Of a stretch of 64,000 nucleotides of DNA, positions 1 through 64,000 are shown piece after piece (the stretch's first letter is position 1; the number at the start of each line of letters is the position of its first letter). Under the pieces are notes generated by a model, which saw only the letters and a list, made by a program, of their open reading frames with translations, did no database searches and had not been told where the DNA came from. The position numbers and the translations under genes are program-made. This stretch comes from Streptomyces vietnamensis (GTDB lineage Bacteria > Actinomycetota > Actinomycetes > Streptomycetales > Streptomycetaceae). The stretch is taken from contig NZ_CP010407.1 of assembly GCF_000830005.1 (NCBI RefSeq), forward strand, positions 5,522,001 through 5,586,000, given 5' to 3'.

Positions 1-1
1 G

Positions 2-454
2 GCGCTCGTCGAGCTCGGGGTCGTACCGGACGTGTCCGGAGCGTTCACGCCCGAGTGGCTCGCCGACGGCGGCCGGGCGTACGTCGAGAAGCACGAGCTG
101 GACCCGGTCGACGCGATCCGCCTCGTCAAGGCGGCCGGCGGCGTCACCGTCTTCGCGCACCCGCTCGCCGTCAAGCGCGGCCAGGTGCTGCCGGAGGCCT
201 CGGTGGCCCGGCTCGCCGAGGCCGGACTCGACGGCATCGAGGTCGACCACATGGACCACGACGAGGCGACGCGGGCCCGGCTGCGCGGACTCGCGAAGGA
301 GCTCGGTCTGCTGACCACGGGCTCCAGCGACTACCACGGCAGCCGCAAGACCTGCCGCCTCGGCGAGTACACCACCGATCCCGAGATCTACGGCGAGATC
401 ACCCGCCGCGCCTCGGGCGCCTTCCCGGTGCCGGGCGCCGGCGGAGCGCGCTAG
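2..454 (+). CDS. PHP-domain metal-dependent phosphoesterase, C-terminal part
   Basis: This is the last 150 codons of a PHP-family phosphoesterase (TrpH/YciV type). The 5' end lies outside the window, since the frame is open to the left edge. Visible metal-site motifs are VFAHP, then GIEVDHMDHDE, and near the C-terminus GSSDYHG, which is typical of the last metal-binding histidine of this family. Family members hydrolyse 3',5'-nucleoside bisphosphates or act as 5'-3' RNA exonucleases in the cytoplasm, using a divalent metal cluster. The N-terminal HxH motif cannot be seen here. The fold assignment is secure; the substrate is inferred. Confidence 0.85.
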   Translation, partial: ALVELGVVPDVSGAFTPEWLADGGRAYVEKHELDPVDAIRLVKAAGGVTVFAHPLAVKRGQVLPEASVARLAEAGLDGIEVDHMDHDEATRARLRGLAKELGLLTTGSSDYHGSRKTCRLGEYTTDPEIYGEITRRASGAFPVPGAGGAR

Positions 455-677
455 CCCCGTCAGGGCCCCTTTCCGCCGCTCCCTCGTGACGGCGGCCGGT
501 CGTCGTGCCCGCCGCCTCCGGAGTGGTGTGCGCCCACCCCCGACTCCGTCTCGCGCCGCCCGTACGGCTCCGTGCCGTGCGCGGCCGGCGTCCTCCCTGC
601 CCTGCCACCGGAATCCTGCATTCCGCCCCCGTAGGGACACACCCCACCGTTCCACCTCTCCCGCAAGGCACCCCACC

Positions 678-1283
678 GTGTTCGACGTCGCCGTCTTCGG
701 CTCGCTGTTCCTCACCCTCTTCGTGATCATGGATCCCCCCGGGATCACCCCGATCTTCCTCGCCCTCACCGCCGGCCGCCCGGCCAAGGTGCAGCGCCGG
801 ATGGCCTGGCAGGCCGTCGCCGTCGCCTTCGGCGTCATCACCGTCTTCGGCATCCTGGGCCAGCAGATCCTGGACTACCTGCACGTCTCCGTCCCCGCGC
901 TGATGATCGCGGGCGGTCTCCTGCTGCTGCTCATCGCGCTCGACCTGCTCACCGGCAAGACCGACGAGCCCAAGCAGACCAAGGACGTCAACGTCGCCCT
1001 CGTCCCGCTCGGCATGCCGCTGCTCGCCGGTCCCGGTGCGATCGTCTCCGTCATCCTCGCCGTGCAGAACGCCGACGGCGTGGCCTCGCAGGTCTCCGTC
1101 TGGACCGCCATCGCCGCCATGCACGTCGTGCTCTGGCTGGCCATGCGGTACTCGCTGCTGATCATCCGCGTCATCAAGGACGGCGGCGTCGTCCTGGTGA
1201 CCCGGCTCGCCGGCATGATGCTCTCCGCCATCGCGGTGCAGCAGATCATCAACGGCGTCACCCAGGTCATCCACAACGCCTGA
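678..1283 (+). CDS. MarC family integral membrane protein
   Basis: A 201-residue membrane protein of the MarC/UPF0056 family, whose usual length is about 200 residues with six predicted membrane helices. The start is placed at the GTG giving VFDVAVFGSLFLTLFVIMDP, because this begins right at the first hydrophobic helix; an upstream in-frame extension would be arginine- and proline-rich and unlike the family. Characteristic segments are the early IMDPPGITPIFLALT and the central LLAGPGAIVSVI stretch. The function is unproven: members were once linked to multiple antibiotic resistance, but this was later disputed. It is followed by a strong terminator hairpin and appears monocistronic. Confidence 0.85.
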   Translation: MFDVAVFGSLFLTLFVIMDPPGITPIFLALTAGRPAKVQRRMAWQAVAVAFGVITVFGILGQQILDYLHVSVPALMIAGGLLLLLIALDLLTGKTDEPKQTKDVNVALVPLGMPLLAGPGAIVSVILAVQNADGVASQVSVWTAIAAMHVVLWLAMRYSLLIIRVIKDGGVVLVTRLAGMMLSAIAVQQIINGVTQVIHNA

Positions 1284-1301
1284 GGCCCTTCAGAACCCAC
1301 T

Positions 1302-1347
1302 GCGCCCCCGTACGGATTCCGCTGCTGCGAAGTCCGTGCGGGGGCGC
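1302..1347. terminator. Bidirectional hairpin terminator
   Basis: A 15-bp stem (1302-1316 with 1333-1347, one G-T wobble) with a 16-nt loop lies between the convergent MarC gene and the small minus-strand gene ending at 1372. It probably ends transcription from both sides. Confidence 0.75.
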
Positions 1348-1371
1348 GGTGCGTGGTGTGGACCCGGCCTG

Positions 1372-1524
1372 TTACGAGGCCGAGGTCTCGGCGGGGCGGA
1401 TCCAGATGCGCTGGCCGATCGCGGCGGCCTGCTGCACGATCCGATTGACGGAGGCGGCGTCCACGACGGTCCGGTCGACGGGCGTGCCGTCGATGTCGTC
1501 GAGTCGCAGGATTTCGAAGCGCAC
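1372..1524 (-). CDS. Conserved 50-residue hypothetical protein
   Basis: A 50-residue ORF starting with GTG (VRFEILRLDDIDGTPVDRTV) and ending in RPAETSAS. A good ribosome-binding site (GGGAGAAG) sits about 5 nt upstream of the start. No membrane segment or known domain is visible. The composition looks like a small folded protein with a central acidic-to-hydrophobic helix (ASVNRIVQQAAAIGQRI). I recall similar short proteins in streptomycetes but know of no function. It is transcribed divergently from the NYN-domain gene. Confidence 0.7.
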   Translation of the reverse strand: MRFEILRLDDIDGTPVDRTVVDAASVNRIVQQAAAIGQRIWIRPAETSAS

Positions 1525-1606
1525 AGGCTTCTCCCTTCGTCTGAGTTGATCCTCCGTGCGGAGAACTGGGTTACGTACGGGTCCAACGACGTGCATCCCG
1601 CAAACA

Positions 1607-1623
1607 TTCCTTACGCTAAGGAA
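1607..1623. promoter_or_regulatory. Palindrome in divergent intergenic region
   Basis: A perfect 7-bp inverted repeat with a 3-nt spacer (TTCCTTA-CGC-TAAGGAA) is followed by an A/T run (AAAATTTTT), which stands out in this GC-rich DNA. It lies between the divergent 50-residue protein gene and the NYN gene. It may be an operator or a promoter-associated site; this is inferred from position and symmetry only. Confidence 0.4.
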
Positions 1624-1698
1624 AATTTTTGGATGGCTAACTACCAGCGGGTAGAGGGTGTGGCGGCCGGGTCCCGAGCGGCGGACAATGAGCCCCGT

Positions 1699-2676
1699 AT
1701 GAACGACGCAGACAGCACCGACGCAGACAGCACCGACACGCACACCACCGCCCAGGTGAACGAGACCGAGACCGACGCCCGCCTGCACGCCTTGGACGCC
1801 CTGGGCGCCCGCCTGGAGCGCACCAATGAGCTCCTGCAGCGGATGCTGGCCGAGGTGGCCAAGACCCCCTCCACCCATGCCATCTTCGTCGACGCAGGTT
1901 ACGTTCATGCTGCGGCCGGGTTGCTGGTGGCGGGCACCGAGGACCGGCGCTCCTTCGACCTCGACGCCGAGGGCCTGATCGAGGCCTTCATCGACAAGGC
2001 CCGCACGATCTTCGCCGACAGCAGACTCCTTCGCGTCTACTGGTACGACGGGGCCCGCCGCCGGATCCACACCCCCGAGCAGCAGGCCATCGCCGAACTC
2101 CCCGACGTCAAGGTCCGCCTCGGCAATCTCAACGCCAACAACCAGCAGAAGGGCGTCGACTCCCTCATCCGCACGGACCTGGAGTCCCTCGCCCGCCACC
2201 GCGCCATCAGCGACGCCGCCCTCGTCGGCGGCGACGAGGACCTCGTCTCGGCCGTCGAGGCCGCCCAGGGCTACGGGGCCCGCGTCCACCTCTGGGGCAT
2301 CGAGGCCGCCGAGGGACGCAACCAGGCCGAGGCGCTGCTCTGGGAGGTCGACAGCCAGCGCACCTTCGAGCTCGACTTCTGCCGCCCGTACGTCACGCGC
2401 CGCCCCGTCACCACGTACGAGAACGAGGGCGAGCCGCCGCCCTCCCGCGAGGAGGTGCGCTTCGTCGGCGCCCAGATCGCCGCGACCTGGCTCGCCGAGC
2501 GCGGCCGGGACCGGCTCGCCGAACTCCTGCCGGGCGCGCCCTATCTGCCGGGGCCGGTCGACCAGGACCTGCTCGTCGAGGCGGAGCGCCTGCTCAGCCG
2601 CTCACTGCGCGGCCACGCCGCGCTGCGGCGCGCGCTGCGCGACGGGTTCTGGCAGCACCTCAAGGCGCAGTACTGA
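1699..2676 (+). CDS. NYN (PIN-like) domain protein
   Basis: A 325-residue protein of the NYN/DUF88 family, a PIN-like fold often acting as an RNA endonuclease. The N-terminal 60 residues are acidic and then form an amphipathic helix (LGARLERTNELLQRMLAEVA), probably a coiled coil. The NYN core begins at THAIFVDAGYVHAAAG, whose Asp is a predicted metal ligand, and continues to ALVGGDEDLVSAVEAAQ, the second acidic cluster. The start chosen is the ATG giving MNDADSTD; an alternative in-frame ATG at 1633 would add 22 residues. The last 17 bases overlap the convergent hydrolase gene. Nuclease activity is inferred from the fold and the conserved aspartates. Confidence 0.8.
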   Translation: MNDADSTDADSTDTHTTAQVNETETDARLHALDALGARLERTNELLQRMLAEVAKTPSTHAIFVDAGYVHAAAGLLVAGTEDRRSFDLDAEGLIEAFIDKARTIFADSRLLRVYWYDGARRRIHTPEQQAIAELPDVKVRLGNLNANNQQKGVDSLIRTDLESLARHRAISDAALVGGDEDLVSAVEAAQGYGARVHLWGIEAAEGRNQAEALLWEVDSQRTFELDFCRPYVTRRPVTTYENEGEPPPSREEVRFVGAQIAATWLAERGRDRLAELLPGAPYLPGPVDQDLLVEAERLLSRSLRGHAALRRALRDGFWQHLKAQY

Positions 2677-3541
2677 CCTTCGTGTTCGTCCGCTCCCAGA
2701 AGCCGGTGAGGTGGTCCGCCAGCTCCTGGGCGTGCGACACGTTCGGGGAGTGCCCGGCGCCCGCCACCACCGTGTGGTGCGCGCCGGTACGGGCGGCGGC
2801 CGCCGCCAGGGCCGCCGGCGCCCAGACCATCTCGTCCGAGCCGTACGCGAAGTGCAGCGGCGTCCGCAGCGCGGCCAGCTCCTCCGTACCGTCCTGACGG
2901 TCGAGCAGCAGCCGTCCGGCGCCCGCGAGTTGGGCGATCCGGGTACGCATCCAGCGCCGCTGCAGGAAGCCCGTGAGCTCCGGCGTGTCACCCGTCGCCG
3001 GCTCCTCGCCCCGGCTGTCCAGCCAGCACATCGCCTGCCACACCCGCTCCTTCGGCAGCACCGCGTTCGCGGCGCGCAGCACCCGCACCCGGATCCGCTG
3101 CGGCCGGGCGACCCGGCCGGGGCCCGAGGAGAGCAGGGTGAGCGAGCGGAAGGCGTCCGGCGCGAGGACGGCCGCCGCGCGCGCCACCAGGCCCCCGAAC
3201 GAGTGGCCGACCAGATGCACGGGGCCGTCCCCGAGGGCCGCGGCCTGCGCCACCGCGTCGAGCGCGAGCGCCTTGCGGCGGTAGGCGGCCCGGCCCCGGG
3301 GGCCCGGCGTCTCGTTCTGGCCGCGCCCGTCCACGGCCACCGCCCGGTATCCGGCCTCGCTCAGCGGCCCGAGCAGTTCGATGAAGTCCTCCTTGCTGCC
3401 GGTGTACCCCGGCAGCAGCAGCACCGTGCCCCGCCACTCGCCCGCGGGCTCCGCGTCGAGCACGGCGAACCGCCCGCGCGCGGTCTCCAGCCGGTGGGCA
3501 CGGGCGCGGGGCGGCAGGACGAGGGAACGCGGCTTGCTCAT
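2660..3541 (-). CDS. Alpha/beta hydrolase
   Basis: A 293-residue cytoplasmic alpha/beta hydrolase. The nucleophile elbow is GHSFGGL, the oxyanion region is LLLPGYTGSKEDF, the acid turn is in YGSDEMVWAP, and the catalytic histidine is in GAGHSPNVSH. The order and spacing fit a complete Ser-Asp-His triad, so the enzyme is probably active as an esterase or C-C hydrolase; the substrate is unknown. A TACAGT hexamer lies 6 nt before the ATG and no Shine-Dalgarno sequence is obvious, which suggests a leaderless transcript. The 3' end overlaps the NYN gene tail to tail. Confidence 0.82.
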   Translation of the reverse strand: MSKPRSLVLPPRARAHRLETARGRFAVLDAEPAGEWRGTVLLLPGYTGSKEDFIELLGPLSEAGYRAVAVDGRGQNETPGPRGRAAYRRKALALDAVAQAAALGDGPVHLVGHSFGGLVARAAAVLAPDAFRSLTLLSSGPGRVARPQRIRVRVLRAANAVLPKERVWQAMCWLDSRGEEPATGDTPELTGFLQRRWMRTRIAQLAGAGRLLLDRQDGTEELAALRTPLHFAYGSDEMVWAPAALAAAAARTGAHHTVVAGAGHSPNVSHAQELADHLTGFWERTNTKVSTAP

Positions 3542-3547
3542 ATCTGG

Positions 3548-3553
3548 ACTGTA
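3548..3553 (-). promoter_or_regulatory. Candidate -10 element of leaderless hydrolase gene
   Basis: TACAGT read on the minus strand is 6 nt from the hydrolase ATG at 3541. This is the TANNNT spacing seen at leaderless starts in streptomycetes. No clear -35 box was found. Confidence 0.45.
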
Positions 3554-3574
3554 ACGGCGCGCGGGGGAGACGGC

Positions 3575-3612
3575 CGAGCGGCCCGGTCCCTGGGGAGGGA
3601 CCGGGCCGCTCG
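3575..3612. terminator. Terminator downstream of DEAD-box helicase
   Basis: A perfect 17-bp stem (3575-3591 with 3596-3612) with a GGGG loop lies just past the stop codon of the minus-strand helicase gene and upstream of the hydrolase start. It should insulate the two genes. Confidence 0.75.
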
Positions 3613-3629
3613 GGCGCTGCGGGTGGCGG

Positions 3630-6401
3630 TCAGCTCTCGGGCTGCGCCGCCGCCTTCTTGGTGGTGCGGCGGCGCGGCGCGGCCTTCTTCGGGGCCTCCT
3701 CCGTCGCCGGTGCCTCGACCTCGGCGGCCGCGGCCTTCTTGGTCGTACGGCGGCGGGCCGGGGCCTTCGGCTCGGTCTTCGGCTCGGAGGCGTCGGGCGC
3801 CTCCGCCGCGACCGCCTTCTTGGCGACCGTCTTCTTGGCCGCGCGGCGACGGGGAGCCTTGGGGGCCTCCTCGGCAGCCGGTGCCTCGACGGCAGCCGGT
3901 GCCTCGACGGTCTCGGCGACCGGCTCGGCCACGGCCTTCTTGGTCGTACGGCGGCGAGGCGCGGCCTTCTTCGGCGCCTCCTCCACGACCGGCTCGGCGA
4001 CCGGGGCGGCGGCCGGAGCGGCCACGATGATGACCTCGCCGGTGGACTCGGCGGTCACCGGCGAACCGGCGGGCCGACGGGCCGTACGGCGGCGGCGCGG
4101 CGCGGGCTCCTCCGCGACCGGCTCGACGACCGGCTCGGCGACCGGGGCCTCGACCACCGGCGCCTCGGCGGTCACCGGCGAACCGGCGGGCCGACGGGCG
4201 GTACGGCGACGACGCGGCGCGGGGACCTCGGCGACCGGGGCCTCGGCGACGGGCTCGACCACCGGGGCGGCGACGGGCTCGACGACCGGCTCGGCCACCG
4301 GGGCGGCGGCCACGGCCTCGACGACGGGCTCGGCGACCGGCTCGGCCACGGCCTTCTTGACCGTGCGGCGGCGCGGGGCCTTCTTCGGCTCCTCCGCCTT
4401 CGGCTCCTCGACGACGACCGGAGCCGCCTCGACGACCGGCGCCTCGACGGCCCGCTGGGCCATCAGGGCCACCGCGGCGCTCTCGGGCGTCTGGAACGAC
4501 ACGGTCTCCTCGACCGGACGCACCACCCGGGCACGGCGGCGGCGCGGGGCCGGAGCCGGGGCCGCGGGGGCCCGGTCGACCGGAGCGGCGGCCGGCACGG
4601 CCTCGGGCCGTGCGGCGGCACGGGTACGGCGACGGGGGGCCTTCGGCTCCTCGACGACCGGCGCCGTGGCGGCGGGCGCCTCGACGACCGGCTCCTCGAA
4701 GACGGGCGCCTTCACGGTGCGCGCCCTGGTGGCGGCCGCGGCCTCGACGACCGGCGCCGTGGTGGCGGCCGGGGCCTCGAAGGCAGGCGTCTTCACGGCC
4801 TGCGCCGTGACGGTGGCCGGAGCCTCGGCGACCGGCGCCTTCGCGCGGGCCGGGGCCTCGGCGACCGGAGCCGTCGTGGTCGCCTGGGCCGCGATCGGTG
4901 CGCTCACGCGGGTGCGGCGGCGACGGCGCGGGGTGCGCGGGCCGGACTCGACGGGGGTCTCGTCCGCCGGGGTCTCGACGGCCGGGGCCGCCGACGCCGG
5001 GGCGTCACCGAGCTCGCTGCCGCTGCGGGTGCGGCGACGCTGGCGCGGGGTCCGCGTACGGGCCGGGCGCTCCTCGGTCTTCTCCGCGGCCTTCGGGCCA
5101 CGGCCACGGCGGCCGCCGGGCTCGCCCAGGTCCTCCAGCTCCTCCGCGCCCAGACCCGCGCGGGTCCGCTCGGCGCGGGGCAGGATGCCCTTGGTGCCCG
5201 CCGGGATGTCCAGCTCCTCGTAGAGGTGCGGGGACGAGGAGTACGTCTCGACCGGCTCGTGGAAGTCGAGGCCGAGCGCCTTGTTGATGAGCTGCCAGCG
5301 CGGGATGTCGTCCCAGTCGACCAGCGTCACCGCCGTACCCTTCGCACCCGCGCGGCCGGTGCGGCCCACGCGGTGGAGGAAGGTCTTCTCGTCCTCCGGC
5401 GACTGGTAGTTGATGACGTGCGTGACGCCCTCGACGTCGATGCCGCGCGCGGCGACGTCGGTGCAGACCAGCACGTCGACCTTGCCGTTGCGGAAGGCGC
5501 GCAGCGCCTGCTCGCGGGCGCCCTGGCCGAGGTCGCCGTGGACGGCGCCGGAGGCGAAGCCGCGGCGCTCCAGCTGCTCGGCGATGTCGGCCGCCGTGCG
5601 CTTGGTGCGGCAGAAGATCATCGCGAGCCCGCGGCCCCTGGCCTGCAGGATGCGGGAGACCATCTCCGGCTTGTCCATGTTGTGCGCGCGGTAGACGTGC
5701 TGCTTGATGTTGGCGACGGTCGCGCCCTCACCGTCGGGCGAGGTGGCCCGGATGTGGGTGGGCTGCGACATGTAGCGGCGGGCCAGGCCGATGACCGCGC
5801 CCGGCATGGTGGCCGAGAACAGCATGGTCTGGCGCTTCGCCGGAAGCATGTTCATGATCTTCTCGACGTCGGGCAGGAAGCCCAGGTCGAGCATCTCGTC
5901 GGCCTCGTCGAGGACGAGGACCTTCACGTGCGAGAGGTCGAGCTTGCGCTGGCCGGCCAGGTCGAGGAGACGGCCGGGGGTGCCGACGACGACGTCGACG
6001 CCCTTCTGGAGCGCCTCGACCTGCGGCTCGTACGCCCGGCCGCCGTAGATCGCGAGCACGCGGACGTTGCGCACCTTGCCGGCGGTCAGGAGGTCGTTGG
6101 TGACCTGCTGGCACAGCTCGCGGGTGGGGACGACGACGAGCGCCTGCGGGGCGTCGGTCAGCTCCTCGGGCTTGGCCCGGCCGGCCTCGACGTCCGTCGG
6201 GACGGTGACGCGCTCCAGGATGGGGAGGCCGAAACCGAGGGTCTTGCCCGTACCGGTCTTGGCCTGGCCGATGACGTCGGTGCCGGTGAGGGCGACCGGA
6301 AGGGTCATCTCCTGGATGGGGAAGGGGGTGACGATGCCGACGGCCTCAAGTGCCTCGGCCGTCTCAGGGAGGATTCCGAGTTCTCGGAAAGTCGTAGTCA
6401 G
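3630..6401 (-). CDS. DEAD-box RNA helicase with long basic repeat tail
   Basis: An ATP-dependent RNA helicase of the RhlE/DeaD group, 923 residues if begun at the CTG at 6401. Motifs: Q motif (FRELGI...TPFPIQ, residues 5-30), Walker A AKTGTGKT (47-54), PTRELC, TPGRLLDL, DEAD (165-168), SAT, and HRVGRTGRAG at about 345. From about residue 430 the protein is a 490-residue low-complexity tail of Ala/Val/Pro/Glu segments punctuated by basic blocks such as APRRRTTKKA, resembling histone H1-type tails. No ATG, GTG or TTG occurs in frame between the upstream stop and the Q motif. The ATG at 6308 would delete the Q motif, so CTG with AGAAGAGG upstream is preferred. Probable role: RNA remodelling, ribosome assembly or cold adaptation. 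Confidence 0.88.
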   Translation of the reverse strand: MTTTFRELGILPETAEALEAVGIVTPFPIQEMTLPVALTGTDVIGQAKTGTGKTLGFGLPILERVTVPTDVEAGRAKPEELTDAPQALVVVPTRELCQQVTNDLLTAGKVRNVRVLAIYGGRAYEPQVEALQKGVDVVVGTPGRLLDLAGQRKLDLSHVKVLVLDEADEMLDLGFLPDVEKIMNMLPAKRQTMLFSATMPGAVIGLARRYMSQPTHIRATSPDGEGATVANIKQHVYRAHNMDKPEMVSRILQARGRGLAMIFCRTKRTAADIAEQLERRGFASGAVHGDLGQGAREQALRAFRNGKVDVLVCTDVAARGIDVEGVTHVINYQSPEDEKTFLHRVGRTGRAGAKGTAVTLVDWDDIPRWQLINKALGLDFHEPVETYSSSPHLYEELDIPAGTKGILPRAERTRAGLGAEELEDLGEPGGRRGRGPKAAEKTEERPARTRTPRQRRRTRSGSELGDAPASAAPAVETPADETPVESGPRTPRRRRRTRVSAPIAAQATTTAPVAEAPARAKAPVAEAPATVTAQAVKTPAFEAPAATTAPVVEAAAATRARTVKAPVFEEPVVEAPAATAPVVEEPKAPRRRTRAAARPEAVPAAAPVDRAPAAPAPAPRRRRARVVRPVEETVSFQTPESAAVALMAQRAVEAPVVEAAPVVVEEPKAEEPKKAPRRRTVKKAVAEPVAEPVVEAVAAAPVAEPVVEPVAAPVVEPVAEAPVAEVPAPRRRRTARRPAGSPVTAEAPVVEAPVAEPVVEPVAEEPAPRRRRTARRPAGSPVTAESTGEVIIVAAPAAAPVAEPVVEEAPKKAAPRRRTTKKAVAEPVAETVEAPAAVEAPAAEEAPKAPRRRAAKKTVAKKAVAAEAPDASEPKTEPKAPARRRTTKKAAAAEVEAPATEEAPKKAAPRRRTTKKAAAQPES

Positions 6402-6793
6402 GGTGCTGCCTCTTCTGTGAGACGCGGCGCGAGGCGAACGAAGGGGGTCTCACCGTGCCGGGATCTTCCGGGGGATCAGGGGAGATCGCCGCCGGGTGGC
6501 ACGGGACCACTGCCGTCGCTCGAGCGTCGTACCGCTGAGGGTGACCCTTCCGCGGGTCCGCCGGAAGGGCTGTCGGGCCGGAGCCGATCGGGCCACCGAC
6601 CGGGCATCCTCATTCATGAGTCGGCCCACCGAATACGTCCGAACGTGCGAAAGCATGTCCGCATACTCAGCAGGCGCCTTACCACTGTACCCCGGATTCG
6701 CGCATGTGTGTTGGGAGAAATCGTGATGAGGGCACGGTCACACTGACTGACCAGGGCCTTCCCGGGCCCCGCGAGCGGGCTATTGTGCGCTGC
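6402..6793. other. Divergent intergenic region, probable long helicase 5' UTR
   Basis: These 392 bases separate the divergent helicase and ferritin-like genes. On the minus strand a TACAGT hexamer at 6684-6689 could be a -10 box, giving a helicase leader of about 270 nt. Long leaders are common in cold-regulated DEAD-box genes. A 68-codon arginine-rich minus-strand frame inside it (6450-6656) is not convincing as a gene. I see no RNA family I can name. Confidence 0.35.
6781..6786 (+). promoter_or_regulatory. Candidate -10 element of leaderless ferritin-like gene
   Basis: TATTGT lies exactly 7 nt before the ATG at 6794, with no Shine-Dalgarno sequence, so transcription probably starts at the start codon. 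Confidence 0.5.
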
Positions 6794-7516
6794 ATGGAGA
6801 CGCCTGACAACGCCACACCCACCGGGATCGCCGCCAAGGACTGGGCGGAGGCTTCCGCCGAGCCGCAGTACCGCGCCGCCGTGATCGACCTCCTCGGCGC
6901 CCTCGCCTACGGCGAGCTCGCGGCCTTCGAGCGGCTCGCCGAGGACGCCAAGCTGGCGCCGACCCTCGCGGACAAGGCGGAGCTGGCGAAGATGGCCTCG
7001 GCCGAGTTCGCCCACTTCGAGCGGCTGCGGGACCGCCTCGCGGCCGTCGACGCCGAGCCGACCTCGGCCATGGAGCCCTTCGCGAAGGCGCTCGACGACT
7101 TCCACCGCCAGACCGCCCCGTCGGACTGGCTGGAGGGCCTCGTCAAGGCGTACGTGGGCGACTCGATCGCCAGCGACTTCTACCGGGAGGTCGCGGCCCG
7201 GCTCGACTCCGACACGCGCGCACTCGTCCTCGCGGTGCTCGACGACACCGGCCACGGCAACTTCGCGGTGGAGAAGGTCCGCGCGGCGATCGAGGCCGAC
7301 CCGCGCGTCGGCGGCCGGCTCGCGCTCTGGGCGCGCCGCCTGATGGGCGAGGCGCTCTCCCAGGCCCAGCGCGTGGTCGCCGAGCGCGACGCGCTGTCGA
7401 CGATGCTCGTCGGCGGCGTGGCGGACGGCTTCGACCTCGCGGAGGTCGGCCGGATGTTCTCCCGGATCACCGAGGCGCACACCAAGCGCATGGCCGCGCT
7501 GGGGCTCGCGGCCTGA
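6794..7516 (+). CDS. Ferritin-like (MiaE-type fold) protein
   Basis: A 240-residue all-helical protein of the ferritin-like superfamily related to tRNA hydroxylase MiaE. Possible di-iron ligand motifs are AYGELAAFERL, ASAEFAHFERL, DSIASDFYREV and DDTGHGNFAVEK, supplying the Glu and His residues expected of a four-helix di-iron centre. A homologue sits next to the rhlE helicase in mycobacteria (Rv3210c, recalled), as here. The substrate is unknown: a real MiaE hydroxylase role is possible but not shown. The start is chosen because TATTGT precedes the ATG at leaderless spacing. Confidence 0.78.
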   Translation: METPDNATPTGIAAKDWAEASAEPQYRAAVIDLLGALAYGELAAFERLAEDAKLAPTLADKAELAKMASAEFAHFERLRDRLAAVDAEPTSAMEPFAKALDDFHRQTAPSDWLEGLVKAYVGDSIASDFYREVAARLDSDTRALVLAVLDDTGHGNFAVEKVRAAIEADPRVGGRLALWARRLMGEALSQAQRVVAERDALSTMLVGGVADGFDLAEVGRMFSRITEAHTKRMAALGLAA

Positions 7517-7539
7517 GGTCCTTCGGACGGGTGCGCCGG

Positions 7540-7809
7540 TCAGACCACGGCTGATCGGCGCAGTCGGCGCGAGGCCGGGCGGATCAGCAGCGAGAGCAGC
7601 ACCGCCGCCACAGCCACGGCGCCGATCAGGGTGGCGAGGAAGTGGCCGGGGCCGAGCGCCCCGTGGGTGACGAGCGCACCGAACACCCCGCCGAGCGCTC
7701 CGGTGGCGAGGACTCTTCCCCGGGCGGGGAGGCGGTCGGCCAGCCGCTGGACGGCGGCCCAGGCCAGGGCGAAACCGAGCAGCGCGGAACCGAGGGCTTC
7801 CAGGAACAC
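7540..7809 (-). CDS. Small two- or three-helix membrane protein
   Basis: An 89-residue protein starting with GTG (VFLEALGSALLGFALAWAAV). It has a membrane helix at residues 3-20, a second hydrophobic Gly/Ala-rich segment (GALGGVFGALVTHGALG), a third at 60-78 (LIGAVAVAAVLLSLLI), and a basic tail RPASRRLRRS. A GAGGTG ribosome-binding site is present. I do not recognise a family with a known function. It is convergent with the ferritin-like gene, with only 23 bp between the stops. Confidence 0.65.
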   Translation of the reverse strand: MFLEALGSALLGFALAWAAVQRLADRLPARGRVLATGALGGVFGALVTHGALGPGHFLATLIGAVAVAAVLLSLLIRPASRRLRRSAVV

Positions 7810-7923
7810 GGCGGATCACCTCGCGAGGGGTGCGGGGCAGGTGGTGCGGTCAAGGGCGTCCTACCCCCGGTGTCCGGAACGCAATCCTCCCGCACCCCCT
7901 GACGTGGCCATACGGGTCATACG

Positions 7924-8060
7924 GGCATACGAAAGGCCCGGCGGGGCCGCCGGCGGGCTTGTACGGACTCATACGAAGGCCCGGCGGACCACCGGCGGGC
8001 TTGTACGGACTCAACTCATACGAAAGGCCCGGTGGACCGAAGCGGTCCACCGGGCCTTTC
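7924..8060. repeat. Three tandem terminator-like repeat units
   Basis: Three imperfect copies of a unit of about 45 bp begin at 7926, 7970 and 8017. Each starts with CATACGAA(A)GGCCCGG, and the first two end with GCGGGCTTGTACGGACTC. The third copy forms a perfect terminator hairpin. The array lies between the divergently placed small membrane gene and the end of the DUF3107 gene and codes for nothing evident. Confidence 0.7.
8023..8059. terminator. Terminator of DUF3107/TetR genes
   Basis: A perfect 17-bp stem (8023-8039 with 8043-8059) with an AAG loop and AAA/TTT ends is placed right after the stop of the minus-strand DUF3107 gene. Confidence 0.8.
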
Positions 8061-8076
8061 CCGTCCGATCCCGGGC

Positions 8077-8304
8077 TCAGAGCGCGCCGAAACCCACGCG
8101 GCGCACGGCGGGCTCGCCGAGCTCCACGTACGCGATCTTCTCGGCCGGAACGAGGACCTTGCGGCCCTTCTCGTCAGAGAGGCTGAGCAGCTGCGCCTTG
8201 CCGGCCAGCGCGTCGGCCACCAGGCGCTCGACCTCCTCGGCGGACTGCCCGCTCTCCAGAACGATCTCCCGGGGTGCGTGCTGCACGCCGATCTTGACCT
8301 CCAC
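8077..8304 (-). CDS. DUF3107 family protein
   Basis: A 75-residue protein (VEVKIGVQHAPREIVLESGQ at the N-terminus) of the DUF3107 family, the counterpart of mycobacterial Rv3208A/TB9.4 as I recall. The start is GTG with GGAGGG about 9 nt upstream. Segments SAEEVERLVADAL and GRKVLVPAEKIAYVELGE suggest a small alpha/beta fold that carries a cofactor-free binding role. Function is unknown. It lies downstream of the TetR gene on the same strand (128-bp gap), as in mycobacteria, so a functional link is plausible. Confidence 0.85.
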   Translation of the reverse strand: MEVKIGVQHAPREIVLESGQSAEEVERLVADALAGKAQLLSLSDEKGRKVLVPAEKIAYVELGEPAVRRVGFGAL

Positions 8305-8431
8305 GGCTATGTCCCTCCGAACGGTCGCCTTCGCGCGGACACCCGCGCCGTACGCTGCACACATTAGCCCGGAGAGGGGACCCGCACGGGTCAGCCGCCG
8401 CACGCCAGGAGCGAACAGCCTCCGGGAATGT

Positions 8432-9091
8432 TCAGTGGCCCTCGGCGCTGAGCTGGCCGTCCACCGGGTGCAGCGGGAAGCCCGCGATGCCGCGCCAGGC
8501 GAGCGAGGTGAGCAGTCCGACCGCCTTGTCGCGGGGGATGCCGGATCCGCTCGACAGCCAGTAGCGGGCGACGACCTGGGAGACCCCGCCGAGGCCGACG
8601 GCGAGCAGCATCGACTCGTCCTTCGACAGGCCGGTGTCCTCGGCGATGACGTCGGAGATGGCCTCGGCGCACTGCAGGCTGACCCGGTCCACGCGCTCGC
8701 GTACGGCAGGCTCGTTCGTCAGATCGGACTCGAAGACGAGGCGGAACGCGCCGCCCTCGTCCTCGACGTACGCGAAGTACGCGTCCATCGTCGCCGCGAC
8801 CCGGAGCTTGTTGTCCGTGGTGGAGGCCAGCGCCGTGCGCACGGCGAGCAGGAGGGACTCGCAGTGCTGGTCGAGCAGGGCGAGGTAGAGCTCCAGCTTC
8901 CCCGGGAAGTGCTGGTACAGCACCGGCTTGCTGACGCCGGCCCGCTCGGCGATGTCGTCCATGGCGGCGGAGTGGTACCCCTGGGCGACGAAGACCTCCT
9001 GGGCCGCGCCGAGCAGCTGGTTCCGTCGGGCACGTCGCGGCAGGCGCGTGCCCCGAGGGCGTGCTGCCTCTGTCTGCTCGATGGCGCTCAC
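8432..9091 (-). CDS. TetR/AcrR family transcriptional regulator
   Basis: A 219-residue one-component repressor. The N-terminal helix-turn-helix runs through ARRNQLLGAAQEVFVAQGYH, then AAMDDIAERAGVSKPVLYQHF at about residues 38-58, the canonical TetR recognition helix. The C-terminal domain is a ligand-binding and dimerisation bundle of unknown ligand. GTG at 9091 is preferred over the ATG at 9115 because GGGAGG is 4 nt upstream. It precedes DUF3107 and is conserved beside it in mycobacteria (Rv3208, recalled). The target genes are not evident; an autoregulatory operator could lie at 9092-9255. Confidence 0.88.
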   Translation of the reverse strand: MSAIEQTEAARPRGTRLPRRARRNQLLGAAQEVFVAQGYHSAAMDDIAERAGVSKPVLYQHFPGKLELYLALLDQHCESLLLAVRTALASTTDNKLRVAATMDAYFAYVEDEGGAFRLVFESDLTNEPAVRERVDRVSLQCAEAISDVIAEDTGLSKDESMLLAVGLGGVSQVVARYWLSSGSGIPRDKAVGLLTSLAWRGIAGFPLHPVDGQLSAEGH

Positions 9092-9255
9092 GCGGCCTCC
9101 CAAAAATCGATCCATGCGCGCTGTCGCGCCGCGCCGCCATCGTACTTTTGGGTAACCCGGCTGTGCGCGGTGCGAACGCAGAATTTCACGGACCGGACGC
9201 CCTGGTCGACAGTCGATTCAAAATTAAACCGAACAAATCAGCGGGAGTCGTGTGC

Positions 9256-9471
9256 TCAGCGGTAGTCGTCCTCGTCGAGGGTGACCACCCGCGCCTGTTC
9301 GGACGCGTCGGCCTCGTTCGCCGAGTCGCGCTCGAGATGGGTGGGCTGCTCGTCCTCGCGCTGCTGGAGTTCGGTGTGCTGCTCGGCAGCGTCGGCCTCC
9401 GGGATTTCCTGGTCCAGCACGTCGACCTCTTCCTCGGTGAATGTGTCCGGCTCGCTCGGATCGGCAGTCAT
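9256..9471 (-). CDS. Small acidic hypothetical protein
   Basis: A 71-residue, very acidic and probably disordered protein (TFTEEEVDVLDQEIPEADAA; C-terminus VVTLDEDDYR). The ATG is preceded by GGGAGGAG. There are no membrane segments, cysteines or recognised domain. It is divergent from the alpha/beta hydrolase at 9611 and downstream of nothing on its strand, so it is probably monocistronic. Function unknown. Confidence 0.65.
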   Translation of the reverse strand: MTADPSEPDTFTEEEVDVLDQEIPEADAAEQHTELQQREDEQPTHLERDSANEADASEQARVVTLDEDDYR

Positions 9472-9597
9472 GCGGCTCCTCCCGGGACGCGGGTCGCGGT
9501 GCTCCCGATGGCCCTCTCTACGAGCCTAGGAGCGAACGCGCCATGCCGCATACGCACCTGTGACGGCACCCACACACGTCGGCGCGTGATCGTCTCG

Positions 9598-9603
9598 TAA
9601 TAT
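9598..9603 (+). promoter_or_regulatory. Candidate -10 element of leaderless hydrolase gene
   Basis: TAATAT, a near-consensus -10 box, lies exactly 7 nt before the ATG at 9611 with no ribosome-binding site between, pointing to a leaderless mRNA. Confidence 0.55.
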
Positions 9604-9610
9604 TGCGGCC

Positions 9611-10576
9611 ATGTCTTCGACCGAGCTGCCGGAAACACGGACCGCCGCCGCGCCCTCCGCGGCGCGGACCCGCGCCGTACGGGTCGCAGACGGCGAGGAG
9701 CTCCGCTCCGTCGCGCTGCCCGGACTCACCCTCACGGTGCGCGCCCGGCCGGGGAACCGGCCCGGACTGCCGCCCGCGCTGTACGTCCACGGCCTCGGCG
9801 GCTCCTCGCAGAACTGGTCCGCCCTGATGCCGCTGCTCGCGGACGTCGTCGACGGCGAGGCGGTCGACCTGCCCGGCTTCGGCGACTCCCCGCCGCCCGA
9901 CGACGGCAACTACTCGGTCACCGGACACGCCCGCGCCGTCATCCGGCTCCTGGACGCCGGCGGACGTGGACCGGTCCACCTCCTCGGCAACTCGATGGGC
10001 GGCGCCGTCGCCACCCGCGTCGCCGCCGTCCGGCCCGACCTGGTCCGCACCCTCACCCTCGTCTCCCCGGCCCTCCCCGAGCTGCGCGCCCAGCGCACCG
10101 CCTGGCCTACCGCGCTGCTCGCGGTGCCGGGCGTCGCCTCGTTCTTCGCGAAGCTCACCAAGGACTGGACGGCCGAGCAGCGCGTCAAGGGCGTCCTCTC
10201 GCTCTGTTACGGGGACCCCGGCCAGGTCACCGAGGAGGGCTTCCGGCACGCCGTCGAGGAGATGGAGCGGCGCCTGGAGCTCCCGTACTTCTGGGACGCC
10301 ATGGCCCGCTCCTCGCGCGGCATCGTCGACGCGTACACCCTCGGCGGGCAGCACGGTCTCTGGCGGCAGGCCGAACGGGTCCTCGCCCCGACGCTCCTCG
10401 TCTACGGCGGGCGCGACCGGCTCGTCTCGTACCGGATGGCCCGCAGGGCGGCCGCCGCCTTCCGCGGCTCGCGCCTGCTGACCCTCCCCGAGGCGGGGCA
10501 CGTGGCGATGATGGAGTACCCGGAGACGGTCGCCCAGGCCGTCCGGGACCTGATCGCCGATGACGGCGGGAGCTGA
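9611..10576 (+). CDS. Alpha/beta hydrolase
   Basis: A 321-residue hydrolase with the family signature in order: LYVHGLGGSSQNW (oxyanion loop), DLPGFGDSPPPDDGNYSV, nucleophile elbow LLGNSMGGAVA, the acid near VYGGRDRLVS, and the catalytic His in LPEAGHVAMMEYPE. A complete triad is visible, so it is probably an active esterase, lipase or C-C hydrolase; the substrate is unknown. There is no signal peptide. The DUF3152 gene follows after 8 bp in the same direction, suggesting co-transcription. Confidence 0.83.
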   Translation: MSSTELPETRTAAAPSAARTRAVRVADGEELRSVALPGLTLTVRARPGNRPGLPPALYVHGLGGSSQNWSALMPLLADVVDGEAVDLPGFGDSPPPDDGNYSVTGHARAVIRLLDAGGRGPVHLLGNSMGGAVATRVAAVRPDLVRTLTLVSPALPELRAQRTAWPTALLAVPGVASFFAKLTKDWTAEQRVKGVLSLCYGDPGQVTEEGFRHAVEEMERRLELPYFWDAMARSSRGIVDAYTLGGQHGLWRQAERVLAPTLLVYGGRDRLVSYRMARRAAAAFRGSRLLTLPEAGHVAMMEYPETVAQAVRDLIADDGGS

Positions 10577-10584
10577 TCCGGGGC

Positions 10585-12270
10585 GTGGGACGACATAGTC
10601 GCAAGGGCGCCGCGCCCTCGGTGGCCGACACCGGGCAGCAGGCGGCGGCCGGGGCGGGGACGGGGACGGTCCCGGCGGGACCACCGCCCGGGACGGGACG
10701 CCGCCGCAGGACCACGGGAGGTGCCGACCAGGAGACCACCTGGACCCAGGGGTACGGGACTCCGGCGCAGGGCACGCCGATGTACGGCACGCCGGCGCAC
10801 GGCACGCCGCAGTACGGAAACCCGACACAGGCCGCTCCGCGACACGGGACTCCGGCGCAGGGGACGCCGGTGTACGGCACTCCGGCGCAGGGGACGCCGC
10901 AGTACGGGGCTCAGGCGCAGGGGGCTCCGCGGCAGGGAAACCCGGCGCAGGGCACTCCGCGACACGGGACTCCCGCGCACGGCACGCCGCAGTACGGGGC
11001 TCAGGCGCAGGGCGCTCCACGGCAGGGAAACCCGGCGCAGGGCACTCCGCGGCAGGGAAACCCGGCGCAGGCCGGTCCGCGGCACGGCACTCCGGCACAC
11101 GGCACGCCGCAGTACGGCACTCCCGCGCACGGCACCCCCCAGTACGGGACCCCGGCGGCCGGCACTCCGGTCCGTGGCGTTCCCCGGTACGGCACGCCGC
11201 GCCACGCGACTCCCGCGCACGGCACCCCCGCCTACCCGGGCGGAGCCTCCGACACCCCCGCGCACGGTGTGCCCGTGCGGGGTGGTCACCCGCAGGACGA
11301 CGAGGGCTCCGGCCCGCGTCCCGCGCCGGTCGGGCCCCGGCGTGGTGCTCCCCGGACCGCTGCCCCCGAACAGGCCGATCCCCAGGCGCCGTTCATCCCC
11401 GCGCCCCGCCGCGAGAGCGTCGGCGACGAGCCGGAGGCGGAGGCCCCGGCCGGCCGGGGCGGTCTCGGCCGCACCCTCACCGGCGTCGCGGCCGCCGCCG
11501 TCGCGACCGTCCTCGCCGTCGTCGTCGCCGGGCAGGTCACCGGCCGGGAGGAGACCCCGCCCGCCCGTGCTGCCGAGGGGCCGGCCGAGCGGCCGACGGA
11601 CGACACCTCGGCCTCCCGTTCCGACGACCGGGCCGTACCGGAGAAGCCGGCGCCCGCCGTCACCCCGCCGACGTACGAGCAGCTGATGACCCGGCAGTTC
11701 CCGATCGACCCGAAGCTGAAGGGCTCCGGGGAGTTCGAGGCCGTGCCGGGCCTGGCGAAGGCGCCCGGCAAGGGACGGCTGATCCGCTACCGGGTCGACG
11801 TCGAGAAGGGGATCGGTCTCGACGGGAAGCTCTTCGCCGACGCCGTGCAGAAGACCCTCAACGACAAGCGCAGCTGGGCCGGCCGGGGCGAGATGGCCTT
11901 CGAGCGCGTTTCCAGCGGCGAGCCGGAGTTCGTGATCACGCTCGCCAGCCCGGGGACCACTGGCGAATGGTGCAAGAAGTCCGGGCTCGACACCACCGTC
12001 GACAACGTCTCCTGCGATTCCGCCTCCACCGAGCGCGTGATGATCAATGCCTTCCGCTGGGCGCAGGGGTCGGTGACCTTCGGTCCGAAGGCGATGTACG
12101 CCTATCGCCAGATGCTCATCAACCACGAGGTCGGACACCGGCTCGGCCACGGGCACGTGAGCTGCCGCACACCGGGTGCGCTCGCCCCCGTGATGCAGCA
12201 GCAGACGAAGTCCCTGGACATCGACGGAATCAAGTGCCGCCCCAACCCCTGGGTGTACCCCACGAGTTGA
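10585..12270 (+). CDS. DUF3152 zinc-metallopeptidase-like protein with pentapeptide repeat region
   Basis: A 561-residue protein starting at GTG (VGRHSRKGAAP). Residues 58-217 are 32 consecutive five-residue repeats of the pattern G-T/N-P-x-x. A charged linker follows, then one transmembrane helix (about residues 300-318, VAAAAVATVLAVVVAGQV), then a proline-rich spacer and the C-terminal DUF3152 domain. That domain carries HEVGHRLGHGH, a metzincin-style zinc site, plus cysteines in EWCKKSG, VSCDSAS, VSCRT and IKCRPN. The expected topology is an inside repeat tail and an outside catalytic domain. The mycobacterial homologue (Rv3207c, recalled) also lies near moeZ. Protease activity is inferred. 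Confidence 0.85.
   Translation: MGRHSRKGAAPSVADTGQQAAAGAGTGTVPAGPPPGTGRRRRTTGGADQETTWTQGYGTPAQGTPMYGTPAHGTPQYGNPTQAAPRHGTPAQGTPVYGTPAQGTPQYGAQAQGAPRQGNPAQGTPRHGTPAHGTPQYGAQAQGAPRQGNPAQGTPRQGNPAQAGPRHGTPAHGTPQYGTPAHGTPQYGTPAAGTPVRGVPRYGTPRHATPAHGTPAYPGGASDTPAHGVPVRGGHPQDDEGSGPRPAPVGPRRGAPRTAAPEQADPQAPFIPAPRRESVGDEPEAEAPAGRGGLGRTLTGVAAAAVATVLAVVVAGQVTGREETPPARAAEGPAERPTDDTSASRSDDRAVPEKPAPAVTPPTYEQLMTRQFPIDPKLKGSGEFEAVPGLAKAPGKGRLIRYRVDVEKGIGLDGKLFADAVQKTLNDKRSWAGRGEMAFERVSSGEPEFVITLASPGTTGEWCKKSGLDTTVDNVSCDSASTERVMINAFRWAQGSVTFGPKAMYAYRQMLINHEVGHRLGHGHVSCRTPGALAPVMQQQTKSLDIDGIKCRPNPWVYPTS
10756..11235 (+). repeat. 32-unit pentapeptide-coding minisatellite
   Basis: A 480-bp tract of 15-bp units coding for G-T-P-A-Q/H, G-T-P-Q-Y, G-N-P-A-Q and related pentapeptides without interruption. 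Larger blocks are themselves duplicated: the segment GTPQYGAQAQGAPRQGNPAQ occurs twice. This indicates growth by slippage or unequal exchange. It lies in the N-terminal, probably cytoplasmic, part of the DUF3152 protein. Confidence 0.9.
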
Positions 12271-12335
12271 CGGGCCGTCCGGACCGTCGTCGTCCGTATG
12301 TCGAGACGGGTGTCTCGGGAATGCATGGCTGCGCG

Positions 12336-12364
12336 TTGACATCGCTCACGCGTTCGTCCATATT
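12336..12364 (+). promoter_or_regulatory. Promoter of leader ORF and peptide transporter
   Basis: TTGACA (12336-12341) is a perfect -35 box. It is followed after 17 bp by CATATT (12359-12364), a good -10 box. The expected start of transcription falls on the ATG at 12372, so the first ORF would be leaderless. Confidence 0.65.
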
Positions 12365-12371
12365 TCTCGGC

Positions 12372-12467
12372 ATGTCGCACCGTCACGCCGTTACCGATAG
12401 CGCCGCCCTTGAGCTGGCGCTCTTCGGCGTGACCGGACACACGGTCGCCGACATTCTCTGTAGCTGA
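12372..12467 (+). CDS. Putative leaderless 31-residue leader peptide
   Basis: A short ORF starting MSHRHAVTDSAALELALF and ending in DILCS. It begins 7 nt after a -10 box that has a perfect -35 partner, so its ATG is probably the 5' end of the mRNA. It is followed by a T-rich tract (12490-12501), a hairpin (12522-12574) and then the peptide-transporter operon. In streptomycetes, short leader peptides with an N-terminal Arg/His motif and a C-terminal cysteine often precede transport or sulfur genes. Regulation by cysteine supply or ribosome stalling is inferred. It has no membrane or enzymatic features. Confidence 0.55.
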   Translation: MSHRHAVTDSAALELALFGVTGHTVADILCS

Positions 12468-12521
12468 CGCAGCCCGAGCGCTCGTCGGCCTTTCGTTTTT
12501 CTCGCCGCGCCCGGGTTCTTC

Positions 12522-12574
12522 ATTCCCGCAGGCGCCGTCCCCCCTTTCGGGCCTTTTCCCCGTGCCTGCGGAAT
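12522..12574 (+). promoter_or_regulatory. Hairpin between leader ORF and transporter operon
   Basis: ATTCCCGCAGGC (12522-12533) can pair with GCCTGCGGAAT (12564-12574, one bulge), enclosing a pyrimidine-rich 30-nt loop. It may be part of an attenuator that also involves the T-rich stretch at 12490-12501. The rest of the 348-bp gap before 12619 shows only the leader ORF and a GAGAGG ribosome-binding site. Confidence 0.4.
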
Positions 12575-12618
12575 TTCCTTTCCTTTTCCCGCAGTTCACC
12601 CCGAGAGGTTTCCTTCCG

Positions 12619-14346
12619 ATGCGTTCATCGTCCGTCATCTCGCGCCGCGTGGCAGCGGCCGCCGTCAGTGTCGTCCTGGCCTCGGGCGCCGCCGCCTGCG
12701 GTCCCGAGGACGCCGGCGCCAAGGGCGGTACCTCCGGCAAGGCCGCGGACGCCCCGCAGAAGGGCGGCACGCTCACCGTCCTCAACAGCGAGGCCCAGAC
12801 CGACTTCGACCCCGCCCGCCTCTACACCTCCGGCGGCGGCAACGTCCCCTCCCTCGTCTTCCGCACGCTCACCACCCGCAACCGCGAGGCGGGCGCCGCC
12901 GGCACCCAGGTCGTCCCCGACCTCGCCACCGACACCGGCCGCCCCAACAAGGACGCCACCGAGTGGACGTACACGCTGAAGGAGGGCCTGAAGTTCGAGG
13001 ACGGCACGCCCATCACCAGCGCCGACATCAAGTACGGCATCGAGCGCTCCTTCGCGGCCGAGCTCTCCGGCGGCGCGCCCTACCTGCGCGACTGGCTCGT
13101 CGGCGGCGACACCTACCAGGGTCCGTACAAGGACAAGAAGGGCCTCGCGTCCATCGTCACCCCCGACGCCCGGACGATCGTCTTCAAGCTGAAGAAGCCC
13201 GAGGGCGAGTTCCCGTTCCTCGCCACCCAGACCCAGTTCGCCCCCGTCCCCAAGGCCAAGGACACCGGCGCCAAGTACGAGGAGCACCCGGTCTCCTCCG
13301 GCCCGTACAAGGTCGTCGAGAACGACAACGACGGCGAGCACCTCGTCCTGGAGCGCAACGAGCACTGGGACCCCAAGACCGACGAGGAGCGCAAGGCCTA
13401 CCCGGACAAGATCGACGTCAAGTCCGGCCTCGACGCGGCCGTCATCAACCAGCGCCTCGCCACCTCCTCCGGCGCCGACGCCGCCGCCCTCACCACCGAC
13501 ACCAACCTCGGCCCCGCCGAGCTCGCCCAGATCGGCTCCGACAAGGAGCTCGCCGCCCGCGTCGGCACCGGCCACTTCGGCTTCACCAACTACATCGCCT
13601 TCAACCCGAAGGTGAAGCCCTTCGACAACCCGAAGGTCCGCCAGGCCATCTCGTACGCGGTCAACCGCACCAGCGTCGTCAACGCCGCCGGCGGCTCCGC
13701 GCTCGCCGAGGCCGCCACCACCTTCCTGCCCGAGCAGAAGGCCTTCGGCTTCACGCCGTACGACCACTTCCCGGCCGGGAAGACCGGCGACCCGGAGAAG
13801 GCCAAGGCGCTGCTCAAGGAGGCCGGCTACCCGAACGGGCTCACCGTCACCCTGCTGCACTCCACCGCCCAGAACCGCACGACGAGCCCCGAGATCGCCA
13901 CCGCCGTCCAGGAGGCCCTCGGCAAGGCCGGCATCACCGTCAAGCTCGACGGGCAGGAACCCAACTCCTTCAACGAGAAGCGCTGGAGCGTCAAGGACGC
14001 CCCCGGCTTCTTCCTCTCCCGCTGGGGTGCCGACTGGCCGGCCGGCGGCCCGTTCCTCGCGCCGATCTTCGACGGACGCCAGATCGTCACCAACGGCTCC
14101 AACTACAACCACGCGCAGCTGAACGACCCGGCGGTCAACAAGGAGATCGACGAGATCAACAAGCTGACCGACCACGAGGCCGCCGCCGCCCGCTGGGGCG
14201 CCCTCGACAAGAAGATCGGCGAGCAGGCCCTCGACGTGCCCCTCTTCCACCCGGTCTACAAGCAGCTCGTCGGCAAGGACATCAAGAACGTCGTCATCAG
14301 CGACTGGACCGGTGTCCTCGACATCTCGCAGATCGCGGTCAAGTGA
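12619..14346 (+). CDS. Peptide ABC transporter substrate-binding lipoprotein
   Basis: A 575-residue extracytoplasmic solute-binding protein of family 5 (OppA/DppA type). The start is the ATG giving MRSSSVISRR, with GAGAGG upstream. A signal peptide of about 28 residues ends in a lipobox SGAAAC, so the mature protein should be lipid-anchored to the outer face of the membrane. Family landmarks include GGTLTVLNSEAQTDFDPARL at the N-terminus and LKEGLKFEDGTPITSADIKY. It is the first structural gene of a four-gene operon, overlaps the next gene by 4 bp (GTGA), and would deliver oligopeptides to the two permeases. Confidence 0.9.
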   Translation: MRSSSVISRRVAAAAVSVVLASGAAACGPEDAGAKGGTSGKAADAPQKGGTLTVLNSEAQTDFDPARLYTSGGGNVPSLVFRTLTTRNREAGAAGTQVVPDLATDTGRPNKDATEWTYTLKEGLKFEDGTPITSADIKYGIERSFAAELSGGAPYLRDWLVGGDTYQGPYKDKKGLASIVTPDARTIVFKLKKPEGEFPFLATQTQFAPVPKAKDTGAKYEEHPVSSGPYKVVENDNDGEHLVLERNEHWDPKTDEERKAYPDKIDVKSGLDAAVINQRLATSSGADAAALTTDTNLGPAELAQIGSDKELAARVGTGHFGFTNYIAFNPKVKPFDNPKVRQAISYAVNRTSVVNAAGGSALAEAATTFLPEQKAFGFTPYDHFPAGKTGDPEKAKALLKEAGYPNGLTVTLLHSTAQNRTTSPEIATAVQEALGKAGITVKLDGQEPNSFNEKRWSVKDAPGFFLSRWGADWPAGGPFLAPIFDGRQIVTNGSNYNHAQLNDPAVNKEIDEINKLTDHEAAAARWGALDKKIGEQALDVPLFHPVYKQLVGKDIKNVVISDWTGVLDISQIAVK

Positions 14347-15341
14347 CGACCCTGACCGACGCCCCGGCGCCCGTGGCGGGCCTCCCCGCCACGGGCGCCG
14401 CCCGGCAGGTGTGGCGACGGCTCCGCACCCGCCCGGCCGCCCTCGTCTCCGCCGCCGTCCTCCTCCTGCTCGTCCTCCTCGCCCTCGCCGCTCCGCTGCT
14501 CGCCGCCCTGGAGGGCCAGGACCCGCACACGTACCACGACGACCTCGTCGACTCGGCCCGCGGCGGCGTCCCGTACGGCGCCTTCGGCGGGGCGAGCGCC
14601 GAGCACTGGCTCGGCGTCGAACCCGGCACCGGCCGCGACCTGTTCGTCCGCCTCCTCTACGGCGCCCGGATCTCCCTCCTCGTCGCCGTCGGCGCCACCA
14701 CCGTCCAGATCCTCATCGGCGTCCTCGTCGGCCTCGCCGCCGGACTCGGCAGCCGGTGGCTCGACGGGTTCCTCAGCCGCGTCACCGACGTGCTCGTCGC
14801 GCTCCCGATGCTGGTCCTCGCCCTCGCGCTGACCGCCGTCGTCCCGCGCGACTTCCCCCGGCCGCTGCTCCTGATCCTCGTCATCGGACTGCTCGGCTGG
14901 GCCTACACCTCCCGGATCGTGCGCGCCCAGACGCTCACCCTCAGGAGCCTCGACTTCGTCGCCGCCTCCCGCCTCACCGGCTCCGGCCGGTGGCGGACCG
15001 CCCGCCGGGAGCTGCTGCCCTCCCTCGCCGCCCCCGTCATCACCTACGCGGCGATCTCCTTCCCCACCAACATCGTCGTCGAGGCCTCCCTCTCCTTCCT
15101 CGGCGTGGGCGTCACCCCGCCCACCCCGTCCTGGGGACAGATGCTGTCGACCGCACAGACCTGGTTCCGGGCCGACCCCGCGTACGTCCTGCTGCCCGCC
15201 GGACTGCTCTTCGCCACCGTGCTCGCCTTCACCGTCCTCGGCGACGCCGTCCGCACGGCCCTCGACCCGCGCGAGGCGAGCCGGCTGCGGGTCGGCACCC
15301 GTAGGGAGTCCCGCAAGGGCACCCGCAAGGAGGCCTCCTGA
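14343..15341 (+). CDS. Peptide ABC transporter permease (DppC/OppC type)
   Basis: A 332-residue inner-membrane permease. The N-terminus has one helix (AALVSAAVLLLLVLLALAAP) and an extracytoplasmic segment, then LGVEPGTGRDLFVRLLYGAR, the OppC N-terminal signature. Five more helices and the cytoplasmic EAA loop (DFVAASRLTGSGRWRTARRE) that contacts the ATPase follow. The start GTG overlaps the stop of the binding-protein gene and the stop overlaps the next ATG, so the genes are translationally coupled. The order binding protein, DppC, DppB, ATPase is unusual only in that the C-type permease comes first. Confidence 0.9.
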   Translation: MTTLTDAPAPVAGLPATGAARQVWRRLRTRPAALVSAAVLLLLVLLALAAPLLAALEGQDPHTYHDDLVDSARGGVPYGAFGGASAEHWLGVEPGTGRDLFVRLLYGARISLLVAVGATTVQILIGVLVGLAAGLGSRWLDGFLSRVTDVLVALPMLVLALALTAVVPRDFPRPLLLILVIGLLGWAYTSRIVRAQTLTLRSLDFVAASRLTGSGRWRTARRELLPSLAAPVITYAAISFPTNIVVEASLSFLGVGVTPPTPSWGQMLSTAQTWFRADPAYVLLPAGLLFATVLAFTVLGDAVRTALDPREASRLRVGTRRESRKGTRKEAS

Positions 15342-16330
15342 TGATCCGCTTCGTCCTCAAGCGGCTCGCGGGTGCCGTGCTCGTCCTGCTCGCGCTCTCG
15401 GTCCTCGTGTACGCCCTCTTCTACCTGGCGCCCGGCGACCCCGCCCGGCTGGCCTGCGGCGAGCGCTGCAACCCCCAGCAGATCGCCCAGGTGCGCGAAC
15501 AACTCGGCCTGAACGAGAGCGTGTTCGGACAGTACCTGCACTTCCTCCAGGGCGTGTTCGCCGGCCGCGACTACTCCACCGGCACCTCCGTCACCCACTG
15601 CGACGCGCCCTGCCTCGGCCTCTCGTACCAGAACGACCAGCAGGTCACCCAGCTCGTCCTGGAACGGCTCCCCGCCACCGCGTCCCTCGCCCTCGGCGCC
15701 ATGGTCGTCTGGCTCCTCGTCGGCGTCGGCACCGGACTCCTCTCGGCGCTCCGCCGCGGCGGCATCACCGAGCGCGTCCTGACCGTGCTCACCCTCGCCG
15801 GGACCGGCACGCCCGTCTTCATCCTCGGGCTGCTGCTCCTCATGGCCGTCTGCGCCTACCTGCAGTGGCTGCCCTTCCCCTCGTACGTGCCGTTCGGCGA
15901 CGACCCCGAGCAGTGGGCCTGGAACATGCTGCTGCCCTGGCTCACCCTCGGCTTCTTCGAATCCGCCAAGTACGCGCGGCTGACCCGCAGTTCCACCCTG
16001 GAGACGCTCGCCGAGGACCACATCCGCACCTTCCGCGCGTACGGGGTGGGGGAGCGGTCCGTCGTCACCCGCCACGCGCTGCGCGGCGCCGTGCCGCCGG
16101 TCATCGCGATCAGCGCCGTCGACCTCGGCTCGATGTTCGGCGGGGCCGTGCTCACCGAGTCCCTCTTCGGCATCCCCGGGCTCGGCAAGACCCTCCTCGA
16201 CGGGGTCCGCACGATCGACCTGCCCGTGGTGGTGGGCGTCGTCATGGTGATGGGTGCGGCCGTCGTCCTCGCCAACGTCCTCGCGGACCTGCTGTACGCG
16301 GCCGCCGACCGAAGGGTGGTCCTGACGTGA
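15341..16330 (+). CDS. Peptide ABC transporter permease (DppB/OppB type)
   Basis: A 329-residue permease starting MIRFVLKRLAGAVLVLLALS, the typical single N-terminal helix of DppB, followed by LFYLAPGDPARLACG and a periplasmic-type loop containing two cysteines pairs (CGERC and CDAPC). The EAA-like loop is TLAEDHIRTFRAYGVGERSV, and the end is GIPGLGKTLLDGVRTID as in family members. It pairs with the preceding permease to form the channel. Both ends overlap the neighbours by 1-4 bp. Confidence 0.9.
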   Translation: MIRFVLKRLAGAVLVLLALSVLVYALFYLAPGDPARLACGERCNPQQIAQVREQLGLNESVFGQYLHFLQGVFAGRDYSTGTSVTHCDAPCLGLSYQNDQQVTQLVLERLPATASLALGAMVVWLLVGVGTGLLSALRRGGITERVLTVLTLAGTGTPVFILGLLLLMAVCAYLQWLPFPSYVPFGDDPEQWAWNMLLPWLTLGFFESAKYARLTRSSTLETLAEDHIRTFRAYGVGERSVVTRHALRGAVPPVIAISAVDLGSMFGGAVLTESLFGIPGLGKTLLDGVRTIDLPVVVGVVMVMGAAVVLANVLADLLYAAADRRVVLT

Positions 16331-18024
16331 CCCCGCTTGTCGAAGTCCGGGACCTCAGCGTCGAGTTCGAGCGGGAGGCCGGGGCCGTGCGGGCCGTCGA
16401 CGGGCTCTCCTTCACCCTCGGCGAGGGCCGGGCGCTCGCCCTCGTCGGCGAGTCCGGCAGCGGCAAGTCCACCGTCGCCGGCGCCCTCCTCGGCCTCCAC
16501 CGGGGCACCGGCGCGCGGGTCGGCGGCACCGTGCGGGTCGACGGCATCGACGTCGGCACCGCCGGCCCCGCCGAACTGCGGCGGCTGCGCGGCGGGGTCG
16601 CCGCGATGGTCTTCCAGGACCCGCTGTCGGCCCTGGATCCGTACTACTCCGTCGGCGACCAGATCGCGGAGGTGTATCGGATCCATCGTCCTGGATCCGA
16701 TATCCAGCAGCCTGGATCCAAGATCCATAAGCCTGGATCCTGGATCCATCGTCCTGGATCCAAGAAGGCCGCCCGCGCCCGCGCGATCGAGGTCCTCGAC
16801 CGGGTCGGCATCCCCGACGCCGCCCGCCGCTCCCGGTCCCGCCCGCACGAGTTCAGCGGCGGCATGCGGCAGCGGGCCCTCCTCGCGATGGCCCTCGCCT
16901 GCGAGCCGAAGCTCATCGTCGCCGACGAACCCACCACCGCCCTCGACGTCACCGTGCAGGCCCAGATCCTCGACCTGCTGCACGAACTGCGGCGCGAGAC
17001 CGGCACCGCGCTGCTCCTCGTCACCCACGACGTCGGCGTGGCCGCCGAGAGCGTCGACGAGGTGCTCGTCATGCGCGACGGGCGCGAGGTCGAGCGCGGC
17101 CCCGTCGCCGGGGTGCTCGGCGCGCCCTCGGCGCCGTACACCCGCACGCTGCTCTCCGCCGTGCCCCGGCTCGACGGGCCGGCCCGGACCCCCGCCGCCC
17201 GGCCGGGCGAGGTGCTCCTCGAAGCCGTCGACCTGCGGCGGGAGTTCGGCCGGGGCAAGGCCGCCGTGACCGCCGTCGACGGGGTCTCCCTCACCGTCCG
17301 CGCCGGCGAGACCCTCGGCGTCGTCGGGGAGTCCGGCAGCGGCAAGACCACCCTCGGCCGGATGCTCGTACGGCTCCTCGACCCGACCGGCGGCGAACTC
17401 CGGTACGGGGGCGAGGAGATCGGCACCCTGCCGGAGCGGGAGCTGCGCCCGTACCGCCGCGAGCTCCAGATGGTCTTCCAGGACCCGGTCTCCTCCCTCA
17501 ACCCGCGCCGCTCCGTCGGCGAGTCGATCGCCGACCCGCTGCGCGTGGCGGGGGAGCGGGACGAGACCTGGATCCGGGACCGGGTGCGGGAACTGCTCGA
17601 CCGGGTGGGGCTCGACCCCGACCGGTACGAGGCCTATCCGCACGAGTTCAGCGGCGGCCAGCGCCAGCGCGTCGGCATCGCCCGCGCCCTCGCCGCCGAA
17701 CCCCGGCTGATCGTCTGCGACGAACCCGTCTCCGCGCTCGACGTCACCACCCAGGCCCAGGTGACCGCGCTGCTCGCCGAGCTCCAGGCCGAACTCGGCC
17801 TCGGGCTCGTCTTCATCGCCCACGACCTCGCGGTCGTCCGCCAGGTCAGCGACCGGGTCGCCGTCATGCGCGGGGGCCGGATCGTCGAGCAGGGCTCGGT
17901 CGGCGAGGTGTACGGGGCGCCCCAGGACCCGTACACCCGGCAGCTGCTCGCCGCCGTCCCCTCGCTCGACCCGGTGCTCGCGGCGGAGCGCCGGGAACGA
18001 CGCCAGGAGCTGGCCGTCGCCTGA
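16327..18024 (+). CDS. Fused peptide ABC transporter ATPase (DppD-DppF type)
   Basis: A 565-residue protein with two complete nucleotide-binding domains, equivalent to DppD plus DppF in one chain. Domain 1: Walker [11 protein letters not shown]-loop [12 protein letters not shown], signature FSGGMRQR, Walker B LIVADEP. Domain 2: [36 protein letters not shown], and the H-loop in IAHDLAVV. Domain 1 carries an in-frame insertion of four 7-residue repeats (residues 119-146) between the Q-loop and signature. The GTG start overlaps the previous stop. It powers peptide import with the two upstream permeases. A terminator at 18099 ends the operon. Confidence 0.9.
16681..16764 (+). repeat. Four 21-bp tandem repeats inside the ABC ATPase
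   Basis: Four contiguous 21-bp units begin ATCCA or ATCCG-adjacent and contain CCTGGATCC; they encode [21 protein letters not shown] and IHRPGSK. The tract is lower in GC and rich in GGATCC, unlike its surroundings, and keeps the reading frame. Confidence 0.92.
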
Positions 18025-18098
18025 CCCTCCGTGACCGTTCCGCCGCGTACCGCGACAGAACGCGACCGGGGTGGGAAAGTTACGTGCATTCACCCCTT

Positions 18099-18136
18099 CC
18101 GGTGGTGCGACGGACAACCGTCCGTCGCACCACCGG
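18099..18136 (+). terminator. Terminator of the peptide-transporter operon
   Basis: A perfect 17-bp stem (18099-18115 with 18120-18136) with an AACC loop lies 75 bp after the ATPase stop codon. It separates the operon from the glycosyltransferase gene. Confidence 0.75.
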
Positions 18137-18214
18137 TGTCTCCGCTTACGTTCTTCCCGCTGTGAGTCACCGGGCCGACGGTGACCGGCGTCAAGGGAGA
18201 TCGGGGGTGCGCGC

Positions 18215-19906
18215 GTGCGGATCGGACTGCTCACGGAGGGTGGCTACCCGTACGCCACCGGTGAGTCCGGACGCTGGTGCGAGCGGCTCGTACGCGGGCT
18301 CGGACAGCACCAGTTCGACCTCTACGCCCTCGGCGGGACCGGCACCCCGCTGCCCCTGCCGCCGAACGCCCGCGTCGCGCGCGCCACTCGCGGCGCTCGC
18401 GGCGGCGACCTCGGCGGCCCGGACACGGCCCCGGCCCCGGCCGCGAAGGGCCTCGCCGAGCACCGCGCCTCCCGCCGGGCCTACGGACGCCACGAGCGGC
18501 GCCGCTTCACCGAGGCCTACCACCGGCTCGCCACCGGACTCTGCGCCGAGGACGACGCGACCTCCTCCGCCGGCGGACTCCGTGCCGAGGAGGGCTCGAC
18601 CTCCTTCGCCGAAGGGCTCTACGCCCTCGCCGAACTCGCCCGCGAACGCGGCGGACTGCCCGGCGCACTCCGCTCCGACGACGCCGTCCGCGCCCTGGAG
18701 TCCGCCTGCCGCGCGCCCGGCGCACGCCGGGGCGCGGCCGCCGCCGGACTCCCCGACCACCTCGCCTTCGCCGAGCACCTGGAGCGGGCCCTGCGCCCCC
18801 TCTCCCTCGACTGGTACGAGGAGGACGCGCTCGGCGCCGCCGACCTCTGCCACGCCGCCGCCGGAGGCGTCACCGCCCTCCCCGGGCTGTTGGCCAAACG
18901 CTTCTTCGGCACCCCGCTGCTCGTCACCGAGTACGGCGTACCGCTGCGCGCCCACTACCTCTCGGCGGCCGGCGCCGACCGCTCCGCCCCCCTCCGCGCC
19001 CTGCTCGCCGCCCTCCACGGCCGGCTCGTCGGCGAGATCTACCGGCAGGCCGCCCTCCTCACCCCCGGCAACGCCCACGCCCGCCGCTGGCAGGAGAAGT
19101 GCGGCGCCGACCGGGCCCGCATCCGCACCGTCCACCCCGGCATGGCCGCCGAGCGCTTCGCCGAGGTCGGCGAGGACGAGGAGAGCGGCGACCCCGCCAC
19201 CCTCGTCTGGGTCGGCCGCGTCGAACCCGCCAAGGACCTCATCGGCCTCCTCCACGCCTTCGCCGAGATCCGGGCCCGGCAGCCCGACGCCCGGCTGCGG
19301 ATCGTCGCCGTGCCCGACCGCGAACCCGGCGCCTGCACCTACCTCACGTACTGCAAGGGGGTCGCCGCCCAGCTCTTCCCCGACGAGGCCGCCGGGGCGC
19401 ACGCCGTCGGCGAGAACCCCGTCACCTTCGAGGAGCTCGGCGGCCCCGAGGCGCCCACCCTGGAGGACACGTACGCCTCCGGTGCGCTCGTCGTCATGTC
19501 CAGCCTCGTCGAGGGCTTCCCCGCCAGCCTCGTCGAGGCGATGTTCTGCGCACGGGCCACCGTCTCCACCGACGTCGGCGCCGTCGTCGAGATCATCGGC
19601 GGCACCGGCCTCGTCGTCCCCCCGCGCAACCCCCGGGCGCTCGCCGACGCGTGCCTCGCGCTGCTCCGCGACCCCGACCGCCGCCACCGGCTCGGCGCCG
19701 CGGCCCGCGCCCGCGCGCTGGAACTCTTCACGGTCGACCAGAACCTCGCCGCGTTCCGCGGCATCTACCTCGAACTCCTCTCCCACGCGCCGGTGCGCCA
19801 CCGCCCCGGGGACGGCGTCCCCTTCGCCCACCCCGCCGAGGCCCATGTGCCGGGCAGCTGGGCGCACAAGGCCGTGACCGCGGGGACAGGAGCCCCCGAT
19901 GCCTGA
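18215..19906 (+). CDS. pelF: GT4 glycosyltransferase, PelF/DUF3492 type
   Basis: A 563-residue cytosolic glycosyltransferase with a GT-B fold. The N-terminus RIGLLTEGGYPYATGESGRW is the DUF3492 signature of the PelF family. The C-terminal half has VGRVEPAKDL and the E-x7-E donor-site motif in EGFPASLVEAM. In Pseudomonas, PelF uses UDP-sugars to make the Pel polysaccharide; in this organism the product is unknown. The 5' boundary is the GTG at 18215, right after a GTGCGCGC stretch. It is followed by a membrane protein, an epimerase and a spherulin-4-like protein in the same direction with small gaps or overlaps. Confidence 0.85.
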   Translation: MRIGLLTEGGYPYATGESGRWCERLVRGLGQHQFDLYALGGTGTPLPLPPNARVARATRGARGGDLGGPDTAPAPAAKGLAEHRASRRAYGRHERRRFTEAYHRLATGLCAEDDATSSAGGLRAEEGSTSFAEGLYALAELARERGGLPGALRSDDAVRALESACRAPGARRGAAAAGLPDHLAFAEHLERALRPLSLDWYEEDALGAADLCHAAAGGVTALPGLLAKRFFGTPLLVTEYGVPLRAHYLSAAGADRSAPLRALLAALHGRLVGEIYRQAALLTPGNAHARRWQEKCGADRARIRTVHPGMAAERFAEVGEDEESGDPATLVWVGRVEPAKDLIGLLHAFAEIRARQPDARLRIVAVPDREPGACTYLTYCKGVAAQLFPDEAAGAHAVGENPVTFEELGGPEAPTLEDTYASGALVVMSSLVEGFPASLVEAMFCARATVSTDVGAVVEIIGGTGLVVPPRNPRALADACLALLRDPDRRHRLGAAARARALELFTVDQNLAAFRGIYLELLSHAPVRHRPGDGVPFAHPAEAHVPGSWAHKAVTAGTGAPDA

Positions 19907-19919
19907 AGGAGGCACCCCC

Positions 19920-21644
19920 ATGCGCGGCTCCGCCGCCCCGACGAGCCCCGGAGCCTGGGACGCCCGCTCCGAAGCCCTCCTCGGCACCCCCGCCCTGACG
20001 GCGGCCGGCACGCTCGACCTGCGCGCGCCCGCCACCGAGGACACCGTCGACGCCGCGCCCTCCGGGATAGCCCCGGCCCCGGGGGAGGCCACGCTCCCCT
20101 GCCCGGGCACGGCCTGGCCCCCGCATCCGACCCCGGACCCGACGGCCCCGCACTCGACGCCGGAGCACGCGGACGCGTCGGACCCGCGCCAAGCACCGGA
20201 CCCGGCGGGCCCGGCGGTCCCGAGCCCGGCACCGGACGCGGACCGCGTTGCGCCCCGGTCGATTCCGGCCGGGGAAGCGGGCCCGGGCCCGGCAGAGCCG
20301 CACCCGGCGGCGGGCCCGGCCGGGAAGGCCGCCCCCGGCCCGGTGCCGGACCCGGACCCGGCGGACGGAGTCCACAGTCGGCCCGCCACGGGCGGCACCC
20401 CGCACACGCCGGCACCGGCAGGGCCAGGCGCGTACGGCGCGTCGGAAGCGACTGCGGCAGTGCTCCCGGAGCCCGGCCCCGACCGGCGGCCCGTGGGCCT
20501 GCCCGCCGACCGCCCCGCAGTCCCGGCGGGGGTGCCGGAGGCCGCCGCGCGCCCGGAGGGACGAGCCCCCGCGGCCCCGGCGCCCGGCCCCGCGCCTGCG
20601 GCCGCGCGCCCCCGCCGCGGGAACGCCGACCCCGTGAAGGTGCTCCTGCACCGGCACCGCGAGCTCTGCGAGCGGGCCGTCGACCCGTTGGAGATCGCCG
20701 CGGGCCTCGAAGCGCAGGGATTCACCGACCGGACCGCCGCGCGGTTCCGCCACCGGGACGTGTTCTCGCTCGCCGAGGAGCTGTACGCGCGCGTGCCGCG
20801 CGGCCAGGAGAAGCCCGCGCCCGTCGCGGAACCCGAGCCGGCCCGCGCGCCCTGGGCGCTCGCCGCGCTCGCCCCCGGCGGGGTCGCCGGGCTCGCGGGC
20901 CTCGGGCTCACCTTCAGCTACGGGCCCGTACGGCTCGCCGTCGGGGCCGCCGGGGCCCTCGCCCTCGGCGGGGCACTGTTCCTCGCCGTCCGCCGGGGAC
21001 CCTTCCGCGCCCCCGACGGGGGGACCGTCCCCGCCGCCCGGCTCTGGACCCTCTGGCTCCTGGCGTACGCGGTCGGCGGCGACGGACTCCTGGAGGAGGT
21101 CCTCGGCGGCGGCCCCGACGGGCCCTGGGAGCTCACCCCCGCCCCCCTCCTGGGCCTCGCCCTCGCCGTCGCCCCCGCCGCCTGGGGCGCCCACCTCTTC
21201 GCCCGCCGGGCCCGCCGCCGGATCGCCGACAGCCGCGGCCTCGCCGACTTCGCCGCCGCCACCCGGCCGCTGCTCCTCGGCACCGTGACCCTCCAACTCC
21301 TCGCCCTCACCGCCCTGCTCGCCCTCACCGGGTTCAGCCCCGGCGCCCTCGCCCTCGGCGCGCTCCTGCTGCTCGCCCGGCTCCTCACCGTCCACGGCCA
21401 CCCCGAGACGGCCGCCGCCGCCCTCGCCGCCGCCTGCGCCGCCGAGGCCCTCGCCCCCGCGAGCGTCCTCGCCGCCCGCGTCCCCGTCCCCGGCTTCGAC
21501 GCGCTCGCCACCCCGGTGCGCGCCCTCGTCGAGGCCTGGGGCCCCGGGGCCGTACCCACCCTCGTCTGCGGCGCCGCCGCGCTCGGCCTGCTGGCCCACG
21601 CGACCGCCGCCCTCACCCGGGCATCGGCCCACGCCGCCCCGTGA
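19920..21644 (+). CDS. Multi-pass membrane protein with disordered N-terminus
   Basis: A 574-residue protein. The first 230 residues are a proline/alanine-rich disordered region. About 60 residues of helical, charged sequence follow (HRHRELCERAVDPLEIAAGL) and then roughly eight to ten hydrophobic segments to the C-terminus. AAGGAGG lies 7 nt before the chosen ATG at 19920, and the next in-frame ATG upstream (19899) overlaps the pelF stop. I do not recognise a named family. By position between a PelF-type enzyme and an epimerase it could be a polymer-export or scaffold component, comparable in place to PelG, but no PelG similarity is visible. Confidence 0.75.
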   Translation: MRGSAAPTSPGAWDARSEALLGTPALTAAGTLDLRAPATEDTVDAAPSGIAPAPGEATLPCPGTAWPPHPTPDPTAPHSTPEHADASDPRQAPDPAGPAVPSPAPDADRVAPRSIPAGEAGPGPAEPHPAAGPAGKAAPGPVPDPDPADGVHSRPATGGTPHTPAPAGPGAYGASEATAAVLPEPGPDRRPVGLPADRPAVPAGVPEAAARPEGRAPAAPAPGPAPAAARPRRGNADPVKVLLHRHRELCERAVDPLEIAAGLEAQGFTDRTAARFRHRDVFSLAEELYARVPRGQEKPAPVAEPEPARAPWALAALAPGGVAGLAGLGLTFSYGPVRLAVGAAGALALGGALFLAVRRGPFRAPDGGTVPAARLWTLWLLAYAVGGDGLLEEVLGGGPDGPWELTPAPLLGLALAVAPAAWGAHLFARRARRRIADSRGLADFAAATRPLLLGTVTLQLLALTALLALTGFSPGALALGALLLLARLLTVHGHPETAAAALAAACAAEALAPASVLAARVPVPGFDALATPVRALVEAWGPGAVPTLVCGAAALGLLAHATAALTRASAHAAP

Positions 21645-21723
21645 ACCCCCTGCTCACCCGCGGAGCCGACGCCGCGGGCGTGCCCCGTCACCTCTCTCAT
21701 CACCCGCAAGGAGACCGAAGACC

Positions 21724-21777
21724 ATGACCCCTCGAACCCAAGGACCGGCCGGTCGGCACACAGGGGCCGCACGATGA
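21724..21777 (+). CDS. 17-residue ORF coupled to the epimerase gene
   Basis: A tiny ORF (MTPRTQGPAGRHTGAAR) with AAGGAG about 9 nt upstream ends in ATGA shared with the epimerase start. It probably serves translational coupling rather than making a functional protein. The evidence is the ribosome-binding site and the overlap only. Confidence 0.35.
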   Translation: MTPRTQGPAGRHTGAAR

Positions 21778-22745
21778 GGGTGCTACTGCTCGGAGCCAAC
21801 GGCTTCATCGGACGCTTCGTCGCCGACCGGCTGCTCGCCGACCCGGCCGTCCACCTCACCGCGCTCGGCCGGGGCGACGACGCCGACGTGCGCTTCGACC
21901 TCGCCTCCGGCAGCCCCGGCGCGCTCACCCGCTTCCTGGACGCCGTCCACCCCGGGGTCGTCGTCAACTGCGCCGGAGCCACCCGCGGCGGCGCCCGCGA
22001 CCTGACCCGGCACAACACCGTCGCCGTCGCCACCGTCTGCGAGGCCCTGCGCCGCAGCGGCTGCGGGGCCCGGCTCGTCCAGGTCGGCTGCGCCTCCGAG
22101 TACGGGCCGAGCCAGCCCGGCTCCTCCACGGCCGAGGACGCGATCCCGCGCCCCGGCGGCCCGTACGGCGTGTCCAAGCTCGCCGCGACCGAACTCGTCC
22201 TCGGCTCCGGGCTCGACGCCGTCGTCCTGCGGGTCTTCTCCCCGGTCGGGCCCGGCACGCCCGCCGGCTCCCCGCTCGGCCGCCTCGCCGAGGCGATGCG
22301 CCGCGCGATGCAGGCCGGGGACGGCGAGCTCAAGCTCAGCGGCCTCGGCGTGCAGCGGGACTTCGTCGACGTACGGGACGTGGCGCGGGCCGTCCACGCC
22401 GCCTCCCTCTCCGCCGCCCAGGGCGTCGTCAACATCGGCACCGGCCGGGCCGTCCGGCTCCGGGACGCCGCCGCCGTCCTCGCCCGGGTCGCGGGCTACG
22501 CCGGCAACCTGCACGAGCTGGACGCCCCGCACGGCATCCCGCAGCGCCCGATGATCGGCGCCCCCCGCACCGAGGGGACCATCGCCGAGCAGCTGGCCTC
22601 CGCCCCGTACCCGTACCCCGACGGCTGCGGACCCTGGCAGCAGGCCGACGTCCGCACCGCCCGCGACCGGCTCGGCTGGCGGCCCCGGATCAACCTGGAG
22701 GAGTCCCTCGCCGACATCTGGATGGAGGCGGCGTGTCGCATCTGA
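21774..22745 (+). CDS. NAD-dependent sugar-nucleotide epimerase/dehydratase
   Basis: A 323-residue extended short-chain dehydrogenase. Nucleotide binding: LLGANGFIGRFVADRLL with GxxGxxG. The active site has YGPSQPGSS followed by YGVSKLAATE (YxxxK), and the C-terminal part has the DFVDVRDVARAV motif common to GalE/RmlB-type enzymes. The substrate is likely a UDP- or dTDP-sugar. In a Pel-like locus it could provide the GalNAc-type precursor by 4-epimerisation; this is inferred from neighbours. It overlaps the spherulin-like gene by 13 bp. Confidence 0.85.
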   Translation: MRVLLLGANGFIGRFVADRLLADPAVHLTALGRGDDADVRFDLASGSPGALTRFLDAVHPGVVVNCAGATRGGARDLTRHNTVAVATVCEALRRSGCGARLVQVGCASEYGPSQPGSSTAEDAIPRPGGPYGVSKLAATELVLGSGLDAVVLRVFSPVGPGTPAGSPLGRLAEAMRRAMQAGDGELKLSGLGVQRDFVDVRDVARAVHAASLSAAQGVVNIGTGRAVRLRDAAAVLARVAGYAGNLHELDAPHGIPQRPMIGAPRTEGTIAEQLASAPYPYPDGCGPWQQADVRTARDRLGWRPRINLEESLADIWMEAACRI

Positions 22746-23479
22746 CGACGACCACGGCCACCGGGGCCGTCCAGGCGCTCGGCTTCGGCGTCCCCGGCTA
22801 CGCCCATCCGCTGCTCGCCCCCGTCGAGTGGGGCGAGCTCACCCGCCCCGGCACCCCGCTGCACTGGGCGGTGCTCAATGTGGCGGAGGGCCCGGGGACC
22901 CGTCCGGACCCGCACTGTCTGGAGGCGGCGGGGAGGCTACGCAACGCCGGGGTCAAGGTGCTCGGGCACCTGGACCTGGCGTACGGTTCCCGGCCCTTCG
23001 GGGAGCTCGTCTCGGACGCCCACCGCTTCCTCGACTGGTACAAGGTCGGCGGTTTCTACCTGGACCGGGCCCCCGCCGACCGGGCGGACCTGGCCGGGAC
23101 GCGGCGGCTCACCGCCACCCTGGAGGCCGTGCTCGGCGGCGAGGCCCACCTCGTCCTCGGCCACGGCACCCACCCCCACCCGGGGTACGCCGAGACCGCC
23201 GACCAGCTGGTGACCTTCGCCGGCTCCTGGGTGGACTACCGCTGGTCGCAGGTGGCGGAGTGGACCGCCGAGTACACGGAGGCCAAGTTCGTCCACCTCG
23301 TCCACGGCGTCCCGCGCACCCACCTCGACGAGGCCCTGCGGATCGCGCGCTGGCAGGGGGCGGGGACGATCTTCTTCACCGACCGCGTCGGCCGTCCGGG
23401 ACAAAGCGACCAATTCCATACCCTGCCCGGCTACTGGGACGAAATCGTCTCGCGGATTGGACCGGGTGTCTCGGAATGA
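22733..23479 (+). CDS. Spherulin-4 (GH135-like) family protein
   Basis: A 248-residue TIM-barrel-like protein of the spherulation-specific family 4, which includes the fungal polysaccharide hydrolase Sph3 (GH135). Recognisable segments are ALGFGVPGYAHPLL, HWAVLNVAEGPGTRPDPH, VLGHLDLAYGSRPF and GGFYLDRAP. The fungal enzymes have a D-E pair at the last site, whereas here it is D-R, so activity may be altered or the pair may be supplied elsewhere. No signal peptide is visible, which is odd for a polysaccharide hydrolase. The GTG start overlaps the epimerase gene and implies co-translation. Confidence 0.78.
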   Translation: MSHLTTTTATGAVQALGFGVPGYAHPLLAPVEWGELTRPGTPLHWAVLNVAEGPGTRPDPHCLEAAGRLRNAGVKVLGHLDLAYGSRPFGELVSDAHRFLDWYKVGGFYLDRAPADRADLAGTRRLTATLEAVLGGEAHLVLGHGTHPHPGYAETADQLVTFAGSWVDYRWSQVAEWTAEYTEAKFVHLVHGVPRTHLDEALRIARWQGAGTIFFTDRVGRPGQSDQFHTLPGYWDEIVSRIGPGVSE

Positions 23480-23542
23480 GAAGGGGCGTGGCAGTGTTAC
23501 GGGGAGAACAACCGTACTGACATACCGACCACCGGAGTCCCC

Positions 23543-24721
23543 GTGTCGCTGCCACCCCTGGTCGAGCCGGCTGCCGAGCTCACCGTAGACGAGGTCCGCA
23601 GGTACTCCCGCCACCTGATCATCCCGGACGTCGGGATGGACGGGCAGAAGCGGCTGAAGAACGCCAAGGTGCTGTGTGTGGGCGCCGGCGGCCTCGGTTC
23701 CCCGGCCCTGATGTACCTGGCCGCCGCCGGCGTGGGCACGCTCGGCATCGTGGAGTTCGACGAGGTCGACGAGTCGAACCTCCAGCGCCAGATCATCCAC
23801 AGCCAGGCCGACATCGGCCGCTCCAAGGCGGAGTCCGCGAAGGACTCGGTCCTCGGCATCAACCCGTACGTGAACGTGATCCTTCACGAGGAGCGGCTCG
23901 AGGCCGACAACGTGATGGACATCTTCAGCCAGTACGACCTGATCGTCGACGGCACCGACAACTTCGCCACCCGTTACCTGGTGAACGACGCCTGCGTGCT
24001 GCTCAACAAGCCGTACGTCTGGGGTTCGATCTACCGCTTCGACGGTCAGGCCTCGGTGTTCTGGTCCGAGTACGGCCCCTGCTACCGCTGCCTCTACCCG
24101 GAGCCCCCGCCGCCGGGCATGGTCCCCTCCTGCGCCGAGGGCGGCGTCCTGGGCGTGCTCTGCGCGTCCATCGGCTCCATCCAGGTCACCGAGGCCATCA
24201 AGGTCCTGGCCGGCGTGGGCGACCCGTTGGTCGGCCGCCTGATGATCTACGACGCCCTGGAGATGCAGTACCGCCAGGTCAAGGTCCGCAAGGACCCCAA
24301 CTGCGCCGTCTGCGGCGAGAACCCGACCGTCACCGAGCTCATCGACTACGAGGCCTTCTGCGGCGTCGTGTCCGAGGAGGCCCAGGAGGCGGCGCTCGGC
24401 TCGACGATCACTCCCAAGCAGCTCAAGGAGTGGATCGACGACGGCGAGAACATCGACATCATCGACGTCCGCGAGGTCAACGAGTACGAGATCGTCTCGA
24501 TCCCGGGCGCGCGTCTGATCCCGAAGAACGAGTTCCTGATGGGCAACGCCCTCCAGGACCTCCCGCAGGACAAGCGGATCGTCCTGCACTGCAAGACGGG
24601 TGTCCGCAGTGCGGAAGTCCTCGCGGTGCTCAAGTCCGCGGGCTTCGCGGACGCGGTCCACGTCGGCGGCGGCGTGATCGGCTGGGTTAACCAGATCGAG
24701 CCCGAGAAGCCGATCTACTGA
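23543..24721 (+). CDS. moeZ: Adenylyltransferase/sulfurtransferase MoeZ
   Basis: A 392-residue two-domain enzyme. The N-terminal ThiF/MoeB domain adenylates sulfur-carrier proteins: CVGAGGLGSPALMYL, the NLQRQI motif, and zinc cysteines CYRC and CAVC. The C-terminal rhodanese domain has the active-site loop HCKTGVRS at about residue 350, where the cysteine carries the persulfide. It activates small carriers such as MoaD, CysO and ThiS for molybdopterin, cysteine or thiamine synthesis; none of these carriers is in the window, but moaE is at 55482. A strong terminator follows. Confidence 0.95.
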   Translation: MSLPPLVEPAAELTVDEVRRYSRHLIIPDVGMDGQKRLKNAKVLCVGAGGLGSPALMYLAAAGVGTLGIVEFDEVDESNLQRQIIHSQADIGRSKAESAKDSVLGINPYVNVILHEERLEADNVMDIFSQYDLIVDGTDNFATRYLVNDACVLLNKPYVWGSIYRFDGQASVFWSEYGPCYRCLYPEPPPPGMVPSCAEGGVLGVLCASIGSIQVTEAIKVLAGVGDPLVGRLMIYDALEMQYRQVKVRKDPNCAVCGENPTVTELIDYEAFCGVVSEEAQEAALGSTITPKQLKEWIDDGENIDIIDVREVNEYEIVSIPGARLIPKNEFLMGNALQDLPQDKRIVLHCKTGVRSAEVLAVLKSAGFADAVHVGGGVIGWVNQIEPEKPIY

Positions 24722-24747
24722 GGCCGGTCCGCTCATACGGTGTGCGG

Positions 24748-24776
24748 AAGGCCCCGGACCTCAGGTCCGGGGCCTT
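24748..24776. terminator. Terminator between moeZ and the peptidase gene
   Basis: AAGGCCCCGGACCT (24748-24761) pairs with AGGTCCGGGGCCTT (24763-24776). A 20-bp direct repeat (CCTTTGCGTACGGCGG-containing) follows at 24777-24817. It serves the convergent moeZ and peptidase genes. Confidence 0.8.
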
Positions 24777-24817
24777 TCCCTTTGCGTACGGCGGCCTTCC
24801 CCTTTGCGTACGGCGGG

Positions 24818-26395
24818 CTACTTGCAGACCGTGGCCGAGGCAGGGACCTTGCCCGCCAGGAGGTACTCGTCCACCGTCTTCTTCACGCACGCGCTGCCGC
24901 TGTTGTAGGCGCCGTGGCCCTCGCCCTCGTACGTGACCTCCACGCCGACGCCCTTGCCGAGCGCGTCCACCATCGACCGGGCGCCCTCGTACGGCGTCGC
25001 CGGGTCGCCGGTGTTGCCGACGACGAGGATCGGCGCCGAGCCGGGCGCCGAGACGTCCGGGTGCTCCCAGAGCCCGGGCACCGGCCACTGCGAGCAGCTC
25101 GCGAGCGCCCAGCCCATGTAGTCGCCGAAGACGGGGGAGGCCTCGCGGAACCGGCCGAGCCGCTCCTTCGCCTGCCCCAGGGTGTAGCGCTCCTTGAAGT
25201 CCACGCAGTTGATCGCCGCGTTCGCCGCCTGGATGTTGCTGTACGAGCCGTTCTCGCCGCGCCCGTTCATCGAGTCGGACAGGGTGAGGAGCAGCGCCCC
25301 GTCGCCGCCGTCGGCCGCGTCGAGCCCCTGCTCCAGATACGGCCAGAACTTCTTCGAGTACAGGGCCTGCGCGATGCCGTTGGTGGCCTGCGTCTGGGTG
25401 AGTTTCCGGTCGCCGACGCCGGCGATAGGCTCCTTGTCGAGGGCCGCGAGGAGGTTGGTGATCCCCGCCTCGATCTCGGCGACGGTGCTGCCGGGCAGGG
25501 TGCACTCGTCGCCGCGGTCCACACAGTCCCGGGCGAAGTTGTCCAGCGCGAGCTGGAAGCCCCTCGCCTGGCCGAGGGCGCCGTCCTCGACGCCCGCGTC
25601 CGGGTCGACGACCGCGTCGAAGACGGCCCGGCCCACGTTCTTCGGGAACATGTGGGCGTAGACGCCGCCGAGTTCCGTGCCGTACGAGATGCCGAAGTAG
25701 TGCAGCTTCTCGTCGCCGAGGACCTGGCGCATCAGGTCCAGGTCCCGGGCCGCGTTCTCGGTGCCGACGTGCGGCAGGGCCGCGCCCGCGTCGCGCTCGC
25801 AGCCCTGCGCGTACCGCTTCTGAGCATCGGACAGCGTCCGCTCCTCGGCGGGGTCGTCGGGCATGAAGTCCAGGGCGTAGTAGGCGTCGAGCTCCTTGTC
25901 GGTGGCGCACTCGACGGGGTCGCTGCGGCCGACCCCGCGCGGGTCGAAGGAGACCAGGTCGTAGCGGGTGCGCAGGCTCTCGTAGTCGGAGGCGAAGCCG
26001 GGCAGGCCGGTGATGCCGGAGCCGCCGGGCCCGCCGAAGTTGAAGACGAGCGAACCGATCCGCTTCGCGCTGTCACGGGCCTTGGCACGGATGAGGGCCA
26101 GCTCGATGGTCTCGCCCTCCGGCACCGACCAGTCCAGCGGCGCCTGGAGGAAGGAGCACTCCCAGGCGGTGCCCCCGGGCAGCGGGGAGGGCGGGGCCCC
26201 GCCACCCTCGGCGGCGGACGGCGCCGGGCACGGTGCCCAGGACAGCTTCTGCGCCGTCAGCGCCGAGAGCCCGCCCGTGCCGGTCGGCTTCACCGGGGCC
26301 GCCGTACTGTCTCCCCCGTCCGAGCATCCGGCGGCGAGCAGCACGGCGGTGGCGGTCAGCAGAGCGGCGCGCTGGGCGGCGGCGGAGATCGGCAT
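24818..26395 (-). CDS. Secreted tripeptidyl-aminopeptidase-like lipoprotein (S33, TAP-type)
   Basis: A 525-residue exported hydrolase. The signal sequence MPISAAAQRAALLTATAVLL ends in the lipobox LAAGC, so it should be membrane-anchored outside. The alpha/beta hydrolase core has FNFGGPGGSGITG, the nucleophile elbow FGISYGTELGG, and the C-terminal TAP-like domain with VGNTGDPATPYEGA and the His in EGEGHGAYNSGSACVK. Family enzymes release tripeptides or amino acids from the N-terminus of peptides. It would fit with peptide uptake, but the transporter is 6 kb away. It is convergent with moeZ. Confidence 0.88.
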   Translation of the reverse strand: MPISAAAQRAALLTATAVLLAAGCSDGGDSTAAPVKPTGTGGLSALTAQKLSWAPCPAPSAAEGGGAPPSPLPGGTAWECSFLQAPLDWSVPEGETIELALIRAKARDSAKRIGSLVFNFGGPGGSGITGLPGFASDYESLRTRYDLVSFDPRGVGRSDPVECATDKELDAYYALDFMPDDPAEERTLSDAQKRYAQGCERDAGAALPHVGTENAARDLDLMRQVLGDEKLHYFGISYGTELGGVYAHMFPKNVGRAVFDAVVDPDAGVEDGALGQARGFQLALDNFARDCVDRGDECTLPGSTVAEIEAGITNLLAALDKEPIAGVGDRKLTQTQATNGIAQALYSKKFWPYLEQGLDAADGGDGALLLTLSDSMNGRGENGSYSNIQAANAAINCVDFKERYTLGQAKERLGRFREASPVFGDYMGWALASCSQWPVPGLWEHPDVSAPGSAPILVVGNTGDPATPYEGARSMVDALGKGVGVEVTYEGEGHGAYNSGSACVKKTVDEYLLAGKVPASATVCK

Positions 26396-26468
26396 AGGCC
26401 CATCGTGGGCCGCCGCCCCCGGCCCCGCGCGGGACGGGGGGCCAAGCGGGTGGCGTACCGGTGGCGTC

Positions 26469-29189
26469 CTACAGGGCTTCCCGCTTGGTCAGCCAGTTGA
26501 AGCAGAGCCACCCCGGCAGCACCGGGATCCACAGCGTGAGCAGGCGGTACAGGAGCACCGCCGGGGTCGCGACCTCCAGCGGCAGGCCCACCGCCACCAG
26601 ACCGAAGGTGAGCGCGCCCTCGACCGCGCCGACACCGCCCGGCGTCGGCGCCGCCGAACCGAGCGCGTTGCCCGCGAGGAAGACGACGGCCACGCTCGCG
26701 TAGCTGAGCGTCTGGCCGCCGTGCCCGAAGGCCCGGATGGAGGCGTCGAGGCAGAGCACGAACACGCCGGTGAGGAGCAGCATCCCGCCGATGCCCGTCG
26801 CCAGCTTCATGGGCCGCTGGAGCACGTCCAGCATGCGCGGCACCACACCGGCGAACAGCGAGCGCAGCCGCGTCGACACGAACTTGCGCATGAACGGGAT
26901 CGCCGTCACCACCAGGACGAGCACCGCGACCGTCAGGAGTCCGGCGATGACCGTCCTGGACGGGGTGAAGGACTGCGACTTCTCCGTGCCCGTCAGATAG
27001 CCGAAGGACAGCAGGAGCAGGATGTGCGCCCCGAGGCCGAAGAGCTGCGAGGCGCCGACGCTCGCGACCGCGAGCCCCGGGCGCACGCCCGCGCGCTGGA
27101 GGAAGCGGGTGTTCAGGGCGACACCGCCGACCGCCGCCGGGGCGACGATCTTCACGAACGAGCCGGCGACCTGCGCCACCACCGTCCGCCAGAACCCGAC
27201 CCGCTCGGGCACGAAGCCGAGCAGGCTCATCGCCGCCGCCACATAGCTGAGCGCCGAGAACAGCACCGCGGCCGCCACCCACCGCCAGTCCGCCTCGCTG
27301 ATCGTCGACAGCGGCGTACGGGCGATCTGCGAGAGCAGGAAGTACGCGGCGACCGCGCCCGCGATCAGGCTGACCAGGGTCCGCGGCTTGATCCGCTCCA
27401 GGCGAACCGGTTCCACCGGGGCCTGCGGGCGGATCAGCAGCACCTGCTGCCGGATCTGCGCGAGCAGGTCCTCCTCGCGGGCCTCGTCGAGGGCGGTGTC
27501 CAGGGCCCGCTTCTCGGCCTTCTTGTCCGCCTTCTTCTCGGCCTTCGTCTCCACCCGTACGGCCTTCTTGTCGGCCGCCGCCTCGGCCTTGGCGAGCTCC
27601 CGCTCGTGCTTGGCCGCCTCCGAGGCCGCGAGCACGGCCTCGCGCTCCCGCGCGGACCGTTCCCGTGCCAGTTTCCGCAGCGTCGCGCGCGTGGAGCGGC
27701 TCAGCGCGATCGGCTGGAGCAGCGGCAGACAGTCGGCGACGCTGTCCGGGCCGAGCACCTCGACGGCCGCGGCGACCGCCCGCTCCGCCCCGACCCGCAG
27801 ACCGAGGGTGGTGAGCAGCTGGGCGATGTCCATCCGCAGGACCAGGTCGCCGGCCGCGATCTCGCCGCCCCGCAGATCGGTGAGGATCACCCTGCCGGAA
27901 CGATCCACCAGGATCGCGTCCCCCGTGAGCCGGCGGTGGGCGATCCGGCGCGACTGCAGCGCCCGGACCTGCCGCCAGGCGCTGTGGACCAGCTCGTCGG
28001 TGATCTCGGAGTCGTCGAGCGAGTCCAGGCTCCGGCCGCCGATGTGCTCGTACACGAGCATCACGGCGTCGGGACCGAGCTCCGAGGTGGCGATCAGCTT
28101 CGGCGCGTTCGCCCCGGCGGCGATCGCCGCGTACGCGAGGAGCGCCTCCTGCTCCAGGGCCTGGCGCAGCGAGACGATGGAGCGGCGGGTGGTGATCGTC
28201 CGCAGGGTGATCCGCCGCCACGCGCGGTAGAAGAAGCCGTGCGCCTGCTGCTCGCGGTCGACGACGGTGACGTCGAGCGGCGGCCCGTCCTCCAGGGTCA
28301 CGATGTACCGGCGGCCCCGGTCGGCGCTGTCCGCCGAGTCGGGCACGCCCTCGGCGCGCAGCGCGGTCACCGGCCGGAAGCCGACCCGGCGCAGGCCGGC
28401 GAGGAGGGTCTGTCCGGTGGGCCGGACGTTCGGCGAGCCGACGGCGTACAACGTGCCGTACGCGACGGTCCAGCCGATCAGTACGGTCAGGATGATCGAG
28501 AGGGCGGTGGTGTAGCCGGCCACCAGCATCGTGAACGCGTCGAGCAGCAGCACCACCCAGAGCGACACCCGCCAGCGGGGTCTGCGGGCCATGCCGACGG
28601 CGGTCATGTACGCGATCACCGGCGCGAGGTAGTTGTGCACCGGGTCCGTGAGCCCGCCCCCGGACTGCGGCTGGGTCAGCGCGTCCTGGATCGTGCCGGG
28701 CGCGGCCTGGGCGACCCAGAGGTCGGTGGCGAGGGTGACGCCGTGCGCCAGGACGGCGGCGAGGACGCCGTCCGCGATCCGCAGCCCGTCGCGTTTGATC
28801 AGCCGCTCGATGGCGAAGGCGACCGGTACGAGCAGGACGGCGATGGACGAGACGAGACCGGCGATCTTGACGAAGACGTCCGGGGTGCCGGTCGCGCCCT
28901 TGTTGATGTCCTGTTCGAGACCCGAGGTCGTGGCGTGGGCGAACGCGGCGACGGCGATGACGAGCCCGATGGCGAGCACGCCGACGAGCAGCCGCATCAG
29001 GTCGGAGGGCCGGTGGACGCGGGCGGCGAGCAGCGGCTCGTCGCCGGAGACCCGCTCGGGCACGTCGGGCTGCGCCCCCTCGGGAGGCTGCGTGTCCTGC
29101 CCCATCACCATGTCCGTCTCTGCATGCGCGTCTTGTCGTTCTTGTGCTCGTTCTTGTTCTTGTACGTGTCGCTCTTGATCTCGTATCAC
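26469..29189 (-). CDS. Pseudokinase fused to UPF0104/MprF-type flippase-like membrane protein
   Basis: A 906-residue membrane protein. Residues 1-60 are hydrophilic, then about six helices (e.g. LLVGVLAIGLVIAVAAFAHA). The middle is a kinase-like region with VYEHIGGRSLD and IAHRRLTGDAILVDRSG, where the catalytic HxD and DFG aspartates are missing, so it looks like a pseudokinase. A Lys/Ala-rich coiled coil (KKAVRVETKAEKKADKKAE) follows, then the C-terminal lysylphosphatidylglycerol synthase-type membrane domain (GGVALNTRFL, SAAPTPGGVGAVEGALTFG). The role could be lipid or polymer flipping, regulated by the kinase-like part. The start is uncertain: GTG 29189 or ATG 29111. Confidence 0.8.
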   Translation of the reverse strand: MIRDQERHVQEQERAQERQDAHAETDMVMGQDTQPPEGAQPDVPERVSGDEPLLAARVHRPSDLMRLLVGVLAIGLVIAVAAFAHATTSGLEQDINKGATGTPDVFVKIAGLVSSIAVLLVPVAFAIERLIKRDGLRIADGVLAAVLAHGVTLATDLWVAQAAPGTIQDALTQPQSGGGLTDPVHNYLAPVIAYMTAVGMARRPRWRVSLWVVLLLDAFTMLVAGYTTALSIILTVLIGWTVAYGTLYAVGSPNVRPTGQTLLAGLRRVGFRPVTALRAEGVPDSADSADRGRRYIVTLEDGPPLDVTVVDREQQAHGFFYRAWRRITLRTITTRRSIVSLRQALEQEALLAYAAIAAGANAPKLIATSELGPDAVMLVYEHIGGRSLDSLDDSEITDELVHSAWRQVRALQSRRIAHRRLTGDAILVDRSGRVILTDLRGGEIAAGDLVLRMDIAQLLTTLGLRVGAERAVAAAVEVLGPDSVADCLPLLQPIALSRSTRATLRKLARERSAREREAVLAASEAAKHERELAKAEAAADKKAVRVETKAEKKADKKAEKRALDTALDEAREEDLLAQIRQQVLLIRPQAPVEPVRLERIKPRTLVSLIAGAVAAYFLLSQIARTPLSTISEADWRWVAAAVLFSALSYVAAAMSLLGFVPERVGFWRTVVAQVAGSFVKIVAPAAVGGVALNTRFLQRAGVRPGLAVASVGASQLFGLGAHILLLLSFGYLTGTEKSQSFTPSRTVIAGLLTVAVLVLVVTAIPFMRKFVSTRLRSLFAGVVPRMLDVLQRPMKLATGIGGMLLLTGVFVLCLDASIRAFGHGGQTLSYASVAVVFLAGNALGSAAPTPGGVGAVEGALTFGLVAVGLPLEVATPAVLLYRLLTLWIPVLPGWLCFNWLTKREAL

Positions 29190-29263
29190 CAGTCACCGCC
29201 CGGACGATGGTGGCACGAAGAGCTGCCGCGCGGAGGCATCAGGGCCATGTCGGTGCGGTGAGG

Positions 29264-29269
29264 CAGGAT
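29264..29269 (+). promoter_or_regulatory. Weak -10-like element of the ATL gene
   Basis: CAGGAT lies 7 nt before the ATG at 29277, the leaderless spacing, though it departs from TANNNT at the first position. Confidence 0.3.
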
Positions 29270-29276
29270 GGGGCGG

Positions 29277-29720
29277 ATGAGCATGGAGGAGCCCATGGGG
29301 GAGACCGACGGGGGGACGGGCGGGGGGACCTTCGGGACGACCGGAGAACTGCCCGAGTACGCGGAGAGGGTGCTCGACGTCGCCGACGCGATCCCTCCCG
29401 GCCGCGTGATGACCTACGGCGACGTGGCCGAGTGGCTGGGCGAGGGCGGACCCCGCCAAGTCGGCCGCGTCATGTCCCTGTACGGCGGTTCGGCGCCCTG
29501 GTGGCGGGTGGTCCGCGCCGACGGCACGCTGCTGCCGGGCCACGAGCTGCGGGCCCTCGCCCACTACCGCGAGGAGGGCACCCCGCTGCGCGCGGCGGGC
29601 CCGGCGGCCGAGGGGCACGTGCCGAGGATCGACATGCGGCGGGCCCGCTGGGACGGCGGTGCCGACGGTGCCGACGGGGGTGCCGGCGGCGCCGGCGGGG
29701 GTGCCGGAACTCACATCTGA
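29277..29720 (+). CDS. Alkyltransferase-like (ATL/MGMT-related) protein
   Basis: A 147-residue member of the MGMT family DNA-binding domain. Conserved parts are PEYAERVLDVADAIPPGRVM, YGDVAEWLGEGGPRQVGRVM and GSAPWWRVVRADGTLLPG. The usual alkyl-acceptor PCHR is replaced by PWWR, so it cannot accept alkyl groups and should act as an ATL protein flagging O6-alkylguanine for excision repair. The C-terminus is a Gly/Ala/Asp-rich tail. Other in-frame starts at 29268, 29283 and 29295 are possible. It is located just before adnA, as the homologue Rv3204 is in mycobacteria (recalled). Confidence 0.83.
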   Translation: MSMEEPMGETDGGTGGGTFGTTGELPEYAERVLDVADAIPPGRVMTYGDVAEWLGEGGPRQVGRVMSLYGGSAPWWRVVRADGTLLPGHELRALAHYREEGTPLRAAGPAAEGHVPRIDMRRARWDGGADGADGGAGGAGGGAGTHI

Positions 29721-29896
29721 GGGAGCCGCCCCGGTCGGCCCGGCAAGGACGGGCCCGAGGGGGTGGAAGCGGTACGGAGTGGGGCTCGCCGGCGGGCCGC
29801 TTCGCGTAACGTCGTCGTTCGCTTCCCCCGAGGCGGCGGCCACGGCACACGGTCGCCTCACCCGCACCACCACACCCACCAGGACCGGCGAACCAC

Positions 29897-32800
29897 GTGA
29901 GCTCCTCCTCCACCACCCGGCGTACGCCGCCGCACCAGGGACAGCCGTACCCGGGTCCGGGCCGGCAGCGGACCCCGGGCGCGTACCGACTGGTGCGCAC
30001 CACGCCGGCCCCGCTGGATCCCCCTCAGCTGGACGCAGTCCAGCGGGAAGTGGTTGAGCACACCGACGGACCTCTCCTCGTCCTCGCCGGACCCGGCACC
30101 GGCAAGACGACCACCCTCGTCGAGGCCGTCGCCACCCGCATGGAGAACGGCGCCGACCCCGAACGCCTCCTCGTCCTCACCTTCAGCCGCAAGGCCGCCG
30201 TCGAACTCCGCGACCGCATGGCCGGCCGGCTCGGCGGCCGCCGCCCGCCACAGGCGACGACCTTCCACTCGTACTGCTACGCCCTGATCCGCGCCCACCA
30301 GGACGCCGAACTCTTCGCCGAACCGCTGCGGCTGCTCTCCGGACCCGAGCAGGACCTCGCCGTCCGCGAACTGCTCGCCGGCCAGATCGACCTGGAGAAG
30401 GCGGGCCTCGGAGGGGTCCGCTGGCCCGACGAACTCCGCGCCTGCCTCACCACCCGGGGCTTCGCCGACGAGGTACGGGCCGTCCTCGCGCGCTCCCGCG
30501 AACTGGGCCTCGGGCCGGACGCGCTGGCCCGCTTCGCGGACCGGGTCGGCCGCCCGGACTGGAAGGCGGCGGCCGGGTTCCTCGCCGAGTACCTCGACGT
30601 CCTCGACCTCCAGGGCGTCCTCGACTACGCGGAGCTCGTCCACCGGGCCGTACCGCTCGCCCGGGACGCGCGCGTGCCCGCGTACGACGCGATCTACGTC
30701 GACGAGTACCAGGACACCGACCCGGCACAGGTCCGGCTGCTGCACGCGCTCGCGGGCGGCGGCCGCAGCACGGTCGTCGCCTTCGGCGACCCGGACCAGT
30801 CCATCTACGCCTTCCGCGGCGCCGACGTGAACGGCATCCTCGACTTCCCGTCCACCTTCGGCGGCGCGACCGTCCGGGTCCTGCGCACCTCCCGCCGCTC
30901 GGGCGCGGAGCTCCTCGGGGCGACCCGGCTGCTCGCCCAGCGGATGCCGATGCCCCGGCTCCCCGCCGACAAGGTCCGCGCCCACCGCGAGCTCGCCCCC
31001 ACCCGGGAGGGGGGCCGGGCGGAGGCGTACACGTACCCCACGGCCTCGGCGGAGGCCGAGAACATCGCCGACCTGCTGCGCCGCGCGCACCTGGAGGACG
31101 GCGTGCCCTGGCAGGACATGGCCGTCCTCACCCGCGCCGCCGCCTCCCTCCCGTCCCTCCGCCGCGCCCTCACCTCGGCGGGAGTCCCGGTGGAAACGGA
31201 CGCGGCGGACACCCCACTCCGCCACGAACCGGCGGTGACACCACTGCTGCTCGCGCTGAGGGCAGTGGCGGGCGCCGTGGGCACGGCTTCCGCCGGGACG
31301 GACCCGGTTGTGGGCAGGCGTTCCGCTGAGTCGGACCCGGTTGTGGGCAGGCGTTCCGCAGGGGCGGAACGGGTGGGCACAACCGACGACGGCGCCGCAC
31401 CCGCCCTGGACCCCGAGCACCAGGACGACGCGCCCGCGCAGGACGGCACCGAAGCGGTCTGGCTGCCCGTCGAGACGGCCCTCGAACTGCTCGCATCGCC
31501 TCTCGCCGGCGTGGACCCCGCCGACCTCCGGCGCCTGGGCCGCGCCCTACGGGACGAGGAGAGGGCCGGCGGGAACAAGGTCCCGCCACCTTCGGACGTC
31601 CTGCTCGCCCAAGCACTGGCGCAGCCGGAGCGCCTCGCCGCCCACGACCCCGCCTACGCCCGCGGCGCCCAGCGCCTGGGCCTGCTCCTCCAGGAGACCC
31701 GCACCCTCCTGAAGAACGGCGGCACCGCCGAAGAGGCCCTCTGGGTCCTCTGGAGCGGCACCCCCTGGCCCGGCCGCCTGGAGCGCGCCGCCCTGCGCGG
31801 CGGTCCCGCCGGGCGCAACGCCGACCGTGACCTCGACGCCGTCTGCGCCCTGTTCGAGACCGCCGCCCGCGCCGAGGAGCGCGTCGGCGGCCGGGGCGTC
31901 CTCAACTTCCTGGAGGAGCTCGACGCCCAGGACATCGCCGCCGACACCCTCACCCGCCGGCACACCCGCCCGGACGCCGTCCGCCTGATGACCGCCCACC
32001 GCTCCAAGGGCCTGGAGTGGAGCTTCGTCGTCGTCGCCGGCATGCAGGAGGGCCTCTGGCCGGACCTGCGCAGGCGGGGCTCCCTCCTCGAAGCCGACCG
32101 CATCGGCCGCGACGGCCTCGCCGAACCCCTCACCCCCGGCGCCCTCCTCGCCGAGGAGCGGAGGCTCTTCTACGTCGCCGCCACGCGCGCGCGTGACCGG
32201 CTCGTCGTCACCGCCGTGAAGGCCGCCGCCGAGGACGGGGACCAGCCGTCCCGGTTCCTCACCGAGCTCGGCGTCGAGCCGAAGGACGTTCCCGGCCGCC
32301 CCCGCCGCCCGCTCGCGGTCTCCGCGCTCGTCGCCGAGCTCCGCGCCACCACCGTCGACCCGGAGGCCTCGCCCGAGCTCCGGGAGGCGGCCGCCGACCG
32401 GCTCGCCCGGCTGGCCGCGCTCACCGACGACGAGGGCCAGCCGCTGGTCCCGGCCGCGCACCCGGACCGCTGGTGGGGCCTGTTCGAGCCGACGCGCAGC
32501 CCGGCGCCGCTGCGCGAGCGCGACCGGCCGGTGGCGCTGTCGCCGAGCGCGCTGGAGAACCTGGTCTCCACCTGCTCCCTCCAGTGGTTCCTGGGCCGCG
32601 AGGTCAAGGCGGCGGCCCCCGCCACCGCCGCCCAGGGCTTCGGGAACGTCGTCCACGTCCTCGCCGACGAGGTCGCCTCCGGGCGCACCCCGGCCGACCT
32701 CGACGTCCTCATGGCCCGGCTCGACTCCGTCTGGGACGCCCTCGCCTTCGACGCGCCCTGGAAGTCGGCGCAGGAGAAGCAGCACGCGCGCGTGGCCCTC

Positions 32801-33331
32801 GAACGCTTCCTGAGCTGGCACGTCATGGACCGCGGCGGCCGCACCCCCGCCGCCTCCGAGCACGGCTTCGACGTGACCCTGGAGGCGGGGGAGTACGAGG
32901 TCCGCATCCGGGGCTCCATGGACCGGGTCGAGACCGACGAGCACGGGCGCGCGTACGTCGTCGACTTCAAGACCGGCAAGTCCGCCCCCACCAAGGACGA
33001 GGTCGCCCACCACCCGCAGCTCGCCGTCTACCAGCTCGCGGTGCGGGAGGGCGCCCTCGACGAGGTCTTCGGCGGCGACCGCCCGGAGCCCGGCGGCGCC
33101 GAGCTCGTACAGCTGAGGCAGGCCGCCCCGAAGAAGGAGGGCGGCGACGCCCTGCCGAAGGTCCAGGCGCAGGAGCCGCTGACCGGGGAGTGGGTCGGCG
33201 AGCTGCTCGCCAACGCGGCGGGCCGGGTCCTCGACGAGCGGTTCACCCCGAGCACCGGCCAGCACTGCACGACCTGCGCCTTCCGGGCCTCGTGCAGCGC
33301 CCAGCCGGAGGGCCGCCAGGTCGTCGACTGA
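29897..33331 (+). CDS. adnA: DNA helicase-nuclease subunit AdnA
   Basis: A 1144-residue UvrD-like helicase with a RecB-type nuclease domain, one half of the AdnAB complex that resects double-strand breaks. Walker A AGPGTGKT (64-71), VDEYQDTD (about 268, Walker B/motif II), GDPDQSIYAFRGAD, motif V-VI region HRSKGLEW and YVAATRARDRL. The C-terminal nuclease has VVDFKTGKS at about 1020 and a cysteine set (CSLQW and CTTCAFRASC) likely holding an Fe-S cluster. Residues 469-496 are an inserted repeat-encoded linker. The start is GTG at 29897. It is followed by a small secreted-protein gene and then adnB. Confidence 0.92.
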   Translation: MSSSSTTRRTPPHQGQPYPGPGRQRTPGAYRLVRTTPAPLDPPQLDAVQREVVEHTDGPLLVLAGPGTGKTTTLVEAVATRMENGADPERLLVLTFSRKAAVELRDRMAGRLGGRRPPQATTFHSYCYALIRAHQDAELFAEPLRLLSGPEQDLAVRELLAGQIDLEKAGLGGVRWPDELRACLTTRGFADEVRAVLARSRELGLGPDALARFADRVGRPDWKAAAGFLAEYLDVLDLQGVLDYAELVHRAVPLARDARVPAYDAIYVDEYQDTDPAQVRLLHALAGGGRSTVVAFGDPDQSIYAFRGADVNGILDFPSTFGGATVRVLRTSRRSGAELLGATRLLAQRMPMPRLPADKVRAHRELAPTREGGRAEAYTYPTASAEAENIADLLRRAHLEDGVPWQDMAVLTRAAASLPSLRRALTSAGVPVETDAADTPLRHEPAVTPLLLALRAVAGAVGTASAGTDPVVGRRSAESDPVVGRRSAGAERVGTTDDGAAPALDPEHQDDAPAQDGTEAVWLPVETALELLASPLAGVDPADLRRLGRALRDEERAGGNKVPPPSDVLLAQALAQPERLAAHDPAYARGAQRLGLLLQETRTLLKNGGTAEEALWVLWSGTPWPGRLERAALRGGPAGRNADRDLDAVCALFETAARAEERVGGRGVLNFLEELDAQDIAADTLTRRHTRPDAVRLMTAHRSKGLEWSFVVVAGMQEGLWPDLRRRGSLLEADRIGRDGLAEPLTPGALLAEERRLFYVAATRARDRLVVTAVKAAAEDGDQPSRFLTELGVEPKDVPGRPRRPLAVSALVAELRATTVDPEASPELREAAADRLARLAALTDDEGQPLVPAAHPDRWWGLFEPTRSPAPLRERDRPVALSPSALENLVSTCSLQWFLGREVKAAAPATAAQGFGNVVHVLADEVASGRTPADLDVLMARLDSVWDALAFDAPWKSAQEKQHARVALERFLSWHVMDRGGRTPAASEHGFDVTLEAGEYEVRIRGSMDRVETDEHGRAYVVDFKTGKSAPTKDEVAHHPQLAVYQLAVREGALDEVFGGDRPEPGGAELVQLRQAAPKKEGGDALPKVQAQEPLTGEWVGELLANAAGRVLDERFTPSTGQHCTTCAFRASCSAQPEGRQVVD
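31301..31384 (+). repeat. Palindromic dispersed repeat, duplicated, inside adnA
   Basis: Two copies of GACCCGGTTGTGGGCAGGCG followed by TTCCGC (31301-31326 and 31334-31359) lie 33 bp apart. The second continues into a mirror arm GCGGAACGGGTGGGCACAACC ending at 31384. Outer arms GGTTGTG/CACAACC and inner arms CGTTCCGC/GCGGAACG pair. Translation is in frame and encodes DPVVGRRSAES twice. Confidence 0.88.
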
Positions 33332-33422
33332 CACCCTCCCGGTGCCGGGTGCGGAGTAGCGGGCACGCGCGCGCGGGGCGACCCTGGTGGACAGGGGTGT
33401 CCGGGAACGCGAGGAGGCTCGC

Positions 33423-34289
33423 ATGGCGTCCCACCGAAAGCTCCGCGCCGCGGCGGTCGTCTGTGCCGCCGTCGTCGTCACGGGGCCCGCGCCGCTCGCG
33501 GCCCGGGCGGCGACCGCAGGCCAGGCGGCAGCCGTCCCACCCGGCGCGGCGGCCCTCGCACCCGGCGCGGCGGCCCTCGCACCCGGCGCGGCGGTCCTCG
33601 CACCCTCCCCCTCCCCGGACCCGTTCGCGGGCCTCACCCCCGACGAGATCGGCGAGCGGGCCGTGACCGCCACACAGTCCGCGACCTCCCTGCGGATGAC
33701 CGGCAAGGTCGTCAGCGAAGGACAGCCGCTCGGCATCGACTTCTCCGTCAACGACAAGGACGAGTGCACCGGCCTGATCAAGATCAAGGACGGCACCGCC
33801 GAACTGCGCCGGCTCGACCACATCACCTACATGAAGGGCGACGAGGACTTCTGGCGGGCCTCCATGGCCTCCCAGGGCATGCCCGAACCGCAGATCACGG
33901 CCACCCTCGAACTGATCAAGGACCGCTGGCTGAAGATCGCCCCGGGACAGGCGGGCAGCGAGGACCTCGGCGGCGTCTGCGACCTGAAGTCGCTCCTCGC
34001 CGACCTGGACAAGGACAAGGAACAGCGCAGGGGACTGACCCGGGGCCCGGACGCCAAGGTCGGCGGGACCCCCGTCGCGACCCTGGTGAAGAAGAAGCCG
34101 GGAGGCGAGACGACCACCGTGTCCGTCTCCGAGCGGGGCAAGACGTACATCCTGAAGATGGTCAAGAAGGGCGGCAAGGAGCCCGGCGCGATCGTGCTCT
34201 CCGACTACGACAAGCCGGTCCACGTGAAGGCCCCGCCGGCCGACGAGACGGTGGACCTCTCCAAGCTGGACGGCGGCGCGCCCGCGTAA
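33423..34289 (+). CDS. Secreted hypothetical protein (LppX/LprAFG-like?)
   Basis: A 288-residue protein starting MASHRKLRAAAVVCAAVVVT with GAGGAGG just upstream. A signal peptide is likely, with cleavage near ARAAT; no lipobox cysteine is seen. Three PGAAALA repeats follow, then a domain of beta-rich appearance (VVSEGQPLGIDFSVNDKDEC). The layout recalls the LppX/LprAFG or LolA-type lipid-binding proteins, but the match is by eye only. It lies between adnA and adnB, so co-expression with break-repair genes is possible though not functionally obvious. Confidence 0.72.
   Translation: MASHRKLRAAAVVCAAVVVTGPAPLAARAATAGQAAAVPPGAAALAPGAAALAPGAAVLAPSPSPDPFAGLTPDEIGERAVTATQSATSLRMTGKVVSEGQPLGIDFSVNDKDECTGLIKIKDGTAELRRLDHITYMKGDEDFWRASMASQGMPEPQITATLELIKDRWLKIAPGQAGSEDLGGVCDLKSLLADLDKDKEQRRGLTRGPDAKVGGTPVATLVKKKPGGETTTVSVSERGKTYILKMVKKGGKEPGAIVLSDYDKPVHVKAPPADETVDLSKLDGGAPA
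33538..33600 (+). repeat. Three 21-bp tandem repeats after the signal peptide
   Basis: Three near-identical 21-bp units (33538-33558, 33559-33579, 33580-33600) encode repeated PGAAALA in the mature N-terminus of the secreted protein. Confidence 0.9.
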
Positions 34290-34336
34290 CGCCCCAGGTC
34301 GGAGGCGTACGGGGCCGGAGTGTCGGTGGGCCCCGT

Positions 34337-34342
34337 TAGCCT
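34337..34342 (+). promoter_or_regulatory. Candidate -10 element of leaderless adnB
   Basis: TAGCCT lies 6 nt before the GTG at 34349 with no Shine-Dalgarno sequence, suggesting that adnB also has its own leaderless promoter. Confidence 0.45.
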
Positions 34343-34348
34343 CTTCCG

Positions 34349-37300
34349 GTGACCGCGCGCATCACCGACCCCGAGCAGCTCAAGGAGCTGCTCGGCATCC
34401 CGTTCACCCCGGAGCAGACGGCCTGCATCACCGCGCCGCTCGCCCCGCAGGTCGTCGTGGCCGGAGCCGGCTCCGGCAAGACGACGGTGATGGCCGCCCG
34501 GGTGGTCTGGCTGGTCGGCACGGGCCAGGTCGCCCCCGAGCAGGTCCTCGGCCTCACCTTCACCAACAAGGCGGCCGGCGAACTCGCCGAGCGCGTCCGC
34601 ACCGCCCTCGTCCGCGCCGGCGTCACCGACCCCGACGTCATCGACCCGGACAACCCTCCGGGCGAGCCCCGCATCTCCACGTACCACGCCTTCGCCGGGC
34701 AGCTCCTGACCGACCACGGCCTCCGCATCGGCCTGGAGCCCACCTCCCGGCTCCTCGCCGACGCCACCCGCTACCAGCTCGCCGCGCGCGTGCTCCGCGA
34801 GGCCCCCGGCCCGTATCCCGCGCTCACCCGCTCCTTCCCGACCCTCATCACCGACCTGCTCGCCCTCGACGCGGAGCTCGCCGAGCACCTCGTACCGCCC
34901 GAGCGGCTCCTCGCGTACGACTCCGAGCTCCTCGACGCCCTCGCCGGCGCCAAGCTCAGCAACGCCGAGCTGCGCAAGGTCCCCGAGGCCTCCGCCGCCC
35001 GCCGCGAACTCCTCGACCTCGTCGGCCGCTACCGCGCCGCCAAGCGCTCCCGCGACCTGCTCGACTTCGGCGACCAGATCGCCCGCTCCGCCGAGCTCGC
35101 CACCACCCGCCCCGAGGTCGGCGCGATCCTCCGCGAGGAGTTCAAGGTCGTCCTCCTCGACGAGTACCAGGACACCTCCGTCGCCCAGCGGCTGCTGCTC
35201 TCCGGCCTCTTCGGCCAGGGCCCCGCCGGCCGGAGCACCGGACACGCCGTGACCGCCGTCGGCGACCCCTGCCAGGCCATCTACGGCTGGCGCGGCGCCT
35301 CCGTCGCCAACCTCGACGACTTCCCCGAGCACTTCCCGCACGCCGACGGCAGCCCCGCGAGCCGCTACTCCCTCTCCGAGAACCGGCGCAGCGGCGGCCG
35401 CCTCCTCGACCTCGCCAACGGCCTCGCCGCCCCCCTGCGCGCCATGCACGCGGGCGTGGAGGCGCTGCGCCCCGCGCCCGGCGCCGAACAGGACGGCACC
35501 GTCCGCATCGCCCTCCTCCCCACCCACGCCGAGGAGATCGACTGGCTCGCCGACTCCCTCGCCCACCTCGTACGCACCGGCCGCGAGCCCGGCGAGATCG
35601 CCGTCCTGTGCCGCACCGCCACCGACTTCCCCGCCATCCACGCGGCCCTCGTCGCCCGTGACGTGCCCGTCGAGGTCGTCGGCCTCTCCGGCCTCCTCCA
35701 CCTGCCCGAGATCGCCGACCTCGTCGCCGTCTGCGAGGTCCTCCAGGACCCCGGGGCCAACGCCGCCCTGGTCCGCCTCCTCACCGGCCCCCGCTGGCGC
35801 ATCGGCCCCCGCGACCTCGCCCTCCTCGGCCGCCGCGCCCGCCTCCTCGTCCACCGCGGCGGCGAGGAGACGGACCCCGAGCAGCGGCTCGCCGCCGCCG
35901 TCGAGGGCGTCGACCCGGCCGAGGTCGTCTCCCTCGCCGACGCGCTCGACACCTTCCTCGACTCCGGCGGCACCGACGACGGCCTGGCCTTCTCCGCCGA
36001 GGCCCGGGTCCGCTTCGCGCGCCTCGCCACCGAACTGCGCGCCCTGCGCACCTCGCTCGCCGACCCCCTCATGGACGTGCTGCACCGGGTCCTCGCCGCG
36101 ACCGGCCTGGAGGTCGAGCTCTCCGCCTCCCCGCACGCGCTCGCGGCCCGCCGCCGCGAGACCCTCGGCCACTTCCTCGACATCGCCGCCGGCTTCGCCT
36201 CCCTCGACGGCGAGGCCAGCCTCCTCGCCTTCCTCGGCTACCTGCGCACGGCCGTCCAGTTCGAGAAGGGCCTCGACAACGCCCTGCCGGGCGGCGAGAA
36301 CACCGTGAAGGTCCTCACCGCCCACAAGTCCAAGGGCCTGGAATGGGACGTCGTCGCCGTCCCCGGCCTGGTCACCGGCCAGTTCCCGAGTGCACGCGCC
36401 CGCGAGTCGTGGACCTCGCAGCCCCAGGTCCTCCCGCACGCCCTGCGCGGCGACGCGGCCACCCTGCCGGACATCGACACCTGGGACGCCAAGTCCCTCA
36501 CGTCCTTCAAGAACGCGATGCGGGACCACCAGCACACCGAGGAACTCCGCCTCGGCTACGTCACCTTCACCCGCCCCCGCTCCCTCCTCCTCGGCTCCGC
36601 CCACTGGTGGGGTCCGGCCCAGAAGAAGCCCCGGGGCCCCTCGGACTTCCTCCAGGCGCTGTACGCCCACTGCGAGGCGGGCCACGGCGAGATCGAGGCC
36701 TGGGCGGAGGAACCGGAGGAGGACGCACAGAACCCGTCCCTGACGGAGGCGGCCAAGGACCAGGCCTGGCCACTGCCGCTGGACGAGGAGTCGTTCAAGC
36801 GCCGCAGGCAGGCGGCGGAGGCCGTGTCGAACCGGTTGTGGGCATACGTTCCGCAGGGCGAGGGGGGTGCCCCCTGCTCGAGCGAAGCCGAGAGCTTGGG
36901 GGAGGGTGGGCACAACCCCACCAGCACGGCGCCCGACTCCCAGGACCCGCACCCCGAGGACCTCTGGCCGGACGAAGAGGAACCCATCTGGGACGAGGAG
37001 GAACTCCCGGAGGACCTCCACAAGGACGCGATCCCGGCGCCCCGGGAAGAGCCCCGGCCCTCGGAGCCGTACAGGGAACTCACCCCCGAGGACACGAAGA
37101 CCATCGCGTCCTGGGACCGAGACCTCACCGCCCTCACGACGGAGCTCAAGCGCGCCCGCGCGACCACCCGCGACGTCCTCCTCCCCGCCTACCTCTCCGC
37201 CTCCCAGGTCCTGCGCCTCGCCGCCGACCCCGACGGCTTCGCCCAGGAGCTGGCCCGGCCGATGCCCAAGGCGCCGCAGCCGGCGGCCCGGCGGGGCACC

Positions 37301-37792
37301 CGTTTCCACGCGTGGGTGGAGTCCCGCTTCGAGGAGCTCCCGCTGCCGTTCCTCGGCCCGGAGGAGCTGCCCGGCGGCGAGGACTTCGCGGGGGAACCGG
37401 AGATCCTCGACGAGCGGGACCTCGACGAGCTCAAGGAGGCCTTCGCCCGCACCCCGTACGCCCACCGCACCCCGTACCGCGTCGAGGTCCCCGTGCACCT
37501 CTCCCTCGCGGGCCGGGTCGTGCGGGGCAGGATCGACGCCGTCTACCGGGACCCGGACTCGGGCGCGTACGAGATCGTGGACTGGAAGACCAGCCGGGAC
37601 CGCTCCGCGGATCCGCTCCAGCTCGCGATCTACCGGCTCGCCTGGGCCGAGCAGCACGGCCTCGCGCCCGAGGAGGTGGCCGCCGCCTTCGTGTACGTCC
37701 GAACGGGTGAGGTCGCCCGGCCGACCCGCCTGCCCGGCCGTGCCGAGCTCGAGGCGATCCTGCTGGGTGGGGCACCCCCGGACGCCGGATAG
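34349..37792 (+). CDS. adnB: DNA helicase-nuclease subunit AdnB
   Basis: A 1147-residue partner of AdnA and the usual lead motor. FTPEQTACITAPLAPQ (Q motif), Walker A AGAGSGKT (39-46), LLDEYQDTSVAQRLLL at about 271, GDPCQAIYGWRGAS, and HKSKGLEWDVV. The C-terminal RecB-type nuclease carries HAWVESRFEE and YEIVDWKTSRD at about 1076, with the D and K catalytic residues. Residues 829-856 and the acidic stretch after them are a repeat-derived insert. Start GTG at 34349. It likely forms a heterodimer with AdnA that degrades and unwinds broken ends for homologous recombination or annealing. Confidence 0.92.
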   Translation: MTARITDPEQLKELLGIPFTPEQTACITAPLAPQVVVAGAGSGKTTVMAARVVWLVGTGQVAPEQVLGLTFTNKAAGELAERVRTALVRAGVTDPDVIDPDNPPGEPRISTYHAFAGQLLTDHGLRIGLEPTSRLLADATRYQLAARVLREAPGPYPALTRSFPTLITDLLALDAELAEHLVPPERLLAYDSELLDALAGAKLSNAELRKVPEASAARRELLDLVGRYRAAKRSRDLLDFGDQIARSAELATTRPEVGAILREEFKVVLLDEYQDTSVAQRLLLSGLFGQGPAGRSTGHAVTAVGDPCQAIYGWRGASVANLDDFPEHFPHADGSPASRYSLSENRRSGGRLLDLANGLAAPLRAMHAGVEALRPAPGAEQDGTVRIALLPTHAEEIDWLADSLAHLVRTGREPGEIAVLCRTATDFPAIHAALVARDVPVEVVGLSGLLHLPEIADLVAVCEVLQDPGANAALVRLLTGPRWRIGPRDLALLGRRARLLVHRGGEETDPEQRLAAAVEGVDPAEVVSLADALDTFLDSGGTDDGLAFSAEARVRFARLATELRALRTSLADPLMDVLHRVLAATGLEVELSASPHALAARRRETLGHFLDIAAGFASLDGEASLLAFLGYLRTAVQFEKGLDNALPGGENTVKVLTAHKSKGLEWDVVAVPGLVTGQFPSARARESWTSQPQVLPHALRGDAATLPDIDTWDAKSLTSFKNAMRDHQHTEELRLGYVTFTRPRSLLLGSAHWWGPAQKKPRGPSDFLQALYAHCEAGHGEIEAWAEEPEEDAQNPSLTEAAKDQAWPLPLDEESFKRRRQAAEAVSNRLWAYVPQGEGGAPCSSEAESLGEGGHNPTSTAPDSQDPHPEDLWPDEEEPIWDEEELPEDLHKDAIPAPREEPRPSEPYRELTPEDTKTIASWDRDLTALTTELKRARATTRDVLLPAYLSASQVLRLAADPDGFAQELARPMPKAPQPAARRGTRFHAWVESRFEELPLPFLGPEELPGGEDFAGEPEILDERDLDELKEAFARTPYAHRTPYRVEVPVHLSLAGRVVRGRIDAVYRDPDSGAYEIVDWKTSRDRSADPLQLAIYRLAWAEQHGLAPEEVAAAFVYVRTGEVARPTRLPGRAELEAILLGGAPPDAG
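36834..36917 (+). repeat. Palindromic dispersed repeat with nested second repeat inside adnB
   Basis: GGTTGTGGGCATACGTTCCG starts at 36834, and the other arm GTGGGCACAACC ends at 36917. This is the same family as in adnA. Between them sits a second element (about 36861-36905) with hairpin arms around GCTCGAGCGAAGCCGAGAGC, a sequence I recall as common in Streptomyces genomes. The reading frame stays open. Confidence 0.85.
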
Positions 37793-37795
37793 GCT
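37790..37795 (+). promoter_or_regulatory. Candidate -10 element of leaderless dipeptidase gene
   Basis: TAGGCT overlaps the adnB stop and lies exactly 7 nt before the ATG at 37803, the leaderless spacing. Confidence 0.5.
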
Positions 37796-37802
37796 CGGAG
37801 CC

Positions 37803-39218
37803 ATGAGCGAGACCCCGGACAACGCCGTCCACGCCGTACGCACGTACATCGAGCAGCACCGCGACGCCTTCCTCGGCGACCTCGCGGAGTGGCTGCGCAT
37901 CCCCTCCGTGTCGGCCCAGCCGGACCGGGCCGGGGACGTACGGCGCAGCGCCGAGTGGCTCGCCGCCAAGCTCACGGAGACCGGCTTCACCGCGGTCGAG
38001 GTGTGGGAGACGGACGGCGCCCCCGCCGTCTTCGCCGAGTGGCCGGCCGGGGACCCGGACGCCCCGACGGTGCTCGTCTACGGCCACCACGACGTGCAGC
38101 CGGCGGCCCGTGAGGACGGCTGGCACACGGACCCGTTCGAGCCGACGGTGGTCGACGGCCGGATGTACGCGCGCGGGGCGGCCGACGACAAGGGGCAGGT
38201 GTTCTTCCACACGCTCGGCGTCCGCGCGCACCTCGCCGCCACCGGCCGCACCGCGCCCGCCGTGAACCTCAAGCTGCTGATCGAGGGCGAGGAGGAGTCC
38301 GGCTCGCCGCACTTCCGGGAGCTGGTCGAGGCGCACGCGGACCGCCTCGCCGCCGACGCCGTGATCGTCTCCGACACCGGCATGTGGTCCGAGACGACCC
38401 CGACCGTGTGCACCGGCATGCGCGGGGTCGCCGACTGCGAGATCGAGCTGTACGGCCCCGACCAGGACATCCACTCCGGTTCCTTCGGGGGCGCCGTGCC
38501 GAACCCGGCGACCGTCGCCGGCCGGATCGTCGCGGCCCTGCACGACGAGCACGAGCACGTGGCGATCCCCGGGTTCTACGACGGGGTGACGGAACTCACC
38601 GAGGCCGAGCGGGCCCTCGTCGCCGAGCTGCCCTTCGACGAGGCGGCCTGGCTGCGGACGGCCAAGTCGCACGGCACCCTCGGCGAGGCCGGCTTCACGA
38701 CCCTCGAGCGGGTGTGGGCCCGGCCCACCGCCGAGGTCAACGGCATCGGCGGCGGCTACCAGGGCCCCGGCGGCAAGACGATCGTCCCCGCCTCCGCCCA
38801 GCTGAAGCTGTCGTTCCGGCTGGTCGCGGGCCAGGACCCGGCCAAGATCGAGCTCGCGGTACGGGACTGGCTCGCCGGACTCGTCCCCGCCGGCATCCGG
38901 TACGAGATCGTCTTCGGCGCCCCGACCCGCCCCTGCCTCACCCCCCTCGACCACCCCGCCCTCAAGGCGGTGGCCGGGGCCATGAGCAGGGCCTTCGACG
39001 GCGCCAAGGTCCGCTACACCCGCGAGGGCGGCTCCGGACCGGCCGCCGACCTCCAGGACGTGCTGGGAGCACCCGTCCTGTTCCTCGGCATCTCCGTCCC
39101 GTCCGACGGCTGGCACGCCCCCAACGAGAAGATCGAACTCGATCTCCTCATGAAGGGCGTCGAGACGACCGCGCACCTGTGGAGCGACCTGCCCGCCGCA
39201 CTCCAGACCGCGCGCTGA
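37803..39218 (+). CDS. M20 family dipeptidase
   Basis: A 471-residue zinc peptidase of the M20/ArgE/carnosinase group. The first metal ligand and catalytic Asp are in YGHHDVQP, the bridging Asp in ARGAADDKGQ, the catalytic Glu pair in EGEEESGS, and a further ligand in VSDTGMWS. The dimerisation domain follows in the middle and the last His lies in WHAPNEKI. It is cytoplasmic (no signal peptide) and probably cleaves dipeptides from import or turnover. Start at ATG 37803. It stands between adnB and nudC; a matching gene is not in the mycobacterial block as I recall it. Confidence 0.88.
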   Translation: MSETPDNAVHAVRTYIEQHRDAFLGDLAEWLRIPSVSAQPDRAGDVRRSAEWLAAKLTETGFTAVEVWETDGAPAVFAEWPAGDPDAPTVLVYGHHDVQPAAREDGWHTDPFEPTVVDGRMYARGAADDKGQVFFHTLGVRAHLAATGRTAPAVNLKLLIEGEEESGSPHFRELVEAHADRLAADAVIVSDTGMWSETTPTVCTGMRGVADCEIELYGPDQDIHSGSFGGAVPNPATVAGRIVAALHDEHEHVAIPGFYDGVTELTEAERALVAELPFDEAAWLRTAKSHGTLGEAGFTTLERVWARPTAEVNGIGGGYQGPGGKTIVPASAQLKLSFRLVAGQDPAKIELAVRDWLAGLVPAGIRYEIVFGAPTRPCLTPLDHPALKAVAGAMSRAFDGAKVRYTREGGSGPAADLQDVLGAPVLFLGISVPSDGWHAPNEKIELDLLMKGVETTAHLWSDLPAALQTAR

Positions 39219-39253
39219 ACCCACACACCGATCCGGGGGAGTTGGAAGCACCT

Positions 39254-40222
39254 GTGAGCACCTTGAAGAACGCGTCGAGCAGCCCGACGCACGCGCCGGC
39301 GGACCGCCCGATCTCGCTCACCGCCCCGAGCGGCATCGACCGCGCCGCCCACCACCGCCTCGACGAGGCGTGGCTGGCGGCGGCCTGGAGCCACCCCACG
39401 ACCCGGGTCTTCGTGGTCTCGGGCGGGCAGGTGCTGATCGACGACGGCCCCGACGGCACGACCGAACTGGTCATGACCCCGGCGTTCGAGGCCCCGGTCA
39501 CCGAGACCCACCGCTACTTCCTGGGCACGGACGCCGACGGCGTCTCGTACTTCGCGCTCCAGAAGGACTCCCTGCCCGGCCGCATGGACCAGTCGGCACG
39601 CCCGGCCGGGCTGCGGGAAGCGGGCCTGCTCCTCTCCGACCGGGACGCGGGCCTCATGGTCCATGCCGTCGCCCTGGAGAACTGGCAGCGCCTCCACCGC
39701 TTCTGCTCGCGCTGCGGCGAGCGGACGGTCGTCGCGGCCGCCGGTCACGTCCGCCGCTGCCAGGCCTGCGGCGCCGAGCACTACCCGCGCACCGACCCCG
39801 CGGTGATCATGCTGGTCACCGACGACCAGGACCGGGCGCTGCTCGGCCGCCAGGTGCACTGGCCGGAGGGCCGCTTCTCGACCCTCGCCGGCTTCGTGGA
39901 GCCGGGCGAGTCCATCGAGGCGTCGGTGGCCCGCGAGGTCTTCGAGGAGGCCGGTGTCACGGTCGGCGAGGTCGAGTACATCGCCAGCCAGCCCTGGCCG
40001 TTCCCGTCCAGCCTGATGCTGGGCTTCTTCGCCCGGGCCACGTCCTCCGAGATCAACGTGGACGGCGAGGAGATCCACGAGGCCCGCTGGTTCTCCCGCG
40101 AGGACCTGGCCGCCGCCTTCGAGTCCGGCGAGGTCCTCCCCCCGTACGGCATCTCGATCGCCTCCCGCCTGATCGAACGCTGGTACGGCAAGCCCCTCCC
40201 GAAGCCGGGCGACGTCGTCTGA
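39254..40222 (+). CDS. nudC: NAD(+) diphosphatase NudC
   Basis: A 322-residue NUDIX enzyme. The zinc ribbon is CSRCGE and CQACGAEHYPR, and the NUDIX box is GFVEPGESIEASVAREVFEE with AGV following, complete for REUXEEXGU. The downstream SQPWPFPSSLMLGF is the NudC subfamily SQPWPFPxS motif. It cleaves NAD(H) to NMN(H) and AMP and can remove NAD caps from RNA 5' ends. Start GTG 39254. It converges on the mycoredoxin gene with a bidirectional terminator between. Confidence 0.95.
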   Translation: MSTLKNASSSPTHAPADRPISLTAPSGIDRAAHHRLDEAWLAAAWSHPTTRVFVVSGGQVLIDDGPDGTTELVMTPAFEAPVTETHRYFLGTDADGVSYFALQKDSLPGRMDQSARPAGLREAGLLLSDRDAGLMVHAVALENWQRLHRFCSRCGERTVVAAAGHVRRCQACGAEHYPRTDPAVIMLVTDDQDRALLGRQVHWPEGRFSTLAGFVEPGESIEASVAREVFEEAGVTVGEVEYIASQPWPFPSSLMLGFFARATSSEINVDGEEIHEARWFSREDLAAAFESGEVLPPYGISIASRLIERWYGKPLPKPGDVV

Positions 40223-40233
40223 CGAAGTGGTCC

Positions 40234-40275
40234 GACATGGAGAAGCCCCCGCCGCGGCGGGGGCTTCTCCATGTC
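40234..40275. terminator. Bidirectional terminator between nudC and mycoredoxin gene
   Basis: A perfect 42-bp palindrome (21-bp arms, GACATGGAGAAGCCCCCGCC at each 5' end) covers 40234-40275 between the two convergent genes. Confidence 0.9.
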
Positions 40276-40281
40276 ATCGGG

Positions 40282-40539
40282 TCAGGCGGCGAGGGCCTGC
40301 TTGACCTGGGCCAGGCTCGGGTTGGTCATGACGACCTCGTCGCCGCCGGCCGTCGGGACGACGCGGACGGTCGGGACGGTCTGGTTGCCGCCGTTGGCCT
40401 TCTCGACGAACGCGGCCGAGTCCGGGTCCTGCTCGATGTTGATCTCCGTGTACGCGATGCCCTCGCGGTCCAGCTGGCTCTTCAGCCGGCGGCAGTAGCC
40501 GCACCACGTCGTGCTGTACATCGTCACAGTGCCCTGCAT
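40282..40539 (-). CDS. mrx1: Mycoredoxin / glutaredoxin-like protein
   Basis: An 85-residue thioredoxin-fold protein. The active site is CGYC (residues 13-16, YSTTWCGYCRRLK) and the cis-proline loop is QTVPTVRV. CGYC in an actinobacterial glutaredoxin-like protein is typical of mycoredoxin-1, which reduces protein-mycothiol mixed disulfides. The ATG is preceded by AGAGGAG. It is divergent from uvrD2, the arrangement I recall in mycobacteria (Rv3198A beside uvrD2). Confidence 0.9.
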   Translation of the reverse strand: MQGTVTMYSTTWCGYCRRLKSQLDREGIAYTEINIEQDPDSAAFVEKANGGNQTVPTVRVVPTAGGDEVVMTNPSLAQVKQALAA

Positions 40540-40696
40540 GGCCTGGCGCTCCTCTGGTCGGTATCGGCGTCCGTGTCGGTGCCGAGAGGAAGAACGTACG
40601 CCCCGGCCCGGCCATTCCCGGAATTCGTATGACCGGCGGCACGTGCCTGTGGACAGTCCTCCGCACCGACCCCGCCCGACCTGGCAGCATGGCGGG

Positions 40697-42877
40697 GTGA
40701 CAGCAGCAACGCACTCCACTCTCTTCCCGCAGGTCCCGGAGACGGCCGACGCGGTGCTCGACGGGCTCGACCCCGAGCAGCGCGAGGTCGCCCTTGCCCT
40801 GAACGGACCGGTGTGCGTCCTCGCCGGAGCCGGTACGGGCAAGACGCGGGCCATCACCCACCGCATCGCGTACGGGGTGCGGGCGGGCATCCTGCAGCCC
40901 TCCAGTGTGCTGGCCGTCACGTTCACCAACCGCGCCGCGGGCGAGATGCGCGGCCGGCTGCGGCAGCTCGGCGCGGGCGGTGTCCAGGCCCGTACGTTCC
41001 ACTCCGCGGCCCTCCGCCAGCTCCAGTTCTTCTGGCCGAAAGCAGTCGGTGGCGATCTGCCCCGGCTCCTGGAGCGGAAGATCCAGCTGGTCGCCGACGC
41101 CGCGGCCCGCTGTCGCATCCGGCTCGACCGGAACGAGCTCAGGGACGTGACCAGCGAGATCGAGTGGGCCAAGGTCACCCAGACCGTCCCCGCCGACTAC
41201 CCGGCCGCCGTCGCCAAGTCTGTCAGGGAGGCCCCCCGCGACCCGGCGGAGATCGGCCAGATCTATGCCATGTACGAGCAGCTGAAGCGCGACCGCTCGG
41301 TGATCGACTTCGAGGACGTGCTGCTGCTCACCGTCGGCATCCTCCAAGACCGGTACGACATCGCCGACCAGATCCGCCGCCAGTACCAGCACTTCGTCGT
41401 GGACGAGTACCAGGACGTCTCGCCGCTCCAGCAGCGGCTGCTCGACCTGTGGCTCGGCGACCGCGACAACCTCTGCGTGGTCGGCGACGCCAGCCAGACC
41501 ATCTACTCCTTCACCGGCGCCACCCCCGACCACCTGCTGAACTTCCGCACCCGCCACCCGGCCGCCACGGTCGTCAAGCTGGTCCGCGACTACCGCTCCA
41601 CCCCGCAGGTCGTCCACCTGGCGAACGGGCTGCTCAGCCAGGCCCGCGGCCGGGCCGCCGAGCACCGCCTGGAGCTGATCTCCCAGCGCGACCCGGGCCC
41701 CGAGCCGGTCTACACGGAGTACGCCGACGAGCCCGCCGAGGCCGAGGGCACCGCCCGCCGCATCCGCGACCTCATCGCCGCCGGCGTCCCGGCCGGCGAG
41801 ATCGCCGTCCTCTACCGGATCAACGCCCAGTCCGAGGTCTACGAGCAGGCCCTCGCCGACGCCGGAGTGCCCTACCAGCTCCGCGGCGCCGAGCGCTTCT
41901 TCGAGCGCCAGGAGGTGCGGGAGGCGGGCATCGCCCTGCGCGGCGCCGCCCGCGCCGGGGGCAACGACTCCCTCCTCGACGACGCCGAGGACCTCCCCGC
42001 GCAGGTCAGGGCCGTCCTCTCCACCAAGGGCTGGACCAGCACGCCGCCCGCCGGCTCCGGCGCCGTCCGCGACCGCTGGGAGTCCCTCGCCGCCCTCGTC
42101 CGGCTCGCCGAGGACTTCGCCCGCGCCAAGCCCGGCGCCACCCTCTCCGACCTGGTCGCCGAGCTCGACGAGCGGGCCGCCGCCCAGCACGCCCCGACCG
42201 TCCAGGGCGTCACCCTCGCCTCCCTGCACGCGGCCAAGGGCCTCGAATGGGACGCCGTCTTCCTGGTCGGCCTCACCGAGGGCATGATGCCCATCACCTA
42301 CGCCAAGACCGACGAGCAGGTCGAGGAGGAGCGGCGCCTGCTGTACGTGGGCGTCACCCGGGCCCGCGTCCACCTCACGCTCTCCTGGGCGCTCTCCCGC
42401 TCCCCGGGCGGCCGCGCCAACCGGCGCCCCAGCCGCTTCCTCAAGGGGCTGCGGCCCGGCTCCGGCTCCCTCGGCACCGTCGGCTCCGGCGGCGGTGCCG
42501 GCTTCGTCGAGCGGGGGAGCGGCCCCGTCCGGCGCAAGCCGCGGGGCCCCGTCCTGTGCCGGGTCTGCGGCGCCACCCTCACCGAGGCGGGCGCGATGAA
42601 GCTGATGCGCTGCGAGGACTGCCCCTCGGACATGGACGAGGGCCTGTACGAGCGGCTCAGGGACTGGCGATCGGAACAGGCCAGGGAGCTCGGCCAGCCG
42701 GCCTATTGCGTGTTCACCGACAAGACGCTCATGGCGATCGCCGAGCGCGTCCCCACCACCGACGGGGAGCTCTCCTCGATCGCCGGCGTCGGCGTCCGCA
42801 AGCTCGACCGCTTCGGAGCCGAGGTCCTGGCCATCTGCGCAGGTGAGGAGGGCGGGACGGGCGAGGACGAGGTCTGA
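40697..42877 (+). CDS. uvrD2: ATP-dependent DNA helicase UvrD2
   Basis: A 726-residue superfamily 1A helicase with an HRDC domain. Walker A AGAGTGKT (43-50), motif II VDEYQDVS at about 234, GDASQTIYSFTGAT, ASLHAAKGLEWDAV and GVTRARVHLTLSWA. The C-terminal part has a tetracysteine linker (CRVCGATL and CEDCPSDMDEGLYERLRDW) and the HRDC domain ending with GVGVRKLDRFGAEVL. This order is diagnostic of actinobacterial UvrD2. Start GTG at 40697 with CAGCAT 6 nt upstream, possibly leaderless. Role: DNA unwinding in repair, essential in mycobacteria as recalled. Confidence 0.93.
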   Translation: MTAATHSTLFPQVPETADAVLDGLDPEQREVALALNGPVCVLAGAGTGKTRAITHRIAYGVRAGILQPSSVLAVTFTNRAAGEMRGRLRQLGAGGVQARTFHSAALRQLQFFWPKAVGGDLPRLLERKIQLVADAAARCRIRLDRNELRDVTSEIEWAKVTQTVPADYPAAVAKSVREAPRDPAEIGQIYAMYEQLKRDRSVIDFEDVLLLTVGILQDRYDIADQIRRQYQHFVVDEYQDVSPLQQRLLDLWLGDRDNLCVVGDASQTIYSFTGATPDHLLNFRTRHPAATVVKLVRDYRSTPQVVHLANGLLSQARGRAAEHRLELISQRDPGPEPVYTEYADEPAEAEGTARRIRDLIAAGVPAGEIAVLYRINAQSEVYEQALADAGVPYQLRGAERFFERQEVREAGIALRGAARAGGNDSLLDDAEDLPAQVRAVLSTKGWTSTPPAGSGAVRDRWESLAALVRLAEDFARAKPGATLSDLVAELDERAAAQHAPTVQGVTLASLHAAKGLEWDAVFLVGLTEGMMPITYAKTDEQVEEERRLLYVGVTRARVHLTLSWALSRSPGGRANRRPSRFLKGLRPGSGSLGTVGSGGGAGFVERGSGPVRRKPRGPVLCRVCGATLTEAGAMKLMRCEDCPSDMDEGLYERLRDWRSEQARELGQPAYCVFTDKTLMAIAERVPTTDGELSSIAGVGVRKLDRFGAEVLAICAGEEGGTGEDEV

Positions 42878-42889
42878 GGAAAACTCGTC

Positions 42890-42930
42890 GGAAAAATAGT
42901 TTGCGCCCGCCCCGTCAAGCCCCATAGGTT
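42890..42930 (+). promoter_or_regulatory. Candidate wblC (WhiB7-type) promoter
   Basis: An AT-rich block (GGAAAAATAGT, 42890-42900) abuts a -35-like TTGCGC (42901-42906). After 18 bp comes a -10-like TAGGTT (42925-42930). An AT-rich stretch directly upstream of -35 is the hallmark of promoters activated by WhiB7/WblC with the vegetative sigma factor, so autoregulation is likely. Confidence 0.6.
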
Positions 42931-43048
42931 CTTAACCACGGAAACAGCGCTTCTTCGAAGCCCTGTCTTCGTGCTGTACTTGTCCAATTACACATGAGGG
43001 TCCGGCTCGCACCCGAGCCCTCCGAGACGCCGAGAGGAGGCGATTCCA

Positions 43049-43405
43049 GTGATCAGCACCATCATTCAGACCAGCTCCGCCAGCACCGTCCGCTTCGTCG
43101 GCATGGCCAAAATGACCGATCGCTCGGTCGTCTCCGCCTGCTCGCTCGGCCTCTCCGCCTCGGCTCTCATTGGCACCGGTCTGCCCGTCGCCGGCCTGCC
43201 CGTCACCGGTCTTTCCGGTCTCGGTGCGGCCGCCGTGGCTCCGCGCAATGAGCGACCGACCAAGGCACTGGAAGCAGGAGCAGCAGGCAAGGCCACGGCC
43301 TATGGCTTTGCGGCGACCGGTGCCGGAACCCAGCAGCAGACGACGACGCACCACCACACGATGTGGGCCTTCCGTGGGCTCGAACCCTGGAGTGATCCAG
43401 TCTGA
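43049..43405 (+). CDS. 118-residue upstream ORF in the wblC leader
   Basis: An ORF beginning with GTG (VISTIIQTSSASTVRF) and a strong AGAGGAGG ribosome-binding site. It ends EPWSDPV at 43405, inside a run of hairpins just before a terminator. Its composition is low-complexity in the middle (GLPVAGLPVTGLSGLG) and no domain is recognisable. It lies between the candidate wblC promoter and wblC, so its translation probably senses ribosome-targeting antibiotics as the upstream ORFs of whiB7/wblC genes do. A protein product need not be functional. Confidence 0.55.
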   Translation: MISTIIQTSSASTVRFVGMAKMTDRSVVSACSLGLSASALIGTGLPVAGLPVTGLSGLGAAAVAPRNERPTKALEAGAAGKATAYGFAATGAGTQQQTTTHHHTMWAFRGLEPWSDPV

Positions 43406-43486
43406 TCCATGATCAGACCGGCGCCTTCAGGGCCGCGGAACCCCACCCGGGATCCGCGGCCCTTCTGTTTGTCCCCGAACGGGGAC
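43387..43486 (+). promoter_or_regulatory. Attenuator hairpins and terminator in the wblC leader
   Basis: Tandem stem-loops: CTGGA/TCCAG (43387-43400), TCTGATC/GATCAGA (43401-43417), then the 10-bp stem GGGCCGCGGA/TCCGCGGCCC (43430-43462) followed by TTCTGTTTG, a typical intrinsic terminator, and GTCCCC/GGGGAC (43471-43486). The upstream ORF stops inside the second hairpin. The arrangement fits ribosome-controlled transcription attenuation. Confidence 0.7.
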
Positions 43487-43568
43487 GACGGCACGAAGGA
43501 GCCTCGGGAAGCAACAACCCGGTACCAGCCGAAACCCCGGCCAACAGGCCGGAACGACCAGACGAGGA

Positions 43569-43946
43569 ATGACCACCGTGCAACTCGAAGCGCACGCCCC
43601 GTCCGTACCGCCTTCCGAATCGAACTCCCTGCCCGGCCTCACGGAGGACCCCGCTTTGACCCCCCTCACCGCGCTCACCGCGCTCGACGACGCCATCGAG
43701 AACCTCGGCGTACCCGTACCCTGTCGCGCCTACGACCCCGAGGTCTTCTTCGCGGAGTCCCCGGCCGACGTCGAGTACGCGAAGTCCCTCTGCCAGACCT
43801 GCCCGCTCGTGGCGGCCTGCCTGGCGGGCGCCAAGGAGCGCCGCGAGCCCTGGGGCGTCTGGGGTGGCGAGCTCTTCGTCCAGGGCGTGGTCGTCGCCCG
43901 CAAGCGGCCCCGTGGCCGTCCGCGCAAGAACCCGGTCGCGGCATGA
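43569..43946 (+). CDS. wblC: WhiB-family regulator WblC (WhiB7)
   Basis: A 125-residue iron-sulfur transcription factor that switches on intrinsic antibiotic-resistance genes with the main sigma factor. Four cluster cysteines are in PCRAYDPEVFF, SLCQTCPLVAAC. The GVWGGE turn (EPWGVWGGE) binds sigma region 4, and the AT-hook RGRPRKN near the C-terminus contacts AT-rich DNA. These three features together identify WhiB7/WblC (SCO5190 in S. coelicolor, recalled). It is controlled by the leader described above. ATGA overlap with the next ORF. Confidence 0.95.
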   Translation: MTTVQLEAHAPSVPPSESNSLPGLTEDPALTPLTALTALDDAIENLGVPVPCRAYDPEVFFAESPADVEYAKSLCQTCPLVAACLAGAKERREPWGVWGGELFVQGVVVARKRPRGRPRKNPVAA

Positions 43947-44266
43947 GCGCCACCGGAACCATCGACCGCCCCCTCACGCACGATCCCCAGAAGCAGGCCC
44001 CGATGACCTCTTCCACCAGCGAGCCCGCCGGCTCCGCGACCCCAGTCTTCTCCCCCGCCGCCGCGCACACCGCGCGTCAGAACAGGACCCGTGAAATGCA
44101 ACTCGCCCCAGAAGCCCTGGCCCGTGCCCATATGCATGAGCGACAGCGTGAGGCCGAGGCGGAACGCCAGGCCGTGCGCCTGGTCGCCGCCCGGCGCATG
44201 CAGCGCCGCGCCGAGCGCGTCTCGCTGCGCGCCCGCCGCGCGCTCGCCATGGCCGTCATGCACTGA
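43943..44266 (+). CDS. Hypothetical basic helical protein downstream of wblC
   Basis: A 107-residue ORF whose ATG overlaps the wblC stop codon (ATGA). The N-terminal half is disordered. The C-terminal half is a strongly basic amphipathic helix (AHMHERQREAEAERQAVRLV, then ARRMQRRAERVSLRARRALA). A shorter version starting at MQLAPE (44096) is possible. Because it is translationally coupled to wblC it may be co-induced by antibiotics; function unknown. Confidence 0.6.
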   Translation: MSATGTIDRPLTHDPQKQAPMTSSTSEPAGSATPVFSPAAAHTARQNRTREMQLAPEALARAHMHERQREAEAERQAVRLVAARRMQRRAERVSLRARRALAMAVMH

Positions 44267-44284
44267 GCATCGCCGTGATGCCCT

Positions 44285-44320
44285 CCGCGGGGGCCGGTCC
44301 GAACGGACCGGCCCCCGCGG
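44285..44320 (+). terminator. Terminator of the wblC transcription unit
   Basis: A perfect 16-bp stem (44285-44300 with 44305-44320) with a GAAC loop lies 18 bp after the stop of the downstream ORF. Confidence 0.8.
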
Positions 44321-44351
44321 CGCGTTGCCCCCTCACGCCCCCACGCCGAGT

Positions 44352-44357
44352 TATCGT
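44352..44357 (+). promoter_or_regulatory. Candidate -10 element of leaderless zinc-ribbon gene
   Basis: TATCGT lies exactly 7 nt before the GTG at 44365, the leaderless spacing. Confidence 0.5.
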
Positions 44358-44364
44358 CGTCAGG

Positions 44365-44547
44365 GTGAACGAAGCCCGCGTCCCCCAGGAGCCCGTCACC
44401 TGCGCCCGCTGCGGCAGGACCGCCGACACCCTCCCGCTGACCTGGACCTGCTCCGTCGAGAACGGCCGCCGGGAGTACTTCTGCGAGGAGTGCGCCCGCG
44501 AGAACATCCGCTCCATCGAGGGCCGCCTCGACTCCTCCTGGTGGTGA
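44365..44547 (+). CDS. Small zinc-ribbon protein
   Basis: A 60-residue protein (VNEARVPQEPVTCARCGRTA) with two CxxC knuckles, CARC and CEEC, about 30 residues apart, typical of a zinc ribbon. The end is GRLDSSWW. The family function is unknown. The GTG is preceded by TATCGT at leaderless spacing. It is followed after 28 bp by the methyltransferase gene and could form an operon with it. Confidence 0.72.
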   Translation: MNEARVPQEPVTCARCGRTADTLPLTWTCSVENGRREYFCEECARENIRSIEGRLDSSWW

Positions 44548-44575
44548 GCCGCACCGCCTGTGATGGACTGCCGCC

Positions 44576-45247
44576 ATGGCAGCCCTCACGGATCGCGTCC
44601 TGCGCGCACTCGAACGGTTCAACGCCGCCCACCCCTGGGACCACAACGCCCACTACCACCGGTGGATCCTGCGGCAGCTGCCGCGCCGTCTCGACCGCGC
44701 CCTGGACGTCGGCTGCGGCAGCGGCGACCTCGCCCGGCTCCTCGCCACCCGCGCCACGGCCGTCCGTGCCGTCGACGCCGACCCGGCGATCGTCGCCCGC
44801 GCCCGCGAGCTGACCGCCCCGGGCACCCGGGTGACCTTCGCCGTCGAGGACGCCCTCGCCGACACCGGGGACGACGGCTCCCACACCGCCGTCACCTGCC
44901 TCGCGACCCTCCACCATCTGCCGCTCGCCCCGGCCCTCGCGCGGTTCCGGGACCGGCTGGCCCCCGGCGGAACCCTGGTCGTCCTCGGCCTGGCCCGCCC
45001 CGACACCGCCGGCGACCACCTCCTCGGCCTGCTCTCGATCCCCCTCAACGCCGCCACCGGTTGGCTCCGGAACCGGGGCCGCCCGGCGCCCCGGCCCGTG
45101 GCGATGACCGCGGCGACCCGCGACGCCGAGGAGACCCTGGCCGAGATCGCCCTCGTGGCGGGGAGGATCCTCCCCGGTGCCCGGATCCGCCGCCGGCTCT
45201 TCTGGCGCTACACCCTCGTCTGGCGCAAGCCCGACCCCGGCTCCTAG
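44576..45247 (+). CDS. Class I SAM-dependent methyltransferase
   Basis: A 223-residue methyltransferase. Motif I is LDVGCGSGDLARLL, motif II/acidic VRAVDADPAIVARA, then VTFAVEDALADT and VTCLATLHHLPL, and RDRLAPGGTLVVLGLARP in motif III. The C-terminal part is a variable substrate cap. No substrate is evident; the sequence resembles small-molecule or quinone-type methyltransferases. The stop overlaps that of the ABC1 gene on the opposite strand by 4 bp. Confidence 0.85.
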   Translation: MAALTDRVLRALERFNAAHPWDHNAHYHRWILRQLPRRLDRALDVGCGSGDLARLLATRATAVRAVDADPAIVARARELTAPGTRVTFAVEDALADTGDDGSHTAVTCLATLHHLPLAPALARFRDRLAPGGTLVVLGLARPDTAGDHLLGLLSIPLNAATGWLRNRGRPAPRPVAMTAATRDAEETLAEIALVAGRILPGARIRRRLFWRYTLVWRKPDPGS

Positions 45248-46593
45248 ACGGGATCCGGTTCCTCGAAGCCCGGGAGCCACTCGGCGAGTTCGCCCCGCAG
45301 GCGTACCGTCGCGTTCAGCTGGCACAGCACCCCGATGGTGCTCAAGGTCACACGGTGTATCAGCAGGTACGAGGGCGGCAGGTTCAGCTGCTTGCCCAAC
45401 TGGTGGGCGGGGGAGCGGGGGTCGGCGATCCGGGCCGCCTGGGTGCGCATCCAGCCGCGGGTGAAGACGAACGCCTCCGCCTCGGCCGGCTCGATGATCG
45501 GCAGCAGGTACTCCAGGACCGCGTCCGGGTCGAGCGCGACGGACTCCTTCACGAAGCCCTCCGCGCACAGCAGTTCGTAGACCGTCTCGGCCTCCCCGGT
45601 CACGGCCATCCGCAGACAGGTGCCGATCGTCTCCGGCAGGCCGCCCGGCAGCCGGTCCACGGTGCCGAAGTCGAGGACGCCAAGACGCCAGCCCTCCGGC
45701 CCCTCGTCCTCGTCGGCACCGGGCAGCAGCCGGAAGTTCCCCGGGTGCGGATCGGCGTGCAGCAGACCCGTGCGCGCCGGACCGGAGAAGAGGAAGCGGG
45801 CCAGGAGCTGGCCCGCCCGGTCCCGCTGCTCCTGCGTGCCGTCCGCGATCACCTCCGCCAGCGGGATCCCGTCCATCCACTCGGTCACGAGGATCTGGTC
45901 CGACTGGTGCACCACCGCGGGCACCACCACGTCGGGATCGTCCGCGAACTCCTCCGCGTGGATCCGCTGGGCCTCCGCCTCCAGGGCGTAGTCCAGCTCC
46001 TCGGAGACCCGGTCCCGCATCTCGGCGATCAGCGGCTTGATGTCCATGCCCGGGATGAGCGGACCGAGCAGCCGGGCGAAGCGGCTCAGCTGCGTCAGGT
46101 CCGAGAGCAGTGCCTCCCCCGCGCCCGGGTACTGCACCTTCACCGCGACCTCGCGCCCGTCGTGCCACACGGCCCGGTGCACCTGTCCGATCGAGGCCGC
46201 CGCGGCCGGCTTGTCCTCGAACTCCAGGAACAGCTCCCGCCACTCGGGGCCGAGGCGCTCCTCCAGGACCGCGTGCACCGTGCGCGTCGGCATCGGCGGG
46301 GCCGCGTCCTGAAGCTTCGTCAGCGCCGCCCGGTACGGCCCGGCGACCTCCTCCGGCAGGGCCGACTCGAAGACGGACAGGGCCTGACCCATTTTCATGG
46401 CCCCGCCCTTGAGCTCGCCGAGCACCTTGAACAGCTGCTCCGCCGTGCGCTGCTGGAGCTCGCGGGCGACGAGCTCCGCCGATCTGCCGCCGATCCGCTT
46501 GCCCAGACCCCAGGTGGCCCGGCCCGCGAAGCCCAGGGGCAACGCGGCCAACTTGGCGGTCCGGGTGACCGCCTTCCGGGGAAGATCAGACAT
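45244..46593 (-). CDS. ABC1/UbiB/AarF atypical kinase family protein
   Basis: A 449-residue protein of the ABC1 family. Visible: the ATP-site KMGQALSVFE (KxGQ motif), AAAASIGQVHRAVW, the Lys in EVAVKVQYPG, DPHPGNFRLL and VLDFGTVDRL. Such proteins are atypical kinases or ATPases, with roles in lipid and quinone metabolism. The homologue Rv3197 lies next to whiB7 in mycobacteria and has been linked to macrolide tolerance (recalled, not checked), and here it also sits beside wblC. GGAGGGG precedes the ATG at 46593. Confidence 0.88.
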   Translation of the reverse strand: MSDLPRKAVTRTAKLAALPLGFAGRATWGLGKRIGGRSAELVARELQQRTAEQLFKVLGELKGGAMKMGQALSVFESALPEEVAGPYRAALTKLQDAAPPMPTRTVHAVLEERLGPEWRELFLEFEDKPAAAASIGQVHRAVWHDGREVAVKVQYPGAGEALLSDLTQLSRFARLLGPLIPGMDIKPLIAEMRDRVSEELDYALEAEAQRIHAEEFADDPDVVVPAVVHQSDQILVTEWMDGIPLAEVIADGTQEQRDRAGQLLARFLFSGPARTGLLHADPHPGNFRLLPGADEDEGPEGWRLGVLDFGTVDRLPGGLPETIGTCLRMAVTGEAETVYELLCAEGFVKESVALDPDAVLEYLLPIIEPAEAEAFVFTRGWMRTQAARIADPRSPAHQLGKQLNLPPSYLLIHRVTLSTIGVLCQLNATVRLRGELAEWLPGFEEPDPV

Positions 46594-46634
46594 ACGCCCC
46601 TCCAAAACCCAGAGTGTCGTGCCGCGCAGGGCCG

Positions 46635-47918
46635 TTACCCCGCCATTGTGTCGTGCGCGTTGCCGGCCGCCGAGGTCCGCTCCCCTTCTGCTCCGCGCGC
46701 CGCCCCGCAGGGGCAGGCCGGGTGCGGTCTCAGCCGTTCCGACCGCCACTCGAGCAGCGGCAGTGACGTCTCCCAACGGGTGCCCGTGCTCGCCGGGAGG
46801 TCCCCGTCCAGGAAGGCCAGCGCGTGCGCGGCGGCCAGTCCCGCCACCGCCGTGGCGAGGCCGAGGTCGCAGGCGGGCAGCGGGTGCGGGGCGCCGGAGC
46901 GCCACTGGGCGAGGAGACGGGGCGTCACCGGGTCCCGGTCCGTCCGCTCCTCCTGGAGGCACCGCGCGCAGGCCGTGCCGCCGGGCAGGACGAGCGGCCC
47001 GACCGTCCCCGTCGCCTCCAGGACGCCCGCGTAGAGGTGAGGGGTGCCGGTGGTGATCCACGGCTCGGCGGGGACCGGATCGGGGACGTACGCGCCGAGC
47101 CCGTCCCGCGGCGTCACCACGACGAGTGACAACCCGGGCCCACCCCGACCTTCACCCGATCCGCCCGGGCCGCCACCCGGGCTGCCGCTTGGGCCGCCTG
47201 ATCCGCCCGGGCCGTGCGATCCGCCAGGGCCGCCGCTCGGGCCGTGCGATCCGCCGGTCCGCCCGGGCGCTCCGTGGCCGCCCCGCACTCCGGTACCACC
47301 GAGAGCCGCGCGGCCGGGCTCCCGGGTCCAGCGCCCCACCAGGCGCCGCGCCGCCGTAGCCCGGCGTTCGCCGACCGTCTCCGTCGGGAGCCCTCCCGGG
47401 GCCGTCTCCCAGGGTTCGACCCGGCCCGAGTCGAGGACCTCGACCGAGCCCACCCCCGCCGCCGCGAGCAGCGCCGCCACCGTCGCCCCCACCCGCCCCG
47501 CGCCGCGGACCTGGACGCGCAGGGCCCGTCGGGCCGCCAGGGTCCGGGACGCCCGCTCCGGCTCGGGGTGGACCACGGAGAGGGAGGCCAGGTCCGCGCG
47601 GAGCGGATCGAGGGCCACGTCCACCGCGCCGGCGGCCGGGCCCGCCTTCCCGGGCCGCCCGGTCGCGGCGTCCGTGAGGAGCCCGGCCGACTCGAGCCGG
47701 CCGAGGAGCGCCTCCAGCCGTCCGTCCGGGAGGCCGAGCGCCCGTGCCTCGGCCCTCAGCAGCGCGGTCCCGCGGGTGCCGTCGAGCAGCCCGAGCACCG
47801 CCCCCGTCTCCTGGCCGACCGGGCCGAGCACCACCGCGTGCGCGGGGGCGACGCCGAACTGGACGTACCGCAGATTCCGCCACGCCCTCCGCAGCGCCGG
47901 TTTCACCATCGGATGCAT
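46635..47918 (-). CDS. ThiF/E1-like adenylyltransferase with Gly-rich insert
   Basis: A 427-residue protein starting MHPMVKPALRRAWRNLRYVQ. A winged-helix-like N-terminal part precedes the ThiF core with VQVRGAGRVGATVAALLAAA (Rossmann glycine loop), LSLVVVTPRDGLGA, and zinc cysteines CARC and CPCG. A roughly 50-residue Gly/Ser/His/Pro-rich repeat (near residues 205-260) interrupts the core and is encoded by a GATCCGCC-rich minisatellite. E1-like enzymes adenylate ubiquitin-like or RiPP substrates; no precursor peptide or cyclodehydratase is nearby, so the partner is unknown. An alternative start is 8 residues upstream. Confidence 0.78.
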   Translation of the reverse strand: MHPMVKPALRRAWRNLRYVQFGVAPAHAVVLGPVGQETGAVLGLLDGTRGTALLRAEARALGLPDGRLEALLGRLESAGLLTDAATGRPGKAGPAAGAVDVALDPLRADLASLSVVHPEPERASRTLAARRALRVQVRGAGRVGATVAALLAAAGVGSVEVLDSGRVEPWETAPGGLPTETVGERRATAARRLVGRWTREPGRAALGGTGVRGGHGAPGRTGGSHGPSGGPGGSHGPGGSGGPSGSPGGGPGGSGEGRGGPGLSLVVVTPRDGLGAYVPDPVPAEPWITTGTPHLYAGVLEATGTVGPLVLPGGTACARCLQEERTDRDPVTPRLLAQWRSGAPHPLPACDLGLATAVAGLAAAHALAFLDGDLPASTGTRWETSLPLLEWRSERLRPHPACPCGAARGAEGERTSAAGNAHDTMAG

Positions 47919-48148
47919 TTCCCCGCCCCCGTTCGTCCCCATGTCCGTCCTCGACGTCCGTCCTCGCCCGTGACCGCATTCATGATCGACAGCGACATTC
48001 CGCCGCCCGAAGTGAGAATGCCCCGTCGCCGTGACCGGTGCCGAAAGTTGTCCACAGGCCAGGGGATTAGTCATTCAAATGGTGCGCGGTCGGGTCGGAT
48101 CGTTCCCGAAACCACTCCCGAGGCGGGACTTCCGCCGCCGGCAGCGGG

Positions 48149-48154
48149 TAACGT
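48149..48154 (+). promoter_or_regulatory. Candidate -10 element of leaderless YgjP-type gene
   Basis: TAACGT lies 7 nt before the GTG at 48162, the leaderless spacing. Confidence 0.5.
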
Positions 48155-48161
48155 CGGGGCC

Positions 48162-48737
48162 GTGCCCGCCGACCCACAGCGCAGCGTGACCAGCGAACCG
48201 CCCCGCGGGGCGGGGACGAGTGCGGTCGAGGTCCGCAGAAGCCCACGGCGGAGGAAATCCGTCTCGGCCTACCGCGAGGGCGACCGGACCATCGTGCTCA
48301 TCCCGGCCCGCATGTCGGAGGCGGAGGAGCGCCGTTGGGTGGGCGTCATGCTCGACAAGCTCGCCGCCCAGGAGAGCCGGAGCGTCCTCGGCGACCGTGA
48401 GCTCACCGAGCGGGCGCTGCACCTCTCGGAGCAGTACTTCGGCGGCCGGGCCCGCCCCGGCTCGGTCCGCTGGGTGACCAACCAGAACACCCGCTGGGGC
48501 TCCTGCACCCCCTCCGAGGGCAGCATCCGCCTCTCCCACCGGCTCCAGGGCATGCCCGAGTACGTCGTCGACTACGTCCTCCTGCACGAACTGGCCCACC
48601 TCCTGGTCCCCGGTCACGGTCCGCGGTTCTGGCGGCTCCTGGAGGCGTACCCCCGCACCGAGCGGGCCCGCGGCTACCTGGAGGGCGTGGTCGCCGCCGG
48701 ACGCCTGCCGCACCTTCCGGAGGCCCGCGAGGACTGA
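48162..48737 (+). CDS. YgjP/SprT-type zinc metallopeptidase (DUF45)
   Basis: A 191-residue cytoplasmic protein. The zinc site is HELAHLLVPGHGPRFW (about residue 142), with HELAH as the HExxH core and the following HGP supplying the third ligand. It is preceded by WVTNQNTRWGSCTPSEGSIRLS, diagnostic of the YgjP/DUF45 family. The N-terminal 35 residues are disordered. Peptidase activity is inferred; the substrate is unknown. It is divergent from the ThiF-like gene and followed by the AIM24 cluster on the same strand. Confidence 0.86.
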   Translation: MPADPQRSVTSEPPRGAGTSAVEVRRSPRRRKSVSAYREGDRTIVLIPARMSEAEERRWVGVMLDKLAAQESRSVLGDRELTERALHLSEQYFGGRARPGSVRWVTNQNTRWGSCTPSEGSIRLSHRLQGMPEYVVDYVLLHELAHLLVPGHGPRFWRLLEAYPRTERARGYLEGVVAAGRLPHLPEARED

Positions 48738-48881
48738 CGGCACCGCCACGCGCGCGTGCTCGGGTTTCCTGATTCCGTACCGAATACGACACCGGATACG
48801 ACCTCACCTGTCTCAATGTCGTGCCCAGCGGTTAGCCTGGCGCGAGCATTCGCCATTCGGGATGGGGGACGGTCGTTACGC

Positions 48882-50585
48882 ATGGCCAGGGAATTCCAAC
48901 GCGGCCACAAGGCCAAGATCAGTGATCTGACCGCGGGGACCGATCTGTACGTGGGCGTGCAGATCGCGGCGCCCGGACTGACTTTCGACATCAGCTGCTT
49001 CGGGCTCGACGCGGACGAGCGGCTCTCCGACGACCGCTACTTCGTCTTCTTCAACCAGCCGAAGTCGCCCGAGGAGTCCATCCAGCTGCTCGGCGCGCAG
49101 TCCGGTGACACCGAGTCCTTCCGCGTCACCCTCGACCGCATCCCCGCGAACATCCACAAGTTGTCGTTCACCGCGACGATCGACGGCGCCGGCCAGATGT
49201 CGCAGATCGGCCCCGGTCACCTGCGGATCGTGGCGGGCGGCGAGGAGGTCGCGCGGTACGCGTTCACGGGCGCCGAGTTCTCCACCGAACGCGCGGTGAT
49301 GCTCGGCGACTTCTACCTCAAGGACGTGTGGCGGTTCGCCGCCGTCGGCCAGGGCTTCGACGGAGGCCTGGAGGCGCTCCTGCGGAACTTCGGCGGCGAG
49401 GTCGCCGAGGACGAGCCGGCCGCCCCGCCGCAGCAGGCCGCGGCCCCCGGCTTCGCCCCGCCGCCGCAGGCCTCGGCGCCCCCGGCGTTCGGCGTCCCCG
49501 CCGCGCCCGCGCCGGCCCCCGCGCCCGCGCCGGCCCCCGCGCCCGCGTTCGGCGCGCCGCCGGCCCCGCAGGCGCCCGTCCCGCCCGTGCCCGTCCCGCC
49601 GGCGCCCATGCAGCCGGTCCACACGCAGCCGACGATGGTCGCGCCCCTGGCCCCGGCCCCCGTGCCGCCGCCCGCGCCGGCCCCCGCCCCTTACGGGCAG
49701 CCGCCGCAGCAGCCCTCGTACGGCCAGGTCCCGGGACAGCCGCCCGGCCAGTACCCCGGACAGGTCCCGGGCCAGTACCCCGGTCAGGGCCAGCCGCCGC
49801 AGGCCCCGTACGGGCAGCCGCAGCAGACGCCCCCCTACGGCCAGCCCGCCCCCGCCCCCTACGGGCAGCAGCCCCCGGCGTACGGGCAGCAGCCCGGCGT
49901 CCCGCAGGGCGTGCCGGCCACCGGCGCGGGCCTCGCCGCCGCGCTCGCGCCGTACAAGGAGACCGCCACCGGCGCCCGTTGGACCCCGCAGAACCAGCAG
50001 CTCATGCGGGTCGACCTCGCCATGGGCGGCGTCCCCGTCCTCGCCCGGCAGGGTTCCATGGTCATGTACCAGGGCAAGGTCGACTTCGGCTACAAGGGCG
50101 CGGGCTTCGCCGGCCGGATCGTCGGCAACGCCACCGGCCAGGAGATGCAGCTCATGCGCTGCACCGGCCGCGGCCAGGTCTTCCTCGCCGAGAACGGCGC
50201 GCACCTGCACCCGATCGAGCTCCAGGGCGACGGCATCTGCGTCTCCGCCGAGAACGTCCTCGCGTTCGACGAGTCCCTGCAGTACGAGGTCCGGCGCATC
50301 GAGGGCCACGGCATCCCCGGCGGCGCCCTGTTCACCATGCAGTTCCAGGGCACCGGCACCGTCGTCGTGAAGACCCACGGCGTCCCCGTCGTCCTGCCCG
50401 TCACGCCGACGACCTTCGCCGACTGCAACGCCGTCGTCGCCTGGTCGTCCGCGTCCCAGGTCATCCTCTCCAGCCAGGTCAGGCTGCGCCGCAACGCCTA
50501 CCCGGGCCACAGCGGGGAGACCGTGAACCTCCAGTTCCGGGGAGCCCCCGGCAACTTCATCGTCGTCCAGCCCTACGAGGTCTGA
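48882..50585 (+). CDS. TerD-AIM24 fusion protein
   Basis: A 567-residue protein. Residues 1-185 are a TerD domain (LTAGTDLYVGVQIAAPGLTF, DADERLSDDRYFVFFNQPKS), a calcium-binding family linked to tellurite and stress responses. A 170-residue Pro/Gln/Tyr/Gly-rich linker follows with PGQYPG and YGQPP repeats. The C-terminal 210 residues are an AIM24 (DUF124) beta-barrel (VPVLARQGSMVMYQGKVDFG). The first of three consecutive AIM24-type genes, 11 bp before the next. The TAGCCT at 48833 may be its -10. Confidence 0.88.
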   Translation: MAREFQRGHKAKISDLTAGTDLYVGVQIAAPGLTFDISCFGLDADERLSDDRYFVFFNQPKSPEESIQLLGAQSGDTESFRVTLDRIPANIHKLSFTATIDGAGQMSQIGPGHLRIVAGGEEVARYAFTGAEFSTERAVMLGDFYLKDVWRFAAVGQGFDGGLEALLRNFGGEVAEDEPAAPPQQAAAPGFAPPPQASAPPAFGVPAAPAPAPAPAPAPAPAFGAPPAPQAPVPPVPVPPAPMQPVHTQPTMVAPLAPAPVPPPAPAPAPYGQPPQQPSYGQVPGQPPGQYPGQVPGQYPGQGQPPQAPYGQPQQTPPYGQPAPAPYGQQPPAYGQQPGVPQGVPATGAGLAAALAPYKETATGARWTPQNQQLMRVDLAMGGVPVLARQGSMVMYQGKVDFGYKGAGFAGRIVGNATGQEMQLMRCTGRGQVFLAENGAHLHPIELQGDGICVSAENVLAFDESLQYEVRRIEGHGIPGGALFTMQFQGTGTVVVKTHGVPVVLPVTPTTFADCNAVVAWSSASQVILSSQVRLRRNAYPGHSGETVNLQFRGAPGNFIVVQPYEV

Positions 50586-50596
50586 GGGAGCCCGTC

Positions 50597-51277
50597 ATGA
50601 ACCAGCAACTCGCGGGCTACGCCCCGACCCCCGTCGCGGCCCGGATGGAGAACCACGGCCGCACCATGCTCAAGGTCGCCATGGCCTCCGGCCAGGACCT
50701 GTACGCCCGGACCGGCTCGATGGTCGCCTACGAGGGCTTCATCAGCTACGAGCCCAACCCGCCCGCCGTCCGCCAGGTCGCCCAGCAGTGGGCCACCGGC
50801 GAGGGCGCGCCCATCATGAAGTGCTCCGGCGACGGACTGCTCTACCTCGCCGACTACGGCGCCGACGTCGTCGTCATCAACCTCCAGAACGACTCGATCT
50901 CGGTCAACGGCACCAACGTGCTCGCCTTCGACGCCCACCTCCAGTGGGGCGTCGAGCGGGTCAAGGGCCTCGCCAAGTTCGCCGGCCAGGGACTGTTCAA
51001 CGTGGAGATCGCCGGCACCGGCTGGGTCGCGCTCACCTCGCGTGGCACGCCGATCGTCGTCGACTGCGGCCGCGGCGAGGACGAGACGTACGTCGACCCC
51101 GACGCGCTCGTCGCCTGGTCGCCCGCGCTCAAGGTCAAGGGCAAGCGCAGCTTCAAGGCCTCCTCCCTCATCGGGCGGGGCAGCGGCGAGGCCTACCAGA
51201 TGGCCTTCTCGGGCCAGGGCATCGTCGTCGTACAGCCGAGCGAGGACAGCACCGACCGCCTGCGGGTCCGGGGCTGA
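50597..51277 (+). CDS. AIM24 family protein, second copy
   Basis: A 226-residue stand-alone AIM24 domain (MNQQLAGYAPTPVAARMENH). Segments DLYARTGSMVAYEGFISYEP and LLYLADYGADVVVINLQNDS match the family pattern of paired beta sheets. Its relative in yeast is a mitochondrial protein, but bacterial members have no proven role. The gene lies 11 bp after the TerD-AIM24 gene and 19 bp before the third copy. The three proteins are divergent in sequence, so they are old duplicates. Confidence 0.85.
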   Translation: MNQQLAGYAPTPVAARMENHGRTMLKVAMASGQDLYARTGSMVAYEGFISYEPNPPAVRQVAQQWATGEGAPIMKCSGDGLLYLADYGADVVVINLQNDSISVNGTNVLAFDAHLQWGVERVKGLAKFAGQGLFNVEIAGTGWVALTSRGTPIVVDCGRGEDETYVDPDALVAWSPALKVKGKRSFKASSLIGRGSGEAYQMAFSGQGIVVVQPSEDSTDRLRVRG

Positions 51278-51296
51278 GGGGGAGCGAGAACACACC

Positions 51297-52052
51297 ATGC
51301 AGAGCCCGCTTTTCAACCACGCCGAACAGCAGAGCCAGGAGCGGTACGTCATCCAGAACCCGCAGCTCCTGCGGGTCAGCCTCACCGGGCAGGACGACGT
51401 CCTCGCCCGCAAGGGCGCCATGGTCGCGTACCAGGGACTCATCGACTTCGACGGCGAGTACCAGACCCCGAACCAGCGGCGGGCCCGCGCCCGCACCGGT
51501 GAGGGCCTGGACCTGATGCGCTGCTCCGGCCAGGGCACGGTCTACTTCGCCAACCTCGCCCAGCACGTCCACATCGTGGAGGTCGAGCAGGACGGCCTGA
51601 CCGTCGACAGCGCCTACGTCCTGGCGCTCGACTCGACCCTCCACACCGAGGTCATCGCCGTCGACAGCCAGTACGGCGTCTCCGGCACCGGCAAGTACCA
51701 GCTCAACATCTCCGGCCGCGGCAAGGTCGCCCTGATGACCTCCGGGCAGCCGCTGATGATGCAGGTCACGCCCGAGAAGTACGTGAGCGTCGACGCGGAC
51801 GCCATCGTCGCCTGGTCCACCGGGCTGCGCGTCCAGATGCAGGCGCAGACGACCAACTCCAGCGTCATGCGCCGCCGCGGCAACACGGGCGAGGGCTGGG
51901 AGCTCAGCTTCCTCGGACAGGGCTTCGCCCTCGTCCAGCCCAGCGAGGTCATGCCCCCGCAGAACGCCGCCATCGGACAGGGCATCGCCGCCCAGTTCGG
52001 CGCCGGCCAGCACGGCGCCCACGCCCAGAACCAGAACAACGCCTGGAACTGA
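51297..52052 (+). CDS. AIM24 family protein, third copy
   Basis: A 251-residue AIM24 protein (MQSPLFNHAEQQSQERYVIQ). VLARKGAMVAYQGLIDFDGE and LGQGFALVQPSEVMPP match the other two. The C-terminus carries a glutamine/asparagine-rich tail (HGAHAQNQNNAWN). It ends the three-gene unit, with a terminator after it, and the ATG has GGGGAGCG upstream. Confidence 0.85.
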   Translation: MQSPLFNHAEQQSQERYVIQNPQLLRVSLTGQDDVLARKGAMVAYQGLIDFDGEYQTPNQRRARARTGEGLDLMRCSGQGTVYFANLAQHVHIVEVEQDGLTVDSAYVLALDSTLHTEVIAVDSQYGVSGTGKYQLNISGRGKVALMTSGQPLMMQVTPEKYVSVDADAIVAWSTGLRVQMQAQTTNSSVMRRRGNTGEGWELSFLGQGFALVQPSEVMPPQNAAIGQGIAAQFGAGQHGAHAQNQNNAWN

Positions 52053-52060
52053 GTACGGGA

Positions 52061-52092
52061 GAGGGGGCGGCCGCCACGGCGACCGCCCCCTC
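52061..52092. terminator. Bidirectional terminator between AIM24 and NUDIX genes
   Basis: GAGGGGGCGG (52061-52070) pairs with CCGCCCCCTC (52083-52092) around a 12-nt loop, between the convergent genes. Confidence 0.75.
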
Positions 52093-52101
52093 CGCCATGC
52101 C

Positions 52102-52626
52102 CTAGGCCAGCCGCGCCAGCGTGCCCTTGAGCAGCTCCACCACCGACGTGTCGGCCACACCCGCCACGTCCTCGTACGCGAACCAGCGCAGGTCCAGCGA
52201 CTCCTCGCTGATCTCCGCCACCGCGTCCGCCGGGGCGAGCGCCGCGTACTGCACGTCCAGGTGCCAGTGGCACGGCGCCGGGATCGGATGCCGGTCGAGG
52301 CGCACCGGGCCGCCCGGCAGCAGCGTCAGACCCGCGATGCCGGACTCCTCGGTCGCCTCGCGCAGCGCCGCCTCCTCCACCGTCGCGTCCCCCGGCTCGC
52401 AGTGGCCGCCCATCTGCAGCCACATGCCCAGCTTCTTGTGCAGGGTCAGCAGCACGCGCCCGCGTGAAGGGTCGATCACCAGCGCGCTGGAGGTCAGATG
52501 CCCGGCCCCGCAGGGCTTGTACATGCCGTCCGGGTGCTCGGCGAGATGGTCCAGGTAGACATCGCGGAGCTCCGGCTGGTCCTCGTACCCCTTCAGGACG
52601 AGGACCGCGTCGTCGTGCAGGCTCAC
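52102..52626 (-). CDS. NUDIX hydrolase
   Basis: A 174-residue NUDIX protein. The box is GGHCEPGDATVEEAALREAT followed by EESGI, which satisfies GX5EX7REUXEEXGU. The LLTLHKKLGMWLQMGGHCE stretch precedes it. Its substrate could be an oxidised nucleotide or diphosphate sugar and cannot be told from sequence. The GTG start overlaps the DUF2342 stop codon, so both are probably co-transcribed and coupled. Confidence 0.88.
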   Translation of the reverse strand: MSLHDDAVLVLKGYEDQPELRDVYLDHLAEHPDGMYKPCGAGHLTSSALVIDPSRGRVLLTLHKKLGMWLQMGGHCEPGDATVEEAALREATEESGIAGLTLLPGGPVRLDRHPIPAPCHWHLDVQYAALAPADAVAEISEESLDLRWFAYEDVAGVADTSVVELLKGTLARLA

Positions 52627-54053
52627 TTCTGGGTGTCCCCGTCCTCCGGGCTCTCGCCGCTCTCGCCCTTGGCCGCCTCGCCGAGCATCTTGTCCAGCTC
52701 GGAGAAGTCCAGGTGCTCGCGGTGCACGAAGCCGTCGGGGTCGTCCAGGTCGGTCGCCGTCGGCAGCATGTCCGGGTGCTCCCACAGACCGTCCCGGCCG
52801 TCGACCCCGCGCGCGTCGGTGAGCGAGGCCCACAGGCGCGCCGCGTCCCGCAGCCGCCGCGGACGCAGCTCCAGACCGATCAGCGTCGCGAAGGTCTGCT
52901 CGGCCGGACCGCCCGAGGCCCGGCGCCGGCGCAGCGTCTCGCGCAGCGCGTCCGCCGAGGTCAGACGAGACTTGGCGGCCTCGTGGACCACCGCGTCCAC
53001 CCAGCCCTCGACCAGCGCGAGCGCCGTCTCCAGACGGGCCAGGGCCGCCTTCTGCTCCGGGGTGTCCTCCGGCTGGAACATGCCCTGCTGGAGCGCCTCC
53101 TGCAGCTGCTCCGGATGCGTCGGGTCGAGCTGACCCACCGCCTCCTCCAGCTTCGAGGTGTCGACCTTGATCCCGCGCGCGTACCCCTCGACCGCACCGA
53201 ACAGGTGCGCCCGCAGCCACGGCACGTGCGCGAAGAGACGCTGGTGCGCGGCCTCGCGCAGGGCCAGGTAGAGCCGCACCTCGTCCGAGGGCACGCCCAG
53301 GTCCTTGCCGAAGGCCTCGATGTTCAGCGGCAGCAGCGCGGCACGCCCGGCCGGGCCCAGCGGCAGACCGACGTCCGTCGAACCGACGACCTCACCGGCC
53401 AGCGCGCCCACGGCCTGCCCGATCTGCTGGCCGAACATGGCGCCGCCCATCGAGCGCATCATGCCGATCAGCGGGCCGGCCATGGCCTGCATCTCCTCCG
53501 GCAGGACGTCGCCCATCGCCGAACCGACCCGCTCGGCGACCGGGTCCACCAGCTGCTGCCACGCCGGCAGCGTCGCCTCGACCCACTCCGCGCGGCTCCA
53601 CGCCACGGCCGTGCCCGCACCCGAGGGCAGCGAGGTGACCTGGTCCAGCCACAGGTCGGCGAGGCGCACGGCCTCCTCGACCGCCGACTTCTCGGCCGGG
53701 CCCACGCTGGCGTCCTTGACGCCGTCGGCGGTGCCCTGGGCCACCACCTGGCGGGCGATCTGCTTGGCCATGTCCCAGTTCACGGGACCGCCCTCGTAGC
53801 TCAGCATCTGCCCGAGCTGCTGGAAGGCCGCGCCCAGATCGTTGGGGTTCAGGGAGCCGAACATCGCGGCGAACGGATTGTCCGCGCCACCGGGACCGCC
53901 CATGCCGGGCAGCCCGCCGAAGCCGAACGGGTTCGCGCCGAACGGGTTGCCGCCGGACCCCTGGCCACCTCCGGCGGGGTCCTTCTTCTTGCCCTCGTCG
54001 CCGTTCTCCGGCTCCTCCGGCGGAAGGCCGAATCCGAATGGGGTGTCACTCAC
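52623..54053 (-). CDS. DUF2342 zinc-metalloprotease-like protein
   Basis: A 476-residue protein of the DUF2342/F420-associated family. An acidic N-terminus and Gly/Phe/Pro-rich stretch (NPFGANPFGFGGLPGMGGPG) precede the globular part. AIRPLPLGPAGRAALLPLNI-type features are seen as LPLGPAGRAALLPLNIEAFG. The motif REAAHQRLFAHVPWL is the zincin-like site of this family, with a His but not a full HExxH. The GTG start is preceded by GAGGAAA. The homologue Rv3195 is in the mycobacterial block (recalled). Proteolytic activity is not established. Confidence 0.82.
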   Translation of the reverse strand: MSDTPFGFGLPPEEPENGDEGKKKDPAGGGQGSGGNPFGANPFGFGGLPGMGGPGGADNPFAAMFGSLNPNDLGAAFQQLGQMLSYEGGPVNWDMAKQIARQVVAQGTADGVKDASVGPAEKSAVEEAVRLADLWLDQVTSLPSGAGTAVAWSRAEWVEATLPAWQQLVDPVAERVGSAMGDVLPEEMQAMAGPLIGMMRSMGGAMFGQQIGQAVGALAGEVVGSTDVGLPLGPAGRAALLPLNIEAFGKDLGVPSDEVRLYLALREAAHQRLFAHVPWLRAHLFGAVEGYARGIKVDTSKLEEAVGQLDPTHPEQLQEALQQGMFQPEDTPEQKAALARLETALALVEGWVDAVVHEAAKSRLTSADALRETLRRRRASGGPAEQTFATLIGLELRPRRLRDAARLWASLTDARGVDGRDGLWEHPDMLPTATDLDDPDGFVHREHLDFSELDKMLGEAAKGESGESPEDGDTQK

Positions 54054-54267
54054 AGGTTTCCTCGGCTCGTAGGGCCGCCGGCCTCCTGCCGACGGCGACT
54101 GCCCGACCAGGGCCTGTCCAGACAGGCCCCGCACACCACCAGCGTAGACATCCGGGCCGGAAATGGGCTCGGTGCTCCGCCGGGCCGTGCCCTGCGGCAG
54201 GATGGACGCCACCTGGTCCGTACGCGTCATGCGCGTGCGTACTGAAGACAACCGCTGGAGACGCCCG

Positions 54268-55377
54268 GTGAGTTCCCCAGATCCACAGGTTCGCGGAGCG
54301 CGAAACCCCTCAAGCCGGTCCGCCGTGCGCGGCCCCGTCGTCGCGGTCACCGGTGCCGCCTCCGGCGTCGGTGACCTGCTGACCAGGCGCCTCGCCGCCT
54401 CCGAGGAGATCAAGCGGGTCGTCGCCATCGACGAGCGCCGGGGCGAGGTCGCCGAGGCGCAGTGGCACATCCTCGACGTGCGCGACCCGGCGATCGCCGA
54501 GAAGCTGCGCGGCGCGGACGTCGTCGTGCACCTCGCCGTCGACCTCGACCTGGAGACCGACCCCGCCGCCCGGACGGCCTACAACGTGCGCGGCACCCAG
54601 ACCGTCCTGACCGCCGCCGCGGCGGCCGGGGTCCACCGGGTGGTGCTCTGCACCTCCGCGATGGTCTACGGCGCCCTGCCCGACAACGACATCCCGCTCT
54701 CCGAGGACGCCGAGCTCAGGGCGACGGCGGAGGCCACTGGCGTCGGCGACATGCTGGAGATCGAGCGCCTCGGCCGCCGCGCCCCCCGCGCCCACCCCGG
54801 CCTCCACGTCACGGTCGTCCGCCCCGCCGTCCTCGTGGGCGGTACGGACACGGCGCTGACCCGATACTTCGAGTCGCCCCGGCTGCTCGTCGTCGCCGGT
54901 TCCCGGCCCACCTGGCAGTTCTGCCACGTCGAGGACCTGGTGAGCGCCCTGGAGTACGCGGCCCTGGAGAAGGTCGACGGGGAGTTCGCCGTCGGCTGCG
55001 AGGGCTGGCTGGAGCAGGAGGAGGTCGAGGAGCTCTCCGGGATCCGGCGCATGGAGCTGCCCTCCGCGGTCGCCCTCGGCACGGCGGCCCGCCTCCACCG
55101 GATCGGGCTCACCCCGTCCCCGGCGGGCGACCTCGCCTACACCATGCACCCCTGGGTGGTGAGCGTCGGACGGCTGCACGACGCCGGCTGGCGCCCGAAG
55201 TGGACGAACGAGGAGGTCCTCGCCGCGCTCCTGGAGGAGGTCGAGGGCCGCCACACGGTCGCAGGCCGCCGCCTGGGCCGCAAGGACGCGACGGCGGCCG
55301 GCGCGGCCGGCGCGACGGTGGCGCTGCTCGGCACGGCGGCCCTGGTCCGGCAGATGCGGAAGCGGCGCGGCCTGTAG
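54268..55377 (+). CDS. SDR-family NAD-dependent epimerase-like protein
   Basis: A 369-residue extended short-chain dehydrogenase with a basic 30-residue N-terminus. The nucleotide loop is VTGAASGVGDLLTRRL, then VVHLAVDLDLETDP, YNVRGTQTVLTAAAAAGVHR and LCTSAMVYGA. A clear YxxxK pair is not seen after that tyrosine, which suggests altered or lost catalysis. The C-terminus has a hydrophobic segment near AAGATVALLGTAALV, perhaps a membrane anchor. GGAG precedes the GTG at 54268. A hairpin follows. Confidence 0.8.
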   Translation: MSSPDPQVRGARNPSSRSAVRGPVVAVTGAASGVGDLLTRRLAASEEIKRVVAIDERRGEVAEAQWHILDVRDPAIAEKLRGADVVVHLAVDLDLETDPAARTAYNVRGTQTVLTAAAAAGVHRVVLCTSAMVYGALPDNDIPLSEDAELRATAEATGVGDMLEIERLGRRAPRAHPGLHVTVVRPAVLVGGTDTALTRYFESPRLLVVAGSRPTWQFCHVEDLVSALEYAALEKVDGEFAVGCEGWLEQEEVEELSGIRRMELPSAVALGTAARLHRIGLTPSPAGDLAYTMHPWVVSVGRLHDAGWRPKWTNEEVLAALLEEVEGRHTVAGRRLGRKDATAAGAAGATVALLGTAALVRQMRKRRGL

Positions 55378-55402
55378 GAGGGGCGGTGGGGGACGGCTTG
55401 TA

Positions 55403-55423
55403 GGACCCTCCTACGGAGGGTCC
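55403..55423 (+). terminator. Hairpin after the SDR gene
   Basis: GGACCCTCC-TAC-GGAGGGTCC, a perfect 9-bp stem, lies 26 bp after the SDR stop codon and upstream of moaE. Confidence 0.65.
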
Positions 55424-55481
55424 CGTCCACAGGTCGAAAGGTCCCTTACCGGATGTCGGAGCCGTACGGCACCATGGGCGC

Positions 55482-55943
55482 ATGGCGCAGACGCACGACC
55501 ACCCCGGCGAGCAGGCCGCGGACGACCCGATCAAGCTGCTCGCGATCCGTGACACCCCGCTCTCGGTCGACGAGGTCTTCCGGGCCGTCGGAGACGACGC
55601 CGCCGGCGGCACCACCCTCTTCGTCGGCACCGTCCGCAACCACGACGGCGGCGCGGACGTCGACGCGCTGGGCTACTCCTGCCACCCGACCGCCGAGGCG
55701 GAGCTGCGCAGGGTCGCCGAGAAGGTCGTCGCGAACTACCCGGTCCGCGCCCTGGCCGCCGTCCACCGCGTCGGTGACCTGCGCGTCGGCGACCTCGCGG
55801 TCGTCGTCGCCGTCTCCTGCCCCCACCGCGGCGAGGCCTTCGAGGCCTGCCGCAAGCTCATCGACGACCTCAAGCACGAGGTCCCCATCTGGAAGCACCA
55901 GACCTTCTCGGACGGCACCGAGGAATGGGTTGGCGCTTGCTGA
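55482..55943 (+). CDS. moaE: Molybdopterin synthase large subunit MoaE
   Basis: A 153-residue protein. Recognisable: FVGTVRNHDGGADVDALGYS, then LRRVAEKVVANYPVRALAAV, HRVGDLRVGDLAVVVAVSCP, and the C-terminal KHEVPIWKHQTFSDGTEEW with the two catalytic lysines. It transfers sulfur from thiocarboxylated MoaD to make molybdopterin; MoeZ from 32 kb upstream could activate MoaD. No moaD is visible in the window. The -10-like CACCAT is 6 nt from the ATG but is weak. Confidence 0.95.
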   Translation: MAQTHDHPGEQAADDPIKLLAIRDTPLSVDEVFRAVGDDAAGGTTLFVGTVRNHDGGADVDALGYSCHPTAEAELRRVAEKVVANYPVRALAAVHRVGDLRVGDLAVVVAVSCPHRGEAFEACRKLIDDLKHEVPIWKHQTFSDGTEEWVGAC

Positions 55944-56070
55944 GGCGGGCAAGGCGACGCGCCGACAGGGCGTAGTCGAACGCCCGATTTGCGTAACCGG
56001 GCCCCAGGCGGGAGCGTTGGGATCACAGATGACAGTCTGCTGATCAACTCACTGGGGATGGGAGGTCGGG

Positions 56071-56298
56071 ATGGCAGCGCTGGCCTGGTTGCTGATTCCG
56101 CTTTTCGCAGTCGTCGGCGCGGCGATATGGGGAAGCTGGGCTTCGAGGAACAAGACCATAGGTGACGTGGCCGAACTCGCCGGCTACGCACGTTTCCGGG
56201 ACGCCATGGAGCGGGCCCACGTCACCACCGCCGATTCCGTTCGTCCGGAGCGCGAACCGGCCGCGACGGCCACCGCCACCACCTCGCCGTCCGGCTGA
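56071..56298 (+). CDS. Small hypothetical membrane-anchored protein
   Basis: A 75-residue protein with an N-terminal membrane helix (MAALAWLLIPLFAVVGAAIW) and a charged C-terminal tail. GGGAGG is 5 nt upstream of the ATG. No function is known. It lies 79 bp before the PDZ-Lon protease gene and may share its expression. Confidence 0.6.
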   Translation: MAALAWLLIPLFAVVGAAIWGSWASRNKTIGDVAELAGYARFRDAMERAHVTTADSVRPEREPAATATATTSPSG

Positions 56299-56365
56299 CG
56301 CGGGCCGCCTCGTACGGACCGCCTCGTACGGACCGCCCCAGGGGTGCACCCACAGGCGAGTCCCG

Positions 56366-56371
56366 TACTGT
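56366..56371 (+). promoter_or_regulatory. Candidate -10 element of leaderless PDZ-Lon gene
   Basis: TACTGT lies 6 nt before the ATG at 56378 without a ribosome-binding site. Confidence 0.45.
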
Positions 56372-56377
56372 CGTTCC

Positions 56378-57466
56378 ATGCCACGCCGCACCGCGACGAT
56401 GCTCGCCTCCACCCTGGTCCTGATCTGTCTGCTCATCGCGGGCGTCCTGATCCCGGTGCCGTACGCGGAGATGAGCCCCGGTCCCACGGTCAACACCCTC
56501 GGCGAGGCCAGGGGAGAACCCGTCCTCCAGATCTCGGGACACAAGACCTACCCGACCGACGGTCACCTCAACATGACGACGGTCCGCGTCACCAGCGCGG
56601 ACTACAAGATGAACGCCGTCGAGGCCGTCTACGGATGGCTCGCCCACGACAACGTGGTGGTGCCGCACGACACCCTCTACCCGGACGGGAAGACCGAGGA
56701 GGAGTCGAGCCAGGAGAACGCCGAGGAGTTCAGCCAGTCCCAGGAGAGCGCCAAGGTGGCGGCCCTCGGGGAGCTGGGCATCCCGGTGGTCGCCCGGGTC
56801 GTCGTCGGCACCGTCGTCAAGGGCGCCCCGGCCGAGGGCAAGCTGCACGCCGGGGACGTCATCAAGGCCGTCGACGGCGTCCCGATCAAGGAGCAGGCCG
56901 ACGTCGCCAAGCAGGTGACGAAGCGGAAGCCCGGCCAGGACGTCGAGTTCACGATCGTCCCCGCCAAGGAGGCGGCCGCCGCCGAGAAGGCCCACAAGGA
57001 GCCCACCGTCACCCGGAAGGTGGTCATCAGGACCACGACTTCAGAAGAGGGCGACCGGGCCGTCGTCGGCATCCAGGCAGGCACCGACCACGTCTTCCCG
57101 TTCACGATCGACATCAACCTGGCCGACGTCGGCGGCCCCAGCGCCGGTCTGATGTTCGCCCTCGGCATCGTCGACAAGCTCACCCCGGAGAGCCTCACCG
57201 AGGGCCGGTTCATCGCCGGCACCGGCACCATCGACGACAAGGGCGAGGTCGGCCCGATCGGCGGCATCGAGATGAAGCTGGTCGGCGCGCGCAACGCCGG
57301 TGCCGAGTACTTCCTCACCCCGGCCGACAACTGCGAGGCGGCCGCCGCGGACACGCCCGCCGGGCTCACCCTGATCAAGGTGAACACCATCGACGACGCC
57401 ACGAAGTCGCTGGAGAAGCTCCGCAAGGGCGACACGAAGGCGCTGCCGAGCTGCTCGAAGAGCTGA
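56378..57466 (+). CDS. YlbL-type membrane PDZ-Lon protease
   Basis: A 362-residue membrane-anchored serine protease. The N-terminal helix MLASTLVLICLLIAGVLIPV holds it to the membrane. Residues 130-205 are a PDZ domain (VVVGTVVKGAPAEGKLHAGD), and the C-terminal Lon domain has the nucleophile Ser in DVGGPSAGLMFALGI and the Lys in GGIEMKLVGARNAGA. The YlbL family in Bacillus removes a cell-division inhibitor; here the substrate is unknown. Rv3194c is the recalled mycobacterial counterpart. A terminator follows. Confidence 0.9.
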   Translation: MPRRTATMLASTLVLICLLIAGVLIPVPYAEMSPGPTVNTLGEARGEPVLQISGHKTYPTDGHLNMTTVRVTSADYKMNAVEAVYGWLAHDNVVVPHDTLYPDGKTEEESSQENAEEFSQSQESAKVAALGELGIPVVARVVVGTVVKGAPAEGKLHAGDVIKAVDGVPIKEQADVAKQVTKRKPGQDVEFTIVPAKEAAAAEKAHKEPTVTRKVVIRTTTSEEGDRAVVGIQAGTDHVFPFTIDINLADVGGPSAGLMFALGIVDKLTPESLTEGRFIAGTGTIDDKGEVGPIGGIEMKLVGARNAGAEYFLTPADNCEAAAADTPAGLTLIKVNTIDDATKSLEKLRKGDTKALPSCSKS

Positions 57467-57484
57467 GGGTACGGAAAGACGCCG

Positions 57485-57519
57485 AAGGGGCGCCGGGTCG
57501 TGTCGACCGGGCGCCCCTT
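57485..57519. terminator. Terminator between PDZ-Lon and PPA1309 genes
   Basis: AAGGGGCGCC (57485-57494) pairs with GGCGCCCCTT (57510-57519), with further pairing of GGTCG/CGACC inside. It lies between convergent genes. Confidence 0.75.
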
Positions 57520-57561
57520 TCCGTACGTACGGGCTCTCATTTCCGTACGTACGGGCTCTCA
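57519..57561. repeat. Two direct copies of a 22-bp unit
   Basis: TTCCGTACGTACGGGCTCTC starts at 57519 and again at 57541, each containing the palindrome CCGTACGTACGG. The second copy overlaps the stop of the PPA1309 gene. Confidence 0.85.
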
Positions 57562-58110
57562 GCTCTCGAAGGTCGCCGCCAGTGCCTCGGCGAGGCCCGG
57601 CACCAGGTCGGGGCCGGTCAGCACCTCGGTCGGGGAGTCCTTCTCGCGCAGCCGGATCGCCGCCTCGCGCTTGCCGTCCCGCAGCACCGCCACGGTCATC
57701 CGGACCTCCTGGCGGTCCGGGTGCCCGGCGACCCACTTGGCGAGCTGCTTCTCGTTCAGGCCCTGGGGGACCTGGGCCTCGGCCGAGGGGGGCAGCATGA
57801 GCCGCTCCACGGTCAGGGCGCAGCCGGCGACGGCGTCGGGCCAGGCGATCGTGCCGAGGAACTCGTCGAGGGCCTTGCCGCGCGGCAGCTTGTCCTGCTC
57901 GATCGGGGTGTAGGCGGTGGCGTCGTCGCCCAGGCCGAGCTGGGAGGCGAGCTTGGGCTCCTGGGCGCGCAGCTTCGCGGTGTCGACCAGGGCGAACAGG
58001 CGGGCGGGCTGGTCCCAGCCGAGGCCCGAGGCGTACTCGTCGATCTCGAGCACCGCGCGGGTGAGGGGGCTCGCGGCCATGGCCGGGCCGGAGGGGGAAA
58101 GGTTGGACAT
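57559..58110 (-). CDS. PPA1309 family protein
   Basis: A 183-residue cytoplasmic protein of the PPA1309 family. It begins MSNLSPSGPAMAASPLTRAV and has EYASGLGWDQPARLFALVDT and WPDAVAGCALTVERLMLPPS; no catalytic motif is obvious. The function is unknown. A TTG start two codons upstream (58116) is possible because GAGGAGG is better placed for it. It is divergent from the UPF0182 gene and convergent with the PDZ-Lon gene. Confidence 0.82.
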   Translation of the reverse strand: MSNLSPSGPAMAASPLTRAVLEIDEYASGLGWDQPARLFALVDTAKLRAQEPKLASQLGLGDDATAYTPIEQDKLPRGKALDEFLGTIAWPDAVAGCALTVERLMLPPSAEAQVPQGLNEKQLAKWVAGHPDRQEVRMTVAVLRDGKREAAIRLREKDSPTEVLTGPDLVPGLAEALAATFES

Positions 58111-58233
58111 GACCAATATCCTGCCTCCTCTTCCCCGGAAGTCGGGAACTAGGTAAAGCCTCAGTAAGTTGCATCAGTGGGCTCTACGATCGCGGGGCCT
58201 GCTTTCAGACGCATCAACATCGAGGGGCGCACG

Positions 58234-61149
58234 TTGGCTTTCCAGATGCCGGACCGTGGCCAAGGCCCGTCCGGGCCGAGGGTGAGAGTCGGCCGGCCGT
58301 CCCGGCGGGCCCGCACCCTGCTCATGACACTCGGGGTGCTGGCCGTCCTCGCCATGGCGTTCGTGATGTTCGCCGGGTTCTGGACGGACTGGCTCTGGTA
58401 CCGCTCGGTCGAGTACTCGTCCGTGTTCACCACCACCCTGTGGACCAAGATCGGGCTCTTCCTGGTCTTCGGCCTGCTGATGGGGCTCGCCGTCGGCTTC
58501 AACATCTGGCTGGCGTACCGGCTGCGGCCGCCGCTCAGCGCGATGTCCCTCGAGCAGCAGAGCCTCGACCGGTACCGGATGGGCCTGGCCCCGTTCAAGA
58601 AGTGGGTGCTGCTCGCGGTCACGGCCCTGGTGGCCCTGATCGCCGGCGCCTCCGCGTCCGGCCAGTGGCGCACCTGGCTCATGTGGGTCAACGGGGTGAA
58701 GTTCGGTCAGAAGGACCCGCAGTTCGACCTCGACGTGTCGTTCTACGCCTTCGACCTGCCCTGGTACCGCTTCCTCCTCGCGTTCGGCTTCGCCGCCGCC
58801 GTCCTGTCGCTGATCGCCGCCGCGCTCACGCACTACCTGTACGGCGGGCTGCGGATCACCAGCCCGGGCGCGCGTGCCACCGCCGCGGCCACCGGCCACC
58901 TCTCGGTGCTGCTCGGCCTCTTCGTCGCGCTCAAGGCCGTCGCGTACTGGCTCGACCGGTACGGCCTGGCGGTGAAGTCCAGCGACTTCAAGGCCACCGG
59001 CAACTGGACGGGCCTGCGGTACGTCGACGCCAACGCGTTCCTGCCGGCGAAGACCATCCTGTTCTGCATCGCCGTCATCTGCGCGCTGCTGTTCTTCGCG
59101 ACGATCTGGCGCCGCACCTGGCAGCTGCCGGTGATCGGCTTCGGCCTGATGGTCCTCTCCGCGATCCTGATCGGCGGCCTGTACCCGGCCATCGTGCAGA
59201 AGTTCCAGGTCCAGCCGAACGAGCAGGCCAAGGAAGCGCCGTACATCCAGAAGAACATCGACGCGACCCGCAAGGCGTACGCGATCGACGGGACGAAGGC
59301 CGAGAACTACTCGGGCAAGTCGACGGTCAAGGCCAAGGACAAGCTGCGGGCGGACTCCGACACGGCCGCGAGCTACCGCCTCCTCGACCCGAACATCGTG
59401 TCGCCGACGTTCCAGCAGCTGGAGCAGAAGCGGAAGTACTACCAGTTCCCGACGACCCTGGACGTGGACCGCTACAAGGGCAAGGACACCGTCGTCGGTC
59501 TGCGCGAGCTCAACATCAAGGGCATCCCGAAGCGGAACTGGATCAACGACCACTTCACCTACACCCACGGCTACGGCGCGATCCTGGCCTCGGGCACCCA
59601 GACGGACGCCAACGGCTCCCCGGTCTTCACCGAGTCCGGACTGCCGACGACCGGCTCCCTCGGCACGTACCAGCAGCGGATCTACTACGGCGAGAAGACC
59701 GACCAGTACTCGATCGTGGGCGGCCCGCAGAAGGAGCTGGACTACGAGGAGAACGGCGAGAAGACCACCAGCTACAAGGAGAAGAGCGGCGTCAGCCTCT
59801 CCAACACCTTCAACCGGGCCGCGTACGCGGTGGCCTTCAGCGAGCCGCAGATCCTCTACTCGGGAGCCATCGGCGACGGCTCGCGGATCCTCTACAACCG
59901 CACGCCCAAGGAGCGCGTCGAGGCGGTCGCGCCCTGGCTGACCATCGACGGCGACGCCTATCCGGCGGTCGTCGACGGCCGGATCCAGTGGATCGTCGAC
60001 GCCTACACGACGACCAACGGCTACCCGTACGCCTCGCGCACCACGCTCGGCGACACCACGGCCGACTCGCTGACCGTCGGCAACCAGCAGCGCACGGTCG
60101 TCGCCCAGCAGAACCAGGTCAACTACATCCGCAACTCGGTGAAGGCCACCGTCGACGCCTACGACGGCACGGTGAAGCTCTACGAGTGGGACACCCAGGA
60201 CCCGGTCCTCAAGACCTGGATGAAGGCCTTCCCCGACACGGTCAGGCCGAAGTCAGAGATCAAGGGCGACCTGCTCGCGCACCTGCGCTACCCGCAGGAC
60301 ATGTTCAAGGTCCAGCGCGAGCTGCTGACCCGCTATCACGTCACCGACCCCGCGCAGTTCTACAGCGGCTCGGACGCCTGGCAGGTGCCGGACGACCCGA
60401 CCAACAAGGACGGCAACGCGGTCCCGCCGTACTACCTGAGCATGAAGATGCCCGGGGACACGGCGCAGCGCTTCTCGCTGACGACGACGTTCACGCCGAA
60501 CGGGCGGCCCAACCTGGGCGCCTTCATGGCGGTCGACGCCGACGCCACCAGCAAGGAGTACGGCCGGCTGAGACTGCTGCGGGTCACCTCGGACGTGCCG
60601 GGCCCGGCCCAGGTGCAGAGCAAGCTCAACGGCCTGCCCTCCGTGGCCACCTTCGTCCGGGACATGAAGGGCGCCGACTCGGACATCCAGTACGGCAACC
60701 TGCTGACCGTGCCGCTCGACGGCGGGTTCCTGTACGTGGAGCCGGTCTACGCCCAGGGACGCAACGCGCTCTACCCGCTCCTGAAGAAGGTCGCGGTGTC
60801 GTACGTGGACGCGGACCAGCCGGACGGTGACACGACCAAGGACACCACGGTGTTCGAGGACACCCTCACCCAGGCGCTCAACGCGGTCTTCGGGGTGGAG
60901 GCGCCCACCGCGCCGACGACCCCGCCGGGCACCACGCAGCCGCCGGGCACGACCCAGCCGCCGGCTTCGAACGACGCCGCCCTGAAGCAGGCCATCGCCG
61001 ACGCCCAGAAGGCGTACGACGCGGGCCAGGCCGCTCTGCAGAAGGGCGACTGGACCGCGTACGGCAAGGCCCAGGAGGACCTCCAGGCGGCGCTCCAGCG
61101 GGCCGCGGACGCCGAGGCGAAGCTCAAGACCCCGGGATCAGGCGGCTGA
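58234..61149 (+). CDS. UPF0182 family large membrane protein
   Basis: A 971-residue protein. The first 330 residues hold about seven membrane helices ([20 protein letters not shown] through [16 protein letters not shown]). Then comes a large extracytoplasmic domain with [19 protein letters not shown] and [20 protein letters not shown], and a C-terminal low-complexity [16 protein letters not shown] linker with a short helical tail. The start is TTG with GAGGGG 7 nt upstream; ATG 58246 is an alternative and GTG 58177 a less likely one. Rv3193c is the recalled relative. Function unknown. Confidence 0.85.
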
Positions 61150-61202
61150 CCTGAGCTTTTCCGATTTCCCCGCTCCGCGTCGTGATACTGTGGTTTCACC
61201 GA

Positions 61203-61276
61203 CGCGGGGTGGAGCAGCTCGGTAGCTCGCTGGGCTCATAACCCAGAGGTCGCAGGTTCAAATCCTGTCCCCGCTA
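61203..61276 (+). tRNA. tRNA-fMet(CAT), copy 1
   Basis: A 74-nt initiator tRNA. The anticodon CAT sits in a loop flanked by GGG/CCC pairs (CTGGGCTCATAACCCAG), the initiator hallmark. The acceptor stem is CGCGGGG with CCCCGC, with C1 unpaired against T72. The T loop is GGTTCAAATCC. CCA is not encoded. A terminator follows immediately. Confidence 0.97.
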
Positions 61277-61282
61277 CTCAGG

Positions 61283-61318
61283 ACAAGGGCCCGGATCCAT
61301 AAGGATCCGGGCCCTTGT
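61283..61318 (+). terminator. Terminator of tRNA-fMet copy 1
   Basis: ACAAGGGCCCGGATCC (61283-61298) pairs perfectly with GGATCCGGGCCCTTGT (61303-61318) around an ATAA loop, 7 nt after the tRNA. Confidence 0.9.
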
Positions 61319-61487
61319 CGTGTGTCGACGTGCCGGGGGGTGCCGAAGAGCGGTAGGGAAGGGGCGAGTTGGCGTGAGTCGTGTTTGACTTGTCTCTCTG
61401 TGGGCATGTCGACAAAACGCTGAGTGACCTCACTGGCTGCGGTATACCAGGTGTGCTCGGGTTGCGGGTGGTGCGACGATGGTATTT

Positions 61488-63446
61488 ATGGGGGACAGGG
61501 CAACTCTGTTGGAGACAGGGCGGTTTGTGCAGCGGCACGCCAGAAACGCCGCAGACGAGATCATCGAGGCCGTAGCGGTAGGGGCCGTCGATGTGGCCGT
61601 CGACACCACCGCCGAGACCGACGCCGAGAACGAGACCGAGACCGAGGCCCGGCACCGGCGGGCCGCCGAGCGGGGCGACGTCGCCTCGATGAGCGCCCTC
61701 GGCGCGCTACTGCTGCGCCGCGGAGACCTCGACGGCGCCGAGCCGTACCTGCGGGGCGCCACCGCCGAGGGGGACCGGGCCGCCGCCAACAACCTGGGCG
61801 TCCTGCTCCACCAGCGGGGGTACGCCGACGAGGCGGCCGGCTGGTGGCGGGTCGCCGCCGTCGCCGGCTCCGCCCCCGCCGCCCACGCACTCGGCCGCCA
61901 CCACCGAGAGCGCGGCGACGAGCCGGCCGCCGAGTACTGGCTGCGCCAGGCCGCCGAGCAGGGCCACGCCCTCGGCGCGTACGCCCTCGCCGACCTCCTG
62001 GAGCACCGCAGCGACGTCGGCGCCGAGCGCTGGCTGCGCGCCGCCGCCGAACAGGGCCACCGCGAGGCCGCCTACCGCCTCGCCCTCGCCCTGGAGCGCC
62101 GCGCCACCGAGACCACCCGCGGACCGCACGAGACCGGCACCCGGCTCCGGGTCCCCGGCGCCGGGGCGATCGTGCCCTCCGGCGCGGCCGCGACCGGAAC
62201 CGCCGTCCCCCCGCAGCCGGGCGGCGAGCCCGCGGGAGCGGCCGCCGAGGCCGAGCAGTGGTTCCGGCAGGCCGCCGCGCGCGGCCACCGGCGGGCCGCG
62301 TTCCACCTCGGCGCGATCCTGGAGCACCGCGGCGAGCTCAAGGAGGCCGGCCGCTGGTACCTCAGCTCCGCCAAGGAGGGCGAGGCGAAGGCCGCCTGCG
62401 CGCTCGCCTTCCTGCTCCGCGACGCGGGCGACGAGGAGAGCGCCGCCGTGTGGTGGCTCCGGGCCGCCCAGGACGGCGACGGCAACGCCGCCAACGCGCT
62501 GGGCGCCCTGCACGCCGCCCGGGGCGAGCAGCAGACCGCCGAGCGCTGGTACCGGGCCGCCATGGACGCCGGCGACGTGAACGGCGCCTACAACCTCGGG
62601 CTGCTCTGCGCCGCCCAGGACCGCATCCCGCAGGCCGAGCAGTGGTACCGGCGCGCCGCCTACGCGGGCCACCGCGAGGCCGCCAACGCGCTCGCCGTGC
62701 TGCTCCTCCAGGCCGGCGACGCCAACGGTGCCGAGCCCTGGTTCTCCAAGGCCGCCGAGGCCGGCAGCGTGGACGCCGCCTTCAACCTGGGCATCCTCCA
62801 CGCGGGCCGCGGCGACGACCGCACGGCCCTCGTCTGGTACGAGCGGGCCGCGGCCGCCGGACACACCGAGGCCGCCCTCCAGGTCGGCATCGCCGCCCTC
62901 CGCGACGGCGACGAGCAGACCGCCGAGCGGCACCTGCGGTGCGCGGCCGGCGGCGGCAGCGCCGAGGCCGCCTTCCGGCTCGCCTCGGTGCTCGACGCCC
63001 GCCGCCCCGAGCCCGGCCCCGCCGTGCTCGGCGCGCCCCGCGAGGAGAAGTCCGAGTGCGAGGAGTGGTACGAGCGGGCCGCCCAGCAGGGCCACCGGCG
63101 CGCCCAGGTGCGGGTCGGGATGCTCGCCGCCGGGCGCGGCGACCTCGCCGAGGCCGACCGCTGGTACCGCGAGGCCGCCGAGGCGGGCAGCCGCAACGGC
63201 GCCTTCAACCTCGGGCTGCTCCTCGCCCGTGAGGGCAGCGAGCGGGAGGCCGCCCTCTGGTGGACCCGGGCGGCCCGGGCCGGCCACGGGCGCGCCGCGC
63301 TCCGGCTCGCGCTGCTCGCGGCGCGCCGGGGCGAGCTCACCGAGGGGCGTCGCTGGTGCGACCGCGCGGTGGAGCTGGGCCCGGCGGAGGTCGCCGAGCG
63401 GGCGGCCCGGCTGAGCGAGGCGCTGCACCAGGAGCTGACGGCGTAG
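61488..63446 (+). CDS. SEL1-like tetratricopeptide repeat protein
   Basis: A 652-residue protein made almost wholly of SEL1-type helical repeats of about 36 residues, e.g. AAYRLALALERR, AANALGALHAARGEQQTAERW, GAYNLGLLCAAQ, AAFNLGILHAGRGDDRTALV. I count about twelve to fourteen units, with one spacer (TGTAVPPQPGGEPAGAAAEA) near residue 240. It has no enzymatic domain or export signal, so it is probably a scaffold in a cytoplasmic complex. It lies between the two tRNA-fMet copies. Start at ATG 61488; ATG 61479 would add 3 residues. Confidence 0.88.
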   Translation: MGDRATLLETGRFVQRHARNAADEIIEAVAVGAVDVAVDTTAETDAENETETEARHRRAAERGDVASMSALGALLLRRGDLDGAEPYLRGATAEGDRAAANNLGVLLHQRGYADEAAGWWRVAAVAGSAPAAHALGRHHRERGDEPAAEYWLRQAAEQGHALGAYALADLLEHRSDVGAERWLRAAAEQGHREAAYRLALALERRATETTRGPHETGTRLRVPGAGAIVPSGAAATGTAVPPQPGGEPAGAAAEAEQWFRQAAARGHRRAAFHLGAILEHRGELKEAGRWYLSSAKEGEAKAACALAFLLRDAGDEESAAVWWLRAAQDGDGNAANALGALHAARGEQQTAERWYRAAMDAGDVNGAYNLGLLCAAQDRIPQAEQWYRRAAYAGHREAANALAVLLLQAGDANGAEPWFSKAAEAGSVDAAFNLGILHAGRGDDRTALVWYERAAAAGHTEAALQVGIAALRDGDEQTAERHLRCAAGGGSAEAAFRLASVLDARRPEPGPAVLGAPREEKSECEEWYERAAQQGHRRAQVRVGMLAAGRGDLAEADRWYREAAEAGSRNGAFNLGLLLAREGSEREAALWWTRAARAGHGRAALRLALLAARRGELTEGRRWCDRAVELGPAEVAERAARLSEALHQELTA

Positions 63447-63511
63447 CGGGGGCACCGGGGGTTAACGGATTTGCGCTGGTGACGGGGGTCCCGTAAGGTT
63501 AGGTTCACCGA

Positions 63512-63585
63512 CGCGGGGTGGAGCAGCTCGGTAGCTCGCTGGGCTCATAACCCAGAGGTCGCAGGTTCAAATCCTGTCCCCGCTA
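63512..63585 (+). tRNA. tRNA-fMet(CAT), copy 2
   Basis: Identical in all 74 positions to the copy at 61203, and preceded by the same TTCACCGA and followed by the same CTACTCAG-type flank. Same initiator features. CCA not encoded. A terminator with the same design follows. Confidence 0.97.
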
Positions 63586-63597
63586 CTCAGTAGCAAA

Positions 63598-63630
63598 CGA
63601 AGGCCCGGATCCTCTGGATCCGGGCCTTCG
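63598..63630 (+). terminator. Terminator of tRNA-fMet copy 2
   Basis: CGAAGGCCCGGATCC (63598-63612) pairs with GGATCCGGGCCTTCG (63616-63630) around a TCT loop. Confidence 0.9.
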
Positions 63631-63682
63631 TCGTTGATGCACGACGATACGCGGCGATGCACGACCGGCGTGATCAGGACAC

Positions 63683-63714
63683 GAAGAAGCCCCCGCCGGA
63701 GCGGGGGCTTCTTC
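63683..63714 (-). terminator. Terminator of the Fur-family gene
   Basis: GAAGAAGCCCCCGC (63683-63696) pairs with GCGGGGGCTTCTTC (63701-63714) with a CGGA loop, just past the stop of the minus-strand Fur gene. Confidence 0.85.
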
Positions 63715-63723
63715 CGTGGGTCG

Positions 63724-64000
63724 TCAGGCCGTCGCGGCGCAGCTCGGGCAGATGCCCCGGTACGTGACCTCGACGTTCGAGATCGTGAAGCCGAAGCGCT
63801 CGGTGTCCGGGAGGTCCGCCAGCGGGTCGCCGGCCGGGTGCACGTCGCGGATCGCGCCGCAGCGGCCGCAGACCAGGTGTTGGTGGGGCCGGTGGGCGTT
63901 GGGGTCGTACCGCTTGGCGCGTCCGTCGGTGGCGACCTCGATGACCTCGCCGAGGGTGACCATCTCGCCCAGCGTGTTGTACACGGTCGCGCGCGAGATC
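63724..64000 (-). CDS. Fur-family metal/peroxide regulator, C-terminal part
   Basis: The last about 92 residues of a Fur-family regulator; the N-terminus lies past the right edge. The window starts in the DNA-binding domain (ISRATVYNTLGEM, the recognition helix) and continues to the metal and dimer domain with HRPHQHLVCGRCG, and the structural CPSC near the C-terminus (GICPSCAATA). The residues RYDPNAHRPHQH fit the CatR/FurA/PerR or Fur type. Peroxide or iron sensing cannot be separated here. In the wblC neighbourhood this recalls SCO5206 (not checked). Confidence 0.85.
   Translation of the reverse strand, partial: ISRATVYNTLGEMVTLGEVIEVATDGRAKRYDPNAHRPHQHLVCGRCGAIRDVHPAGDPLADLPDTERFGFTISNVEVTYRGICPSCAATA

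Follow-up and report, generated by a model that had tools for sequence, protein, structure and literature searches.

Introduction

In actinomycetes, intrinsic resistance to drugs that target the ribosome is under the control of wblC/whiB7. The closest described system to the leader studied here is the uORF-mediated attenuation of this gene (named wblC in Streptomyces), reported by Lee, Lee and Roe (2022, Mol Microbiol 117:179) and represented here by passages of four papers, PMC11550727, PMC12421871, PMC13393426 and PMC9618640; as these passages relate it, the attenuation principle is already known for wblC itself. Judged by the same passages, the published attenuator resembles our locus in its gene, its promoter type, its uORF, its Rho-independent terminator and its antiterminator logic, and no principle differs between the two. 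PMC12121999 remarks that no test had yet been made of ribosome stalling inside the whiB7 uORF.

Further systems, likewise known to us from excerpts, share parts of this logic. The ARE-ABCF leaders of Streptomyces coelicolor (are5sc, tiaA; PMC12421871) also combine a uORF with a terminator and an antiterminator that answer ribosome-targeting drugs, but their uORFs have 3–9 codons and stall the ribosome at the start codon, whereas about 107 codons precede the decision in the wblC leader. In Escherichia coli, the single toiL uORF (PMC12121999) similarly answers several classes of ribosome-targeting drugs; however, the drug determines whether ribosomes stall on its start codon or farther along, and the genes under its control are topAI-yjhQ rather than a resistance regulator. 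Amino-acid attenuators such as that of ilvB (PMC13236596, PMC11109978) resemble the wblC leader in that terminator and antiterminator exclude each other and the antiterminator is hidden by a ribosome that has reached the stop codon, but their regulatory codons are specific to a single set of amino acids, while the wblC uORF is long and mixed.

Here, we analyze the wblC leader within a window of 64,000 nt from Streptomyces vietnamensis (contig NZ_CP010407.1, positions 5,522,001 to 5,586,000), to whose plus strand all feature coordinates below refer. We conclude, with a probability of roughly 90%, that this leader belongs to the whiB7/wblC type of transcription attenuator, in which the ribosome exerts control. 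The evidence consists of the parts themselves, their conservation, compensatory changes in a hairpin around the uORF stop codon, and antiterminator strands that vary together across the class; the comparison gives a position-by-position map of the wblC switch.

Layout of the wblC leader

The initial annotation of this stretch had placed a promoter and a leader of about 630 nt, with a uORF, hairpins and a terminator, 5' of wblC, and both the sequence and the comparison with other genomes confirm that observation as correct. The locus has the gene downstream, a promoter, a translated-looking uORF ending at the terminator, a Rho-independent terminator and an antiterminator exclusive with it. The gene itself (43569–43946; WhiB family, PF02467, E 4.8e-14) starts at ATG 43569 or at GTG 43581, the latter being better spaced from GAGG, and its translation contains GVWGGELF and the AT-hook RGRPRK. 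A wblC homologue is present in all 101 genomes of our Streptomyces genus sample.

The WblC-type promoter (42890–42930) consists, as read directly from the sequence, of an AT block AAAAAT (42892–42897), 3 nt, a -35 element TTGCGC (42901–42906), 18 nt and a -10 element TAGGTT (42925–42930). According to a legend in PMC7157823, GAAAWY is placed 3 nt before the -35 element in WblC-type promoters, and in AAAAAT-AGT-TTGCGC five of six bases agree with this block. The arrangement recurs in 97 of the 101 genus leaders by a sequence pattern and in 100 by a looser one, and the remaining leader, L078, shows it by eye, which bears out the earlier call of a WhiB7-type promoter. A simple sigma-70 scan of the window called no promoter at the wblC leader; the -35 and -10 hexamers each share 3 of 6 bases with the sigma-70 consensus.

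Just 3' of the promoter lies a conserved TG-TGTACTT block (42969–42981), whose GTG opens an 8-codon ORF in the window. Its pattern was found in 70 of 104 Streptomyces leaders, with an ORF of at most 20 codons in 9 and in frame into the uORF in 21.

A long and conserved uORF

The uORF (43049–43405) spans 118 codons from a GTG start at 43049 to a TGA stop at 43403–43405. Its Shine-Dalgarno region (43028–43042) carries GAGAGGAGG (43032–43040) with GGAGG at 43036–43040, and the strong ribosome-binding site claimed for it at the outset is corroborated by the comparison: GGAGG lies 8–10 nt 5' of the start in all 101 uORFs of the genus sample (GTG start in 90, ATG in 11), and the Shine-Dalgarno block is near-invariant among leaders. 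A small hairpin (CGCC/GGCG) possibly forms in this region, although with 0 compensatory and 3 breaking events it is without covariation support.

Among 104 Streptomyces leaders (all 101 of the genus sample and three further ones), the uORF frame is open in every single one, compared to 0 and 3 for the other two forward frames, and the uORFs have 29 different lengths, each a multiple of three. In the reverse direction, one frame is likewise free of stops in 102 of the 104, which is the usual by-product of GC-rich codon use. The stop codon is fixed as well: TGA ends all 156 collected uORFs (104 from Streptomyces, 49 from other genera and 3 from other families), and UGA is invariant in the 55 leaders that were aligned.

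The initial annotation had remarked that 118 codons exceed the usual length of such leaders. This holds against short leaders elsewhere but not for the element itself, in which a long uORF is the rule and 118 codons are not exceptional: lengths are 88–124 codons in the 101 Streptomyces leaders and 98–181 in 49 leaders from other genera of Streptomycetaceae, and 40 of 41 leaders from other families have a uORF of 59–175 codons that is preceded by a Shine-Dalgarno sequence (by a loose rule) and ends by the hairpin. The 49 leaders are those positive by the uORF rule among 51 sampled genomes of other genera of the family; L159 and L171 were dropped by the terminator pattern, yet the ends of their uORFs are visible.

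The stop-codon hairpin and the terminator

As had been proposed, the uORF ends inside overlapping hairpins that are followed by a terminator. A GNRA-loop hairpin, CUGGA-GUGA-UCCAG (43387–43400), is kept in most Streptomyces leaders and broken in many leaders of other genera. Next to it, the stop-codon hairpin GUCUGAUC-CAU-GAUCAGAC (43400–43418; arms 43400–43407 and 43411–43418) holds the UGA in its 5' strand. Ten bases past this hairpin begins the predicted GC-rich intrinsic terminator AGGGCCGCGGAACCC / GGGATCCGCGGCCCT (43429–43470), with its stem at 43429–43443/43449–43463, an imperfect U-tract TTCTGTTT (43463–43470) and a folding energy of -29.2 kcal/mol for 43430–43463. A mechanical terminator scan of the window missed the 43429–43463 hairpin; the one site it reported is on the minus strand.

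The stop-codon hairpin varies in a compensatory manner. On the Streptomyces tree, we counted 9 compensatory events, compared to 0–1 with slid partners, and 15 breaking ones; on a wblC-based tree of 142 leaders, these numbers were 13, 0–1 and 31. For the stop hairpin and the terminator together, both sides had changed in 39 cells of the alignment of 55 leaders, against 3.6 in shuffles and 1–7 with slid partners, and 37 of these 39 cells fall in the stop hairpin. In the terminator, 10 of 14 pairs never vary over the 55 sequences. Both structures are more than chance, the terminator by its near-invariance and the stop hairpin by its compensatory changes. When the 104 Streptomyces leaders were tested for covariation against a strict tree-based null modelled on R-scape, no pair reached E <= 0.5; deep splits between clades dominated the output. 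A search of Rfam at the gathering score assigned no family to the wblC leader and called only two tRNAs in the window.

A predicted antiterminator and the position of the ribosome

Codons 108–115 of the uORF are predicted to pair with the 5' arm of the terminator, and this pairing, capped by the stop-codon hairpin as its apical part, is supported as an antiterminator by the comparisons below. Its 5' strands (43370–43392) are UUCCGUGG (43370–43377) and CCCUGGAG (43385–43392), the latter overlapping the GNRA hairpin; its 3' strand CUUCAGGGCCGCGGAA (43425–43440) overlaps the 5' arm of the terminator, and the pairing includes CCCUGGAG/CUUCAGGG. The two structures have the strand 43429–43440 in common and are mutually exclusive. 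Over the 55 aligned leaders, pairing is seen in 93.8% of cells for the helix of 43371–43377 and in 96.3% for that of 43385–43392, both with partners in 43425–43439; for the outermost pair, 43370/43440, the share is 69.1%.

Within Streptomyces, the antiterminator strands are almost invariant, with 0–1 compensatory events; the weak covariation within the family is explained by strands that hardly vary there, and across the 55 leaders nearly all double changes in this analysis lie in the stop hairpin. Across families, the strands do vary jointly, as in CCUGGAG/CUCCAGG, CCUCGAG/CUCGAGG, CUUGGAG/CUCCAAG and CCUCGGGG/CCCCGAGG. Among 42 leaders from other families (an unthinned set that includes related leaders), the longest exact antiterminator match averaged 5.52 nt with the leader's own strand and 4.30 nt with that of another leader, the highest of 200 repeats with swapped strands being 4.71 nt. 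In 15 of the 42, the best match has only 3–4 nt; for L188 this local-match test took a wrong anchor site, and that leader counts against the antiterminator. A stricter version with a fixed 7-nt register gave 12 perfect matches among 41 leaders versus 5% with swapped strands; we judged this register too strict at the level of the class and prefer the local-match version. The set of other-family leaders numbers 41 or 42 and leaves aside L143, L144, L187, L150 (a duplicate, in the place of L318) and weaker matches; L323 takes part only in the fixed-register and local-match tests, and its core was not found in the former.

We also modelled the effect of the ribosome by blocking the RNA for 24 placements of the ribosomal P site. 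A transcript that ends at 43448, and so still lacks the 3' arm of the terminator, is predicted to fold into an extended antiterminator with the stop hairpin as its cap (-43.7 kcal/mol for 43365–43448). With the ribosome at tested codons 1–102, both antiterminator helices would form with a probability of 0.90 or more; at codons 103–107 the inner helix would still form, and from codon 108 it would be blocked. In the equilibrium of the full RNA, the terminator prevails at all ribosome positions tested (probability 0.91–1.00), and the switch must therefore be kinetic, decided during transcription. When the last codons were re-drawn synonymously, sequestration of the 5' arm was 1.00 in Streptomyces versus 0.90 re-drawn (energy z -0.31), 0.92 versus 0.80 in other genera (z -1.69) and 0.64 versus 0.66 in three leaders from other families (z -2.13). 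By itself, the folding result is thus hardly specific in Streptomyces, more specific in other genera and, as regards sequestration, not specific in the three leaders from other families.

The suggestion that stalled ribosomes prevent terminator formation is supported by the published whiB7/wblC mechanism together with the pairing of the last codons with the terminator 5' arm; ribosome switching and drug induction at this locus are inferred from published work on its relatives. RNA polymerase would start at the WblC-activated promoter, with the uORF translated behind it. A ribosome that reaches the UGA would cover the last codons and melt the stop-codon hairpin and the antiterminator strands, after which the terminator (43429–43463) could form and transcription would stop. 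If translation were instead held up before about codon 108, whether by slowing, blockage or starvation, the stop hairpin would join UUCCGUGG and CCCUGGAG with CUUCAGGGCCGCGGAA; the 5' arm of the terminator would already be occupied when its 3' arm emerges, and the polymerase would read into wblC, whose product would then activate its own promoter. The notion of sensor codons inside the uORF stands to the extent that a stall before about codon 108 would free the antiterminator; the model needs no particular codon, however, which would suit a sensor of many drugs.

Peptide conservation and alternative explanations

Conservation of the uORF end, which had been named as a check, is indeed found: the last residues, MWAFRG(L/P)EPWSDP, are kept in the genus sample, and pN/pS is lowest, at 0.27, in the last 14 codons (pN/pS and divergence values were obtained from 600 random pairs among leaders L001–L077). 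Such conservation would also be expected if the uORF product stalled its own ribosome, in the presence of drugs, by way of a specific nascent peptide, for which erm- or SecM-type leaders are the model. Two interior blocks, codons 47–65 and 84–93, speak for this as well, their pN/pS of 0.57 and 0.49 being like the 0.52 of wblC (the wblC values come from an ungapped alignment of its last 75 codons and may be inflated). However, the conserved end is exactly the RNA of the antiterminator and the stop hairpin, so that conserved residues coincide with RNA pairings, and a stall there would block the antiterminator, as judged by folding. In addition, two other genera (g2 and g5, 7 leaders) have lost the WAFRG residues but kept CCUGGAG, and the interior pN/pS is mixed: it reaches at least 0.99 in five of the nine blocks and is 0.49–0.85 in the other four. 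We regard peptide-specific arrest as very unlikely.

The uORF could, alternatively, encode a small protein with a function of its own, whose transcript the terminator merely ends. Its start and frame are conserved, pN/pS is below 1 in 5 of the 9 interior blocks (though 0.99 in one of them), and its product has 1419 homologues at E <= 0.001 among 1554 candidates in public protein sets. Yet the product has no domain in Pfam or NCBIfam, the uORF length varies from 88 to 181 codons within the family, and wobble bases are constrained beyond the needs of a peptide. The names among the 120 listed homologues are hypothetical or uncharacterized protein. Among the best 80 of 115 named records, 79 are titled Streptomyces; in 79, wblC and the terminator follow downstream, which argues against an independent protein, and the antiterminator strand pattern was found in 77 and the promoter pattern in 74. 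The one other record, L285, whose locus is truncated by its contig, shows no wblC, terminator, antiterminator strand or promoter. A function as a free-standing protein is, in our judgment, scarcely credible. As a side observation, a Streptomyces-type uORF is also present in L231, whose title, Microtetraspora glauca NRRL B-3735, seems to be out of date or mistaken.

A further alternative is that partial termination, whether Rho-dependent or constitutive, takes place independently of uORF translation and leaves regulation to WblC autoactivation alone. This would agree with the conserved WblC-type promoter and with a terminator state that is more stable than the antiterminator in folding, but it is hardly to be believed in view of the compensatory changes in the stop hairpin, the antiterminator strands that match across families and the stop codon fixed inside the hairpin.

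Nucleotide-level constraint inside the uORF

While a ribosome-controlled attenuator needs its coding region only to be translated, many wobble bases of the uORF are kept, which raises the question of why. Rare codons (used for less than 12% of their amino acid) make up 24.6% of the 101 uORFs versus 5.5% of 23 long ORFs of the window, a gap somewhat widened by choosing the latter for a GC3 above 0.88, which lowers their rare-codon share. Sixteen uORF positions hold a rare codon in at least 85% of the rows with the common residue, for instance AAA 21, GAT 24, CGA 69 (100 of 100), GCA 73 and TAT 85, and 12 of the sixteen fall in codons 21–93, away from the switch. The residue differs at these positions in 214 cases. 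Of these, 98 retain the wobble base (codon 85, 9 of 10; codon 24, 8 of 10; codon 87, 8 of 24; codon 75, 12 of 40), and 122 still have a rare codon. The block GAGCGACCG (43250–43258), which encodes Glu68-Arg69-Pro70 with the rare CGA, occurs in 97 of 104 uORFs from Streptomyces, 41 of 49 from other genera and 0 of 3 from other families, and is in frame in all 138.

Synonymous divergence points in the same direction. It is 0.07–0.20 in four conserved interior blocks (pN/pS 0.49–1.42) and 0.13 in the last 14 codons, compared to 0.29–0.49 in three variable blocks (pN/pS 0.57–1.26) and 0.325 in wblC; in codons 2–20 and 94–104, it is 0.14 and 0.10 while residues change freely (pN/pS 2.17 and 2.42). 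By their fixed rare codons and kept wobble bases, parts of the uORF interior therefore look selected at the nucleotide level. In the passages of the wblC/whiB7 attenuation literature that we consulted, the original attenuation paper being represented by papers citing it, we found no account of the stop-codon hairpin or of constraint on uORF wobble bases.

Within the uORF, one candidate internal helix, GGCACTGG (43264–43271) with CCGGTGCC (43317–43324), has moderate support from the comparison: it shows 4 compensatory events versus 0–2 with slid partners, and 11 breaking ones, and the own energy is -23.48 versus -22.05 with swapped strands in the 129 of 156 uORFs that have both motifs, a difference inflated by relatedness. 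In the 138 uORFs with GAGCGACCG, a site of this helix is A-T or G-C in 114, A/C in 11, G/T in 2 and uncallable in 11, by a site rule that is ambiguous. Other candidate pairings found no support. A long-range helix at KMTDRSVV/ERPT (43124–43132 with 43251–43259), suggested by a consensus fold, was rejected: it had 0 compensatory and 36 breaking events and a duplex energy of -15.66 versus -15.48 swapped (140 sequences). Likewise unsupported were the pairings GGUGCCGG/CCGGCGCC (1 compensatory, 19 breaking) and GGCACCGG/CCGGUGCC (1 and 28), a pairing of the stop hairpin with the region of the start codon (0 and 20) and, more locally, a hairpin at 43176–43188 (0 and 17). For the remaining conserved blocks, no structure could be supported.

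We tentatively propose, as a possibility that we hold to be rather doubtful, that the coding stretch of the uORF is no filler but acts, as RNA, in a conserved regulatory role of its own. Fixed A/T-ending rare codons, the conserved blocks AAANTGAC, GAGCGACCG and GGTGCCGG and at least one internal helix would set the pace or folding of translation; delays in elongation anywhere along about 107 codons would then be combined into a single output, with an alanine-rich stretch lying directly ahead of the decision point. Alanine accounts for 31% of uORF codons -45 to -13 versus 17% overall; an alanine link of whiB7 is mentioned in PMC13236596, and the stretch may be related to it.

Distribution of the element and neighboring features

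To map the element more widely, we derived a covariance model from the 55 aligned leaders (24 from Streptomyces, 27 from other genera and 4 from other families), which match it by construction; the model covers the final codons of the uORF, the stop hairpin and the terminator. It matches 61 of 61 Streptomycetaceae genomes, each time 42–145 nt before the wblC match and on the same strand, and 153 of 246 Actinomycetes genomes at E <= 0.01. Weak second matches to the model are mostly the palindromic terminator read on the other strand. Outside the family, among genomes common to the model search and the wblC search, a wblC match was on the list for 64 of the 65 best matches (E <= 1.3e-4); in each of these 64 the element precedes the matched wblC stretch on the same strand, at a distance of -15 to 290 nt. 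The element is thus placed upstream of wblC in every checked leader with a wblC match, over much of the class. About a third of the 95 outside-family genomes listed with wblC are without a position-checked element match; ten wblC-searched genomes outside the family have weaker model matches (E 1.6e-4 to 0.01), which stand outside the position comparison. One element match, G254:C1:1042947-1043049 (E 8.8e-6), comes from a genome in which the wblC search gave nothing at E <= 1e-15.

In the window, an ORF of 106 codons (43946–44266) overlaps the wblC stop as ATGA and has no Pfam or NCBIfam match at E <= 0.001. Immediately upstream of the wblC leader lies a gene for a UvrD/PcrA-like helicase with a C-terminal HRDC domain (40511–42877), and the two tRNA genes, at 61203–61276 and 63512–63585, score 61.7 bits each and are about 2.3 kb apart.
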